DNA from: Halorubrum sp. 48-1-W
Lineage (GTDB): Archaea; Halobacteriota; Halobacteria; Halobacteriales; Haloferacaceae
Reading direction: 5' to 3'
NCBI RefSeq assembly: GCF_003287355.1
Contig: NZ_QMIM01000014.1
Coordinates: 1 to 54,617, forward strand
DNA length: 54,617 nucleotides
This document shows, piece after piece, positions 1 through 54,617 of this stretch (position 1 is the stretch's first letter; every line of letters starts with the position of its first letter). Below the pieces are notes generated by a model. The model made no database searches, was not told the origin of the DNA, and worked only from the letters and a program-made list of their open reading frames with translations. The position numbers and the translations under genes were made by a program.

Positions 1-80
1 CCAGGAGCACTCCTGGCATTTGTACCCGGTGACGAACTCCGTGACGCTCGGCATGTACCCGACGTTGATGACGTCGCCGC
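1..80 (-). pseudogene. Truncated 3' fragment of the DUF5795-like zinc-ribbon gene (left repeat copy)
   Basis: These 80 bases match 3821-3900 at 79 of 80 positions (T at 65 against C at 3885). On the minus strand they encode the second half of the small zinc-ribbon protein, including the VGYMPSVTEFVTGYKCQEC stretch; the one difference changes Ser to Asn. Homology stops sharply at base 80, so the 5' half of the gene is missing. The fragment may continue left of base 1, where the original 3' end would be. It is best read as the disrupted partner of the intact gene at 3797-4024, left by insertion of the intervening DNA. Confidence 0.8.
1..80. repeat. 80-bp direct repeat, left copy
   Basis: This is the left member of the repeat pair (79 of 80 identical to 3821-3900). 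It opens with the perfect inverted repeat CCAGGAG-CA-CTCCTGG at 1-16. The window begins exactly on the first repeat base, which may reflect an assembly break at the repeat. Confidence 0.9.
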
Positions 81-162
81 TAGCCCCTGCCACTGGTTGC
101 CCGAGAGACAAAGAGTGTATCCTGAGTCAGTCAACGATAGGGTTTGGTTGAGGGGGGCGATT

Positions 163-1134
163 TCAGAGTTGAGTAAATAGCTGTTGGACGTCAACAATGT
201 CAACACTGCCATCACCGTTAAAATCGAAGGCCTCTGGATTGTTCTGGATAGTTTCATCATCGAGATTGGCAAATAGCGCTTGGACGTCAACGAGATCGAA
301 CCTGCCGTCACCGTTGATGTCCTCGTACAGACCGTCTCCGTCGGGGTCGGTTGGCGAATTTTCGAAGTTACCGATAGGTGAGAGACGCTCTTCTTGAACC
401 GTGAGGACGACTGTGGCGAGATCCGTTCCTGCGTTGTCCGAATGGACTCGCAGATCGACTGACTGACTGCCGGATCCGTCTCCGACGACGTGGAGGCTGA
501 ATTCAACTTTTTCAGAAGCACCCAGCGCGCCAATCGTGTGGCTCTCAGTATCAGGAGTAATCCCATTGGTAGATCCGATCCGTATATCAACACCATCGGC
601 GGTCGCCTCACCCACATTTGTGACCGTCGTCCTGATTGCGGTCTCTTCATCTACAGAGATCGATCGTCGATCGACTGAATCGACAGTAAGACGCACTGAC
701 GGCGGGATTTCGGATGTGTCAATCACTTTTTGCGTTGAGGAAGTCTTTTCTACAAGTCGCTTTTCTGCGTCCAACAATTCGTCAATAAGGGCCTGTGCGA
801 CATCAGTCACCGCCACAAGTCTCTCTTCAGCTACTAGCTCTTCATGTGTTTCGACTACCGTAGTTACCACTGTTAGCAATAGCGCCCGAAGGAACTGTGT
901 ACCACCGCCCAGCCCAGAAAACTCGTTCAGCTTTGAGGCCTCCTCTAACGATACACCCTCCTGTTTGACAGCAAGATACAGCGCCCGTGACTGCTGGATC
1001 CGTACGACCTCGTCTCCACGACGAGTTCGATATTTCTCCTCTAGCTCTGTCGCCGTCGAACGAGCCGATTCAAACTCTCCGTTCGACAACTCGGAAGAAA
1101 GTGTTTCTAGAAGGGTCTCGGGCGAGGTACTCAT
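163..1134 (-). CDS. Dockerin and CARDB-like domain protein, second gene of the inserted operon
   Basis: The product has 323 residues. Residues 1-140 are predicted mostly helical and charged. About 145-255 look like an Ig/CARDB-type beta domain (TVTNVGEATADGVDIRI). The C-terminus carries two calcium-binding loops, DINGDGRFDLVDV and DFNGDGSVDIVDV, which form a type I dockerin; dockerins usually dock onto cohesin domains. No signal peptide or transmembrane segment is visible, which is odd for a dockerin protein. Its ATG overlaps the stop of the upstream FG-GAP gene (ATGA), so the two are probably translationally coupled and may act together at the cell surface. Codon use is less GC-biased than in neighbours, suggesting acquisition by transfer. 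Its real partner and biological role are unknown. Confidence 0.85.
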   Translation of the reverse strand: MSTSPETLLETLSSELSNGEFESARSTATELEEKYRTRRGDEVVRIQQSRALYLAVKQEGVSLEEASKLNEFSGLGGGTQFLRALLLTVVTTVVETHEELVAEERLVAVTDVAQALIDELLDAEKRLVEKTSSTQKVIDTSEIPPSVRLTVDSVDRRSISVDEETAIRTTVTNVGEATADGVDIRIGSTNGITPDTESHTIGALGASEKVEFSLHVVGDGSGSQSVDLRVHSDNAGTDLATVVLTVQEERLSPIGNFENSPTDPDGDGLYEDINGDGRFDLVDVQALFANLDDETIQNNPEAFDFNGDGSVDIVDVQQLFTQL

Positions 1135-3599
1135 GCGAACTCACCCCATCGATCCTCTGTCGGATCAAGACCTTCCAGTACGCTATCAATATCTGGTACG
1201 AGAGTATCGATATCCGCAAGCGATATCGGATCTCCGCGTTGGATGCCAGCAATTCCCCAGGCGTGAGTCGTCATCATGAGACGGATCGAGAACTCTCCAA
1301 CATATTTTCCGATGATCTGAACTGTAGTTATAGCCAAGGACGCTTTTGGCAAGAGACCCAGCGAGACGAGGGTCACGGCATCCACCGTTGAAATGGCATC
1401 GCCATTGAGGATTCCATCAATGAGATCGAATACGTTCTCGAGAATTCCAGGAATGTCTATTCTTTCGTTCAGCTCAAAAAGGAACGTATCCGCCGTGGAG
1501 GCTATTTGATCAAGTAGCTCCTCGGCGTCGTCGTGTGCGTCCATCATCCCCTGTTTCGTTCCGTCGAGGCCCTGATTAACGAGGGATTCGGCTTTCAGCT
1601 CCTTGTTAAGGTAGTCCAAGCTACTTTCGACGTTAGCAAACGAATCAATGAGGGTAAACTCGGGTCCACTGCGGGGGACGAATCCACCTCCCGTTTCAAT
1701 GGTTTGCATGATGGTGAGGTTTGCTACAGTCGCCGAAACGCTATCCGAGATGAAGACAAAAAAGCTCTCGAAATCGTCGAATTCAGCATCGAGGATCCTG
1801 TCGTATCCCTCCTGAACGATAGAGTTGATCTCCGAGAGAGCTTCGCATTGCATCGCCTGGGAAAACGTGTAGCCAATCAGTTCCCCGATCGCCGTATCCA
1901 GTTTCTGACGAAGCATATCTGCGTTCGGAATGAGGTAGCCGAATCGGGAGTCCGCGACGACGTCGACGAGTGCGAGTTGGCTCAACGCTAGCGAAACTCC
2001 CAGATCGATCGAGAACCGTGTCGTATCGACGGCGATATTCGCCTCTTCTACGCCCTCTATCGCCGTCTCGTCGCTGGTGTTGATCAACAGATTGTGTGAG
2101 ATCTCTTCGCCAAGCCTGAGTCGTGTGGTGGCATCTTCTGCGACCTCATTGTGGATCTCACCGTCGTAGAGCGACTCCCTGTGTCCCGAAATGACCGATT
2201 TCACGTCTTCCAGCTCTGAGAGGTAGATAGCCACCTCATCGATATCCTCTGCCACACCGAGTTTCGACTTCACGGCTGTTTCAAACTCAGTGAAACCCCT
2301 GTCAAACACGTATGTCGAACCCACCTCCTCACCACTCGAGTCCGAGTCATCCGGAACCCCTACATAGGCAGCCTTCCCGTCAAGCGCAACCCAAGTGCTT
2401 GTCCTTTCGAGATCATCGCTATTGTCGACAACGAGTTTCGCTTGCTGTGTCCAGGTGTCATCTATCCGCCTAAAAACGTACGCTGCGCCCATTGCCTCGC
2501 CTCCAATACAGACACTGTCTCCATCCAGCGCAACCGACGCTCCGAATTGGTCACCGGTTACTAAATCGTCGTCGACGAGTTCTGCCTGCTGAGTCCACGT
2601 ACCGTCTGACCGTCTGAACACGTACGCCGAGCCTGCTTCCGAGTTATACCCCGCGGACCCTACCAGCGCAGTCCCATCGTCAAGAGCGACGGAGCTACCG
2701 AAACGGTCAAACCTCCTGTCGAGATAAGCCTCGTCGGTGACGAGTCTTTCCTGCTGTGTCCACACGCCGTCTGCCCGTCTGAATACGTACGCCGAGCCCA
2801 CTTCGGAATCGTACTCAACCGGAGCTCCGATAAGAGCGGTCTCACCATCTACTGCGACTGAGGTTCCGAACCATTCGGACTGAAAACCCTCTTCGTCGGA
2901 GACAAGCTTTGCCTGCCGTGTCCACGTACCATTCGATCGCTCAAACACGTACGCCGACCCCAATTCAGTATCACCCGAAACCGTGTCACGAGACGCTCCT
3001 ATCAGAGCGATCTCACTATCCAGCGAGACCGAGGTACCAAACTCGTCACCCTCATCACCGTCATCGGCGGTGAGCTTTGTCTGCCGTGTCCAGGTGTCAT
3101 CCGATCGTCTGAACACATACGCTGAGCCTGTTCCAGCCGGATCTCCAATAAGAGCAAATTCACCGTCCAGTGAGACCGACTCGCCGAACTGGGTACTACC
3201 ATCGCCGTCGTCACCAATAAGTTTCGCCTGCTGTGTCCAGACGCCATCTGAGCGTCTGAACACGTACGCTGAACCCTCTCCTGGTGCCCCTATCAAAACA
3301 GAGTCGGCCGTCAGTGCGACCGACTTTCCGAAAGAGTCACCGCTCTCACCATCATCGGCAAACAGCTTCGTCTGTTGTCTCCAGTCGCTCGTCGTCTGGG
3401 ATATGATCGACTGCTGTGTGGTGGCTGAGTTCCCGGTTTGGCTAGCTGTACCACCCACACCCTGTGCTGTCGATCCAACTGCACCGATCGTTCCCAGTAT
3501 TTGGAGAAGGCTACGACGTTGTAGCGCTTCAGACGATGCCCCCGTACTATCCGTTCGTACTTTCCCTGTGTTGATCCCCGAGTTGTCCTGCTCGCTCAT
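1131..3599 (-). CDS. Tat-exported FG-GAP beta-propeller protein with helical C-terminal region
   Basis: The product has 822 residues. A twin-arginine signal (QRRSLLQILG, residues 27-36) is followed by a short hydrophobic stretch, so the protein is probably exported folded. Residues about 70-440 hold seven repeats of the type W-x-Q-x-x-KL...FG-x-S-V-A-L-D...A-L-I-G...GSAYVF, matching an integrin-like seven-bladed propeller. Residues about 445-822 are mainly helical with some hydrophobic stretches and no recognised domain. No cohesin domain is evident. It is the first gene of a two-gene operon with the dockerin protein, inside the repeat-bounded insert. An adhesion or binding role at the cell surface is inferred from the propeller. 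A phage-tail or toxin role was considered, but nothing supports it directly. Confidence 0.88.
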   Translation of the reverse strand: MSEQDNSGINTGKVRTDSTGASSEALQRRSLLQILGTIGAVGSTAQGVGGTASQTGNSATTQQSIISQTTSDWRQQTKLFADDGESGDSFGKSVALTADSVLIGAPGEGSAYVFRRSDGVWTQQAKLIGDDGDGSTQFGESVSLDGEFALIGDPAGTGSAYVFRRSDDTWTRQTKLTADDGDEGDEFGTSVSLDSEIALIGASRDTVSGDTELGSAYVFERSNGTWTRQAKLVSDEEGFQSEWFGTSVAVDGETALIGAPVEYDSEVGSAYVFRRADGVWTQQERLVTDEAYLDRRFDRFGSSVALDDGTALVGSAGYNSEAGSAYVFRRSDGTWTQQAELVDDDLVTGDQFGASVALDGDSVCIGGEAMGAAYVFRRIDDTWTQQAKLVVDNSDDLERTSTWVALDGKAAYVGVPDDSDSSGEEVGSTYVFDRGFTEFETAVKSKLGVAEDIDEVAIYLSELEDVKSVISGHRESLYDGEIHNEVAEDATTRLRLGEEISHNLLINTSDETAIEGVEEANIAVDTTRFSIDLGVSLALSQLALVDVVADSRFGYLIPNADMLRQKLDTAIGELIGYTFSQAMQCEALSEINSIVQEGYDRILDAEFDDFESFFVFISDSVSATVANLTIMQTIETGGGFVPRSGPEFTLIDSFANVESSLDYLNKELKAESLVNQGLDGTKQGMMDAHDDAEELLDQIASTADTFLFELNERIDIPGILENVFDLIDGILNGDAISTVDAVTLVSLGLLPKASLAITTVQIIGKYVGEFSIRLMMTTHAWGIAGIQRGDPISLADIDTLVPDIDSVLEGLDPTEDRWGEFA

Positions 3600-3600
3600 A

Positions 3601-3611
3601 CGGAAATTCCG
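3601..3611. promoter_or_regulatory. Palindrome at the predicted transcription start of the FG-GAP/dockerin operon
   Basis: CGGAA-A-TTCCG is a perfect inverted repeat directly before the ATG at 3599. An AT-rich TATA-like block lies at about 3632-3643 on the upstream side, which would place the transcription start at about 3610, on the palindrome. An operator overlapping the start site is possible. Confidence 0.4.
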
Positions 3612-3796
3612 TATCTTTATTCTGTGGATCCTATATTGTTATACGGTCAACATTTTATCAGGACCATCAATATGTGTGTTTAATGATATTATACCAGCCG
3701 GTGGGAGCTATTATCATAACTCGGAGTTCGAAGCTAGGTCCGCGTGTAGTACTGTGTTCGCACCAGCAGAGAGCCCAAACCTGTCGGTATGAGGCC

Positions 3797-4024
3797 CTAT
3801 TCGTCCCGGTCTGTAGTTTTCCAGGAGCACTCCTGGCATTTGTACCCGGTGACGAACTCCGTGACGCTCGGCATGTACCCGACGCTGATGACGTCGCCGC
3901 CGCAGTCGGGACACTCGCGGTCGGCATCGGCGATGTCCTCGGCTTCGAGGACCGACTCCCCTTCGACCAGTTCCGCGAGCGTTTCCGGCGTCACCATCCG
4001 ACCCTGCACGACGCGATTTGACAT
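3797..4024 (-). CDS. Small zinc-ribbon protein, DUF5795-like
   Basis: The product has 75 residues and two CxxC pairs (CPDCG and CQEC) that should bind one zinc ion. It resembles the haloarchaeal DUF5795 family, which I recall lying next to DUF5794 genes, as here. A TATA-like box (TTTTAGG on the minus strand, about 4049-4055) sits about 28 nt before the ATG, supporting a leaderless transcript and this start. The second half is duplicated at 1-80. The C-terminal residues KTTDRDE after the repeat end at 3821 may be original or supplied by the insert. Function is unknown. Confidence 0.85.
   Translation of the reverse strand: MSNRVVQGRMVTPETLAELVEGESVLEAEDIADADRECPDCGGDVISVGYMPSVTEFVTGYKCQECSWKTTDRDE
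3821..3900. repeat. 80-bp direct repeat, right copy
   Basis: This is the right member of the repeat pair. It lies within the coding region of the intact DUF5795-like gene and begins with the same 16-bp inverted repeat (3821-3836). Confidence 0.9.
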
Positions 4025-4123
4025 ACCCGACCTATGCGACGGAGCTACCTAAAACCCGTCAAGCCGGTCGGGACCGCGCGGACGGATCGTGGCGAGACGA
4101 ACTGCCCGGTGACGCGATCCGTG

Positions 4124-5128
4124 TCACAGCCACGGCGCGCGGGAGTCGTCCTCGGTGAACGGGGTCGACGGCTCCTCGCCGTCCCCGTCGTCGCCGGTCG
4201 CGGTCACCGCCACGTCGTCGACGGGACCCCCGGGAGCGTCCGGCACGTCCAACGGCGGATCGGTCGGTTCCGGCTCCGTCGGATCGACGGCGTCCGCTCC
4301 GGAGCCGTCGTCGGGAGTACCCCCGTCGTCGACGTCCGCCGGATCGTCGCCCTCGTCGGTGTCGTCCGACGCGTCCGGAGCCCCGACGCCGTCGGCGTTC
4401 GGGTCGTACGCGAACAGCGCGGTGACGCCGAGCACCGCCAGCGCGATGGGCACCTCCGTCTGCATCAGGCCGAACGGCCGCAACAGGATGGGAAGCGCGA
4501 GCACGCCGAGCGCGACGGCCGACCCGAACCGGAACCGGTCGATGTCGACGCGGCCGCGCAGGTGCGGGGACATCAGTGCGACCGAGAGCGCGAAGCCGAC
4601 GCCGATGACAGCGGCGGCGGTGCCGTTCACGACGTACTCCGTCGACGTCTCGATCGCGAAGCCGGTCGGGTCGAAGCTCGCGACGAGCCCCAAGCCGATG
4701 ATGACCGCGGGGCTCGGGAGGTACTTGCCGAACTCGGCACTGGCGGTCTTCGCGGCGATGGACAGGATGACGAGCCCGGCGAACCGCTCGAAGATGGCGA
4801 GTTCCAGGAACCCGCGGAGGGTGGGCGCGAACGCCGCTTCGATGGCTGCGACCGGGACGATCACCGCGCCGATGAGCAGGATCGAGACCACCATCTCCCG
4901 GCGGGTGCCGTCCATCTCCGCGAGGATCACGGCGATCATCGCGGAGCCGCCGAAGATGAGGATCCCGGTCTCGACGACGCCCGCCGCCGATCCGAGCACG
5001 CCGGCGACGACGAGCGCAGGGAAGATGCCGTCGACGAGCGGCAACGCCATTACCGTCGCGAGTAGCTTCGTCGCGCCACCCACCTGCTGCTCTAAGCGGA
5101 GCGCGACGGGGTGACGTGAGACGCTCAT
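4124..5128 (-). CDS. DUF5794-like multi-pass membrane protein
   Basis: The product has 334 residues. The N-terminus (HPVALRLEQQVGGATKLLATV) is typical of haloarchaeal DUF5794 proteins. Residues about 20-240 contain seven or more hydrophobic membrane segments. Residues about 245-334 form a strongly acidic, Pro/Gly-rich tail with no predicted structure, expected to be cytoplasmic or surface exposed. Its ATG directly follows the TGA of the upstream 67-codon frame (TGA-ATG), and no AT-rich box lies about 28 nt before it, so it is probably transcribed from the promoter near 5360. The DUF5795-like gene lies just downstream on the same strand with its own TATA-like box. Biochemical role is unknown. 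Confidence 0.88.
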   Translation of the reverse strand: MSVSRHPVALRLEQQVGGATKLLATVMALPLVDGIFPALVVAGVLGSAAGVVETGILIFGGSAMIAVILAEMDGTRREMVVSILLIGAVIVPVAAIEAAFAPTLRGFLELAIFERFAGLVILSIAAKTASAEFGKYLPSPAVIIGLGLVASFDPTGFAIETSTEYVVNGTAAAVIGVGFALSVALMSPHLRGRVDIDRFRFGSAVALGVLALPILLRPFGLMQTEVPIALAVLGVTALFAYDPNADGVGAPDASDDTDEGDDPADVDDGGTPDDGSGADAVDPTEPEPTDPPLDVPDAPGGPVDDVAVTATGDDGDGEEPSTPFTEDDSRAPWL

Positions 5129-5332
5129 TCAGGGATGATGCCCGTGACCGTGGGGCACACGGCGGGAAGCGGGCGACCTCCGATGACCGATCCAGCCATC
5201 GGAGTCGGAGCCGACCTCGGTCCGACGAGTCCGTGTAAAGACGGTGTGCGTATTGCCGGCTGTAAAGGGCGTGCCGAGTTCGAGCGTCGGCTGGCCGGCG
5301 ATACGCACGTTCACGGGACTGTCGGAGTCCAT
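5129..5332 (-). CDS. Possible small protein (67 aa) upstream of the DUF5794 gene
   Basis: A 67-codon frame begins at an ATG 28 nt from a TATA-like GTTTAAC (5357-5363) and stops immediately before the DUF5794 start, so translation would be coupled. The first half (PVNVRIAGQPTLELGTPFTAGN) has reasonable haloarchaeal codon use. The second half is rich in Arg, His and Pro and resembles no family I know. It could be a genuine small protein, a leader whose translation controls the next gene, or an eroded gene. There is no zinc motif and no membrane segment. Confidence 0.4.
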   Translation of the reverse strand: MDSDSPVNVRIAGQPTLELGTPFTAGNTHTVFTRTRRTEVGSDSDGWIGHRRSPASRRVPHGHGHHP

Positions 5333-5668
5333 ACCCGTAGTACGTGTTGCGCGTGGGTTAAACGTTGTGTGAGGAACGATCGCACGACCCGGTCGTTTTG
5401 AAATCTATATTTATATATCCGGGTGAAGGATCGTAGGTGATCTCTCGTACTATTCGAAGATACGCCGGTAAACAGATACTATGAGGAGCGATCCAGATCA
5501 CGATTATCCGAACGCGGTCATCGACTCCACGGCGACCGCCGGTCGCCACCGGTGTCGCCGAACCGGATCCATCCACGATCCTGATCAACCAGACGCGATC
5601 GAATGTGAATTCACAGCACATCCGTGCTGACTCGCAACGTTTTTGATTCCGCTCTCACGACGGTTTAC
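5333..5668. other. Divergent intergenic region, DUF5794 operon / guaB
   Basis: This 336-bp stretch is AT-richer than its surroundings. It contains a long AT block at about 5402-5418 (ATATTTATATAT) usable on either strand, a GTTTAAC box at 5357-5363 for the minus-strand genes, and a weaker TTTTGA box at 5640-5646 about 26 nt before the guaB ATG. A 49-codon frame at 5481-5630 lacks haloarchaeal codon bias and is not called as a gene. Confidence 0.6.
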
Positions 5669-7156
5669 ATGGCGACAGATTCCGACCGGTTCTCGGCGAA
5701 ACTCGACGTACCGGAAGCACTGACGTTCGACGACGTACTGCTCCGTCCCATGGAGAGCCGCGTCGAACCCGACGACGCGGACCTCTCCTCCCGCGTCTCG
5801 AAGAACGTCGAACTGAACCTCCCGGTCCTCTCGGCGGCGATGGACACGGTCACCGAGAGCGACCTCGCGATCGCGATGGCCCGCGAGGGCGGTCTCGGCG
5901 TGCTCCACCGGAACATGACCGTCGAGGAGACGGCCGCGGAGGTCGAACGCGTCAAACGCGCCCACGAGCTCGTCATCCGCCGCGAGAACGTCGTCACGGT
6001 GTCGCCGGACGACACGGTACGGGAGGCCGACCGGCTGATGGAACACGAGGGCGTCTCCGGCGCGCCCGTCGTCGACGACGACGACGTCGTCCTCGGCATC
6101 ATCTCCGGAACGGACATCCGCCCGTACCTCGAGGTCGGCGAGGAGGACGCGGTCAGGGAGGCGATGACCGACGAGGTGATCACCGCCCCCGAGTCCGTCG
6201 ACGCCCGCGAGGCGCTCGAGTTGATGTACGACCACAAGATCGAGCGCGTCCCCGTCGTGGACGGCGGCGACCACCTGGTCGGGCTGGTGACGATGCAGGG
6301 CGTGCTACAGCGGCGCGAGCACGAACAGGCCACCCGCGACGAGGACGGTCGCCTGCTCGTCGGCGTGGCCGTCGGCCCCTTCGAGGAGGAGCGCGCCGTC
6401 GCCGCCGACGAGGCCGAGGCCGACGTGGTCTTCATCGACTGTGCGCACGCACACAACCTCAACGTGCTCGAATCCGCCGAGGCGATACAGGGGACCGTCG
6501 AGGCCGACGTCGTCGTCGGAAACGTCGGCACGCGGGAGGCCGCCGAGGCGGCCGTCGACTTCGCGGACGGGCTCAAGGTCGGCATCGGGCCGGGGTCGAT
6601 CTGTACCACTCGCGTCGTCAGCGGCGCGGGGATGCCACAGATCACCGCCGTCTCCGAGGTCGCGGACGTGGCGAGCGACCACGACGTGCCGGTCATCGCC
6701 GACGGTGGGATCCGCTACTCCGGCGACGCGATCAAGGCGATCGCCGCCGGGGCCGACGCGGTCATGCTCGGGTCGTACTTCGCCGGCACCGAGGAGGCCC
6801 CGGGACGCGTCATCACCATGCAGGGGAAGAAGTACAAACAGTACCGCGGGATGGGTTCCGTGGGGGCGATGAAGTCCGGCGGCGGCGATCGCTACCTCAA
6901 GGACGACGACGGCGACGAGGAGTTCGTCCCCGAGGGCGTCGAGGCGGCGACCCCGTACAAGGGAACCCTCGCCTCGGAGCTCCACCAGCTCACCGGCGGC
7001 ATGCGCTCCGGGATGGGGTACGTCGGGGCGAACACGATCCCGGAGGTCCACGAGACCGCCCGGTTCGTCCGCGTCTCCAGTGCCGGTCAGACGGAGGGCC
7101 ACCCACACGACGTGATGATCACCGACGAGGCGCCGAACTACAGCCCCACGGAGTGA
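5669..7156 (+). CDS. guaB: Inosine-5'-monophosphate dehydrogenase
   Basis: This enzyme oxidises IMP to XMP with NAD, the committed step of GMP synthesis in the cytoplasm. The product has 495 residues, normal for the family. The TIM-barrel core is interrupted at about residues 95-210 by two CBS domains. The catalytic loop GPGSICTTRVVSGAG has the active-site Cys at residue 312, and the flap includes KYKQYRGMGSVGAM. The ATG at 5669 is preferred over the in-frame ATG at 5624 because the protein then begins MATDSDRF directly before the conserved core and a TATA-like TTTTGA lies about 26 nt upstream. The gene stands alone. Confidence 0.95.
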   Translation: MATDSDRFSAKLDVPEALTFDDVLLRPMESRVEPDDADLSSRVSKNVELNLPVLSAAMDTVTESDLAIAMAREGGLGVLHRNMTVEETAAEVERVKRAHELVIRRENVVTVSPDDTVREADRLMEHEGVSGAPVVDDDDVVLGIISGTDIRPYLEVGEEDAVREAMTDEVITAPESVDAREALELMYDHKIERVPVVDGGDHLVGLVTMQGVLQRREHEQATRDEDGRLLVGVAVGPFEEERAVAADEAEADVVFIDCAHAHNLNVLESAEAIQGTVEADVVVGNVGTREAAEAAVDFADGLKVGIGPGSICTTRVVSGAGMPQITAVSEVADVASDHDVPVIADGGIRYSGDAIKAIAAGADAVMLGSYFAGTEEAPGRVITMQGKKYKQYRGMGSVGAMKSGGGDRYLKDDDGDEEFVPEGVEAATPYKGTLASELHQLTGGMRSGMGYVGANTIPEVHETARFVRVSSAGQTEGHPHDVMITDEAPNYSPTE

Positions 7157-7168
7157 GTACTCGGCGGA

Positions 7169-7247
7169 GTGTGTCCGCTCCCCGCTGACGTGTGGTGTGA
7201 CCGCTCCCCGTGGACGTGTTGTGTGACCGCTTCCCGCGCGTGTGTGG
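7169..7247. repeat. Three 26-bp tandem degenerate repeats
   Basis: The block CCGCTCCCC or CCGCTTCCC recurs at 7175, 7201 and 7227, each followed by a GACGTGT-like segment, giving a 26-bp period just downstream of guaB. The copies differ by a few bases. No gene or hairpin role is evident. Confidence 0.6.
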
Positions 7248-7296
7248 CGGGATCCCACGCGTTGGACTTAATGCCTACCTACCTCTGTACGGAGAC

Positions 7297-7948
7297 ATGG
7301 ACGCATCCGAGCTGTGTCGGGTGTTGCGTGACGCCGGCCTCTCCAGATACCGATCGCAGGCGTACACCGCGTTGCGCCAGTTCGATACGGCGAGCGCGAC
7401 TGAGCTCGCGGACGAAAGCGGCGTCCCCGCCGCGCGGATCGACGACGTCCTCCGGGACCTCGAGGAGAAGGGATACGTCGAGACGGACGACGGCGACACG
7501 CTTCGGACCCGTGCGTCGGAACCCGACACCATCCTCTCGGAGTTGAGACGGCGCGCGGAGGAGCTCCCCGAGGCCGCCGACGATTTCGAGACGCGCTGGG
7601 AGGCCCCGGGGTTAGAGCACCACCGTATCGACATCGTCACCCGGTTCGATACGGTCTTCGAGCACGCGCGTGAGGCCATCACCGGGGGCGAAACGGATAC
7701 AGGTGGCGGTGACGCCGGAGAACGTCGACGCGCTTCGAGAGTCGTTGGCGACCGCCCACGACGGGGCGATAGTGAAAGCCTCGATCCACACGGCGGACGG
7801 CAACGACGAGGCCCCGACGGAGTACGAGGGGGTCGCGACCGAGGTCCGTCACCGGATGCTTCCGACGCCCTTCGTCGCCATCGCGGACCGAACCGTCACG
7901 GGATACGACGGACCCGAAGAGACAGTTCTCGGTGGGGTCGACGCGTGA
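7297..7948 (+). pseudogene. TrmB-family transcriptional regulator with a frameshift
   Basis: The N-terminal frame from ATG 7297 gives a TrmB-type winged helix (MDASELCRVLRDAGLSRYR... then RIDDVLRDLEEKGYVE) and runs to about residue 129 (EHAREAIT). Similarity then moves to another frame, which continues KRIQVAVTPENVDALRESL and ends at 7948 as a normal effector-domain start. One surplus G in the run GGGGG at 7684-7688 explains the shift; removing it gives one continuous protein of about 217 residues. A TATA-like TTAAT lies about 27 nt before the ATG. Such proteins usually sense sugars or redox state. Whether the shift is real or a sequencing error cannot be told here. Confidence 0.8.
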
Positions 7949-8016
7949 CCGGGTCTGAACGTCCGGTACCCGTGCGCGTCCACGGTGGCCACGGTTCTCT
8001 GTCGGGATCGAAGAGG

Positions 8017-8028
8017 TATTTTAATATA
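8017..8028 (+). promoter_or_regulatory. TATA-like box of the HalX response regulator
   Basis: TATTTTAATATA stands out in GC-rich DNA and should start transcription near 8050, leaving a leader of about 30 nt before the ATG at 8081. This is longer than for most genes in the window. Confidence 0.6.
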
Positions 8029-8080
8029 GTCCGCGGCGAGACGAAACGTGTGAGCGAACTCGTCGTCGCTCGGGTGACCC

Positions 8081-8665
8081 ATGAGTGAACAACCGCCGCT
8101 CGTCCTCATCGTGGAGGACGAACCCGATCTGGCAGACTTGTACGCCGCCTGGCTCGGCGACGAGTACCGGGTTCGGACGGCGTACGGTGGTCACGAGGCG
8201 CTCGAAACCGTCGACGAACTCGACGACGACGTCGACGCGATCCTTCTGGACCGGCGGATGCCCGGCCTCTCCGGAGACGAGGTCCTCACAGCGGTCCGGG
8301 AACGCGGGATCGACTGCCGTGTCGCGATGGTGACCGCCGTCGAACCCGACTTCGACATCCTCGAGATGGGCTTCGACGACTACCTCGTCAAACCGGTCGC
8401 GAGCGAGACCCTCAAAGAGACCGTGGAAGGGCTCCTCCGACGTGGAACGTACGATAGCGGCGTCCAAAACCTGTTCTCGTTGACCTCGAAGAAGGCGATG
8501 CTCGAGGCCGAAAAGAGCGCCAGCGAACTCGCCGACAACGAGGAGTACCAGAAGCTGACCGCACGGATCGAGGAACTCCGCGAGGAGGTCGACCGCTCGC
8601 TCGAGGCGGTCACGGAGACGGACGACTTCGAGGGGCTCTTCAGGGAGTTCGACACCAAGGAGTGA
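8081..8665 (+). CDS. Response regulator with HalX domain
   Basis: The product has 194 residues. Residues 8-120 are a receiver domain: acidic pair in VEDEPDL, phospho-acceptor Asp in AILLDRRMPGLSG, conserved Thr in MVTAV, and Lys in YLVKPV. The C-terminal part (about 130-190) is a charged, helical HalX-type module found in haloarchaeal regulators, with no recognised DNA-binding motif. It probably relays a phosphoryl signal from an unlinked histidine kinase; no kinase gene is adjacent. The ATG at 8081 is supported by the protein alignment start MSEQPPLVLIVEDE and the upstream TATA box. Confidence 0.92.
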   Translation: MSEQPPLVLIVEDEPDLADLYAAWLGDEYRVRTAYGGHEALETVDELDDDVDAILLDRRMPGLSGDEVLTAVRERGIDCRVAMVTAVEPDFDILEMGFDDYLVKPVASETLKETVEGLLRRGTYDSGVQNLFSLTSKKAMLEAEKSASELADNEEYQKLTARIEELREEVDRSLEAVTETDDFEGLFREFDTKE

Positions 8666-8702
8666 GCCGTATCGAACCCCGTCCCGTAACCGTCCGCGGC
8701 AC

Positions 8703-8712
8703 TATTTAAATA
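8703..8712 (+). promoter_or_regulatory. TATA box of the Hel308-like gene
   Basis: TATTTAAATA is centred about 29 nt before the ATG at 8737, so the transcript should be leaderless and the start codon is well supported. Confidence 0.75.
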
Positions 8713-8736
8713 CGGTCACGCCGAACCCACGGTCGG

Positions 8737-10710
8737 ATGCGCGTCCGTTCCCTGCCGCTTCCCGATCGGTTCGTCGACCACTTCGCGGATCGAGGGATCC
8801 GCGAGCTGTTCCCGCCGCAGGTCGCCGCCGTCGAGGCCGGGGTCTGTGACGGCGCGAACGTCGTCGCAGCGGTTCCGACCGCGTCGGGAAAGACCTTCAT
8901 CGCGCAGACGGCGCTTTTGACCGCCGACGGGCCGGGATTGTACGTCTGTCCGCTTCGCGCGCTCGCCCGCGAGAAGTACGAGACGTTCGCGGCGTTGCCC
9001 GGCGTCGACGTGGCGATCTCGACGGGCGACTTCGACGCGACCGGCGAGGAACTCGCCGGCCACGACGTGGTGGTCGCCACGAGCGAGAAGGTCGACTCCG
9101 CGATCCGCAACGGCGCGGAGTGGGTCGACGACCTCGGGTGTGTCGTCGTCGACGAGGTCCACCTGCTCGGCGCGGAGCGGCGCGGCCCGACCCTGGAGGT
9201 GACGCTCGCGACGCTCCGCAGGCGAAACCCGGCGATACAGGTCGTCGCGCTCTCGGCGACCGTCGACAACCCCGAGGAGATCGCCGACTGGCTCGACGCG
9301 ACCCTCGTGGAGTCGACGTGGCGGCCCGTCGACCTCCGCACGGGGGTCTGTGTCGACAGCGAGGTGGCGTTCGACGACGGCACGACACGCCACGTCGAGG
9401 TCGACGGCTCGGACGCCGAGCCCGTCCCTGCTGGGGCGGACGACGCCGATGAGGGCCCCGACGCGACGGAGCTCACGGCCGCCCTCGTCGTCGACGCGGT
9501 CGCGGGGGGCGGCCAGTGTCTGGCGTTCGTCCGCTCGCGGGCGGAGGCCGCGACGCTCGCCGAGCGGCTCGCCGAGGACGGGCTCGCGGAACGGATGGGG
9601 ATCGTCGACGCCGCGACGGCGGTCGGCGACGACGTGGCCGACATCGACGGGACGGTGACGGGCCAGGAACTCGCGGAGTGTCTCCGGGCGGGCGTCGCGT
9701 TCCACCACGCGGGGCTCCGCGCCGACCACCGTGCTGCGGTCGAGGCGGCGTTCCGCGACCGCGAGGTCGCGTGTATCTGTGCCACGCCGACGCTCGCGGC
9801 GGGCGTGAACGTCCCGGCCCGGCGGGTCGTCGTCCGCGACCAGAAACGGTACACCGGCTCGTCGATGGAGTGGTTGCCGACGCTCGAGGTCCACCAGATG
9901 TGTGGCCGGGCGGGTCGACCGGGGCTCGACCCACACGGCGAGGCGGTCCTCGTCGGCGAGGCGTCGACCCGGGAGGAGTTGGTGGAGCGATACGTCGAGG
10001 GGGAGCCCGAGGCCGTCGAGTCCACGCTCGCAGACCCCGCCTCGCTCCGGACGCACGTCCTCTCGGCGATCGCGACGGGGTTCGCGGAGACGGAAGCGGA
10101 GATCCTCGACGTCTTCGACGGGACGTTCTACGCGCGCGAGACGGGCGCCGGCGGGCTGGCCGACGCCGTCGCCGTCGCCGTCGACGACCTCGTCGACGCG
10201 GGGATGGTCCGGCGGCGGGGGGACGCCGAGACCTACCGGATCGTCGCGACACCGGTCGGAGAGACCACCTCGAGACAGTACGTCCGCCCCGAGACCGGCG
10301 CGCGGATCGTCGAGGGACTCCGGACCGCAGTCGGGATGGAACACGCCACGACGCTCACCGTCCTCGAGGTGATCTGTGACACGCCGGACATGCAGGACAC
10401 CTACCTTGGGAACCGCGAGCGCGCGGAGATGTACCGGTTCGCCCGGGCGAACGCCGCACGGTTGACGACCGGAATGGGCGAGCCGGCCGACTTCGAGGGA
10501 TGGCTGGAGTCGGTGAAGACCGCGCGGATCCTCGACGAGTGGATCGGCGGCGCGACGGTCGAGGAACTGGTGGAGGCGTACCGGATCGGTCCGGGCGACC
10601 TCGATTCGCGTGTCGAGCGCGCGGAGTGGCTGTTGAGCACAGCGGAGGCGCTCGCGGAGACGATCGGCGTCTCGGTGCCGGCGGTGACGCGGGCCCGGAG
10701 TCGGATCTGA
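8737..10710 (+). CDS. Hel308-type superfamily 2 DNA helicase, short form without domain V
   Basis: The product has 657 residues. Motif I is PTASGKT, motif II DEVHLL, motif III LSATVDN, motif V ATPTLAAGVNVPAR and motif VI QMCGRAGRPG. These match Hel308, a 3'-5' helicase acting at stalled replication forks. A winged-helix region and most of the ratchet domain follow (EGWLESVKTARILDEWIGG). The protein stops at AVTRARSRI, where typical Hel308 proteins continue with a helix-hairpin-helix domain V of roughly 80-150 residues, known to restrain and couple ATPase activity. Only 49 bp separate the stop from the next gene, so the domain is not present out of frame. It is likely a divergent paralogue; the full-length Hel308 should lie elsewhere in the genome. 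Confidence 0.9.
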   Translation: MRVRSLPLPDRFVDHFADRGIRELFPPQVAAVEAGVCDGANVVAAVPTASGKTFIAQTALLTADGPGLYVCPLRALAREKYETFAALPGVDVAISTGDFDATGEELAGHDVVVATSEKVDSAIRNGAEWVDDLGCVVVDEVHLLGAERRGPTLEVTLATLRRRNPAIQVVALSATVDNPEEIADWLDATLVESTWRPVDLRTGVCVDSEVAFDDGTTRHVEVDGSDAEPVPAGADDADEGPDATELTAALVVDAVAGGGQCLAFVRSRAEAATLAERLAEDGLAERMGIVDAATAVGDDVADIDGTVTGQELAECLRAGVAFHHAGLRADHRAAVEAAFRDREVACICATPTLAAGVNVPARRVVVRDQKRYTGSSMEWLPTLEVHQMCGRAGRPGLDPHGEAVLVGEASTREELVERYVEGEPEAVESTLADPASLRTHVLSAIATGFAETEAEILDVFDGTFYARETGAGGLADAVAVAVDDLVDAGMVRRRGDAETYRIVATPVGETTSRQYVRPETGARIVEGLRTAVGMEHATTLTVLEVICDTPDMQDTYLGNRERAEMYRFARANAARLTTGMGEPADFEGWLESVKTARILDEWIGGATVEELVEAYRIGPGDLDSRVERAEWLLSTAEALAETIGVSVPAVTRARSRI

Positions 10711-10759
10711 GTCGTGGACGGCGTGAAACGTGTCGGGGGGGGTGAGCCGACCGGCCGTC

Positions 10760-11827
10760 TCAGTCCGCGGGCTCGACCGCCCGGTGGTACGGCGTGTTCG
10801 CGATGGTCTCTCTGAGCTCCGCGAGCGAGTCGCGGCCGGCCTCGCCTGCGACGGCCATCACCGCGAACACCTCCTGTCTGGACACCTTCACTCCGCGCTC
10901 GGTCAGCGCGTCCTCGGGTCGCGAGCGGAGCTCCCGGAGGGTCCCGACCGCGAGCAGGTACGGGACCGTCCACGCCTCCATCGTGTTACCGTGGGAAAGC
11001 GGCATGGTCTCGAGGTACGCCTGGGCGTCGTCGAGGAACGACCGGGCGTACTCGGCGGTTCTGCCGACGACGCGGGCGGACGACTCGCGGTTCTCGGGGT
11101 CGATCACCGCGTCCTGGTCGACGCCCTCGTCCTCGAGCCACTTCGCGGGGAGGTAGACGTTGTTCTCCTCGGTGAAGTCGTCGTAGACGTCCTTCGAGAC
11201 GTTCACGAGTTGCAAGAGGAGGCCGAACTCCTCGGCGGTCTCGCGGAGTCGACGCGCGCGCGTCTCGCCGACCTCGCCGCGCGTGAGGAGGTTCGTGATG
11301 AGGTTCCCGACCGTCCCGGCGGCGTAGTAACAGTACTGTTCGAGCTCGTCGCGGTCGCCGATCCGGAGCCCGCCCTCCTCGGCGTGGCGGTCGACGAACA
11401 TCGCCATCCCGTCGACCATCTCCAGGACCGGCGGGACGATCGCCTCGCGCGCTTCGGGCTCCAAGTCCTCGAAGGTCGCGACGATCGTCGGCGACCGGGC
11501 AACGACCTCCCAGTCCGCGTTCCGCTCCTCCGGGGCGGGGAGCCACTCGTCGACGGTCGCCCGGAAGTCCCCGATGTCGGTCCCCGCGTCGGGATCGATC
11601 GCCGCCCGGTAGGTCTCGAGGACCGCGATCTGTCGCTCCGGCGGGATGTGGCCCGCGTCCTCGACGGTGTCGGCGACTCGACAGAGGAGGTAGCCGAGAC
11701 AGATCTGCGAGGCCATCGGCTCCTCCAACACGTCCACGGTCAACGCGAAGGTACGGGACACGCCTTGAACCGCCCCGTGACACCACTGGAGGTCGGGCTC
11801 GGCCGTGTCGTGTTCTCGTCCGCTCAT
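10760..11827 (-). CDS. Squalene/phytoene synthase family protein, probably squalene synthase
   Basis: The product has 355 residues. The two Asp-rich motifs that bind prenyl diphosphate through magnesium are seen as DTVED (in CRVADTVEDAGH) and DVYDD (in NVSKDVYDDFTEEN). The sequence SRTFALTVDVL near the N-terminus fits the trans-isoprenyl head-to-head fold. DTVED and overall layout resemble squalene synthase (two farnesyl diphosphate to squalene) more than the CrtB phytoene synthase of haloarchaea, but the two are close. An AT-rich box near 11857 lies about 30 nt before the ATG. It is likely membrane-associated and feeds squalene or carotenoid synthesis. Confidence 0.88.
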   Translation of the reverse strand: MSGREHDTAEPDLQWCHGAVQGVSRTFALTVDVLEEPMASQICLGYLLCRVADTVEDAGHIPPERQIAVLETYRAAIDPDAGTDIGDFRATVDEWLPAPEERNADWEVVARSPTIVATFEDLEPEAREAIVPPVLEMVDGMAMFVDRHAEEGGLRIGDRDELEQYCYYAAGTVGNLITNLLTRGEVGETRARRLRETAEEFGLLLQLVNVSKDVYDDFTEENNVYLPAKWLEDEGVDQDAVIDPENRESSARVVGRTAEYARSFLDDAQAYLETMPLSHGNTMEAWTVPYLLAVGTLRELRSRPEDALTERGVKVSRQEVFAVMAVAGEAGRDSLAELRETIANTPYHRAVEPAD

Positions 11828-11955
11828 TCAGTTACCCGTCCTTACGGCACGACCCATAAAAAAGCCTCGCGGGACGCCTCGAAGGCGGACCGACCGACGT
11901 CGACACCCGTGGTCGATGGGACGATCGGGCTCGTTCGGCCGGCGTGAACTCCCTC

Positions 11956-13773
11956 TCAGCGTTCCGAGCCGTCGTCCGCGTCATCTCCGCCCTCCGAGTC
12001 CTCGGTGTCGTCTCCGTCCTCGGTGTCGTCTCCGTCCTCGGTGTCGTCTCCGTCCTCCGAGTTTTCGGTGTCCTCTCCGTCCTCGGTGTCGTCTCTCCCC
12101 ATCTCGGATCGGTGGGGTACCGGCGCGTCCGAGGGGAACCGGTCGACCGCGTACTCGCCGGTGTCGACGCGCTCGGCAGGCTCAGAGTAGTCGCGTCCCG
12201 TCGTCGAGAGGTCGGGCCGGACCACGCCGTCGTCGGGGACGTCGACGCGCTTCTCGTCGGTTTTGCCGTGATCACCCTCACGGTCCGCGTCGCGGCTGTC
12301 GTCGAACCACTCGAAGGACGTCGTCGACTCCCGACGATCGCGGATCGCCTGCTGGAGCCGGTCGCCGAGCGCTGCCTCGAGTTCCACGACCTCGTCGACG
12401 TCGAAGTCGACCGCCGCGGCGTCGCTACCGACGAGCGAGCCGGTTCCGGCGGTGTCCGCGATCACTGTCGCCACACTCCACCGTCGCTGGAAGACCGTCC
12501 GGCTGTCGATCACGTTCTGGATCCGGTAGTACGGCACCACCCGCACGCTGCGACTCCAGAATCCGTTTCGCGTCGCGAGGTGGTCCTCCCCGAGCCAGTA
12601 GCCGCGGTGTTTCCACTTCAGGTGTGCGGCCGGCGGCACCGCGAGAAGCAGCGCTGTGGGCGCGTACCACGGGAGGTCGGCTGTCACGTACCAGTCGATC
12701 GCGAAGGCGACCCCGACGAGGACGGCGACGACGAGGGCGTACCGGACCGCGTACCGCCAGCGGATCCGCCGTGGGGGCCGCCGGAACGACGGCTCGCCGA
12801 ACGACTCGATCTCGTGTGCGAGTTCGTACACACGACCGACCCTCGCGATGGGGACCGCCGCCTCGCTCCCGTACTCGCCGCCCTGTCCGGGCGCGTAACC
12901 GGCGGTCTCGATCGAGAGGGTCGCGTACCCGAGCGCGCGCTTCGCCGGGTTGTCGGAGACGGTCAGCGTCTGGACCTTCTCGGTCGGGATCGAGCCGCTG
13001 TACCGGCGGAACAGCCCGCGTTCGTACCGGAGTTCGTCGCCGGCACGTGAGAGCCGGAAGCCGTAGTAGTTCGAGAACGACACCGCCGCACCGATCGCCC
13101 ACGAGACGAGGAACAGGGCCCCGACGGCGACGACCGCGACCGCACTGAGCGCGAGCGCCGAGGCGTCCGGGAGGAACCCGGACAACACGGGAACGGAGCC
13201 CGACCCCGCGAACACGAGGAGCCCGATGAGCCGGCCGTCGAACGACAGCGCCCCGACCAACGCGAGCTCGCGCGGCGAGATGGCGAACAGGTCCTCCTCG
13301 ACCGGCCCCGTCGAGCCGGCGGGGGCGTCGCTCCCCTCGGCCGGCGAACTCGCCGACTTTCGCCGTTGAACCTCCCGCTGGAGCCGCGTGGCCTGCTCGG
13401 GAGTCACGAAGCGGATCGACCCCTCGGTACTCGATCCGCCCGCGGTCTCTAAGTCGACGGCGGCGACGCCGATCGCGCGCTGGATCACGCTCCGGCTCAC
13501 GTCGACGTTCTGGATCCGGCGGTAGGGGATCTCCCGTTCGCGCCGCGATATCACGCCCGACCGGATGTCGAGGGTGTCATCGGTGAGTTCGTACTCGAAC
13601 CGTCGGTAGTACGCCAGTTCGTACGCGCCGGCGACGAGGAGGATCGCGCCGACGGCGCCGGCGGCCGCCGGGAACCCCCAGCCGCTGTCGTTCACGACGA
13701 AGAAGAGGACGACCACGATCCCGGCGACCTTCTGGAGCGCGCGGTACGGGATCGACTGGGGCGCGAGCTTCAC
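11956..13773 (-). CDS. Multi-PH-domain membrane protein (YdbT-like) with acidic repeat tail
   Basis: The product has 605 residues. The start is GTG at 13773, overlapping the upstream stop as GTGA, with protein VKLAPQSIPYRALQKV. Paired hydrophobic segments alternate with bacterial-type PH domains; three PH repeats are suggested by RIQNVDVSRSVIQRAIG, EKVQTLTVSDNPAKRALGYA and RIQNVIDSRTVFQRRW. About 120 C-terminal residues are acidic and end in tandem DDTEDG units encoded by 18-bp DNA repeats at about 12003-12058. It forms a two-gene operon with the short PH protein upstream. In bacteria YdbS/YdbT pairs are membrane proteins of unclear role, so function here is unknown. Confidence 0.88.
   Translation of the reverse strand: MKLAPQSIPYRALQKVAGIVVVLFFVVNDSGWGFPAAAGAVGAILLVAGAYELAYYRRFEYELTDDTLDIRSGVISRREREIPYRRIQNVDVSRSVIQRAIGVAAVDLETAGGSSTEGSIRFVTPEQATRLQREVQRRKSASSPAEGSDAPAGSTGPVEEDLFAISPRELALVGALSFDGRLIGLLVFAGSGSVPVLSGFLPDASALALSAVAVVAVGALFLVSWAIGAAVSFSNYYGFRLSRAGDELRYERGLFRRYSGSIPTEKVQTLTVSDNPAKRALGYATLSIETAGYAPGQGGEYGSEAAVPIARVGRVYELAHEIESFGEPSFRRPPRRIRWRYAVRYALVVAVLVGVAFAIDWYVTADLPWYAPTALLLAVPPAAHLKWKHRGYWLGEDHLATRNGFWSRSVRVVPYYRIQNVIDSRTVFQRRWSVATVIADTAGTGSLVGSDAAAVDFDVDEVVELEAALGDRLQQAIRDRRESTTSFEWFDDSRDADREGDHGKTDEKRVDVPDDGVVRPDLSTTGRDYSEPAERVDTGEYAVDRFPSDAPVPHRSEMGRDDTEDGEDTENSEDGDDTEDGDDTEDGDDTEDSEGGDDADDGSER
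12003..12058. repeat. 18-bp tandem repeats coding an acidic tail
   Basis: The unit GTCGTCTCCGTCCTCGGT repeats about three times, with related units nearby, and encodes DDTEDG on the minus strand within the PH-protein tail. Copy number is likely to vary between strains. Confidence 0.7.
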
Positions 13774-14234
13774 ACCGCGTCCTCCCCGTCGGCCCGGATC
13801 GCCAGTCGCTTCAGCTCCTCGCGGAGGCCGCTCGCTCCGTCGGGCGTCAGCCCGGGGATGCGGACGTCGGCCCCGCGGGAGCCGGCGGTGTACACCACAC
13901 ACGAGGCCAGCCCGACCCCCCGCTCTACGGGGCCGCGTCGCGAGTCGACGTGCTGGATGCGCACGAGCGGGACCGTCGTTTTGACCTGTGTGATCACGCC
14001 GCGATCGAGGTAGAGGGCGTCCTCGCGTATCTCGTAGCTCCAGCGCCGGTAGCGGAGGAACGCGTGGGTGACGCCGAGAGCGAGGAGGGTCGCCCCGACG
14101 GCGACCGGCGCCCACTCCGGGAGGTACCCGAAGTAGAACCCGCCGGCGACGGGGGCGGTGAGTATCGCGGCTGCGAGGACGGCACGGAGGATCCAGACGA
14201 CCCGGACGCGTGGATGGAGTCGCGCTGCCGTCAT
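13770..14234 (-). CDS. Short PH-domain membrane protein (YdbS-like)
   Basis: The product has 154 residues: two N-terminal hydrophobic segments (about 12-65) followed by a bacterial PH domain with the motif VPLVRIQHVDSRRGPVERGVGLA. It is the first gene of the operon with the three-PH protein, overlapping it by 4 nt. The ATG at 14234 is preceded by a clear Shine-Dalgarno GGAGGA (14241-14246), unusual among the mostly leaderless genes here. The predicted transcript starts about 14266, where an 11-codon frame begins and ends on this ATG. The two proteins probably form a membrane complex. Confidence 0.87.
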   Translation of the reverse strand: MTAARLHPRVRVVWILRAVLAAAILTAPVAGGFYFGYLPEWAPVAVGATLLALGVTHAFLRYRRWSYEIREDALYLDRGVITQVKTTVPLVRIQHVDSRRGPVERGVGLASCVVYTAGSRGADVRIPGLTPDGASGLREELKRLAIRADGEDAV

Positions 14235-14266
14235 CGGTTCTCCTCCGTCGCGTGTCGAGCGCTCAT
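14231..14266 (-). CDS. Possible 11-residue leader peptide MSARHATEENR
   Basis: An ATG at 14266 lies 27 nt from the TATA box CTTATAAG (14289-14296), so it would be the first codon of a leaderless transcript. The frame ends in TGA overlapping the ATG of the PH gene (ATGA), and it contains that gene's GGAGGA ribosome site. It could couple translation of the PH operon, or be coincidence. Confidence 0.3.
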   Translation of the reverse strand: MSARHATEENR

Positions 14267-14288
14267 GGTCAACCGTTGTCGACGACCG

Positions 14289-14296
14289 CTTATAAG
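14289..14296 (-). promoter_or_regulatory. TATA box of the PH-protein operon
   Basis: CTTATAAG is an AT-rich palindrome about 27 nt before the ATG of the 11-codon frame and 59 nt before the PH gene start. Confidence 0.6.
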
Positions 14297-14323
14297 ATCC
14301 GGCGGAACGGAGGATGGCCAGGA

Positions 14324-14340
14324 CTCGAGCAGTGCTCGAG
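14324..14340. promoter_or_regulatory. 17-bp palindrome in the divergent PH-operon/gdhB promoter region
   Basis: CTCGAGCA-G-TGCTCGAG is a perfect inverted repeat with a one-base centre, located between the two divergent promoters. A dimeric regulator site is a reasonable reading; no regulator gene is adjacent. Confidence 0.4.
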
Positions 14341-14399
14341 CGGCGAGTCGGGATCGCCGGAGGTGATCCCGCCCATGCGTGTTATTTACACGCTCTCGC

Positions 14400-14422
14400 A
14401 ATATTTGCGAAAGGAATATAAT
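14400..14422 (+). promoter_or_regulatory. Two overlapping TATA-like boxes of gdhB
   Basis: AATATTT at 14400-14406 and AATATAAT at about 14415-14422 are spaced so that each sits 25-28 nt before one of the two candidate ATGs (14428 and 14446). Confidence 0.5.
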
Positions 14423-14427
14423 CGATC

Positions 14428-15738
14428 ATGGAGGAATCTCGGACGATGGCCGACGACCCGTTCGAGAACATGCTGGCACAGATGGACCGCGCCGAGGAGT
14501 ACGCGGACGTCGACCACGACGTCTTCGAGCGACTCAAACACCCCGAGCGAACGCTGAAGGTCACGCTCCCCGTGGAGCTGGAGTCGGGCGAGGTGGAGGT
14601 GTTCGAGGGGTTCCGGTGTCAGTTCGACGGCGCGCGCGGGCCGTTCAAGGGCGGCGTCCGGTATCACCCCACGGTCTCCCAGCGCGAGGTCGAGGCGCTC
14701 GCGGGGTGGATGACATGGAAGTCGGCGCTCGTCGACCTCCCGTACGGCGGCGCGAAGGGCGGGGTCATCTGTGAGCCGAAGGACCTCACCGAGCGCGACC
14801 TCGAACGGCTCACCCGGCGATACACCGAGGGCATCCGTCGCATGATCGGCCCCGAGGTCGACGTTCCCGCCCCGGACATGAACACGAACCCGCAGACGAT
14901 GGCGTGGATGATGGACACCTACTCCATGTACGAGGGGTACACGGTCCCCAAGGTCGTCACCGGCAAGCCCCTCGAGATCGGCGGAACGCCCGGTCGCGTC
15001 GAGGCGACGGGTCGCGGCGTCTCGATCGTCACCGAGAAGCTCTTCGAGTACCTCGATCGGGACCTGAGCGACGCGACCATCGCCATCCAGGGATTCGGCA
15101 ACGTCGGCTCGAACGCGGCCCGCCTGCTCGACGACGCGGGCGCGCGGGTCGTCGCCACCTCCGACGTGACCGGCGCCGTCTACGACCACGACGGGCTGGA
15201 CGTGGGCGCGCTGGGCGCACACGTCGAGGCCGGCGGCATGATCGAGGAGTACGTCGACGGCGACCTCCGCGGTACGGCGGCCGGCAGCCCCACCGAGGAC
15301 GACCCCGACCTCGTCTCGAACGCGGAGCTTCTGGCGCTCGACGTCGACGTCCTCATTCCCGCGGCCGTCGAGGGCGTGATCACCGCGGACAACGTCGACG
15401 ACCTCCGTGCGAGCGCGATCGTCGAGGCCGCCAACGGCCCGACGACGGTGACAGCCGACGAGGTGCTCACCGACCGTGACGTTCCCGTGGTGCCGGATAT
15501 CCTCGCGAACGCCGGCGGGATCATCGTCTCGTACCTCGAGTGGGTCCAGAACTCCCAGGAGTTCTCCTGGCCGCTCGAGACGGTCAACGTCGAGCTGGAG
15601 CGCCGCATCGGCTCCGCGTTCGACGAGACCATCGAGCGCTACGACGAGGGGGCGGTCCCCGACCTCCGGACCGCCGCGTACACGCTCGCGCTCGAGCGCA
15701 CCGCGAGCGCCCACGAGTACCGCGGGCTGTTCCCGTAA
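14428..15738 (+). CDS. gdhB: Glutamate dehydrogenase
   Basis: This enzyme catalyses reversible oxidative deamination of glutamate to 2-oxoglutarate and ammonia with NAD(P). The product has up to 436 residues, normal for the hexameric family. The substrate-binding half has GGAKGGV with the catalytic Lys; the Rossmann half has IQGFGNVGSNAARLL, and NANGPT-like EAANGPTT follows. Two starts are possible: ATG 14428 (MEESRT) with AATATTT centred about 25 nt upstream, or ATG 14446 (MADDPFENM) with AATATAAT about 28 nt upstream. The second matches the usual haloarchaeal N-terminus better. The gene is monocistronic and divergent from the PH operon. Confidence 0.94.
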   Translation: MEESRTMADDPFENMLAQMDRAEEYADVDHDVFERLKHPERTLKVTLPVELESGEVEVFEGFRCQFDGARGPFKGGVRYHPTVSQREVEALAGWMTWKSALVDLPYGGAKGGVICEPKDLTERDLERLTRRYTEGIRRMIGPEVDVPAPDMNTNPQTMAWMMDTYSMYEGYTVPKVVTGKPLEIGGTPGRVEATGRGVSIVTEKLFEYLDRDLSDATIAIQGFGNVGSNAARLLDDAGARVVATSDVTGAVYDHDGLDVGALGAHVEAGGMIEEYVDGDLRGTAAGSPTEDDPDLVSNAELLALDVDVLIPAAVEGVITADNVDDLRASAIVEAANGPTTVTADEVLTDRDVPVVPDILANAGGIIVSYLEWVQNSQEFSWPLETVNVELERRIGSAFDETIERYDEGAVPDLRTAAYTLALERTASAHEYRGLFP

Positions 15739-15774
15739 GGGATCGGGTTCGGCCCGGGGACGACGAACGGGTGG

Positions 15775-16458
15775 TCAGGCCCGCCGGATCCGGTCCGCGG
15801 TCACCGTGAGCGGCTCCGCGGCGTGGACGAGCGGGTCCCCGCTCGGCCGGTCGAAGCCGTTCGCGTCGAACAGCGTGTTCGTCCGGAGGTCGACGGTCGC
15901 CTCCCGCAGCGTCCACGGCTCGTGGGCTATCTCGCCGCAGTAGAGCCGTCGTCCGTCCGCGTAGAACCGGTAGTTCTCGACCAGGAACGCCGCGAGCGTG
16001 CCGGACTCCGGCGTGAACGGTTCGCCCGCAGTCTCGTAGGTCGCGTCGAACGTCGCGGCCGGAGCGCCCCTGTGGGTTCGGTCGCTCGCGAAGCGGACCT
16101 CCTCGCCGTCGCGGTCGACGGCCATCCGGGCACGGTAGTACGGGAGTGCGAACAGCCGCCTGGCGACCGCGACGCCGACCGGGTCGGCGGCGTCGAGATT
16201 GAAGAAGTAGACGCCCCGACCCTTCGGCCCGTCGACGTACGTCCGGAGGTTGAGTTCCGGAAACGAGCGCCCGATCGGGAAGCCGCGCGGACGGATGTCG
16301 GCCATCACGAACGGCACGATCCCGAGGTACGCGTCGCCGTCGTGAGTGGCGACCGAGAGGGCCTCCGGAAGCGATCCGGCGACGACGTCCGGATCGACCG
16401 CCCAGTGAACGAACAGCCCGTCGCGCCACGTCATCTCCAGCCAGCGACGACCGAACAT
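15775..16458 (-). CDS. DUF2071 (YqjF-like) family protein
   Basis: The product has 227 residues. The opening (MFGRRWLEMTWRDGLFVHWAVDPDVVAGSLP, given here only in outline) matches DUF2071 proteins, as do YLGIVPFVMADIRPRG and the FPELNLRTYV motif. The start at 16458 is chosen because a GGTTATGC box lies about 28 nt upstream and homology begins here; the frame could extend further, but the extension is Arg-rich. DUF2071 proteins resemble acetoacetate decarboxylase in fold, yet their reaction is unknown. It is soluble, single-gene and convergent with gdhB. Confidence 0.87.
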   Translation of the reverse strand: MFGRRWLEMTWRDGLFVHWAVDPDVVAGSLPEALSVATHDGDAYLGIVPFVMADIRPRGFPIGRSFPELNLRTYVDGPKGRGVYFFNLDAADPVGVAVARRLFALPYYRARMAVDRDGEEVRFASDRTHRGAPAATFDATYETAGEPFTPESGTLAAFLVENYRFYADGRRLYCGEIAHEPWTLREATVDLRTNTLFDANGFDRPSGDPLVHAAEPLTVTADRIRRA

Positions 16459-16531
16459 GGTGATCCTACGCGCGCGATCGGCATAACCCACACGACGGAC
16501 GGCGTCTGGGCCTCGAAGACGCCGGGTCGTT

Positions 16532-16597
16532 CGCCGGCTCACGCCACCGGGGCCAGGGGTCCGTCGCCGGCTCACGCCACCGGGGTTAGGGGTCGTT
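16532..16597. repeat. 33-bp tandem duplication
   Basis: Two copies with a 33-bp period share CGCCGGCTCACGCCACCGGGG (starting 16532 and 16565). The second copy includes the stop region of the CDF gene, so a small duplication has created extra non-coding sequence downstream of it. Confidence 0.65.
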
Positions 16598-17512
16598 CGC
16601 CCGGGTTTCGTCGTCCGCCTCCTTCCACTCGCCGACGCCGGAGGGGTCGAGGTGGACGTGGACGTCCCCGACGTCCGTCAGGTCGCGTAGCCGCGTGACG
16701 AGCTCCGTCTCGATCTCGTGGGCTCGGCGGAGTGCCATCTCTCCGTCGACCTCGACGTGGACCTCCACCTCCAGGTCGGTCCCGTCGTAGAACACGCGGA
16801 GGTCGTGGACGCCGACGACCTCGGGGTGCTCGCGGAGCGTCTCGGTTATCCGCTCGCGGTCGCCCTCGGGCGGGGCCGCACCGACGATGTACGTGACGTT
16901 CTCCCTGCCGATGTCGACGCCCTGGTAGACGACGAGCAGGCTCACGATCGCCCCCGCGATCGGGTCGAGGATCGGGACGTCGAGGAAGACGCCGAACACC
17001 CCTATCACCGCGGCGACGGTGGTGTAGATGTCGTTGAGGCAGTCGACCGCGAGCGCGGAGAGTGCCGTCGACCCCAGCTCCGCGTTCACCCGCATCGTGT
17101 ACCAGTAGAGGACGTACATGTCGACCAGCGCGAACGCCAACGCGGCGAGCAGTAGTCGATTGAACCGGACGTCGGTCCCGAACCGGATCCCCTCGATCGA
17201 GCTCCACAGGAGGTTGAGCCCGAGGATGACGATCACCGCGCCGACGAAGAGCGCGGTCAGCGGCTCGATCCGCTGGTGGCCGTGGGGGTGTTCCGCGTCG
17301 GCAGCGTCGTACCGCGACCCACCCCAGACGAACACGACCGCGCTGGCGACGAGGTCCGCGACCGAGTGGGCCGCGTCGGCCAGAAGCGCCACGCTACCGA
17401 ACGCGAGCCCCGCAGCCCCCTCGACGAGGATCTTCGCGGCGTTGCCGAGGACGTTCACCCCGGCTGCCCGCCTGAACCGACGCTTCTCCTCGCCGAAGGG
17501 GGGAGCAGTCAT
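16586..17512 (-). CDS. Cation diffusion facilitator family metal exporter
   Basis: The product has 308 residues. Six membrane segments span about residues 12-205. Metal-site motifs are visible: HSVAD in the second helix and DCLND (DxxxD) in the fifth. A His-rich EHPHGHQR loop follows helix two. The cytoplasmic C-terminal domain (about 210-300) has the ferredoxin-like fold of CDF proteins (VVGVHDLRVFYDGTDLEVEVHVEVDG). It should export Zn, Mn or Fe in exchange for protons; the metal cannot be read from sequence alone. An ACTTAACA box about 28 nt before ATG 17512 supports the start and a leaderless transcript. Confidence 0.92.
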   Translation of the reverse strand: MTAPPFGEEKRRFRRAAGVNVLGNAAKILVEGAAGLAFGSVALLADAAHSVADLVASAVVFVWGGSRYDAADAEHPHGHQRIEPLTALFVGAVIVILGLNLLWSSIEGIRFGTDVRFNRLLLAALAFALVDMYVLYWYTMRVNAELGSTALSALAVDCLNDIYTTVAAVIGVFGVFLDVPILDPIAGAIVSLLVVYQGVDIGRENVTYIVGAAPPEGDRERITETLREHPEVVGVHDLRVFYDGTDLEVEVHVEVDGEMALRRAHEIETELVTRLRDLTDVGDVHVHLDPSGVGEWKEADDETRANDP

Positions 17513-17668
17513 GTGGGAACGTCGCTCGTCGCCGGTGTTAAGTGGTGCGTCACGACCCGGAGCCCGGTCGGGACCGACGGCGGTCGGCCACCGGAGTCGA
17601 CAGCGGTCGGCTATCGGATCCGATACTCGGCGGGCTGTGTTTAACCGTCTGGAGCGTCGAGGGCCGGC

Positions 17669-19075
17669 ATGTACCGTAGCGAGCGCGCCCAGAGCGAGCT
17701 GATCGGGACCGTGCTCCTCTTGGGGATCACGATCGCCGCCGTGACGGTCACGGTGACGACGGGGAGCGTCGCGCTCGGGGCCGTCACCGACGACGCGCAG
17801 TCAGCGGGCGTCGAGAACGGGATGTCCCAGTTCACCTCGCAGGCCAGCCTGGTCGCGCTCGGGGAGACGAACGCCAGGCGGTTCGACCTGGGCTCCGTCG
17901 ACGGCGGCGACCTCCGGCTCGACGAGGACGCCGGCCACGTCACGGTCCGGATCGAACGACCCGACGGGAACGTGACGAACGAATCGTACCGGCTCGGCAC
18001 GCTCGTCTACACGGGCGACGGACGGGAGATCGCGGTCCAGGGTGGCGGCGTCTGGTCGACGGACGGCACCCGCGGTCGGATGGTGTCGCCGCCGGAGTAC
18101 CACTACCGCGGGGAGACGCTCACGTTCCCCATCGTCCAGTTGACGGGGGACGGGTCCGACCCCTCGCGAGGGAGCGGGGTCGTCCGTCGGACCGGCGCCG
18201 GCGAGGACGTCTTCGCGAACGTGTCGAACCCGCTCGAGAACGGGACGGTCGTCGTCGAGGTCGAGAGCGACTACTACGAGGGGTGGTACGACTTCTTCAG
18301 CCAGCGGGCGGAAGGCGAGGTGACGAAGGACGACGCGAACAGGACGGCCACCGCACGGCTCGTGGTCCCCGGCGAGGTCGACCTGGACAAGCCGCTCTCG
18401 CTCGGTAGCGAGGACACGAGCACGGACGTCCCGCTCCACGAGGATGAGTACGAACTCGGCGCCTCTCACCCGTCGCCGTCCGCGATCATCGACGAGCGGA
18501 TCGAGAACGCCTCGACGAACGGAGAGAACGTCAGCGACTGTTTCGACAACAGCTCGTGTTCCTCGGGGATCTACCACGCCGACGGCGACGTGACGTTGAG
18601 CGACGACGTCGAGTTCGACACGACGGGCGGCGACGTCGTCATCGCGATCGACGGCGACTTCGATATCGGCGGCAACGACCTCCAGATCACCGACGGGACC
18701 GACAACGAGGTCCGGTACTACGTCAACGGCAGTCTCGAACTCAACAACCCGACGATCGGGACGACCGTGTCGACGGTGGACGCGAAACGGACCCAGTTCT
18801 ACGTGAACGGCGGGGTCGCGGAGAACACGAACGGGATCGGGAACGCGGAGATCGACGCGGTCATCTACGCGCCGAACGCGGACGTGGAGGCGAACGGCAA
18901 CCCCACGCTCAGGGGGGCGTTCGTGTTCGAACGGCTCGACCTCGGCGGTTCCTCGGAGATGGAGTACGACACGGACCTGAGCGGCCTCGACCTGACGATC
19001 ACGGGCGGCCCGGGACAGAGCCCGATCACGTACCTCCACGTGAGCCGGAACGAGGTCGAAGTCCGGTTCGACTAG
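17669..19075 (+). CDS. Exported pilin-like protein with beta-rich C-terminus
   Basis: The product has 468 residues. The N-terminus MYRSERAQSELIGTVLLLGITIAAV resembles archaeal class III signals (basic residues, a possible cut after RA, then a hydrophobic helix). The rest is extracellular in type, acidic, with many N-x-S/T sequons. Residues about 300-450 contain runs such as GDVVIAIDGDFDIGGNDLQI and AVIYAPNADVEANGNP, like the repetitive beta-solenoid architecture found in some surface proteins. It may belong to DUF7289-type haloarchaeal families, though I am not certain of the number. GTTTAACC lies about 27 nt before the ATG. It is convergent with the pilus operon and probably a secreted component of it. 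Confidence 0.82.
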   Translation: MYRSERAQSELIGTVLLLGITIAAVTVTVTTGSVALGAVTDDAQSAGVENGMSQFTSQASLVALGETNARRFDLGSVDGGDLRLDEDAGHVTVRIERPDGNVTNESYRLGTLVYTGDGREIAVQGGGVWSTDGTRGRMVSPPEYHYRGETLTFPIVQLTGDGSDPSRGSGVVRRTGAGEDVFANVSNPLENGTVVVEVESDYYEGWYDFFSQRAEGEVTKDDANRTATARLVVPGEVDLDKPLSLGSEDTSTDVPLHEDEYELGASHPSPSAIIDERIENASTNGENVSDCFDNSSCSSGIYHADGDVTLSDDVEFDTTGGDVVIAIDGDFDIGGNDLQITDGTDNEVRYYVNGSLELNNPTIGTTVSTVDAKRTQFYVNGGVAENTNGIGNAEIDAVIYAPNADVEANGNPTLRGAFVFERLDLGGSSEMEYDTDLSGLDLTITGGPGQSPITYLHVSRNEVEVRFD

Positions 19076-19123
19076 GGAGGAGGCCGGACCCCCTCGGCGC
19101 GGGGGACCGGCGCCGTCGACCGT

Positions 19124-19933
19124 TCACCGCCGGTAGGACACGTCGACGACGGTTACGCGGACGTAGACGACCTCGTCGCGATCGATCTCCGCGACCACCT
19201 CCCCGTCCGTCGTCGCCGACTCGTCGACGGTGAAGCCGTCAGCCTCGTCCAGGTATCGCTCCCACGCGTCCGCCCGCGGGGACTCGACGCGGATCCGAAC
19301 GGCGTCCGGATCAGCGCCTGCCTCCGGGTACTCGAAGCGGCGCAGTACGCCGGCGGAGGCCGATATCTGAACCGTCCCGTCGCCTTCCGCCGCCGTGGGG
19401 CCGTCGCCCGGACGGGTCCGGAGGAGGGGGATCACCGTCCGGTTCGGCTCGCCTTCCGTGGAGACGAACCCGGGCGTCGATCGGAACAGCGTCGTGTCCC
19501 CGTCCGTCCGGAACCGCGCGCCCGCGTCGTAACCCACGGTGGTCTCCCCCCGGGTGTACGTCACCGCGTGGACCGTCCGAGTCGTGTGGTTCCCGACCCG
19601 TGTTCCGTTCTTGACCTGTTCTATCGTGACGTTCGTCGTCGACGACAACGAGAGCTCGCCGCCGCTGAGCCGGACCTCGGTCGCGCGGCTCGGGTCGCCG
19701 TGCCGCGCGACGTCCCGGAGGTTGTCGTCGAGGACGTCGAACGCGCGCTCAACGTTCTCGATCCGCTCGGCGTCGCGCCGGTCCTCGAGCCCGCCCATCC
19801 CGACGGCGAACACCGACGTGATCGTCGCCGTGACGAGCGCGAACACGAGCACGTAGCCCACGACGTCGCTGACCGCCCGCCCGTCCGGGGCACGGAACCG
19901 CGACTCCGAGGCCCCCCGACGGCCGCGGGTCAT
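19124..19933 (-). CDS. Pilin-like exported protein, last gene of the appendage operon
   Basis: The product has 269 residues. After a basic N-terminal stretch comes GRAVSDVVGYVLVFALVTATITSVFAV, a class III-like junction followed by one hydrophobic helix, as in archaeal pilins. Residues about 55-75 (ERIENVERAFDVLDDNLRDVARHG) form a conserved-looking helix; the remainder is beta-rich and acidic. Its ATG overlaps the previous gene's stop (ATGA). It belongs to the group of small exported proteins that accompany Tad-like ATPase/platform pairs in haloarchaea. Specific role, such as minor pilin or tip protein, is inferred. Confidence 0.8.
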   Translation of the reverse strand: MTRGRRGASESRFRAPDGRAVSDVVGYVLVFALVTATITSVFAVGMGGLEDRRDAERIENVERAFDVLDDNLRDVARHGDPSRATEVRLSGGELSLSSTTNVTIEQVKNGTRVGNHTTRTVHAVTYTRGETTVGYDAGARFRTDGDTTLFRSTPGFVSTEGEPNRTVIPLLRTRPGDGPTAAEGDGTVQISASAGVLRRFEYPEAGADPDAVRIRVESPRADAWERYLDEADGFTVDESATTDGEVVAEIDRDEVVYVRVTVVDVSYRR

Positions 19934-20460
19934 CGCTCGGACACCTCCAGGACGCCCGCGTTCGGATCGGCGTCGTCGGCGACGTAGGCGATCCGCACCG
20001 GCCCGCCGCGGAGCGTCGTCGGCTCGACCGTGACCCTGGAGCGGTGGGGGACTTGGATGCTCGCGCTCGGACGCTCCGTCCGGAGGCGGACGGCGTCGGC
20101 GGTGACCTCGATCGTGTACGGGACCCCGGCCATCCGCGTCGGGAGGTCGACGTCGACGGCGGCGGTCACGTTCGCCTCGCCGGCGTCGAGGTCGGGGTCG
20201 GTCCGTCCCGCCTCCGCCAGCCGGGCGAGCCGGTCCGCGCCCTCGAGTTCCGCCGTCAGCTTCTCGCCGGTAACCGTCAGGTCACCACGGACCGCGCGGT
20301 CGGTCTGGGAGTCGACGACGCCGCCGACGCCGATGACGATCCCCGAGAGCAACGCGGCCCCGATCGCGAGCGTCAACACGTACCCGACGGTCGTGCTCAC
20401 CGCCCGCTCGTCGCCGCGGAGGGGGCCGGTCGGACCGTCCGGACGGGCGGGCTCACGCAC
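19930..20460 (-). CDS. Pilin-like exported protein
   Basis: The product has 176 residues from GTG 20460 (VREPARPDG), which overlaps the previous stop by 8 nt; a second GTG lies 9 nt further up. No ATG precedes the membrane helix in this frame within reach. The key segment is ERAVSTTVGYVLTLAIGAALLSGIVIGVGG, a class III-like signal with hydrophobic helix, then DSQTDRAVRGDLTVTGEKLTAELEGADRLARLA, a helix seen in related proteins. The C-terminal 90 residues are beta-rich. It overlaps its neighbours on both sides, so the operon is tightly coupled. Confidence 0.75.
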   Translation of the reverse strand: MREPARPDGPTGPLRGDERAVSTTVGYVLTLAIGAALLSGIVIGVGGVVDSQTDRAVRGDLTVTGEKLTAELEGADRLARLAEAGRTDPDLDAGEANVTAAVDVDLPTRMAGVPYTIEVTADAVRLRTERPSASIQVPHRSRVTVEPTTLRGGPVRIAYVADDADPNAGVLEVSER

Positions 20461-21463
20461 GCGGCTCACCCGGGGCGACCCGGACCGTGGTCTCGAACCG
20501 GAGGTCCGCCGTTCGGTAGCGGAGGTCGACCGTCGCGTCGTAGACGGCGGGCGAGGTCCCGTCGTGGTCGGCGTCGGGGTCCGCCCCCGTCGGCCGCGGT
20601 CGGACGGTCGCGGTCGCGGTCCCATCCGCCGCGTCGGCGTTCGCGAGGCGGATCGCGTAGGAGTCGGCGGGCGTGACCAGTTCCGTCGGCCAGACGCCGA
20701 CACAGCGGTTCCCCTCGAGGCGTTCGTCGGCGAGGCCGAAGCGTTCGCCGGTGAGGTCGAGTCGGACCGCGTCGCCGGGGTCGACCGCGACCGAACAGCG
20801 AACCGTCGGCGTCCCCCCGTCGCTCCCCGTCGCGACGACGACGTCGCCCGACCCGTTCCGGTAGACGTACACCTCCCGGCCGTTCGGGAGCGCGGACCCG
20901 TCGAACCCGACGTGGAACGCGTCGTCGGACGCGTTGCTCGCGGTCGTAGTGGCCAGTTCGTCGGCCTCGAGCTCCAGGGTGAACCCCCGCGTCCGGTTGA
21001 TCCCACCGGCGAAGGTGTACGCCGTCGCGTTCGTGTCGTTCGAAAGCGACGTGGCGTTGCCGTCGGTCGTGACGTACGTCCCCCGCGTGAGCTGTGAGCC
21101 GTCGGTGGCGAGATGGACCGTCCCGCCGCGATCGGCGTCGCTCCGCGCCATCCGTCGGTCGAGGTCGGCGACGCCCGCGACGACGGTGTCGTTCGCGACG
21201 GTGTGGTTCCTCGGTTCCGCCCGGTTCGTCGCGTCGATCAGTTCCCCGACGCCGCCGACCGCGGTCGCCCTGACGTCCGCCGCCTCGCGGTCGGCCCCCT
21301 CGACGCCGCGCGTGGCGAGGTTCTCGCCGTAGATCGTGGCGTTCAACAGGACGACGAGCGCGACGAGCGAGACCGCCATCACGAGCCCGGCGACGATGAG
21401 TAGCTGGCCGCGGTCGGCGTCGCGGAACCCCCCGTCGGGGCCGCGGGGGATCACATCCGCCAT
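20453..21463 (-). CDS. Pilin-like exported protein with large extracellular domain
   Basis: The product has 336 residues. It begins MADVIPRGPDGGFRDADRGQLLIVAG and continues VMAVSLVALVVLL: DRGQ followed by a hydrophobic helix, again like a pilin signal. About 285 residues follow, acidic and with several N-x-S/T sites (NHT, NGS, NDT, NRT), consistent with a glycosylated surface domain. It resembles the haloarchaeal DUF7261-type family as I remember it. The gene overlaps the next upstream gene by 13 nt and the next downstream one by 8 nt. Confidence 0.8.
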   Translation of the reverse strand: MADVIPRGPDGGFRDADRGQLLIVAGLVMAVSLVALVVLLNATIYGENLATRGVEGADREAADVRATAVGGVGELIDATNRAEPRNHTVANDTVVAGVADLDRRMARSDADRGGTVHLATDGSQLTRGTYVTTDGNATSLSNDTNATAYTFAGGINRTRGFTLELEADELATTTASNASDDAFHVGFDGSALPNGREVYVYRNGSGDVVVATGSDGGTPTVRCSVAVDPGDAVRLDLTGERFGLADERLEGNRCVGVWPTELVTPADSYAIRLANADAADGTATATVRPRPTGADPDADHDGTSPAVYDATVDLRYRTADLRFETTVRVAPGEPRA

Positions 21464-22098
21464 GTGGTGATGCGCACCTCCAGGTGGTTGTAGGTCGGCC
21501 CGTCGTCGACGGGCGGCGCGTAGAACGCCTCGTCGGGGTCCGACGCGACCGCCGACAGCGTCCGGTCCTCGAAACCCGACGCGGACAGGGTGGTGTCGTT
21601 CGACACCGTCACCGTCCGTCTCGCCGTCACCGCGTTGTCGCTCGGGGTTCCCATGTACACCATGTCCTGTCGTTTCACCGGGGCGTCGTCGTAGCCCGTC
21701 GAGTCGACGTGATAGTACACGTGGACGTTGAAGGCGATCCGCCGCTCGAGGAACGCCCGGTCGAGGGCGTCGCCGAAGGCGTTCGGCGGCCCCCCCTCGG
21801 AGTAGTACGTCCGCTCCTCGCTCCGCGGGTCGAACCCGGGCGGGTCGGTCGTCGCGTTGCCCGGGTGCCAGTCGAGGACGGCCTCGCGGAGGTCGCCGTT
21901 GGCGGCGCTCGTCTCGAGGAGGTCGGTCGCGGCCGCCCGCTGTTGGTTCTCGATGTGTTGGTTCGACGTGCTCGCGGACAGCGGCGTCACGGCCGTCGCC
22001 TGGAGCGCGAACGTGAGCCCCGCGACGAGCAGCATCGCCGCCACGAACGCCTCCAGGGTGTGTGCCTGTCCGCGGTCGTCACGTCGTGGTATCCACAT
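21451..22098 (-). CDS. Pilin-like exported protein (DUF7288-like)
   Basis: The product has 215 residues. MWIPRRDDRGQAHTLEAF is followed by a helix (VAAMLLVAGLTFALQATAV) and then TPLSASTSNQHIENQQR, a combination typical of a haloarchaeal family I associate with DUF7288. It contains E at position +6 after the RG|Q junction, as in pilin-like signals. The ATG at 22098 lies 2 nt after the previous stop; a GTG just before it is a less likely start. The C-terminal region is beta-rich. Probably a minor pilin or pseudopilin of the adjacent secretion ATPase. Confidence 0.8.
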   Translation of the reverse strand: MWIPRRDDRGQAHTLEAFVAAMLLVAGLTFALQATAVTPLSASTSNQHIENQQRAAATDLLETSAANGDLREAVLDWHPGNATTDPPGFDPRSEERTYYSEGGPPNAFGDALDRAFLERRIAFNVHVYYHVDSTGYDDAPVKRQDMVYMGTPSDNAVTARRTVTVSNDTTLSASGFEDRTLSAVASDPDEAFYAPPVDDGPTYNHLEVRITTWRM

Positions 22099-22100
22099 CG

Positions 22101-22733
22101 TCACCACACCCGCACCGTGAGCCGGTACTGCGTTCCCTGGAGCGAGACGACGCGTCCGGAGACGGCCACCCCGTCGGTCGCCGTGCTGGCGTCGGCGCTC
22201 GACCTGCGCAACTCTCCCGCGACGACCCCGTGTCGCGTCTCGAGGTCGACTGTGACCGGGTTCGTCGCCGGCTCGGTCTCGTTCAGCTCGTGGACGACGA
22301 CCTGGACGTCGCCGTCGATCCCGAACAGCTCGTCGGGGTCCGTCTCGGCGTCGAACGGACACCCCGCGTCGTCCTCGAGCGTCGCGTTCGCCGTGAAGAA
22401 CGCGACGGTACACGCCGGCGAGAGCACGCCCGGTTCGGTCGGCGCGTGGAGGGCTGCCGACCCGGAGGCGTTCGCGGGGACGCCGAACAGGTCGACCGCC
22501 CCGTCGGCGACCCGGTCGGAAACGAGCGGCGAGGCGGAGTCGGCGACGGCGAACGGCTCGAAGAGCGTCGGGACGAACGCGACGACGAAGGCGAGCGCGA
22601 GCAGGAACACGCCCGCGCCCACGGCGAAGTCGATCTGGGTCTGCCCCCGGCGGTCCCGGCGGCTCCCGTCCACACCGGTAGCCTGGCGGCTCCCGTCTAC
22701 GCCGGCGACCCGGCGGGGTCGCTCACCCGACAT
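22101..22733 (-). CDS. Pilin-like exported protein (DUF7287-like)
   Basis: The product has 210 residues. A basic N-terminus holding a short repeat (VAGVDGSRQATGVDGSR) precedes DRRGQTQIDFAVGAGVFLLALAFVVAFV, a class III-like signal with acidic residue five positions after the junction. Two Cys residues (SPACT and AGCPF) could form a disulfide outside the cell. The start overlaps the stop of the TadC-like gene by 11 nt. It is the first of five consecutive pilin-like genes. Confidence 0.8.
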   Translation of the reverse strand: MSGERPRRVAGVDGSRQATGVDGSRRDRRGQTQIDFAVGAGVFLLALAFVVAFVPTLFEPFAVADSASPLVSDRVADGAVDLFGVPANASGSAALHAPTEPGVLSPACTVAFFTANATLEDDAGCPFDAETDPDELFGIDGDVQVVVHELNETEPATNPVTVDLETRHGVVAGELRRSSADASTATDGVAVSGRVVSLQGTQYRLTVRVW

Positions 22734-24768
22734 AGATCCACACCCCCAGCGCGAGCGTCATCAGCGTCACGGCGAACTTCACCCCGGAGAGGAGCTCCGC
22801 GTTCCGGATGTAGCCGGCGATGAACCCGGAGAGCACGGCCTGGATCGTCACCGCGTGGAAGAACAGCATCGAGAGCACGTCGGGGTCGACGCCGCCGCCG
22901 CCACCGAACCCGGCCCCGCCCGCCGCGCCGCTGCCGGAGGCGGCCTCCGCACCCTGGGAGAGCCCGCCCATCACGTCGATGAACTGCGTCTGGAGGATCG
23001 CCATCACCCCGAGTAAGGTGACGTAGGTCATGACGATGATCGCCACCTGCATCCGGGTCCGCGACCGACGCTCGCGCTCGATGTCGTCCTGGTTCTCGGA
23101 GGCCTGCGCCGCGGTGGTCAACACGTCCGTGATCTGTGAGGAGGCCTCCTGCGCCTCGACGATCAGCTTCACCGTCCGCGCGATCCGTGGGACCGCGTAC
23201 TTGTTGTTGAACTCGACGAGGGCGTCGCGCAGGCTCATCCCGTAGTTCACCTTGGCGTGGATCACCTCGAACTCCTCCGCGAGGGTTCCCGAGGAGGTAT
23301 CCGCGACGGTCCGGACCGACTCGAGGAGCGTCTGTCCCGTGTCGTTGGCCGACGAGAGCTTCCGGAGGTTCTCCGAGAGCTTCCCCGTGACCGTCCGCTT
23401 GGCGCGCTGGTCCCACTCGTAGAACGTCGCGAGCGGGATCAACGTCAGATAGCTCGGGACGTACACCCAGATAAACGCCGACCAGACCGGGCGGGCGATC
23501 CAGCCGTCGACGGTGGTCGGCGCGGACCCCGAGACGACCGCGACGGCGAGCAGCGCCAGCGAGGCCGGGATCGTCATCGCGAGGGTGTAAAGCGGGTTAT
23601 CCCGCAGGAAGTGGTGTGGGGCTGCGAGGATCCGTTTCGTCTTGTAGGTTCCCTCGCGGTCGCGGATCCGGTCGAAGACCCCCGCCCGCCCGACGAACGC
23701 TTCGATCAACCCGAAGTGGAGCAGTCCCTCGCGGCTCGTCTGTCGGAGCCGATCGCTGCCGCCGTCGGGTCGGAGGACACCGTCGCCCGGCTCGTCCTGT
23801 TTGACGGTCGAGACCAACACGAGGAACCCGGCCCCGGTCAGCGGGATGAGGGCGTACACCGTCGCGTACAGCACGAAGTCGTCGGACTCCCCCATCATCC
23901 CCATGATCACGAGGATGATGATGAGGAGCAGGGGGAACAACGAGAGCGTCATGTACATCTCCCCGAACAGCTCCAACGTCTCGAGAGTCATCTCGCGCTC
24001 CTGTTTGGACGTCCGGAGGTGTTTCTCCTTTTTGTCCTTCAGGAAGGGCTCCATCTCGCCGCCGGAGTTGATGATGGAGAGCATGTCCGCGAGGAACTGT
24101 GACAGCTCGTCGGAGGGCGTCTCCATCGACTGCTTCCGGATGGCGTTCCGGTAGTCGGTCCCGAAGTACTCCGTCTCGTTGATGACGTTTTGGAACTCCC
24201 GTGAGACCTCGCCGTAGGTGTCCTCCGCGATCGCCATCGCCCGCAGGATCTCGAGTTGGTTGAGCCCGCCGACCGACAGCGCGTACATGAAGGAGATGGA
24301 GTCGGCGAGGAGCATGTTGATCTCACGCTCCCGACTCGACGACCGCGAGTACGGCACCGCGAGGAGCCCCCCGAACCCCGTCGCGAACCCGATCGACCCG
24401 AAGACGGCGCCGCTGCCGACGACCGCCACCGGGACCACGAGTGCCCGCATCGCTTCCCGGGTCGCCGGGTTCGGCACGGGGATCCCGAGCGAGAGCGCCT
24501 CCGGCGAGAGCAATCCGGTCGCGAACACGCCGTACCCCAGAACCGTCCCGACGACGGCGAGGGCGACGCCGACCAGCACGCCCACGCCGAGCGCCCGGGA
24601 GACGTACATCTCGACCTGATCGGACATCCGCGCTTCCGCGAGCTTGCGCTCGACGTCGCCGACGAGGTCGCCGTCCGGATCGAAGAGCAGGCCGAAGATC
24701 GGGTAGAACAGCTGCCCGAGGAGGTCCCCGTCGACCGAGTCGCCGCCGACGCCCGCGTCGAGGCTCAT
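22723..24768 (-). CDS. Type II/IV secretion platform protein, TadC/GspF family
   Basis: The product has 681 residues. It contains two type II secretion F domains, one at about 155-330 (SISFMYALSVGGLNQLEILRAMA) and one at about 455-600 (LSENLRKLSSANDTGQTLLESV), each followed by hydrophobic segments, for around eight or nine membrane helices in all. Such proteins form the inner-membrane platform that works with the ATPase to assemble pili. It starts 27 nt after the ATPase stop, in the same operon. A Gly-rich loop (SGSGAAGGAGFGGGGG) near the C-terminus is unusual. The double-domain layout is common in archaeal Tad-type platforms. Confidence 0.9.
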   Translation of the reverse strand: MSLDAGVGGDSVDGDLLGQLFYPIFGLLFDPDGDLVGDVERKLAEARMSDQVEMYVSRALGVGVLVGVALAVVGTVLGYGVFATGLLSPEALSLGIPVPNPATREAMRALVVPVAVVGSGAVFGSIGFATGFGGLLAVPYSRSSSREREINMLLADSISFMYALSVGGLNQLEILRAMAIAEDTYGEVSREFQNVINETEYFGTDYRNAIRKQSMETPSDELSQFLADMLSIINSGGEMEPFLKDKKEKHLRTSKQEREMTLETLELFGEMYMTLSLFPLLLIIILVIMGMMGESDDFVLYATVYALIPLTGAGFLVLVSTVKQDEPGDGVLRPDGGSDRLRQTSREGLLHFGLIEAFVGRAGVFDRIRDREGTYKTKRILAAPHHFLRDNPLYTLAMTIPASLALLAVAVVSGSAPTTVDGWIARPVWSAFIWVYVPSYLTLIPLATFYEWDQRAKRTVTGKLSENLRKLSSANDTGQTLLESVRTVADTSSGTLAEEFEVIHAKVNYGMSLRDALVEFNNKYAVPRIARTVKLIVEAQEASSQITDVLTTAAQASENQDDIERERRSRTRMQVAIIVMTYVTLLGVMAILQTQFIDVMGGLSQGAEAASGSGAAGGAGFGGGGGVDPDVLSMLFFHAVTIQAVLSGFIAGYIRNAELLSGVKFAVTLMTLALGVWIYVG

Positions 24769-24795
24769 CGAAGCTCCCGGCGGGAGATCACGGCG

Positions 24796-27700
24796 TTACC
24801 CCCCCTCCTCGGTCGGCTCGACGGTGTCGAACCCCCACCCGTCGTCGACCGGCTCGGTGTCGTCCGCGGTCGCTTCACGTTCCGCGTCGTCCCCTCCCGG
24901 GTCGTGTCCGTCGCCCGGGACCGGTTCCTCCTCATCGCCCTCCTCCTCATCGACGCCCTCGTCGACCTCCTCAGCAAATTCCTCATCGACGCCTTCGTCG
25001 TCTTCCCACGTCCGGTCGTCTTCCCACGTCCGGTCGTCGTCCTCCCGCGTGTGTTCGTGTTCGTCCCACTGGCGATCGATCGACTCGGTCGGCGTCCCCT
25101 CGCCCGAGTCGAGGTCCCCGGCGGGATCGTCGGTCCCGTCCTCGGCGTCCGACAACGGTCCGCCGACGTCGATCCCGTCGTCGAACGACCGGGCGAAGTC
25201 GACCCCGCCGGCAACGTCCGCGTCCGCGTCCCTCGGAACCGCCGTGAGCCCGTCTCCCGGGCCGTCTTCGGGACTGTCGTCCGCGTGGTCGTCCCCCCCA
25301 CCGGGCGGTTCGGCCGACTCCGCCTCGAACGCGGCGGCGTCCGCCGCGATCGCCGTGAGGGCCTCGCGATCGCTGTCGGGCCGGGCTTCGACGCCGGAGG
25401 CTGGCTCGATCGCGAGCAGCGCGTCGGTGACCGAGTCGGGGACGGTGCCACGGTAGGTCTCGAACAGGTCCTCGGCGTCCGCGAGGATCGCCGCCACCTC
25501 CTCGCGACCCGCCTCGTCGGGGTCCGGCCGCGGGATCATCTCCTCTTTGTCCCGATCGACGTCGATCAGGACCGACTCCATCTCCCGGAGGTCCTCGAGG
25601 GACCGCTCCAACTCGTCGTTGGCCATCAACGCGAGGACCGTCTCGGGGTCGTTGATGAACGCCTGGAACGTCGCGGCCACCTGCGCGTAGCTGTTGAGCC
25701 CGCGGTCGATGAGGTACGCCAACACGAGACGTCGCTTCCGTAGCTCGTCGTCCAGCGTGGCTCTGCTCCACCCGCGGTCGAACATGATCTCCTCGAGGAC
25801 GTTCGAGTCGCCCATCCGGAGGAAATCGTCGGTCTCGGCCTGCCACTGGAAGACGTCCTGAACGTTTATCTCGTCGTTTTCGGCGTCGTAGTGGTTGATC
25901 TCGGTGAGCGACTTGTTCCGGCGGACCTTCCGTCCCTGGACCCGCGTCGACGTCTGGATGGAGACAAGATCGAGGGCGGTGAACATCGTCTTCGAGACGT
26001 TGATCGGGTCGGTGGTGAACCGTTTCAGCACCTCGCCGACGGAGTCGGCGTGGAACGTCGTGTAGGTGGTGTGACCCGTCGACATCACCTGGAAGGCGGT
26101 CCGACCCTCCTCGCCGCGTATCTCGCCCATCACGATGTAGTCCGGGCGCTGGCGGAGCGCGGCCTCGAGGAGGTCGAACTCGTCGACGTCGCCCTTGTCG
26201 TCGTCGGAGAAGGAGGGTCGCGTCACCGACGCGATCCAGTTGCGCTGGGGGAGTTCGACCTCCCGAGTGTCCTCGATGGAGACGATCTTCGCGTTCGAGG
26301 GGATGAAAAGCGAGACCGCGTTCAGGCTCGTCGTCTTCCCGGAGGCGGTCCCGCCGGCGAAGATCAGGTTCTTGTTGTTCTCGATACACAGCCAGAGGAA
26401 CGCCATCTGGTCGATCGAGAACGTCTTCCAGTTGATCAGGTCGATCGGCGTGAACGGGATGTCGTTGAACTGCCTGATGGTGTAGTTGGTCCCGTGATCG
26501 GAGACCTCCCTGCCGAGCGTGAGCTGTGCCCGCGAACCGTCCGCCAGGGTCGCGTCCACCTGCGGCCGGCGCTTCGAGATGCCCTTCCCGGACCGCTGGG
26601 CGAGTTTCACGACGAAGTCGTCGAGCTCGTCGGTCCCGTGGTGAACGTTGGTGATGATCTGCTCGTAGTCGGCGTGATAGACGAAGACCGGCGACTCGTA
26701 CCCGTCACAGGAGATGTCCTCCACGTTGATGTCGTGTTTGATCGGGTCGATCCGCTCGTACCCGATGAAGTCGCGTTTGAGGTAGTACAACAGCTTCTCC
26801 ACCTGGTACGCGGAGAGGGTCCGTGAGTCCTCCTCGAGCACCGCCGGCTCCGGCCGCGCGTTGATCTTCACGGGAGCGTCGTCGCCTACGGCGTCCCCGT
26901 CGTCCGCCGGACGGTAGCCGATAGCCTCGGCGATTCGACCCGCGAACCCCTCCGTCGGGTCGATCCCCAGCCGGTCGAAGTCGACCCGGTCGAGCATATC
27001 GGTCACGAACTCGTCCGTGCCGGCAGTCTCATCGTAGAGGCCGTATCGGTCGAGAAGCGTCCTGGTCTCCTCGACGATGACGCCCTCGCGAAACGTCTCG
27101 TCGCCGCCCGCGATCGACTCGTCGGCGTACTTGATCGACGTGCGGAGCTTCCCCGTGAGGAACTCGGTCAGGTCCGACTCGATCCGCGTCATGTACGGCT
27201 GGATCGCGTAGTACTTTCGCTCGTTCTCCTTCGTCGAGCGGAACACGATAACGAACGCGTACGGCTCGTTCACCCAGTAGCGCTCCACCTCCCGGAAGTG
27301 CCGCTTCTTCGGCATCGGGACCGCCTTCTCGAGGTCGTAACGGTTCACCAGGGTGGGCGACCCGTCGTCCGTCGAGAAGAACGCGTCCTCGTCGAGCTCG
27401 GGGTCGACGTTGACCGTCCGCTCGTCGACCAGCTCCGCGAGTTCCGCGGCGGCGTCCCCGCCCGACGAGAGCGCCTCGTCGATCCGGTCCGGGTCGAACC
27501 CCAGCGCCTCGGCCTTGTCCGCGTGGGTGAACGACAGCGGCTCCCCCTCGTCGTCGAGCGGGGGGTTCCCCTCCTCGTCGTAGAAGTACTCGTCGGCGTA
27601 GTCGTCCCAGGTGTAGTACCCCTTGAGTACCGGCACTTCATAGAGGTTATACCGGGCGTGACACCGGTCCCACAGCACCTCCGCGACGGCCGCGCCCGCC

Positions 27701-28380
27701 CCGAGTCGGTCCGCCGTTTCGGTCGGACCGAATCCGAGGAACGCCGCCGGGTCGAACGCGACCCGCTCCCAGTCGAGGTCCGTCGGTGGACCTACCGGTA
27801 CGGGTTCGACGTCCGTGCCCGAGACGACGACCGACCCCGGCACCCCGTCCTCGCCGACCGGCGCACCGTCGACCGTGGTGACGTGGCGGTCCGCGTCGCC
27901 CGCGTGGTCCACCCCGGTATCCGGGTCGTCGAGGTCGTCCCCGTCGAGGTCGTCGGAGCCGTCGGACACCGCACGGCTCTCGGCTCCCCAGGACGCCCCG
28001 ATCGGCCCGTCGTCGAGGACGGCACCCCCGTCGAGGACGACGTCCCGGTCCCCGACGACGAGCGTCCCGGCCTCGGGAGTGCCGTGGCCGTCGACGGCGG
28101 TCCGCCCGTCCGCCAGGAAGGGTTCCACGACGTCGACACCCCGGACGACCGACCCGTCGACGTCGTCGAATCGTCCCTTGACCGCGCTCGCCGGCACCGA
28201 CGGGACGTACGGGACCCACTCGTAGAGCACGGACGCGACGTCTCCCTGGCCGCGCTCCGCGAGGAAGTCCCGCCAGGTGTACCGACCGACCCTGACGGCG
28301 TCGCCGGACGAGAGCGTCGCTCTCGCTCCGCGGTCGCCGTCCCCCGTGGCGACCGAACGCTCCGTGCCCCCTCCGTTCAT
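24796..28380 (-). CDS. Archaeal type IV pilus secretion ATPase with long acidic tail
   Basis: The product has 1194 residues from ATG 28380, which has a TTTTTCA box about 29 nt upstream; a longer frame exists but its extension looks non-coding. Residues about 1-240 are an acidic, poorly conserved N-terminal part. The GspE/VirB11-type core has Walker A GGTASGKTT (Lys 682), an Asp box SIEDTREVELP, Walker B-like YIVMGEIRGEE and a His box FQVMSTGHTTYTTFHAD. The last 200-250 residues are acidic and disordered, with DDRTWEDD repeats. It powers assembly of a pilus-like appendage with the platform protein and pilin-like proteins encoded next. The tail is longer than in typical PilB proteins. Confidence 0.9.
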   Translation of the reverse strand: MNGGGTERSVATGDGDRGARATLSSGDAVRVGRYTWRDFLAERGQGDVASVLYEWVPYVPSVPASAVKGRFDDVDGSVVRGVDVVEPFLADGRTAVDGHGTPEAGTLVVGDRDVVLDGGAVLDDGPIGASWGAESRAVSDGSDDLDGDDLDDPDTGVDHAGDADRHVTTVDGAPVGEDGVPGSVVVSGTDVEPVPVGPPTDLDWERVAFDPAAFLGFGPTETADRLGAGAAVAEVLWDRCHARYNLYEVPVLKGYYTWDDYADEYFYDEEGNPPLDDEGEPLSFTHADKAEALGFDPDRIDEALSSGGDAAAELAELVDERTVNVDPELDEDAFFSTDDGSPTLVNRYDLEKAVPMPKKRHFREVERYWVNEPYAFVIVFRSTKENERKYYAIQPYMTRIESDLTEFLTGKLRTSIKYADESIAGGDETFREGVIVEETRTLLDRYGLYDETAGTDEFVTDMLDRVDFDRLGIDPTEGFAGRIAEAIGYRPADDGDAVGDDAPVKINARPEPAVLEEDSRTLSAYQVEKLLYYLKRDFIGYERIDPIKHDINVEDISCDGYESPVFVYHADYEQIITNVHHGTDELDDFVVKLAQRSGKGISKRRPQVDATLADGSRAQLTLGREVSDHGTNYTIRQFNDIPFTPIDLINWKTFSIDQMAFLWLCIENNKNLIFAGGTASGKTTSLNAVSLFIPSNAKIVSIEDTREVELPQRNWIASVTRPSFSDDDKGDVDEFDLLEAALRQRPDYIVMGEIRGEEGRTAFQVMSTGHTTYTTFHADSVGEVLKRFTTDPINVSKTMFTALDLVSIQTSTRVQGRKVRRNKSLTEINHYDAENDEINVQDVFQWQAETDDFLRMGDSNVLEEIMFDRGWSRATLDDELRKRRLVLAYLIDRGLNSYAQVAATFQAFINDPETVLALMANDELERSLEDLREMESVLIDVDRDKEEMIPRPDPDEAGREEVAAILADAEDLFETYRGTVPDSVTDALLAIEPASGVEARPDSDREALTAIAADAAAFEAESAEPPGGGDDHADDSPEDGPGDGLTAVPRDADADVAGGVDFARSFDDGIDVGGPLSDAEDGTDDPAGDLDSGEGTPTESIDRQWDEHEHTREDDDRTWEDDRTWEDDEGVDEEFAEEVDEGVDEEEGDEEEPVPGDGHDPGGDDAEREATADDTEPVDDGWGFDTVEPTEEGG

Positions 28381-28453
28381 AAACCGGACCACTCCTCGCA
28401 CGTTGAAAAAGGTGTCTCGTAAATACCCGGGATTGATAACCACGGTGCCGGGA

Positions 28454-28481
28454 GCGTGAGGTTTTAAGCGTGAGGTTTTAA
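28454..28481. promoter_or_regulatory. Tandem 14-bp duplication containing two TATA-like boxes
   Basis: GCGTGAGGTTTTAA occurs twice exactly in tandem (28454-28467 and 28468-28481). The second TTTTAA is about 28 nt before the GTG start at 28506, so it should serve as TATA box; the first would start transcription 14 nt earlier. Confidence 0.55.
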
Positions 28482-28505
28482 CAGCGTCCGCGCGCACTCG
28501 CGGAC

Positions 28506-29183
28506 GTGACGCGTCTCCGTCGGCTCTCGAACCGGGCGGTCCGTCGACGAGTCCGCGACGCGGTCGCCGAGGAACTGCTCGGAACGCCCCGGAGCCTCGG
28601 CGTCGTGTTCGGGCTGACGGCGTTCATGTTCCTCGTCGGCGTCGACTACTACGCAGTCACCCTCGAGGAGGTTCCGACGGTCCTGTGGCCGCTGTACGCC
28701 GACTCCGCGGTGGCGGTCGCGCTCGGCGCGCTTTCGCTGGCGACGCTGTTGCCGACCGTCGGTTCCGGCGATCCGGTGACCGAGACGCCGGCGAACCGTC
28801 CGCTCGCGTACCTCCACACCGTCTCGTTCGTCTGGCTCGTCCAGTTCGGGCTCTGGCCGGTCGTCTCCCTGAACCTCGCGTTCGAGTCGTACGTGACCGC
28901 TCCAGACGCGTGGATTTACTACTGGGGCGTGCTCGGGACACACCTCTGTTTCGTCGGGCTCGCGCTACTGTTCCCGGCGTTCGGGCGGACCACACGTGGG
29001 GCGTTGGCGCTCGCGGGCGCGCTCGGCGTCGGAAACGTCGTCGTCGACTACGCGTTCGGGTACTACCCGCCGTTGCTGTACGAACCCGGAGCCGGGTTGG
29101 CGATCGCTACCCTCGAGATCGCCGGGGGCTCCGTGTGGCTCGCGAGCCGGTCCTTCCGTCGACTGGACGCCGACGAGGGATAA
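28506..29183 (+). CDS. DUF1405 family membrane protein
   Basis: The product has 225 residues with six to seven hydrophobic segments between about residue 30 and 210. The arrangement GVDYYAVTLEEVPTVLWPLYADS followed by ALSLATLLP fits DUF1405 membrane proteins. The start is GTG at 28506; this codon is supported by the TATA-like TTTTAA about 28 nt upstream, giving a leaderless message with GTG start. The gene is divergent from the pilus operon and shares a 125-bp promoter region with it. Function is unknown. Confidence 0.87.
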   Translation: MTRLRRLSNRAVRRRVRDAVAEELLGTPRSLGVVFGLTAFMFLVGVDYYAVTLEEVPTVLWPLYADSAVAVALGALSLATLLPTVGSGDPVTETPANRPLAYLHTVSFVWLVQFGLWPVVSLNLAFESYVTAPDAWIYYWGVLGTHLCFVGLALLFPAFGRTTRGALALAGALGVGNVVVDYAFGYYPPLLYEPGAGLAIATLEIAGGSVWLASRSFRRLDADEG

Positions 29184-29226
29184 CCGACCGAGTCGACCTC
29201 GTTTCGGTCGCCGCGAGCGGACGCGG

Positions 29227-29374
29227 CGGGATCCACGCGAGCGTCGGCGAGCGTGGGTCAGTCGCGCCTGTGAACGAACGAAGTGGGTGAACGGGTGCGA
29301 CGGGATCCACGCGAGCGTCAGCGAGCGTGGGTCAGTCGCGTCCGTGAACGAACGGAGTGAGTGAACGGGCGCGA
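29227..29374. repeat. Two 74-bp repeats next to the tRNA-Arg 3' end
   Basis: CGGGATCCACGCGAGCGT begins at 29227 and again at 29301; the next period (29375) falls inside the tRNA at CGGGATTCGA. The two units match closely, including GTCAGTCGCG and GTGAACGAACG. Each unit ends in a sequence like GTGAACGGG-GCGACGGGAT, which copies the tRNA acceptor/T-stem end. Contains short inverted ends CCACGC and GCGTGG. Confidence 0.75.
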
Positions 29375-29438
29375 CGGGATTCGAACCCGCGATCGAGGGG
29401 TTAGGAACCCCTCGCCCTATCCGCTAGGCCACGCGCCC
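29366..29438 (-). tRNA. tRNA-Arg (anticodon CCT)
   Basis: Reading the minus strand gives a complete cloverleaf of 73 nt with discriminator: acceptor GGGCGCG pairs CGCGCCC, D-stem GCC/GGC, anticodon stem AGGGG/CCCCT with loop TTCCTAA (anticodon CCT, reading AGG), a five-base variable loop and T-arm GCGGG-TTCGAAT-CCCGT. No intron is seen and CCA is not encoded. tRNA 3' ends are frequent integration sites, and the repeats beside it fit that context. Confidence 0.95.
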
Positions 29439-29487
29439 GAGATGGAAAAGAGGGTGATCGAACGGGGACCCGGAGGGACGTCGTCGG

Positions 29488-29787
29488 TTACGCGTTCGCT
29501 TCCTTTTCCGTCTCCGTGTCGGTCTCCGTGTCGGTCTCGACCTCGTCGGGCGTCGTGTCGGCCGTCGTGTCGGCCGTCGTCTCCGTGTCGACGTCGCCCT
29601 CCTGCATCTTCTGGAGCTCCTCTTCGACCTCCTCGCGGCCCTTCTTGAACTCCCCCATCGCTTGGCCCGTCGACCGGGCGAGCTTCGGGATCTTGTTCGC
29701 GCCGAACAGGAGGACCAACACGAGCAGGATGATGAGGAGCTCGGGGCCCGCCGGGATACCGCCGATCAGTGGAATCGCGCTTGTCAT
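29488..29787 (-). CDS. tatA: Twin-arginine translocase subunit TatA/E family
   Basis: The product has 99 residues. One N-terminal membrane helix (PELLIILLVLVLLFG) is followed by the conserved FG hinge and amphipathic helix (ANKIPKLARSTGQAMGEFKKG), then a disordered Thr/Asp/Glu-rich tail with repeated ADTT and DTET units. TatA multimers form the export channel for folded proteins, which haloarchaea use heavily. An ACTATAATC box at about 29814-29822 lies about 31 nt before the ATG. The Tat-signal FG-GAP protein in this window would be a candidate client of this pathway. Confidence 0.93.
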   Translation of the reverse strand: MTSAIPLIGGIPAGPELLIILLVLVLLFGANKIPKLARSTGQAMGEFKKGREEVEEELQKMQEGDVDTETTADTTADTTPDEVETDTETDTETEKEANA

Positions 29788-29992
29788 TTCTATACGTGGG
29801 TAGCCCTGTGGCGATTATAGTCTTTTTGGACGAGCCACCCGGCGCTGAATCGCCGCGAGACTGTCGATAATCCGCGATCGATCCGATCTGTCGTCCTCAC
29901 CGTACGCCCCACGATGGGGAGTACAGCGACCGGGCACTCCCTTTCATCGCGGCGGTCGAAACGGTGATACGCCCGGCCGTCGAGGCGTTCGT

Positions 29993-30463
29993 ATGGTCGA
30001 CGTAGGCGACGACGCACCCGATTTCACCGCTTCGCTCGTGACCGACGGGATGGAGCCGTTCCGGCTCTCGGACCACCTCGGCGACGAACCCGTGGTGTTG
30101 GCGTTCTTCCCGGCGGCGTTCTCGAACACGTGTACCGACGAGATGGAGGCGTTTCGGGACGGGTTCGACCGCGACGGCTGTACCCTCCTCGGCGTGAGCA
30201 CCGACCTCCCGCACGCGCTCGCCGCGTACCGGGCCCAGTACGACCTCCCGTTCGGGCTCGTCGGCGACCCCGACCAGCACGCGATCGAGGCGTACGACGC
30301 CGTCGAGGACTTCGAACACTACGGAGTCGAGACGGTCGCACGGCGCGCCGTCTTCGTGATCGACGCGGACGGGACCGTGACCTACCGCTGGCTCGCGGAG
30401 CATGCGGGCCAGGAGCCCGACTACGACGCCCTCGCCGAGGCGGTCTCGGACGCAGCGGTCTGA
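29993..30463 (+). CDS. Peroxiredoxin (AhpC/TSA, BCP-like)
   Basis: The product has 156 residues with the thioredoxin fold. The peroxidatic Cys lies in AFSNTCTDEM (residue 47), though the usual PxxxTPxC Pro-Thr context is altered to FFPAAFSNTC. A second Cys in DGCTLLGVSTD at about residue 63 could be resolving. ARRAVFVIDADGTVTYRW is the typical strand before the C-terminus. It should reduce hydroperoxides in the cytoplasm with thioredoxin or glutaredoxin as reductant. No neighbour suggests regulation; it is convergent with the acyl-CoA synthetase gene. Confidence 0.9.
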   Translation: MVDVGDDAPDFTASLVTDGMEPFRLSDHLGDEPVVLAFFPAAFSNTCTDEMEAFRDGFDRDGCTLLGVSTDLPHALAAYRAQYDLPFGLVGDPDQHAIEAYDAVEDFEHYGVETVARRAVFVIDADGTVTYRWLAEHAGQEPDYDALAEAVSDAAV

Positions 30464-30528
30464 GGAAGCCGGCCGTCCCGACGACCCGGCGCACCTGACC
30501 GGATGGACGCTTGGTGACCAACCGGCCC

Positions 30529-32559
30529 TCAGGCCGGATCGCGAAGCCCCTCGAGCGCCTCCGGGTTCTCCATCGAGGAGAGGTCTCCGGGGTCTTCCCC
30601 CCGGTAGACGGACTCGATCGCCCGCCGGATGATCTTCCCGGACTGGGTCTTGGGGAACGCGTCGACGAACAGCAACTCGCGCGGACGGAACGGCTTGCCG
30701 TGTTCGTCGCCGACGAGTTCGCGAAGCTCCTCGCGGAGGTCGTCGCTCGCGTCGACGCCCGGCTCGAGCACGACGTAGGCGACGACGGCGGTCCCCGTCG
30801 TCTCGTCGGGGACCCCGACGGCGGCGGCCTGATTGACGGCGTCGTGGTCGATCAACACCCCCTCGATCTCGGCGGGGCCGACCTTTCTGCCGGCGACGTT
30901 GAGGGCGTCGTCGGCGCGACCGTGGAGGAACCAGAAGCCGTCCTCGTCCTTCTGAGCGAAGTCGCCGTGGTTCCAGAGGTCGGGCCACGCCGACCAGTAC
31001 TCCTCCAGGTAGCGCTCGTCACCCGACCAGAGGCTCTTCGTCATCGAGGGACACGAGTCGCGCGCGACGAGGTAGCCCCGTTCGTGATCCTCACGAACCG
31101 ACTCGCCCGTCTCGTCGACGATGTCGATAGCCATCCCAAGGCCCGGGCCGCCGAGGGTACACGGCTTCAACGGCTGGTTCGGCATCGGCATCAGGAAACA
31201 GCCACAGATCTCCGTCCCGCCGGAGATGTTGATGATCGGACACTCGCCACTGCCGACGGTCTCGTGGAACCAGTTCCACGACTCGGGGTCCCACGGCTCG
31301 CCGGTGGAGCCCAAGATCCGGAGCGAGGAGAGGTCGTGACCGTCAACCCACTCGTCGCCGTGTTTTCGCAGGGCGCGGATCGCCGTCGGCGAGATGCCGA
31401 ACTGCGTTATCCCGTGACGGTCGATCAGTTCCCAGAACCGATCGGGTTCGGGATGATCCGGCGCGCCCTCGTACATCACCACCGTCCCGCCGAAGGCGTG
31501 GTTGCCGATCAGCGTCCACGGGCCCATCATCCAGCCGATGTCCGAGACCCAGAAGAACCGGTCTGCGGGCTTCTGATCGAAGCCGAAGTGGATCTCCTTG
31601 GCACACTGCGTGAGAACCCCGGCATGGGTGTGGACGATCCCCTTCGGCGTTCCCGTCGTCCCCGACGAGTAGAGGAGCATCGACTCCCGGTCGCTGGCCA
31701 GGTGCTTGGTTTCGTACGACGACGGTTGCGATCCGACCGCCTCCGCCCAGGTGACGTCGCGGTCGTCGTCCCATGGAACCGGGTCGGTCGATCCGGACCC
31801 GGGACCTGAACCGCTTCCGGGTGTCGCGCCGAGCCGATCGTAGACGACGGTGTGTTCGACGTATCCGGCGTCGTCGATCGCGGCGTCCGCCGTCGCCTTC
31901 AGCCGGATCTCCTTCCCGCGGCGATAGAACCCGTCGCCGGTGAAGAGCACCGTCGGCTCGGCGTCGTCGATCCGGGTCGCCGTCGCCTCCCGGCCGAACC
32001 CGGAGAAGATCGGCACCGCGATGGCGCCGACCTTCAGACAGCCGTAGAGGATCGAGACCACCTCGGGCACCATCGGCATGTACAACCCGACGGTGTCGCC
32101 GGTGTCGACGCCGATCGACTCCAAGTAGTTCGCGACCCGGTCGCTCTGTCGACGGAGCTCGTGGAAGGTTATCTCCCGGACGTCGCCGGGTTCGCCCTCC
32201 CAGATCAGCGCGACGTGATTCCGGTTCGGCGAGTCGACGGCGGCGTGGCGGTCGACGACGTTGTGTGCGACGTTGATCTCGCCGCCGGGATACCAGTCGG
32301 AGAACTGCGGCCCCTCGCTGTCGTCGCGTACCGTGTCGTAGTCGGCGTAGAAGTCGATCCCGAGGTAGTCGACGAGCTCGTCCCAGAACCAGTCGACGCC
32401 GGAGGCCGGCTCCCCGTCGATCGACGAGGTGGTACGCGCGATCAGCTCCTCGTAGTCGTCGATCCCGTACTCCCGCATGAACGCGGCGACGTTCGTCGAC
32501 TCTGCGAACTCGTGGTCAGGCTCGTGGACCACCTCGGATATCCCCTCGTACTCGTCCAT
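30529..32559 (-). CDS. AMP-forming acyl-CoA synthetase, acetyl/propionyl type
   Basis: The product has 676 residues. The ANL-family motifs are present: P-loop LLYSSGTTGTPKGIVHTHAG, the ISGGTEICG motif, NHGDFAQKDEDGFWFLHGRADD with the hinge Asp, and the catalytic Lys in KTQSGKIIRR. The N-terminal cap (DDSEGPQFSDWYPGGEINVAHNVVDRHA) resembles acetyl-CoA synthetases, but it diverges from the main haloarchaeal Acs, so propionate or another short acid is possible. It activates the acid with ATP to acyl-CoA. It lies downstream of gyrA with a 81-bp gap and its own AT-rich box near 32592. Confidence 0.9.
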   Translation of the reverse strand: MDEYEGISEVVHEPDHEFAESTNVAAFMREYGIDDYEELIARTTSSIDGEPASGVDWFWDELVDYLGIDFYADYDTVRDDSEGPQFSDWYPGGEINVAHNVVDRHAAVDSPNRNHVALIWEGEPGDVREITFHELRRQSDRVANYLESIGVDTGDTVGLYMPMVPEVVSILYGCLKVGAIAVPIFSGFGREATATRIDDAEPTVLFTGDGFYRRGKEIRLKATADAAIDDAGYVEHTVVYDRLGATPGSGSGPGSGSTDPVPWDDDRDVTWAEAVGSQPSSYETKHLASDRESMLLYSSGTTGTPKGIVHTHAGVLTQCAKEIHFGFDQKPADRFFWVSDIGWMMGPWTLIGNHAFGGTVVMYEGAPDHPEPDRFWELIDRHGITQFGISPTAIRALRKHGDEWVDGHDLSSLRILGSTGEPWDPESWNWFHETVGSGECPIINISGGTEICGCFLMPMPNQPLKPCTLGGPGLGMAIDIVDETGESVREDHERGYLVARDSCPSMTKSLWSGDERYLEEYWSAWPDLWNHGDFAQKDEDGFWFLHGRADDALNVAGRKVGPAEIEGVLIDHDAVNQAAAVGVPDETTGTAVVAYVVLEPGVDASDDLREELRELVGDEHGKPFRPRELLFVDAFPKTQSGKIIRRAIESVYRGEDPGDLSSMENPEALEGLRDPA

Positions 32560-32640
32560 CTCGACGGGCCGTTCCCACGGGGACAGTAAGTAACTTTCCT
32601 GACCGTCCTCGTCTTCGAGCGGAATCCGGACCGATCGGGC

Positions 32641-38902
<6,262 letters not shown>

Positions 38903-39031
38903 TATGCTGTGAGGGCGACTCACTATACCGGCGAGATCGACGGACGACGCCAACGAGATCGACGACCCCGATCGGCCGGAACCGGTGTCCAGCCGGACGG
39001 TTTTATCTCCCCCTCGTCGGTACGCCTTCCC

Positions 39032-39865
39032 ATGACGACACTGCCGACCGTGATCGGTATCGCCGGCGCGACCGGGCTCGTGACCGGTCTCGGGGCGCTC
39101 CCCGTGTTCGTTCGGGCCGGCGTGAGCCACCGGACGTACGACGCCGCCCTCGGTCTGGCCGCGGGCCTGATGGTCGCCGCCAGCGTGTTCGGGCTGATCC
39201 TTCCCGGCACCGAGGAAGGCACCCTCGAGGCGGTGCTCTTCGGACTGCTCGTCGGGGGGATCGGGCTGCTCGTCGGCAACCGGCTGATCCCACACCTCCA
39301 CGCTCGCTACCGCGGGTGGCGCGCGGAGGGCGGCGCCACCGACGACGACGCCTCGGGGATGGCGGGGCGGAACGGTTCCGACGGGGTCGACGGTACAGCT
39401 GCGACCGTCGACGCCGCGCTCCGCCGCGCGTTGCTCGTCGGCGGGGCGATCACCCTCCACAACGCGCCGGAGGGGCTCGCGATCGGCGTCGCGTTCGCCT
39501 CCGGGCTCGAGGAGGTCGCGCTGGTGCTGGCCGTCGTGATCGGCCTCCAGAACGTCCCCGACGGCTTCGCGTTCGCGATCCCGATGGCCGAGACGGGGAT
39601 GGGGAACCTCCGCGTGCTGGTGTACACGGCGCTCTCGGGGACGATACCGCAAGTGCTCGCCGCGACGGTTGGCTTCTCGCTCGTCTCGCTCTCCACCGGG
39701 CTCTTCCCCGTCGCCGCCGGGTTCGCCGCGGGCGCGATGCTCGCCGTCGTCTTCCGGGAGATGATCCCCTCCTCACACGGACACGGCCACTCCGACGCGG
39801 CGACCGCGGCGTTCCTCGTCGGGTTCGTCCTGCTGGTCGTCGTCGACGCCGCCGTGGTCGCCTGA
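39032..39865 (+). CDS. ZIP family metal transporter
   Basis: The product has 277 residues and about eight membrane helices. Helix four carries the ZIP metal site ITLHNAPEGLAIGVAF, and helix five GLQNVPDGFAFAIPMA; both are diagnostic. An intracellular loop at about 100-130 (GGATDDDASGMAGRNGSDG) is acidic rather than His-rich, and a short HGHGHSD motif lies near the last helix. It imports Zn, Fe or Mn. ATG 39032 is chosen from the TTTTATC box about 29 nt upstream and homology; the longer frame is untranslated DNA. The 15-bp repeats upstream may regulate it. Confidence 0.93.
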   Translation: MTTLPTVIGIAGATGLVTGLGALPVFVRAGVSHRTYDAALGLAAGLMVAASVFGLILPGTEEGTLEAVLFGLLVGGIGLLVGNRLIPHLHARYRGWRAEGGATDDDASGMAGRNGSDGVDGTAATVDAALRRALLVGGAITLHNAPEGLAIGVAFASGLEEVALVLAVVIGLQNVPDGFAFAIPMAETGMGNLRVLVYTALSGTIPQVLAATVGFSLVSLSTGLFPVAAGFAAGAMLAVVFREMIPSSHGHGHSDAATAAFLVGFVLLVVVDAAVVA

Positions 39866-39910
39866 CCCGTCCGCGAAACGCTTTCTACGGAGGGCGTCCC
39901 CGTCTCGGAT

Positions 39911-40120
39911 ATGTCCACGACCGTCGAGACCCCCGAACCGGACGAGGCGTGTGCGTACTGTGGCTCCCGGATCTTCGACCACGACCCGATCTGCGTGCGC
40001 GACTGCGAGGAGGAGTGCGGGTCGCCGACGTACTTCTGTAACTACGCGTGTCTGACCACGTACGTCGACGAACGGGGCCTGACGACGGGAAACGCCTGTG
40101 AGTGGTCGCCGGAGGAGTAG
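39911..40120 (+). CDS. Small zinc-finger protein (69 aa)
   Basis: The product has 69 residues and contains six or seven Cys, including CAYCG, CVRDCEEECG and CNYAC pairs, so it probably binds one or two zinc ions. Similar small Cys-rich proteins are abundant in haloarchaea and a few affect biofilm or motility, but this one is not matched to any of them. It follows the ZIP gene by 45 nt on the same strand and could be co-transcribed; a connection with metal handling is only a suggestion. No clear TATA box precedes it. Confidence 0.8.
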   Translation: MSTTVETPEPDEACAYCGSRIFDHDPICVRDCEEECGSPTYFCNYACLTTYVDERGLTTGNACEWSPEE

Positions 40121-40174
40121 CCGGGATCGGTCGTTCGCGGTGTGTGGACGGCCGGAACGGTCGCGACGTGTGGG

Positions 40175-41641
40175 TCAGTCGCGATCGAGGCCCGTGAATT
40201 CGAAGCGCGCGCCGCCCGAATCGGCGTCCGCCACGGCGACGTCCCAGCCGTGTGCCTCGACGATCTCCCGGACGATGGCCAGCCCGAAGCCGGTCCCGGT
40301 GTCGGCGGTCGTGTGGCCGGACTCGAAGACGTCGTCGCGGTCGGCCTCCGGGATCCCCGGGCCGTCGTCCGCGACGTAGAACCCGTCGGGGAGGTCGCCC
40401 ACGGTGACGGTCACGTCCGTACCGCCGTGTTCGACGCTGTTCCGAAAGAGGTTACCGAACAGCTGTCGGAGGCGGGTCGGGTCGGCACACACGTCCCCCG
40501 ATACCTCGGTTCGGAGCTCCGCCTCCCGGGTGACGACCGTGTCCCAGCAGTCGGAGACGAACGCGTCGAGGTCGATCGACTCCCGTTCGTCGATCAGCTG
40601 TCCCTGCTTCGCGAGCGACAGGATGTTCTCGATGAGGTCCTCCATCCGCGCGTGTGCGTTCGCCACCGCCTCCCGGTGGGTGTCGTCCTCCCGTGCCGGC
40701 TCTATCAGATCCAGATGACCGATAGCGGTGTTCAGGGGGTTACGCAGGTCGTGGCTCACGACCTCCGCGAACTCCTCGAGCTGACGGTTCTTCCGACGAA
40801 GCCGGTCCTCGGCGCGCTTCCGGTCGGTGATGTCGAGGTACGCGCCGAGCGCTTCATCGTGACCGTCCGCCGAGAGATGCGTCGCGACGAGCAGGAACGT
40901 ACGGCGCTCGCCGGACGCCGTCCGACGGACGACCTCCCGGTGAACGCGTTCGCCCTGCCGGATCCGGTCGTTGATCTCGCCCGCGGCGTCCGCCTCCTCC
41001 GCATCGACGATGAAGCCGTCGAGCGACGACCCGACCAAGCGATCCTCCTCGAGGCCGAACTGGTCTCTGAACGCGCGGTTCGTCTGTTCGACGATCGGGT
41101 CGCCGTCGCTAAATTCGGAGATCACGATCGGGACCGGCACCGCGTCGAGGAGTTGCTCGAAGCGGTCACGGTCCCGTTCGGCACGCTCCCGAGACGCGCG
41201 AAGTTCGGTGATGTCCTCGTTGACGGCGACGAAGCGGACGATGTCCCCCTCCCCGTTCGTTATCGGCGAGATCGTTTGCTTTGCGACGTAGCGCTCGCCG
41301 TTTCGCCGCTCGTTTATGATCTCGCCGTGCCAGGTGTCGCCGGAGAGGATCGTGTCCCAGAGCCGCTCGTAGAACTGCTGGTCGTGAACCCCCGACTGGA
41401 GGATGTTGGCGTTGCTACCGACGGCCTCCTCCGCGCTGTACCCGCTCTGCTCCTCGAAGGCATCGTTGACGAACTGGATCGTCCCGCCGATGTCGGTCCA
41501 GTATATCGAGTGACCCGCGTTACACACGACCTCGCGGAACGTCCGAACGTCCAAGCTGGTCGACCCGCCGTCGGATCCGATCCCGGCCGCGTCGACCGTG
41601 TCGCCGTCGGACGGTCCGTCGGAGGAGTGCGAGGGGCCCAT
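40175..41641 (-). CDS. PAS-domain sensor histidine kinase
   Basis: The product has 488 residues. Two PAS domains occupy about 30-150 (HSIYWTDIGGTIQFVNDAFEEQSGY) and 155-275 (LLDAVPVPIVISEFSDG), both without membrane segments, so the sensor is cytoplasmic. The first PAS has a WxGEI/NERRNGE pattern close to photo- or redox-sensing PAS domains, but it has no Cys of the LOV type at the usual site. The phospho-acceptor His is residue 297 (VVSHDLRNPL), followed by an ATPase domain with N box FRNSVEHGG, DDGPGIP and GTGFGLAI. ATG 41641 has a TTGTATATC box about 32 nt upstream. Its response regulator is not adjacent. Confidence 0.9.
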   Translation of the reverse strand: MGPSHSSDGPSDGDTVDAAGIGSDGGSTSLDVRTFREVVCNAGHSIYWTDIGGTIQFVNDAFEEQSGYSAEEAVGSNANILQSGVHDQQFYERLWDTILSGDTWHGEIINERRNGERYVAKQTISPITNGEGDIVRFVAVNEDITELRASRERAERDRDRFEQLLDAVPVPIVISEFSDGDPIVEQTNRAFRDQFGLEEDRLVGSSLDGFIVDAEEADAAGEINDRIRQGERVHREVVRRTASGERRTFLLVATHLSADGHDEALGAYLDITDRKRAEDRLRRKNRQLEEFAEVVSHDLRNPLNTAIGHLDLIEPAREDDTHREAVANAHARMEDLIENILSLAKQGQLIDERESIDLDAFVSDCWDTVVTREAELRTEVSGDVCADPTRLRQLFGNLFRNSVEHGGTDVTVTVGDLPDGFYVADDGPGIPEADRDDVFESGHTTADTGTGFGLAIVREIVEAHGWDVAVADADSGGARFEFTGLDRD

Positions 41642-41727
41642 CGTACGAGTCTGCCGTTTCCGGCGGACCGATATACAACTGTCGGCTGTTCGCTCGGGGG
41701 TATCGTCACTCCGCCCCCGGCGACCGA

Positions 41728-42915
41728 TCACTCGTTTCGGGGACTGCTCGGATGGTAGTCGGTGTCGTACTCGCCCGGGCGGCCGTCGACACGGTCGGGG
41801 TTGATCCGGCCACCGAGCAGCATGAAATCGAGGACCGTACAGTACAACATCGCCTCCACGACGGGGACCGCACGCGGCGGGAGCACGGGGTCGTGGCGTC
41901 CGACGACCTGGATCTCTTTTTCCTCGCCGGTCTCCCAGTCCGCGGTGCGTTGCTTCTTCGGGATCGAGGTGGGCGCGTGCCACGTCGCCTCGCCGTAGAT
42001 CGGCTCGCCGGTCGTTATCCCGCCCTGGAGCCCGCCGTGGTCGTTGCCGACGGGGACGGGGTCGCCCTCATCGCTCTCGACGTGTTCGAACGACTCCCCG
42101 TCGTCGAACGTCCAGTCCTCGTTGCGGTCGCTACCGGCGACGCCGACCGCGTCCCTCCCGAGGCCGAACTCGACGGCGGTGGTCGCGGGGATGGAGAACA
42201 TCGCCCGGCCCAGCCTGGCGGGGAAACCGTCGAACCGCGGCGCACCCAGCCCGCGCGGGACCCCTCGACACTCGAAGTAGATGGAGCCGCCGATGGAGTC
42301 GCCACGCTCCTGGTACTCCTCGATGAGCTCTTGCATCTCGGCGGCTACCTCGGGGTCGGCACACCGCACGTCGTTCCCCTCGCTCTCCTCGAGGAGCTGT
42401 TCGAAGCTCACGTCGTCGGCCTCGACGTCGCCGATCCGGTTCACGTGGGCTTTGATCGTCACGTCGTAGTCGGAAGCGTCGAGCACCTGTTCGGCGACCG
42501 CACCCGCTGCGACCCAGTTCACCGTCTCGCGCGCGGAGGAGCGCCCGCCGCCGCCCCAGTTGCGCGTTCCGAACTTCGCGGAGTAGGTGTAGTCGCCGTG
42601 TGATGGGCGCGGCGCGGTGACGTACGGCTCGTACTTGCCCGAGCGCGCGTCCTTGTTCTGGATCACCATCCCGATCGGCGTTCCCGTGGTGTAGCCGTCC
42701 TGGACGCCGGAGTTGACGACGACCTCGTCCGGCTCGCCCCGCGAGGTGGTGATCATCGACTGGCCCGGCTTGCGCCGGTCGAGCTGTGCCTGGATCGCGT
42801 CCTCGTCGAGCTCGACGCCCGCGGGCACGCCCGAGACGGTCACGCCCATCGCGTCGCCGTGGCTCTCGCCGTAGGTGGTCACCTGAAAGAGGCGACCGAA
42901 CCGGTTCCCGTTCAT
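41728..42915 (-). CDS. aroC: Chorismate synthase
   Basis: This enzyme makes chorismate from 5-enolpyruvylshikimate 3-phosphate with reduced FMN, the last step of the shikimate pathway. The product has 395 residues. Signatures GESHGDAMG near the N-terminus, RPSHGDYTY and GGGGRSSARETVNWVAAGA in the middle and DHGGLQGGITTGEPI near residue 300 are all present. ATG 42915 starts MNGNRFGRLFQV, the common N-terminus, with CCTATATGC about 26 nt upstream. The frame continues further but the extension is Arg/Ser-rich. Single gene, divergent from the oxidoreductase. Confidence 0.95.
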   Translation of the reverse strand: MNGNRFGRLFQVTTYGESHGDAMGVTVSGVPAGVELDEDAIQAQLDRRKPGQSMITTSRGEPDEVVVNSGVQDGYTTGTPIGMVIQNKDARSGKYEPYVTAPRPSHGDYTYSAKFGTRNWGGGGRSSARETVNWVAAGAVAEQVLDASDYDVTIKAHVNRIGDVEADDVSFEQLLEESEGNDVRCADPEVAAEMQELIEEYQERGDSIGGSIYFECRGVPRGLGAPRFDGFPARLGRAMFSIPATTAVEFGLGRDAVGVAGSDRNEDWTFDDGESFEHVESDEGDPVPVGNDHGGLQGGITTGEPIYGEATWHAPTSIPKKQRTADWETGEEKEIQVVGRHDPVLPPRAVPVVEAMLYCTVLDFMLLGGRINPDRVDGRPGEYDTDYHPSSPRNE

Positions 42916-43037
42916 ACCCCCACGTGTGGCCGGGGGCATATAGGGGTTGCAATCCGCGAACGCGCGGAACGGATATCTCACCGAACCGACGCGATCCTCC
43001 CGGAACCGTGAAAGCTCGCGGTCACCTACGGAAGCGC

Positions 43038-44447
43038 ATGACCGCGAGCAGCGAGCGGGAGTCGACCGCGTCGGACGGGCCACGGTCACGCCCCCCGGTC
43101 CTCGAGGACCCGATAGACCTCGCGGGGCTCCGGCTCCGGAACCGGCTCTACCGCGCCCCGCTCCTCGAGTGTGCCGGCAACGGCCCGGACGCGGTCGACC
43201 GCCTGATCGACCACCTCGAACCGGCCGCAGGGTCGGGAGTCGGGCTGATCCACCAGGGTGCGACGGTCGTCCGCAGCGAGGGGGGGTGTGCCGCGCCGGC
43301 GATGACCCGCGTCCACGACCCGGAGTTCGTCGCCGGGCTCGGCCGGCTCACCGACGTGATCCACGCCCACGGCGCGCGGATCGCGATCCAGCTCGAACAC
43401 GGCGGGCTCCGCTCGATGGAGGTCTGGCACGACGGCTACCGCCGAGCCCATCCCGACCTCGACCAGCTCGCCGTCTCGCGACCGCCCCGGGTCCTCCGGG
43501 CGCTCGACCGGCTCGGCTTCCTCGAGTTCTCCCCGCGGGTCATGGGGACCGCGGAGGTCGAGGCGCTGGCCGCCGACTTCGGCCGTGCGGCCGCCCGCGC
43601 GGTCGACGCCGGCTACGACGCGGTCCACGTCGCCGGCGCGAACATGGGGATCGTCCAGCAGTTCCTCTCGCCGTTCTACAACCGTCGGACGGACCGCTTC
43701 GGGGTGGACCCCGCGGTCGGCCCGGACGACACCCCCGGCGTCGGCGTCGCCTTCCTCGAACGCGTCGCCGAGGAGGTCCGCGACCGCGCCGGCGACGTGC
43801 CACTGCTCACGAAGGTGCCCTCCGAACAGCCGACCCTCCCCGGGATCGGCCCGCACCTGACCGACGACGACGCGGTCGCCGCCTGCGAGCGGCTCGTCGA
43901 CGCCGGGTTCGACGCGGTCGTCCCCGTTCGGACGAGCGTCTTCTGGGACATGAGCGTCGTCCGCGGCCGGTTCCCCGCGTCGGCGTGGCGCGACGAGCGG
44001 CTCCGCGACGGCTTCCGCGAGGCGTTCGGCTCGCTCCCCCGGACCACAGCCGTCGCGGCCGGCAACTGGCTGGAGTCGTTCGCGTACGACCGCGACCCCG
44101 GCTGGAACCGCGACCTCTGTCGCCGGGTTCGTCGGCGGGTCGACGCGCCGGTGTGCTGTGAGGGCGGGCTCCGCGAGCGGGCCGAACTCGACGCGACGCT
44201 CGCTCGCGACGCCGACCTCGTGGGGATGGGCCGCCCGTTCTACGCCGAGCCGGAACTGCCCGCGCGGCTACTCGGTGATCGTGCGGGGCCGGACACTCGG
44301 GTTGTGTGTCGGGACTGTAACAACTGCGCGGTGGCGCAGGCGGCCGGCGAGTCCGGCGTTTGTCGGACACCGGCCGTGCTCCGGGAGGCGGGCGAACTCC
44401 GCCGGCGGGGTGCGTACGACCGTCCGTCGAGTGGGGACCGTGCCTGA
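43038..44447 (+). CDS. Old Yellow Enzyme family NADH:flavin oxidoreductase
   Basis: The product has 469 residues with a TIM barrel: LRNRLYRAPLLE at the first strand, QLEHGG (catalytic His region), VHVAGANMGIVQQFLSP and YNRRTDRFG. VGMGRPFYAEPELPARL matches the C-terminal flavin phosphate-binding region. The end has RVVCRDCNNCAVAQAAGESGVC, with Cys spaced somewhat like the 4Fe-4S cluster of 2,4-dienoyl-CoA reductases, though the second half of that large enzyme (a flavodoxin-like domain) is absent. The substrate is unknown. The ATG at 43038 fits the protein start MTASSERES; no clear TATA box is visible. Confidence 0.87.
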   Translation: MTASSERESTASDGPRSRPPVLEDPIDLAGLRLRNRLYRAPLLECAGNGPDAVDRLIDHLEPAAGSGVGLIHQGATVVRSEGGCAAPAMTRVHDPEFVAGLGRLTDVIHAHGARIAIQLEHGGLRSMEVWHDGYRRAHPDLDQLAVSRPPRVLRALDRLGFLEFSPRVMGTAEVEALAADFGRAAARAVDAGYDAVHVAGANMGIVQQFLSPFYNRRTDRFGVDPAVGPDDTPGVGVAFLERVAEEVRDRAGDVPLLTKVPSEQPTLPGIGPHLTDDDAVAACERLVDAGFDAVVPVRTSVFWDMSVVRGRFPASAWRDERLRDGFREAFGSLPRTTAVAAGNWLESFAYDRDPGWNRDLCRRVRRRVDAPVCCEGGLRERAELDATLARDADLVGMGRPFYAEPELPARLLGDRAGPDTRVVCRDCNNCAVAQAAGESGVCRTPAVLREAGELRRRGAYDRPSSGDRA

Positions 44448-44486
44448 ACCGACGCCGGTTTATCGATCCTCCCCGTGGGTCGTCCC

Positions 44487-44708
44487 ATGCGCGAGCGACT
44501 CACCTCCGACCTCGGCATCTACGCGCTCTCCGGGTTCTTCTCGCTCGTGGTGTTCTTCCTCGCGCTCGGGATCCTCTCCCGGACGCTCCCCGGCGGGCTC
44601 AACGCCCGTCGGACCGCGGGACTCGTCGTGGGCTACCTCCTCTTCCTCGGGGCGTACACCGCCGCCTGGTACATCTACACCGGGATCGACACCCACGAGA
44701 ACGCCTGA
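44487..44708 (+). CDS. Small two-helix membrane protein (73 aa)
   Basis: The product has 73 residues with two hydrophobic segments, at about 12-30 and 45-65, separated by a basic NARRTAG loop. ATG 44487 has a GTTTATCG box about 27 nt upstream, so the start is well supported; a GTG 12 nt earlier is less likely. Similar short proteins occur across haloarchaea without assigned function. It follows the oxidoreductase gene by 39 nt. Confidence 0.8.
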   Translation: MRERLTSDLGIYALSGFFSLVVFFLALGILSRTLPGGLNARRTAGLVVGYLLFLGAYTAAWYIYTGIDTHENA

Positions 44709-44810
44709 TCGCGTCCGCTCGGCGTCCCCCACAGCGTCCGAGGAAGGCGTCGATCGATCCGGAGAACGAGTGATCGCCACGCTTTATTAAGCCGCCCGAG
44801 TACCGGCGAC

Positions 44811-45380
44811 ATGGACCAGTTGCGGCAGTCGCTCCTCGACGCGCCGATCATCGAGAAAGGCGAGTACCAGTACTTCGTCCACCCGATAAGCGACGGCGTC
44901 CCGATGCTCGAACCCGAGCTACTTCGGGAGATCGTCATCCGGATCATCCGGAAGGCGGAGTTGGAGAACGTCGACAAGATCGTCACCCCCGCTGCGATGG
45001 GGATCCACATCTCCACCGCGCTCTCGCTCATGACCGACATCCCGCTCGTCGTCATCCGCAAGCGCCAGTACGGTCTCGACGGCGAGGTGCCGCTGTTCCA
45101 GGAGACGGGCTACTCCGAGTCGGAGATGTACATCAACGACGTCGAGGAGGGCGACCGCGTGCTCGTCTTAGACGACGTGCTCTCGACGGGCGGCACGATG
45201 AAGGCGATCCTCGACGCGCTCACCAACGAGGTCGGCGCGGAGGTCGTCGACGTCGTCGCCGTGATCAAGAAGGCGGGCGAGAACGAACTCGACGACACCG
45301 ACTACGACGTGAAGACGCTGATCAACGTCACCGTCGAGGACGGCGAGGTCGTGATCGTCGACGCTCAGGGCGACGAGTAG
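44811..45380 (+). CDS. hpt: Archaeal hypoxanthine/guanine phosphoribosyltransferase
   Basis: The product has 189 residues. It salvages hypoxanthine or guanine with PRPP to give IMP or GMP. The PRPP loop [13 protein letters not shown] and the acidic pair match type I phosphoribosyltransferases; the pyrophosphate loop [11 protein letters not shown] and flexible loop [10 protein letters not shown] are those of the archaeal HPRT group, which is distinct from adenine enzymes. A TTTATTAAG box lies about 26 nt before the ATG. With guaB it belongs to purine metabolism, but the two are not linked here. Confidence 0.92.
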
Positions 45381-45456
45381 GCGGCGAGCAGGCTTTCACC
45401 GGGGAACGGTCCGTCCCGGTCCACACCCTGATACCCGTGGCGCCCCGACCTGTCGC

Positions 45457-47361
45457 ATGAGCGACCGGGAGCCGGACGGCGCGCCCCGGACGGGCAACGT
45501 CGTCTGGCGGCTGTACACCGACTACGCCGACGGGAGCCGTCGCTACGCCGTCTTGGGAACGGTCGCGACCCTGATCGGGCGGGCGCTGGGGCTGCTGCCG
45601 GCGCTGGTGATCGGCCTCGCGGTCGACGCGATCTTCCTCGGCGAACGGGCGTACGCCCTCCCGCTCGTCCCCGCCGGAGTGATTCCGGAGACGCCGACCG
45701 GGCAGCTCTACTTCTCGATCGCGGTGCTGCTCGCCGCGACGGGCGGCGGCGCGATCCTCTCGTGGATCGAGGACTGGGGGTGGAGCGTGTTCGCGCAGCG
45801 GGTCCAGCGCTCGCTCCGCGTCGACGCCTACGACGCGCTTCAAGACCAGGAGCTAGCGTACTTCACCCGCCGGCGCACGGGCGACCTGATGTCGGTGCTG
45901 AACAACGACGTCAACGCCCTCCAGACGTTCTTGGAGGACGGCCTGAGCGCGACGGTGTGGATCCTCGCGACGGTCGGCGGGATCGGTCTCATCCTCGTCG
46001 GGCTCAACCCCACGCTGACCGCGGTCGCGCTACTACCGGTCCCCGCGCTGGCGCTGTTCACGCTGTTATTCACCCGAATCATCGAGCCGCGGTACCTCAC
46101 GGTCCGCGAGGAGATCGGCGACCTGAACGCCCGGCTCGAGAACAGCGTTTCCGGCATCGAGGTGATCAAGACGCAGGGCGCCGAGCGCTTCGAGACGGAC
46201 CGCGTGCGGGCGGCCTCCGACAGCTACCTCCGCGCCAGCCTCGCCGCGATCCGCGTCCGGATCGCGTACTTCCCCGGGCTGAACCTCATCTCGGGGATCG
46301 GCTTCGCGGTGACGTTCCTGCTCGGCGGGCTGTGGGTGCTCGGCGCCGCCCCGCTGGGGCTGGCCGGTTCGCTCACGCCCGGCGCGTTCGTCACGTTCGT
46401 CATCTACGCGCAGCAGTTCATTTGGCCGATCATCAGGCTCGGCGACGTCGTCGACGACTACGAGCGCGCGAAGACCGCCGGCCTCCGCGTCGACGAGCTC
46501 CTCTCCCGGGAGCCGGCCGTCGGCGACCGCGCCGACGCGACGGCCCTGACCGTCACCGACGGGGCCGTCGCCTTCGACGGCGTCACGTTCGCCTACGACG
46601 ACGAGGCCGTGATCCGCGGCGTCGACGTCGCGGTCGAGGGGGGTGCGACCGTCGGCGTCGTGGGGCCGACCGGCGCGGGCAAGTCGACGCTGTTGAAGCT
46701 GCTCCCGCGGCTGTACGACGCCGACGAGGGCGCGGTCCGCGTCGACGGTCGAGACGTCCGCGACGTGACCCTCCGGAGCCTCCGGAACGCGATCGGGTAC
46801 GTCAGTCAGGACCCGTTCCTGTTCTACGGGACGGTCGCGGAGAACATCCGCTACGGCACCTTCGACGCCACCGACGCCGAGGTGCGCGCGGCCGCCGAGC
46901 GGGCGCAAGCCGGCGAGTTCGTTCGGAACCTCCCGGACGGCTACGACACGCTGGTCGGCGAGCGCGGCGTGAAGCTCTCGGGCGGCCAGCGACAGCGGCT
47001 CGCGATCGCCCGCACGATGCTCAAAGACCCCGAGATACTCATCCTCGACGAGGCCACGAGCGCCGTCGACACGGAGACGGAGGCGCTGATACAGGCGAGC
47101 CTCCAAGCGTTCGCCGCCGATCGGACCACCTTCGTGATCGCCCACCGGTTGTCGACGATCCGCAACGCCGACCGCGTCCTCGTGCTCGACGACGGTCGAG
47201 TCGTGGAGGACGGGACGCACCGAGACCTGCTCGCCGATGACGGCCTCTACGCCAACCTGTGGCGCGTTCAGGTCGGTGACATCGAGTCGCTCCCCGCCGC
47301 GTTCCTCGAACGGGCCTTGGAGCGCCAGTCGGTGATCGCCCGGGACGACGAGGAGGCGTAG
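45457..47361 (+). CDS. ABC transporter, fused membrane and ATPase domains
   Basis: The product has 634 residues. Six transmembrane helices lie within residues 30-330 (a type IV exporter fold), with coupling regions such as [18 protein letters not shown]. The ATPase domain has Walker [11 protein letters not shown]-loop [18 protein letters not shown], signature [14 protein letters not shown], Walker [12 protein letters not shown] and the switch His VIAHRLST. It probably works as a homodimer exporting lipids, peptides or drugs. No substrate gene is beside it. A slight gap of 76 bp after hpt has no strong TATA box, so co-transcription with hpt is possible. Confidence 0.92.
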
Positions 47362-47413
47362 GCGGTCGGCCGCGGGCGTCTTTTATGTCGTGGACGTGAA
47401 GAGAGGGGTACAC

Positions 47414-48091
47414 ATGAGTAGCGCGTTATTCGTCGTGAGCGAGGAGGGCTACTGGGCCGAGGAGTGCATCGAACCGCTGACGACGCTCGAGTCGGAGGGC
47501 GTCGACGTGACGGTCGCGACGCCGTCCGGCTCGCCGCCCGTCGTCGACGAGCGGTCGCTGGACCCGGACGCTGCCGGCGGCGAGGCCGTCGTCGAGGAGT
47601 ACCGCGAGATCGACGCGGAACACCCGAAGCTCAACGATCCGGAGCCGATCGCGACGGTCGACGCCGCGGGGTACGACGCGGTCGTCTTCCCCGGCGGCCA
47701 CGGCACCGTCTGGGACGTGAACCAGGACCGACACGCCCGGCAGCTGTTGCTCGACGCGGTCGCCGGCGACGACGGCGTCGCGCTCGTCGTCTGCCACGCG
47801 GTCGGTATCCTGGCGTTCACCCGCGAGGCCGACGGGACGCCCCTCGTCGAGGGCCGCTCCGTCACCGGTTTCCCGAACGAGTGGGAGGAGGGCATCGTCG
47901 ACGACGAGGACCTGATGCCGGACGGCCGGAAGCTCCCGTACTGGGTCGAAGACGAGGTCCGGCTGGCCGGCGCGGACTGGGACGCCGAGCTCGACGCCGA
48001 CGAGAGCGTGACCGTCGACGGCGACCTGATCACCGCCCGCGGGCCGGGCTCGTCGTCCGCCGCGGCGGCGACACTGCTCGAAGAGCTGTAA
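47414..48091 (+). CDS. DJ-1/PfpI superfamily protein (Hsp31-like)
   Basis: The product has 225 residues. The class I amidotransferase-like fold is clear from VVFPGGHGTVWDV and the nucleophile elbow VVCHAVG with its Cys followed by His, as in the glyoxalase III/Hsp31 group, and Glu in SEEGYWAEE near the start. Members hydrolyse methylglyoxal, act as chaperones or deglycate proteins. ATG 47414 is chosen by a TTTTATG box about 30 nt upstream. It lies 52 nt after the ABC gene. Cytoplasmic; activity is inferred by family. Confidence 0.9.
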   Translation: MSSALFVVSEEGYWAEECIEPLTTLESEGVDVTVATPSGSPPVVDERSLDPDAAGGEAVVEEYREIDAEHPKLNDPEPIATVDAAGYDAVVFPGGHGTVWDVNQDRHARQLLLDAVAGDDGVALVVCHAVGILAFTREADGTPLVEGRSVTGFPNEWEEGIVDDEDLMPDGRKLPYWVEDEVRLAGADWDAELDADESVTVDGDLITARGPGSSSAAAATLLEEL

Positions 48092-48110
48092 CTCGACACC
48101 GATCGCACCG

Positions 48111-48386
48111 CTAGCGGATCACGAACGCGGGCTCCTCGACGCGCTCGCTCTTACACTCCGGACACCGCGAGGGGGCGTTGAGCGGGTCGTCGAAGCCGTC
48201 GAACCCGCAGTCGCGACACTCGGGCGGCGAGACGAGGAACCTCTCGTCGTCCGCGACCGACCGGGAGACGTGTTCGAGGTGCTCGTAGACGGTCGGCGTC
48301 GGCAACGCGAGGTCGGCCGCGATCTCGCTCGCCGTCGCGGGCTCCTCCCGGAGGCGGTCTGCGATCCGCTGGCGGGTCGTTTCCAT
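48111..48386 (-). CDS. HTH regulator fused to a zinc ribbon
   Basis: The product has 91 residues. The N-terminal winged helix (TRQRIADRLREEPATASEIAADLALPTPTVYEHLEHV in outline) is followed by CRDCGFDGFDDPLNAPSRCPEC, a zinc ribbon with two CxxC pairs, fitting the COG3357 group of archaeal regulators. ATG 48386 has TTTTCTC about 27 nt upstream and removes an Arg/Pro-rich extension. It probably binds DNA as a small transcription factor; its targets are unknown. Convergent with the DJ-1 gene, divergent from the sugar nucleotidyltransferase. Confidence 0.85.
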   Translation of the reverse strand: METTRQRIADRLREEPATASEIAADLALPTPTVYEHLEHVSRSVADDERFLVSPPECRDCGFDGFDDPLNAPSRCPECKSERVEEPAFVIR

Positions 48387-48484
48387 ACGTCCCGTGGTCG
48401 TCGGCGCGGGAGAAAACGGCGACGGAACGTCCCACTGCTGACGGGAGCACAAGAAGTATCACGACGGGGATAGAGGATGCGCTT

Positions 48485-49459
48485 ATGAAAGCTGTGGTAC
48501 TTGCCGGCGGGTACGCGACGAGGCTCTGGCCGATCACCAAGGACCGACCGAAGATGTTCCTCCCCGTCGGCGAACGGACCGTCATCGACGAGATATTCGC
48601 CGACCTCGAGGCCGACGACCGGGTGGACGAGGTGTTCGTCTCGACCAACGAGCGCTTCGCCGACACCTTCGACGAGTACCTGGCGGAGAGCGAGTTCGAG
48701 AAGCCGACGCTGTCGATCGAGGAGACGGTCGAGGAGGACGAGAAGTTCGGCGTCGTCGGCGCGCTGGCCCAGCTCGTCGACCGCGAGGGCGTCGAAGACG
48801 ACCTGATGGTCGTCGCTGGCGACAACCTGATCAGCTTCGATCTGGCCGAGTTCGGCGACTTCTTCGACGAGAAGGGGACGCCGGTGCTCGCAGCCTACGA
48901 CGTCGGATCGCTGGAGCGCGCGAAGTCGTACGGGCTCGTCGAGCTCGACGGCGATCAGGTCGTCGACTTCCAGGAGAAGCCGGAGAACCCGAAGAGCACG
49001 CTCGTCTCCATCGCGTGTTACGCCTTCCCCGCCGAGACGCTACCCGACCTCGCGACGTACCTCGAGGACGGGAAGAACCCCGACGAGCCCGGCTGGTTCC
49101 TCCAGTGGCTCCAGTCGCGCGAGCCGGTCCACGCGTTCACCTTCGACGGCGCGTGGTTCGACATCGGCACCGCCGACAGCTACCTCGACACGGTCGAGTA
49201 CGCGCTCGACGGCGGGAGCCTCGTCGCCGACGGCGCGACGGTCGAGGACTCCGAGATCGGCGACGTGGTCCACGTGATGGACGGCGCCGAAGTCGCCGAC
49301 AGCTCGCTCGAGCGCGCCGTCGTCTTCCCCGAGGCGACGATCACGGACAGCGACGTCCAGAACACCGTCGTCGACGAACACGCCGTCCTCGAGGAGATCG
49401 ACCTCACCGGCTCGCTGATCGGGGCGTACACCTCGATCACGAGCGGCGAGGACTTCTGA
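48485..49459 (+). CDS. Sugar-1-phosphate nucleotidyltransferase with left-handed helix tail
   Basis: The product has 324 residues. The Rossmann-like domain begins MKAVVLAGGYATRLWPITKDRPKMFLP, with the GGxxTRL nucleotide motif and Lys of the substrate site; EKPE and FDGAWFDIGTADSY are later signatures. The last 70 residues have hexapeptide-type repeats (ATVEDSEIGDVVHVMDGAEVADSSLERAVVF in outline). It makes an NDP-sugar, probably for glycan or lipid biosynthesis, with UTP or dTTP; the exact sugar is not determined. The ATG has AAGTATCAC about 28 nt upstream. No glycosyltransferase is adjacent. Confidence 0.9.
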   Translation: MKAVVLAGGYATRLWPITKDRPKMFLPVGERTVIDEIFADLEADDRVDEVFVSTNERFADTFDEYLAESEFEKPTLSIEETVEEDEKFGVVGALAQLVDREGVEDDLMVVAGDNLISFDLAEFGDFFDEKGTPVLAAYDVGSLERAKSYGLVELDGDQVVDFQEKPENPKSTLVSIACYAFPAETLPDLATYLEDGKNPDEPGWFLQWLQSREPVHAFTFDGAWFDIGTADSYLDTVEYALDGGSLVADGATVEDSEIGDVVHVMDGAEVADSSLERAVVFPEATITDSDVQNTVVDEHAVLEEIDLTGSLIGAYTSITSGEDF

Positions 49460-49472
49460 GCCGGCGTCCGCG

Positions 49473-49850
49473 TCAGTCCTCACCTTCGTCGCGCACCGCG
49501 TCGACGACGCGCCGAACCGTTTCGTACTCCTCGCTCGACTGGGCGATGAAGCGTACGTCTCGCAGGTTCTCCGGGTCGGACGCGCGGATCGTCTCCGCGA
49601 TGATCCGCGCGCCCGCCTCGAGGTCGAACCCCGCGACGCCACAGCCGAGCGCGGGGATCACGAGCGACTCACAGCCCCGCTCGTCGGCCGCCGTGAGCGC
49701 GTTCCGGGTCGCGTCGCGGACGCTCTCGGCCGTCGCACGGCCGTCCCCGTAGTGGGGCATCGCAACGGCGTGGACCACTATTTCGGCATCCAGACCGAAC
49801 GCGTCGGCCGACGCTTCGGCGATGTCGCCCTGGACCACGGTGAACTCCAT
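49473..49850 (-). CDS. Macrodomain protein missing the ADP-ribose-binding loop
   Basis: The product has 125 residues, while macrodomain proteins usually have 160-190. It begins MEFTVVQGDIAEASADAF, then jumps to GLDAEIVVHAVAMPHYG and VIPALGCGVAGFD. In the family, the segment between the first and second of these holds NAAN and the Gly-rich loop that bind ADP-ribose; about 45 residues are lacking, in frame. Start ATG 49850 has a TCTTAACC box about 28 nt upstream, so expression seems intact. It could be an inactive remnant or a protein with another role. The reading frame is otherwise clean. Confidence 0.85.
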   Translation of the reverse strand: MEFTVVQGDIAEASADAFGLDAEIVVHAVAMPHYGDGRATAESVRDATRNALTAADERGCESLVIPALGCGVAGFDLEAGARIIAETIRASDPENLRDVRFIAQSSEEYETVRRVVDAVRDEGED

Positions 49851-49873
49851 GCGCGGGCGCTCGGTCGCCGCGG

Positions 49874-50134
49874 TTAAGAGCGTTCCGTGGGGCGGACCGG
49901 GTCCGGCTCGTCGGATCGGGACCCTTCCGCGGCCCGGTCGACCTGCCCGTGTGCGTGATGGTAACAGTCGAGCGCGGGGTCGCCGGACGCGGTCGTCGCC
50001 GGGTGGAAACACACCCGTCGGTACCGTTCGTTGTCGTGGAGGGCGACGACGAACCCGCCCGCGTGCCGCGACACCGACTCGTAGGGTTCACCGCAGGCGG
50101 GACAGACGTCGGGCGGGTCCTCCGGGACGTACAT
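49874..50134 (-). CDS. Small haloarchaeal protein with CPACGEPY zinc-binding motif
   Basis: The product has 86 residues. One CxxC pair (CPACGEPY) near the N-terminus, single Cys at RRVCFHP and DCYHHAHGQ with several His could make a zinc site. The core (GGFVVALHDNERYRRVCF) resembles a conserved haloarchaeal family of unknown function. The last 20 residues are acidic and overlap the TATA box region of the downstream macrodomain gene, which starts 24 nt later. The two may be partly co-transcribed. Confidence 0.8.
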   Translation of the reverse strand: MYVPEDPPDVCPACGEPYESVSRHAGGFVVALHDNERYRRVCFHPATTASGDPALDCYHHAHGQVDRAAEGSRSDEPDPVRPTERS

Positions 50135-50212
50135 CGTGAGTTCCGTCGTGTCCGTCGCTACGGAACGGGAAGGGAAAACGGGTCCGGCGGGGTGAACGGT
50201 CGAGGGGAAGGT

Positions 50213-51427
50213 CTACCGCTCACCCCGATGTTCCTCGATCGACCGGCCCGACCGCCAGCTCTCGAAGGCGGCGCTCGCCGGGTGGTAGTCGGGTTCAACG
50301 CCCGGCGGGTCCGCCGGGACGGGGTCGCCGCCGTCGGCGGGTGCGAGCCGTCTCTCGTACCAGACCCCGGCCGGCCCACGGTAGTCGTCCGCGGCCACGA
50401 GGAACCGGTCGTGCCACTCCACGTAGCCCGCCCCCTCGATCGCGCCCGCCGCGGTCCGCTCCGCGAGCGCCACGGCGGCACCGATCCCCTCCGCGAGCGC
50501 CCAGCCGTAGCGGTCGGGGACGATCGGCTCGCCGTCGGCTTCGACGGTGTACGCGAACCCGCCGTCCGTCCAGCCGAGGTCGATCGCGGCCCCGAAGAGG
50601 TCGGCTGCCCGCTCTGCCCACCCGTCCCCGGGTGCGTCGCCGGCGTCGTATCGGTCGAGTAGCGCGAGAAGCTTCGCCCACTCGACGTGGTGGCCGGGTT
50701 GGTACCCCGGCGGCCGGAACCGATGGCGCGGCTCGTCGGCGTTGTATCCGAAGTCGTGTCGCCACTCGTCGGTGTAGTGCTCCCACAGCAGGCCGTCGGT
50801 CTCGGCCGTGAGATCGACGGCGATCCGCCGAGCGATCCGGCTCGCGCGATCGAGATACTCCGAGTCCTCTGTCGCCTCGTAGGCTGTAAGGTACGCCTCG
50901 CAGGCGTGCATGTTGGCGTTCTGCCCGCGATACGGCTCGTGTTCGGTCCAGTCCGGCCCGCAGTCGCTCCGGAGACAGCCCGTCCCGTCGTGGAACCGCG
51001 CTTCGAGGAGGTCGGCGGTGGTCTCGAGGCCCGCTTCCGCCCCGTCGATCCCCGCGTGGGTCGCGCGGGCGTACGCGAGCAGGGCGAAGGCGTGGCCGTA
51101 CGCCGACCGCGTCCGGTCGATCGGGTCCCCGTCGGCGTCGACGACGAGATGGTACCCACCCGTCTCGGCCCGATGCGCCGACTCGAGGAACGCGAGCCCG
51201 TGTTCGACGGCGTCGACACACCAGTTCGGCCCGCCCGCGACCGCACCGACCGCGAAGTTGGCGATCGAGCGGCACGTGGCCACGAGGTGGCGTCGGTCGT
51301 CGGTATAGAACCGGCCCGTGACCGGGTGGAGCAGGCGGAACCCCGCGTCCGCGAGGACGTCCGGGTACTGGACGCGGAGCACGGCGAGGAGCCGACCCCG
51401 GGCGGCCGCGGGCGTGTGTTCGATCAT
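50213..51427 (-). CDS. AGE-family sugar epimerase/isomerase
   Basis: The product has 404 residues and shows the alpha/alpha toroid features of the N-acylglucosamine 2-epimerase family. Conserved His residues that act in isomerisation appear in AYGHAFALLAYA, NANMHACEAYL and PGHHVEWAKLL; RPPGYQPGHH is a typical signature. Likely reactions are mannose-fructose isomerisation or 2-epimerisation; the substrate is not determined. A TTTTGTC box lies near 51452 before ATG 51427. It may supply sugars for the nucleotidyltransferase-dependent pathway nearby, but this is inference. Confidence 0.88.
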   Translation of the reverse strand: MIEHTPAAARGRLLAVLRVQYPDVLADAGFRLLHPVTGRFYTDDRRHLVATCRSIANFAVGAVAGGPNWCVDAVEHGLAFLESAHRAETGGYHLVVDADGDPIDRTRSAYGHAFALLAYARATHAGIDGAEAGLETTADLLEARFHDGTGCLRSDCGPDWTEHEPYRGQNANMHACEAYLTAYEATEDSEYLDRASRIARRIAVDLTAETDGLLWEHYTDEWRHDFGYNADEPRHRFRPPGYQPGHHVEWAKLLALLDRYDAGDAPGDGWAERAADLFGAAIDLGWTDGGFAYTVEADGEPIVPDRYGWALAEGIGAAVALAERTAAGAIEGAGYVEWHDRFLVAADDYRGPAGVWYERRLAPADGGDPVPADPPGVEPDYHPASAAFESWRSGRSIEEHRGER

Positions 51428-51490
51428 ACGTGCGGCTGGAGGGGCCGCGACAAAACGGAACCGGTCGGTCCGGTCTCGCCCACGAAGGGG

Positions 51491-53458
51491 TTACTCTCCC
51501 GGATCCGTCGAGGGATCGCCGTTGGAAGCCTGCGTCTCGGGACCGGCCACCTGGCCGTCGCGCTCATCGATGGTGTCGTCGCGCTCTTCGTCGCGCTCTT
51601 CGTCGCGCTCTTCGTCGCGCTCTTCGTCGCGCTCTTCGTCGTCGTCGCGTTCCTCGTCGTCGTCGCGCTCTTCGTCGTCGTCGCGCTCTTCGTCGCGTTC
51701 CTCGTCGTCGTCGATCGCGTGATCGTCCCCGAGAGGGCCCCCGCCCGACTCGAGACCGGCCGGCTCCGGATCGGCCGGCTCGAACCCGGCGCTCCCGAAC
51801 CAGTCGCGCGGGTCGTGGCCCGTCTCGCGGAGCCGTTCGCGGACGGCGTCGCGGTCGATCGTCCCCGAGACGGTTCGGGGGAGCGCGTCGGCGTACGCGA
51901 CCGTCTTGGGCAGCTTGAATCCGGCGAGCCGTTCGCGGGCGAACGCGAGCAACGAGTCGTCGAGGTGCTCCGTCCTCATGAGACCGGTATCGTCCGCGGT
52001 CGTGCGGTGGGCGTCATCTCCGCCATCGACCGCCTCCCGGGTATCGACCTCGCCGTCGGAGCCGACTTCGCCGTCGTCCCCGCCGTCCGGGTCCACGCCC
52101 GGTCGGTCCGCGTCCTCCCGGCTCGCGTCGATCCGATCCCCGACCACGACGAGAGCTGCGACGCGTTCGCCCCACTCGTCGTCCGCGAGGCCGACGACGG
52201 CGACGTCGTCGACGGCGGGGTGGCCCACCAACACGTCCGACACCTCGCCCGGCTCGACGTTCTCGCCGCCGGTGACGATCCGGTCGTCGAGCCGGTTGAA
52301 CACGTACAGGTACCCGCCCTCGTCGAGCGTCCCGACGTCGCCGGTATGGAGCCCGTACGGCCCGAACTCCGAGCCGGTCGCGTCCGGCCCGAGGTACCCC
52401 GGCGTTACCGTCGGGCCGTCGACGACGATCTCGCCAGCCTCGCCCGCCTCGACGGGGTTCCCGTCCCCGTCCACGACGACCACGTCGGTGCCGAAGATCG
52501 GTCGACCGACCGTGTCGGGACGGTCGTGGGTCGCCTTCGGCGTGGCGGTCGCGACCTGCGAGGCGGCCTCGGTCATCCCGTAGGTCGGGTACACCGGGAT
52601 CGAGTAGTCCCGACACCGATCGATCAGTTCCTCCGGGGCCGGTGCGCCCCCGAGGAGGACGACCCGCAACGTGTCAGCGAGCGTCCCGCGGCGGTCGAGC
52701 ATCCGCTCGAGCATCGTCGGCACGAGCGAGACGCCGGTCACGTCGTACCGGTCGATGTCGTCGGCGGTCCCGCCGGGGGCGAACCCCTCCCGGAGCACGA
52801 GGGTCGTGCCGTAGAGCACCGACCGGTACACCGGTGCGAGCCCGCCCATGTGGTGGAGCGCGAGCGAGACGAGCCAGCGGTCCTCCGGGTCGACGCCGAG
52901 ACGGAACGCCGAGGCGACCGCCGAGGAGTAGACGTTTCCCACGGTGAGCGGGACGGGCTTCGGCACGCCGGTCGTCCCCGACGTGAAGAGGATACAGAGC
53001 CGGTCCTCGAAGGCCCACTCGGCGGGGTCGACCGGGACGGGGTCGACGTCGTGGACGGCGGTAACCGCCGCCTCGGTCGGCTCGTCGACGGAGAGGACGG
53101 GGACGTCCTCGACGGCCGAGAGGGCGTCGGACTCGGTCGACTCCGAACAGACGACCGCGTCGAGGTCGGCGTGTTCGATTCGGTCGCTCAGCTCGCGCGG
53201 GGTGAAGCCCTCTCCCAGCGGAACGAAGGTCGCGCCCACGCGCATCGTCGCGTGGACGAGCCCGACCGTCCCCACGTACGGCGGCGTGAGCACGCCGAGC
53301 CGGTCACCCTCGGATATCCCGTGTACAGCGAGCCGGCCGGCTATCTCCGAGACGAGCCGGTCGAGGTCGGCGTACGTCCAGGCCTCCCCGTCCTCCGCGC
53401 GGATCAGTCCGACCTCGTCCGGCGAGGAGACGACACGGTGGGCGAGCCAGTCGCGCAT
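51491..53458 (-). CDS. menE: o-Succinylbenzoate-CoA ligase-like enzyme with acidic insert and repeat tail
   Basis: The product has 655 residues. The AMP-forming ligase core has P-loop ILFTSGTTGVPKPVPLT, YPTYGMTEAASQVAT, and GLHTGDVGTLDEGGYLYV; the C-terminal Lys is in ALPRTVSGTIDRD, where the usual Lys is replaced by Thr. An acidic insert of about 60 residues interrupts the C-terminal domain (ASREDADRPGVDPDGGDDG). The final 60 residues are DEERDEERDD repeats. MenE makes OSB-CoA for menaquinone synthesis; the pathway partners are absent here. Assignment as MenE rests on overall layout. The ATG at 53458 is conserved in position. Confidence 0.78.
   Translation of the reverse strand: MRDWLAHRVVSSPDEVGLIRAEDGEAWTYADLDRLVSEIAGRLAVHGISEGDRLGVLTPPYVGTVGLVHATMRVGATFVPLGEGFTPRELSDRIEHADLDAVVCSESTESDALSAVEDVPVLSVDEPTEAAVTAVHDVDPVPVDPAEWAFEDRLCILFTSGTTGVPKPVPLTVGNVYSSAVASAFRLGVDPEDRWLVSLALHHMGGLAPVYRSVLYGTTLVLREGFAPGGTADDIDRYDVTGVSLVPTMLERMLDRRGTLADTLRVVLLGGAPAPEELIDRCRDYSIPVYPTYGMTEAASQVATATPKATHDRPDTVGRPIFGTDVVVVDGDGNPVEAGEAGEIVVDGPTVTPGYLGPDATGSEFGPYGLHTGDVGTLDEGGYLYVFNRLDDRIVTGGENVEPGEVSDVLVGHPAVDDVAVVGLADDEWGERVAALVVVGDRIDASREDADRPGVDPDGGDDGEVGSDGEVDTREAVDGGDDAHRTTADDTGLMRTEHLDDSLLAFARERLAGFKLPKTVAYADALPRTVSGTIDRDAVRERLRETGHDPRDWFGSAGFEPADPEPAGLESGGGPLGDDHAIDDDEERDEERDDDEERDDDEERDDDEERDEERDEERDEERDEERDDTIDERDGQVAGPETQASNGDPSTDPGE
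51580..51720. repeat. 12-bp tandem repeats coding a DEER tail
   Basis: GTCGCGCTCTTC is repeated in tandem, then intercalated with GTCGTC, and encodes (DEER)n on the minus strand within the ligase C-terminus. The repeats are nearly perfect at 51585-51640, so copy-number variation between relatives is likely. Confidence 0.75.
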
Positions 53459-53488
53459 GGTTACCCGAGTGACACGCGGAGGTGCGAC

Positions 53489-53923
53489 TCACTCATCGTT
53501 CGGTTGCCGGACGGTCAACACCGGCACGTCGGCGGTCCGAACCACTCGCTCGGTCACGCTCCCGAGCAGGTACCGGTCGAGCCCCTTGCGTCCGTGCGTG
53601 CCCATCACGATCATGTCGATCCCGTGTTCGTCGACGTACTCCCGGATCGATCGGTAGGCGGTTCCCGACGCCACCGTCGTCGTCGCCTCGACCCCCGCGT
53701 CGGCCGCGGCGTCGGCGACGCGCGCGGTCGCCTCCTCACCCTCCGACTCGAGCGCCTCGACGACGATCTCCGATCCGGCCTCCAGCGTCGAGTACGCCGA
53801 CCCGTCGACGACGTAGAGGGCGTGGAGGCGGGCTCCGTACTGATCCGCGAGGTCGATCGCGTGTTCGATCGCGGCATCGGAGGCGGGACTCCCGTCGGTC
53901 GGCACCAGAATGTCGTCGTACAT
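53489..53923 (-). CDS. Universal stress protein (UspA family)
   Basis: The product has 144 residues with the ATP-binding Usp fold: ILVPTDGSPASD at the start, VMGTHGRKGLDRYLLGSVTERV (G-x2-G-x9-G-S/T) near the end and PVLTV as the last strand. Such proteins are cytoplasmic dimers that bind ATP in stress or growth-arrest responses. A GTTTTTAATC box lies about 32 nt before ATG 53923. It is divergent in function from its neighbours and transcribed on its own. Confidence 0.93.
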   Translation of the reverse strand: MYDDILVPTDGSPASDAAIEHAIDLADQYGARLHALYVVDGSAYSTLEAGSEIVVEALESEGEEATARVADAAADAGVEATTTVASGTAYRSIREYVDEHGIDMIVMGTHGRKGLDRYLLGSVTERVVRTADVPVLTVRQPNDE

Positions 53924-53983
53924 CTCGTCGGGCGATACGCCGGGTACCGATTAAAAACCCGATCCTCCGGTCGCGATCGCAGG

Positions 53984-54021
53984 TGGTCGAGTTCGATGCG
54001 GATGGTCGAGTTCGATGCGGG
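53984..54021. repeat. 19-bp tandem duplication
   Basis: TGGTCGAGTTCGATGCGG occurs twice with a 19-bp period between the stress protein promoter and the TFB gene. No function is evident. Confidence 0.6.
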
Positions 54022-54030
54022 CGGTCCGGG

Positions 54031-54617
54031 CTAGCGGAAGCCCATCGCCTCGATCTGTTCCTGGTACCGGTTGCGGATGGTGACCTCGGTGACCTGGGCG
54101 ACGTCGGCGACCTCGCGTTGGGTCTTCTTCTCGTTACAGAGAAGCGAGGCGGCGTAGATGGCGGCGGCGGCGAACCCCGTCGGCGACTTCCCCGAAAGCA
54201 GCCCCTGTTCGGCGGAGACGTCGATTATTTCCGTCGCCTTCGACTGGACCTCCTCGCTCAGTTCGAGCGAGGAGGCGAACCGCGGGACGAACTGCTTCGG
54301 GTCGACCGGCTTGAGCTCGAGTCCGAGTTCCTGGGAGATGTAGCGGTACGTCCGCCCGATCTCCTTTTGTGGTACCCGGGACACCTCCGCGACCTCGTCG
54401 AGCGAGCGGGGGATCCCCTCCTGCCGGCAGGCGGCGTAGAGCGCGGCGGTGGAGACGCCCTCGATCGATCGCCCGCGGATGAGGTCCTCCGAGAGCGCGC
54501 GCCGGTAGATGACCGAGGCCACTTCCCGGACCGACCGCGGGACGCCCAGCGCCGAGGCCATGCGGTCGATCTCCGAGAGCGCGAACTGGAGGTTCCGCTC
54601 GCCCGCGTCCTTCGTGC
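54031..54617 (-). CDS. Transcription initiation factor IIB (TFB), 5'-truncated by the window
   Basis: About 195 C-terminal residues are present; the N-terminal zinc ribbon and B-finger lie beyond the window end. Two cyclin-like repeats are seen: [23 protein letters not shown]... with [18 protein letters not shown], and [19 protein letters not shown]... with [18 protein letters not shown], then [20 protein letters not shown] binds TBP and BRE DNA and recruits RNA polymerase; haloarchaea carry several copies, so this one may act on a gene subset. No internal damage is seen. Confidence 0.93.

Follow-up and report, generated by a model that had tools for sequence, protein, structure and literature searches.

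The solved structures nearest to the protein described here are those of the macrodomain proteins TTHA0132 from Thermus thermophilus (2dx6) and Af1521 from Archaeoglobus fulgidus (1hjz, 6fx7). The surroundings of the ligand have been described for OiMacroD, where residues of the loop-1 region (N30, G35-V39, D40) lie around the distal ribose and the diphosphate sits in loop 2; the same source gives Ala in TTHA0132 and Af1521 at the position of the MacroD catalytic Asp (PMC5413906). Deletions with short repeats have been described between two Haloquadratum strains, where the repeats measured 10-19 bp in 16 cases and 7-9 bp in 11, and further repeat-mediated examples are given for Halobacterium (PMC3119063). 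A limited literature search turned up no title that dealt with macrodomains of haloarchaea or with the loss of this gene within the genus.

The gene investigated here lies in a 54,617-nt stretch of DNA from Halorubrum sp. 48-1-W, which was analysed as a whole and is referred to as the window. The source genome is a draft with a total of 3.58 Mb in 69 contigs and a completeness of 99.87%. The features of the locus are as follows:

49473-49850, minus strand: macrodomain gene with an internal deletion of 47 codons, 125 aa (from the ORF, Pfam and ortholog alignment)
49800-49807, minus strand: CCGACGCG, the one copy of the repeat that remains at the junction (from the alignment)
49476-49799, minus strand: part retained downstream of the junction, including loop 2 (PALGCGVAGF)
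49874-49879, minus strand: TCTTAA, a TATA-like sequence with a putative promoter role; the surrounding block is conserved in sister genomes
48485-49459, plus strand: convergent neighbour, sugar-nucleotide-transferase-like (named by eye from sequence), synteny anchor
49874-50134, minus strand: upstream neighbour, an 86-aa cysteine-bearing protein, synteny anchor

The best solved match of the intact ortholog was TTHA0132 (E 1.8e-23, TM 0.82/0.89), which the fold search with the intact model matched over its length, and Af1521 was a weaker sequence match (E 1.3e-10 for 6fx7). The 125-aa protein, on the other hand, aligns with TTHA0132 (2dx6) over 78 columns only (TM 0.56/0.45), and it differs from Af1521 in that the latter has a complete macro fold. 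As in the deletions reported for Haloquadratum walsbyi and Halobacterium salinarum, a short direct repeat bounds the segment in the intact relative and one copy is left, whereas the present case is seen between species and not strains, in a macrodomain gene and in another genus (PMC3119063). We consider it highly probable that the locus holds a recently inactivated and dispensable macrodomain gene, in ordinary decay by deletion between short repeats.

The shortened gene and its lost segment

The ORF, which runs from 49850 to 49473 on the minus strand, is open from ATG to TGA and encodes 125 residues. Its match to Pfam Macro (PF01661) scores 50.9 bits against a curated cut-off of 22 and covers profile positions 49-118 only; the ortholog in genome G012 matches positions 1-118 with 89.3 bits. 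Intact orthologs in the same place and with the same neighbours were found in G001, G005 (L022, Halorubrum aquaticum), G012 (L021) and G023 (L023, Halorubrum rubrum), sharing with the window copy its start, its loop 2 and 76-83% identity over the retained part. Aligned with these four and with the copy of G043, the window copy is short of one block of 141 bp after its codon 17. These 47 codons correspond to strands 2 and 3, loop 1 and two helices in the macro fold. The junction falls between window positions 49800 and 49799, inside the interval 49795-49810 that had been named beforehand for a possible assembly error, and no other gaps were found in the remainder of the gene over the 164 codons compared.

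The original prediction of a macrodomain gene with an in-frame internal deletion removing loop 1 of the ADP-ribose site was borne out by the ortholog alignment and the Pfam match, and the translation passes directly across the junction as had been described, reading VVQGDIAEASADAFGLDAEIVVHAVAMPHYG. Two details are to be amended: the missing segment, given as about 45 residues, comprises 47, and the lost motif, given as NAAN, is NAAG (NAAG in 79 of the 80 relatives among the matches listed, SAAG in L039). According to the ortholog alignment the 125-aa protein thus has neither strand 2 nor loop 1, the parts next to the distal ribose, and it retains the diphosphate-binding loop 2 (PALGCGVAGF). 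With two strands and two helices gone along with loop 1, the product is not expected to bind ADP-ribose in the normal manner, and it may not fold stably; we infer that ADP-ribose binding and function of the 125-aa protein are lost. Protein and profile searches of the source genome found no second macro gene.

Direct repeats at the deletion borders and the open reading frame

In the undeleted genes of G012 and G005 the 8-bp direct repeat CCGACGCG is present at both borders of the 141-bp segment, in those of G001 and G023 a 6-bp repeat is found at both borders, and after the deletion one copy is left in the window. With random breakpoints an equally long repeat was obtained in 0.09% and 0.13% of cases for 8 bp (G012 and G005) and in 0.74% and 0.68% for 6 bp (G001 and G023), and the border repeats thus exceed chance expectation. 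Slippage or microhomology repair between the two 8-bp copies would remove 141 bp and leave one repeat, and slippage or end-joining is the molecular route that these borders suggest. Among the genomes searched, this 141-bp deletion was seen in the source genome only, and it is probably recent.

The conserved frame is what such an event would be expected to give. When 8-mer direct repeats 30-450 bp apart were counted in five intact genes, 96 of 108 pairs were in codon phase (15/18, 28/30, 20/20, 25/30 and 8/10 per gene), in a count where pairs are not independent and overlapping repeats enter more than once. Because short direct repeats in the macro gene are mostly codon-phased, a deletion between them is expected to stay in frame in most cases, without selection.

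The promoter-like block GGAACGCTCTTRAC, whose TCTTAA spans positions -29 to -24 in the window copy, is for the most part retained in G043 too, where the gene carries a TGA at codon 85. It had been proposed that frame and promoter are intact and that a shortened protein is therefore probably still made. The frame is open and the promoter-like block is kept, but these features do not support the view that a working shortened protein is likely, since the stop-broken copy of G043 largely keeps the same block and an in-frame result is the usual outcome of deletion between codon-phased repeats. An in-frame internal deletion would thus be weak evidence of a working protein in GC-rich, codon-biased genomes, where intragenic short repeats are largely codon-phased, and a partial profile match may cause such genes to be annotated as functional macrodomain proteins.

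Fate of the macrodomain gene in related genomes

The convergent neighbour has matches in 51 of the 52 genomes of the genus, and the 86-aa upstream neighbour has no Pfam or NCBIfam match. A subclade of nine genomes, including that of the window, was delimited by a convergent neighbour at least 88% identical. In six of the nine the macro gene lies between the convergent neighbour and the 86-aa gene, with four intact copies (G001, G005, G012 and G023), a copy interrupted by an early TGA at codon 85 in G043 and the internally deleted copy of the window, whereas G007, G013 and G030 have no macro gene and the two flanking genes stand next to each other. The site was inspected in 20 genomes, and the 11 outside the subclade gave no macro match there. 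In G043 (L126, 736-1184) the epimerase-like neighbour also seems to be without residues 39-287, which would be a further internal deletion close to this site.

In the profile search of the whole family, which gave 95 Macro matches in 91 of 170 genomes, a match was found in 16 of 52 genomes of the genus vs 75 of 118 others (Fisher p 1e-4, a value that ignores kinship). Damaged copies accounted for five of the 18 matches within the genus vs two of 77 outside it (p 0.002), damage outside the genus being judged by profile coverage and by stops in the table, with inspection of G079 and G143 only. The damaged genus copies are those of the window, G043:C44 (the TGA copy), G043:C99, G044 and G051; a further copy, G040:C63, is truncated where its contig ends and seems to be out of frame, and was not counted as damaged. 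Outside the genus the two are G079, with a frame change, and the second copy of G143, with a frame change or strong divergence. The change of frame lies near codon 40 in G079 (L138) and would lie near the start in the second copy of G143 (L139).

In-frame internal deletions are also found in two other copies of the genus when aligned with the gene of G035: 171 bp in G043:C99 (L020), with an overlap of 8 bp between the aligned ends, and 261 bp in G009 (L018), with an overlap of 13 bp. G009 was found by protein search only and stands outside the 18 genus matches. This repeated loss shows that the macro gene is dispensable in the genus, where it is repeatedly being lost, and since most of the related genomes examined either lack it or carry a damaged copy, a dying gene is likelier than a new kind of protein.

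The remainder of the gene and alternative readings

Selection on the retained part was compared over six genomes and the first 164 codons. The dN/dS of the retained codons was 0.19-0.34 in the five pairs that include the window vs 0.16-0.48 in the ten pairs among relatives, and private non-synonymous and synonymous changes numbered 5:4 in the window vs 10:17 for the four intact sisters taken together (p 0.44). An alignment (A1) was made of the window and 52 of 80 loci (80 of 113 confirmed), leaving out by hand L034 (stop), L039 and L093 (irregular starts), and near-identical and further loci. Four of 68 highly conserved columns were changed in the window, compared with a mean of 2.6 in the 52 relatives, 12 of which were as high or higher. 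No second lesion was seen in the macro remainder. The absence of clear decay in the retained sequence fits a recent deletion, and it would also fit a short protein that is still constrained.

A shortened protein that is made and works, as a half-macrodomain of loop 2 and the C-terminal alpha/beta unit with another ligand or partner or with a sheet rebuilt in a dimer, is nevertheless improbable. The open frame, the kept start and promoter-like block, and a remainder in which relaxed selection was not seen would agree with it, and so would part of the structural evidence, which consists of single AlphaFold2 runs. The C-terminal half of the 125-aa protein was modelled confidently, and a Foldseek search with the model returned macrodomains, Af1521 first (79 columns, 1.2 Å, target TM 0.39). 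The model as a whole is of reasonable quality (mean pLDDT 79.6, pTM 0.78), but it has three predicted strands vs six in the intact ortholog (mean pLDDT 86.2, pTM 0.87), so that the beta-sheet is incomplete. Its residues 11-40 are poorly modelled (block pLDDT 60-63); in the intact model residues 21-50 are the weaker part (block pLDDT 61-71). Against a working half-domain also stand the occurrence of the short form in one genome only, the genus-wide loss and breakage, and an in-frame outcome that is expected without selection. Because the remainder is without further decay, a small probability, slightly lower still, is left to a stable 125-residue half-macrodomain with a new role, still driven by the old promoter.

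It is very unlikely that the deletion is an artefact of assembly or library, with a full-length gene in the genome and 141 bp lost in the draft. In its favour are the 69 contigs of the draft and a comparison set with one genome per species. The gene, however, is some 4.8 kb away from the end of the contig, and assemblers use overlaps much longer than 8 bp, so that the repeat is far below them. Furthermore, the lost 141-bp segment was not found relocated elsewhere in the assembly, in a search run without a positive control, and similar lesions are present in other genomes of the genus.

Least credible of all is the view that the loop was never there and that the short gene represents an ancestral or natural state of its subfamily, since support for this was looked for and none was found, the four closest intact orthologs in the same place have loop 1, and loop 1 is kept in 80 of 80 relatives among the matches listed (80 of 113 confirmed). 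A natural loop-less subfamily was rejected as a candidate on the same count, and no homologue naturally without the loop, which had been named as a finding that would speak against the prediction, was encountered among these 80. Of the 80 loci among the matches listed, 79 fit the pattern [NS]AAGT[SG]L.MGSGV[AV]GAL, and L055 differs by one residue. In the profile search the only matches besides the window that start after profile position 40 were G040:C63, at its contig edge, and G051, which is broken by indels. The window copy has thus lost a part that intact relatives keep, as expected of a pseudogene.

In a second alignment (A2), of 52 intact haloarchaeal macro proteins, NAAG and GVAGAL are invariant, and loop 2 is GCGVAGF or GTGAAGF. 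Because of these invariant motifs and loop 2 forms, the intact haloarchaeal family appears from the alignment to be without equivalents of Asn30, Asp40 and Tyr134 of the MacroD enzymes, the mapping of Asn30 and Tyr134 being done by eye.

A sirtuin makes O-acetyl-ADP-ribose, and the distribution of sirtuin genes was therefore compared with that of the macro genes. Sir2 (PF02146) scored over the cut-off in three of 52 genomes of the genus and 49 of 170 of the family. Outside the genus both genes were present in 39 genomes, macro only in 36, Sir2 only in seven and neither in 36 (p 1.6e-4), whereas within the genus the corresponding numbers were one, 15, two and 34 (p 1.0), in counts that ignore kinship. 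As co-occurrence is seen outside the genus and not within it, and the counts ignore kinship, sirtuin loss as a reason for the decay of the macro gene may be taken as a lead only.

Elsewhere in the window, a 655-aa ORF (51491-53458, minus strand) carries a long acidic C-terminal repeat tract of DDDEERD/EERD units, and the rest of it resembles, by eye, an acyl-CoA-ligase-type protein.
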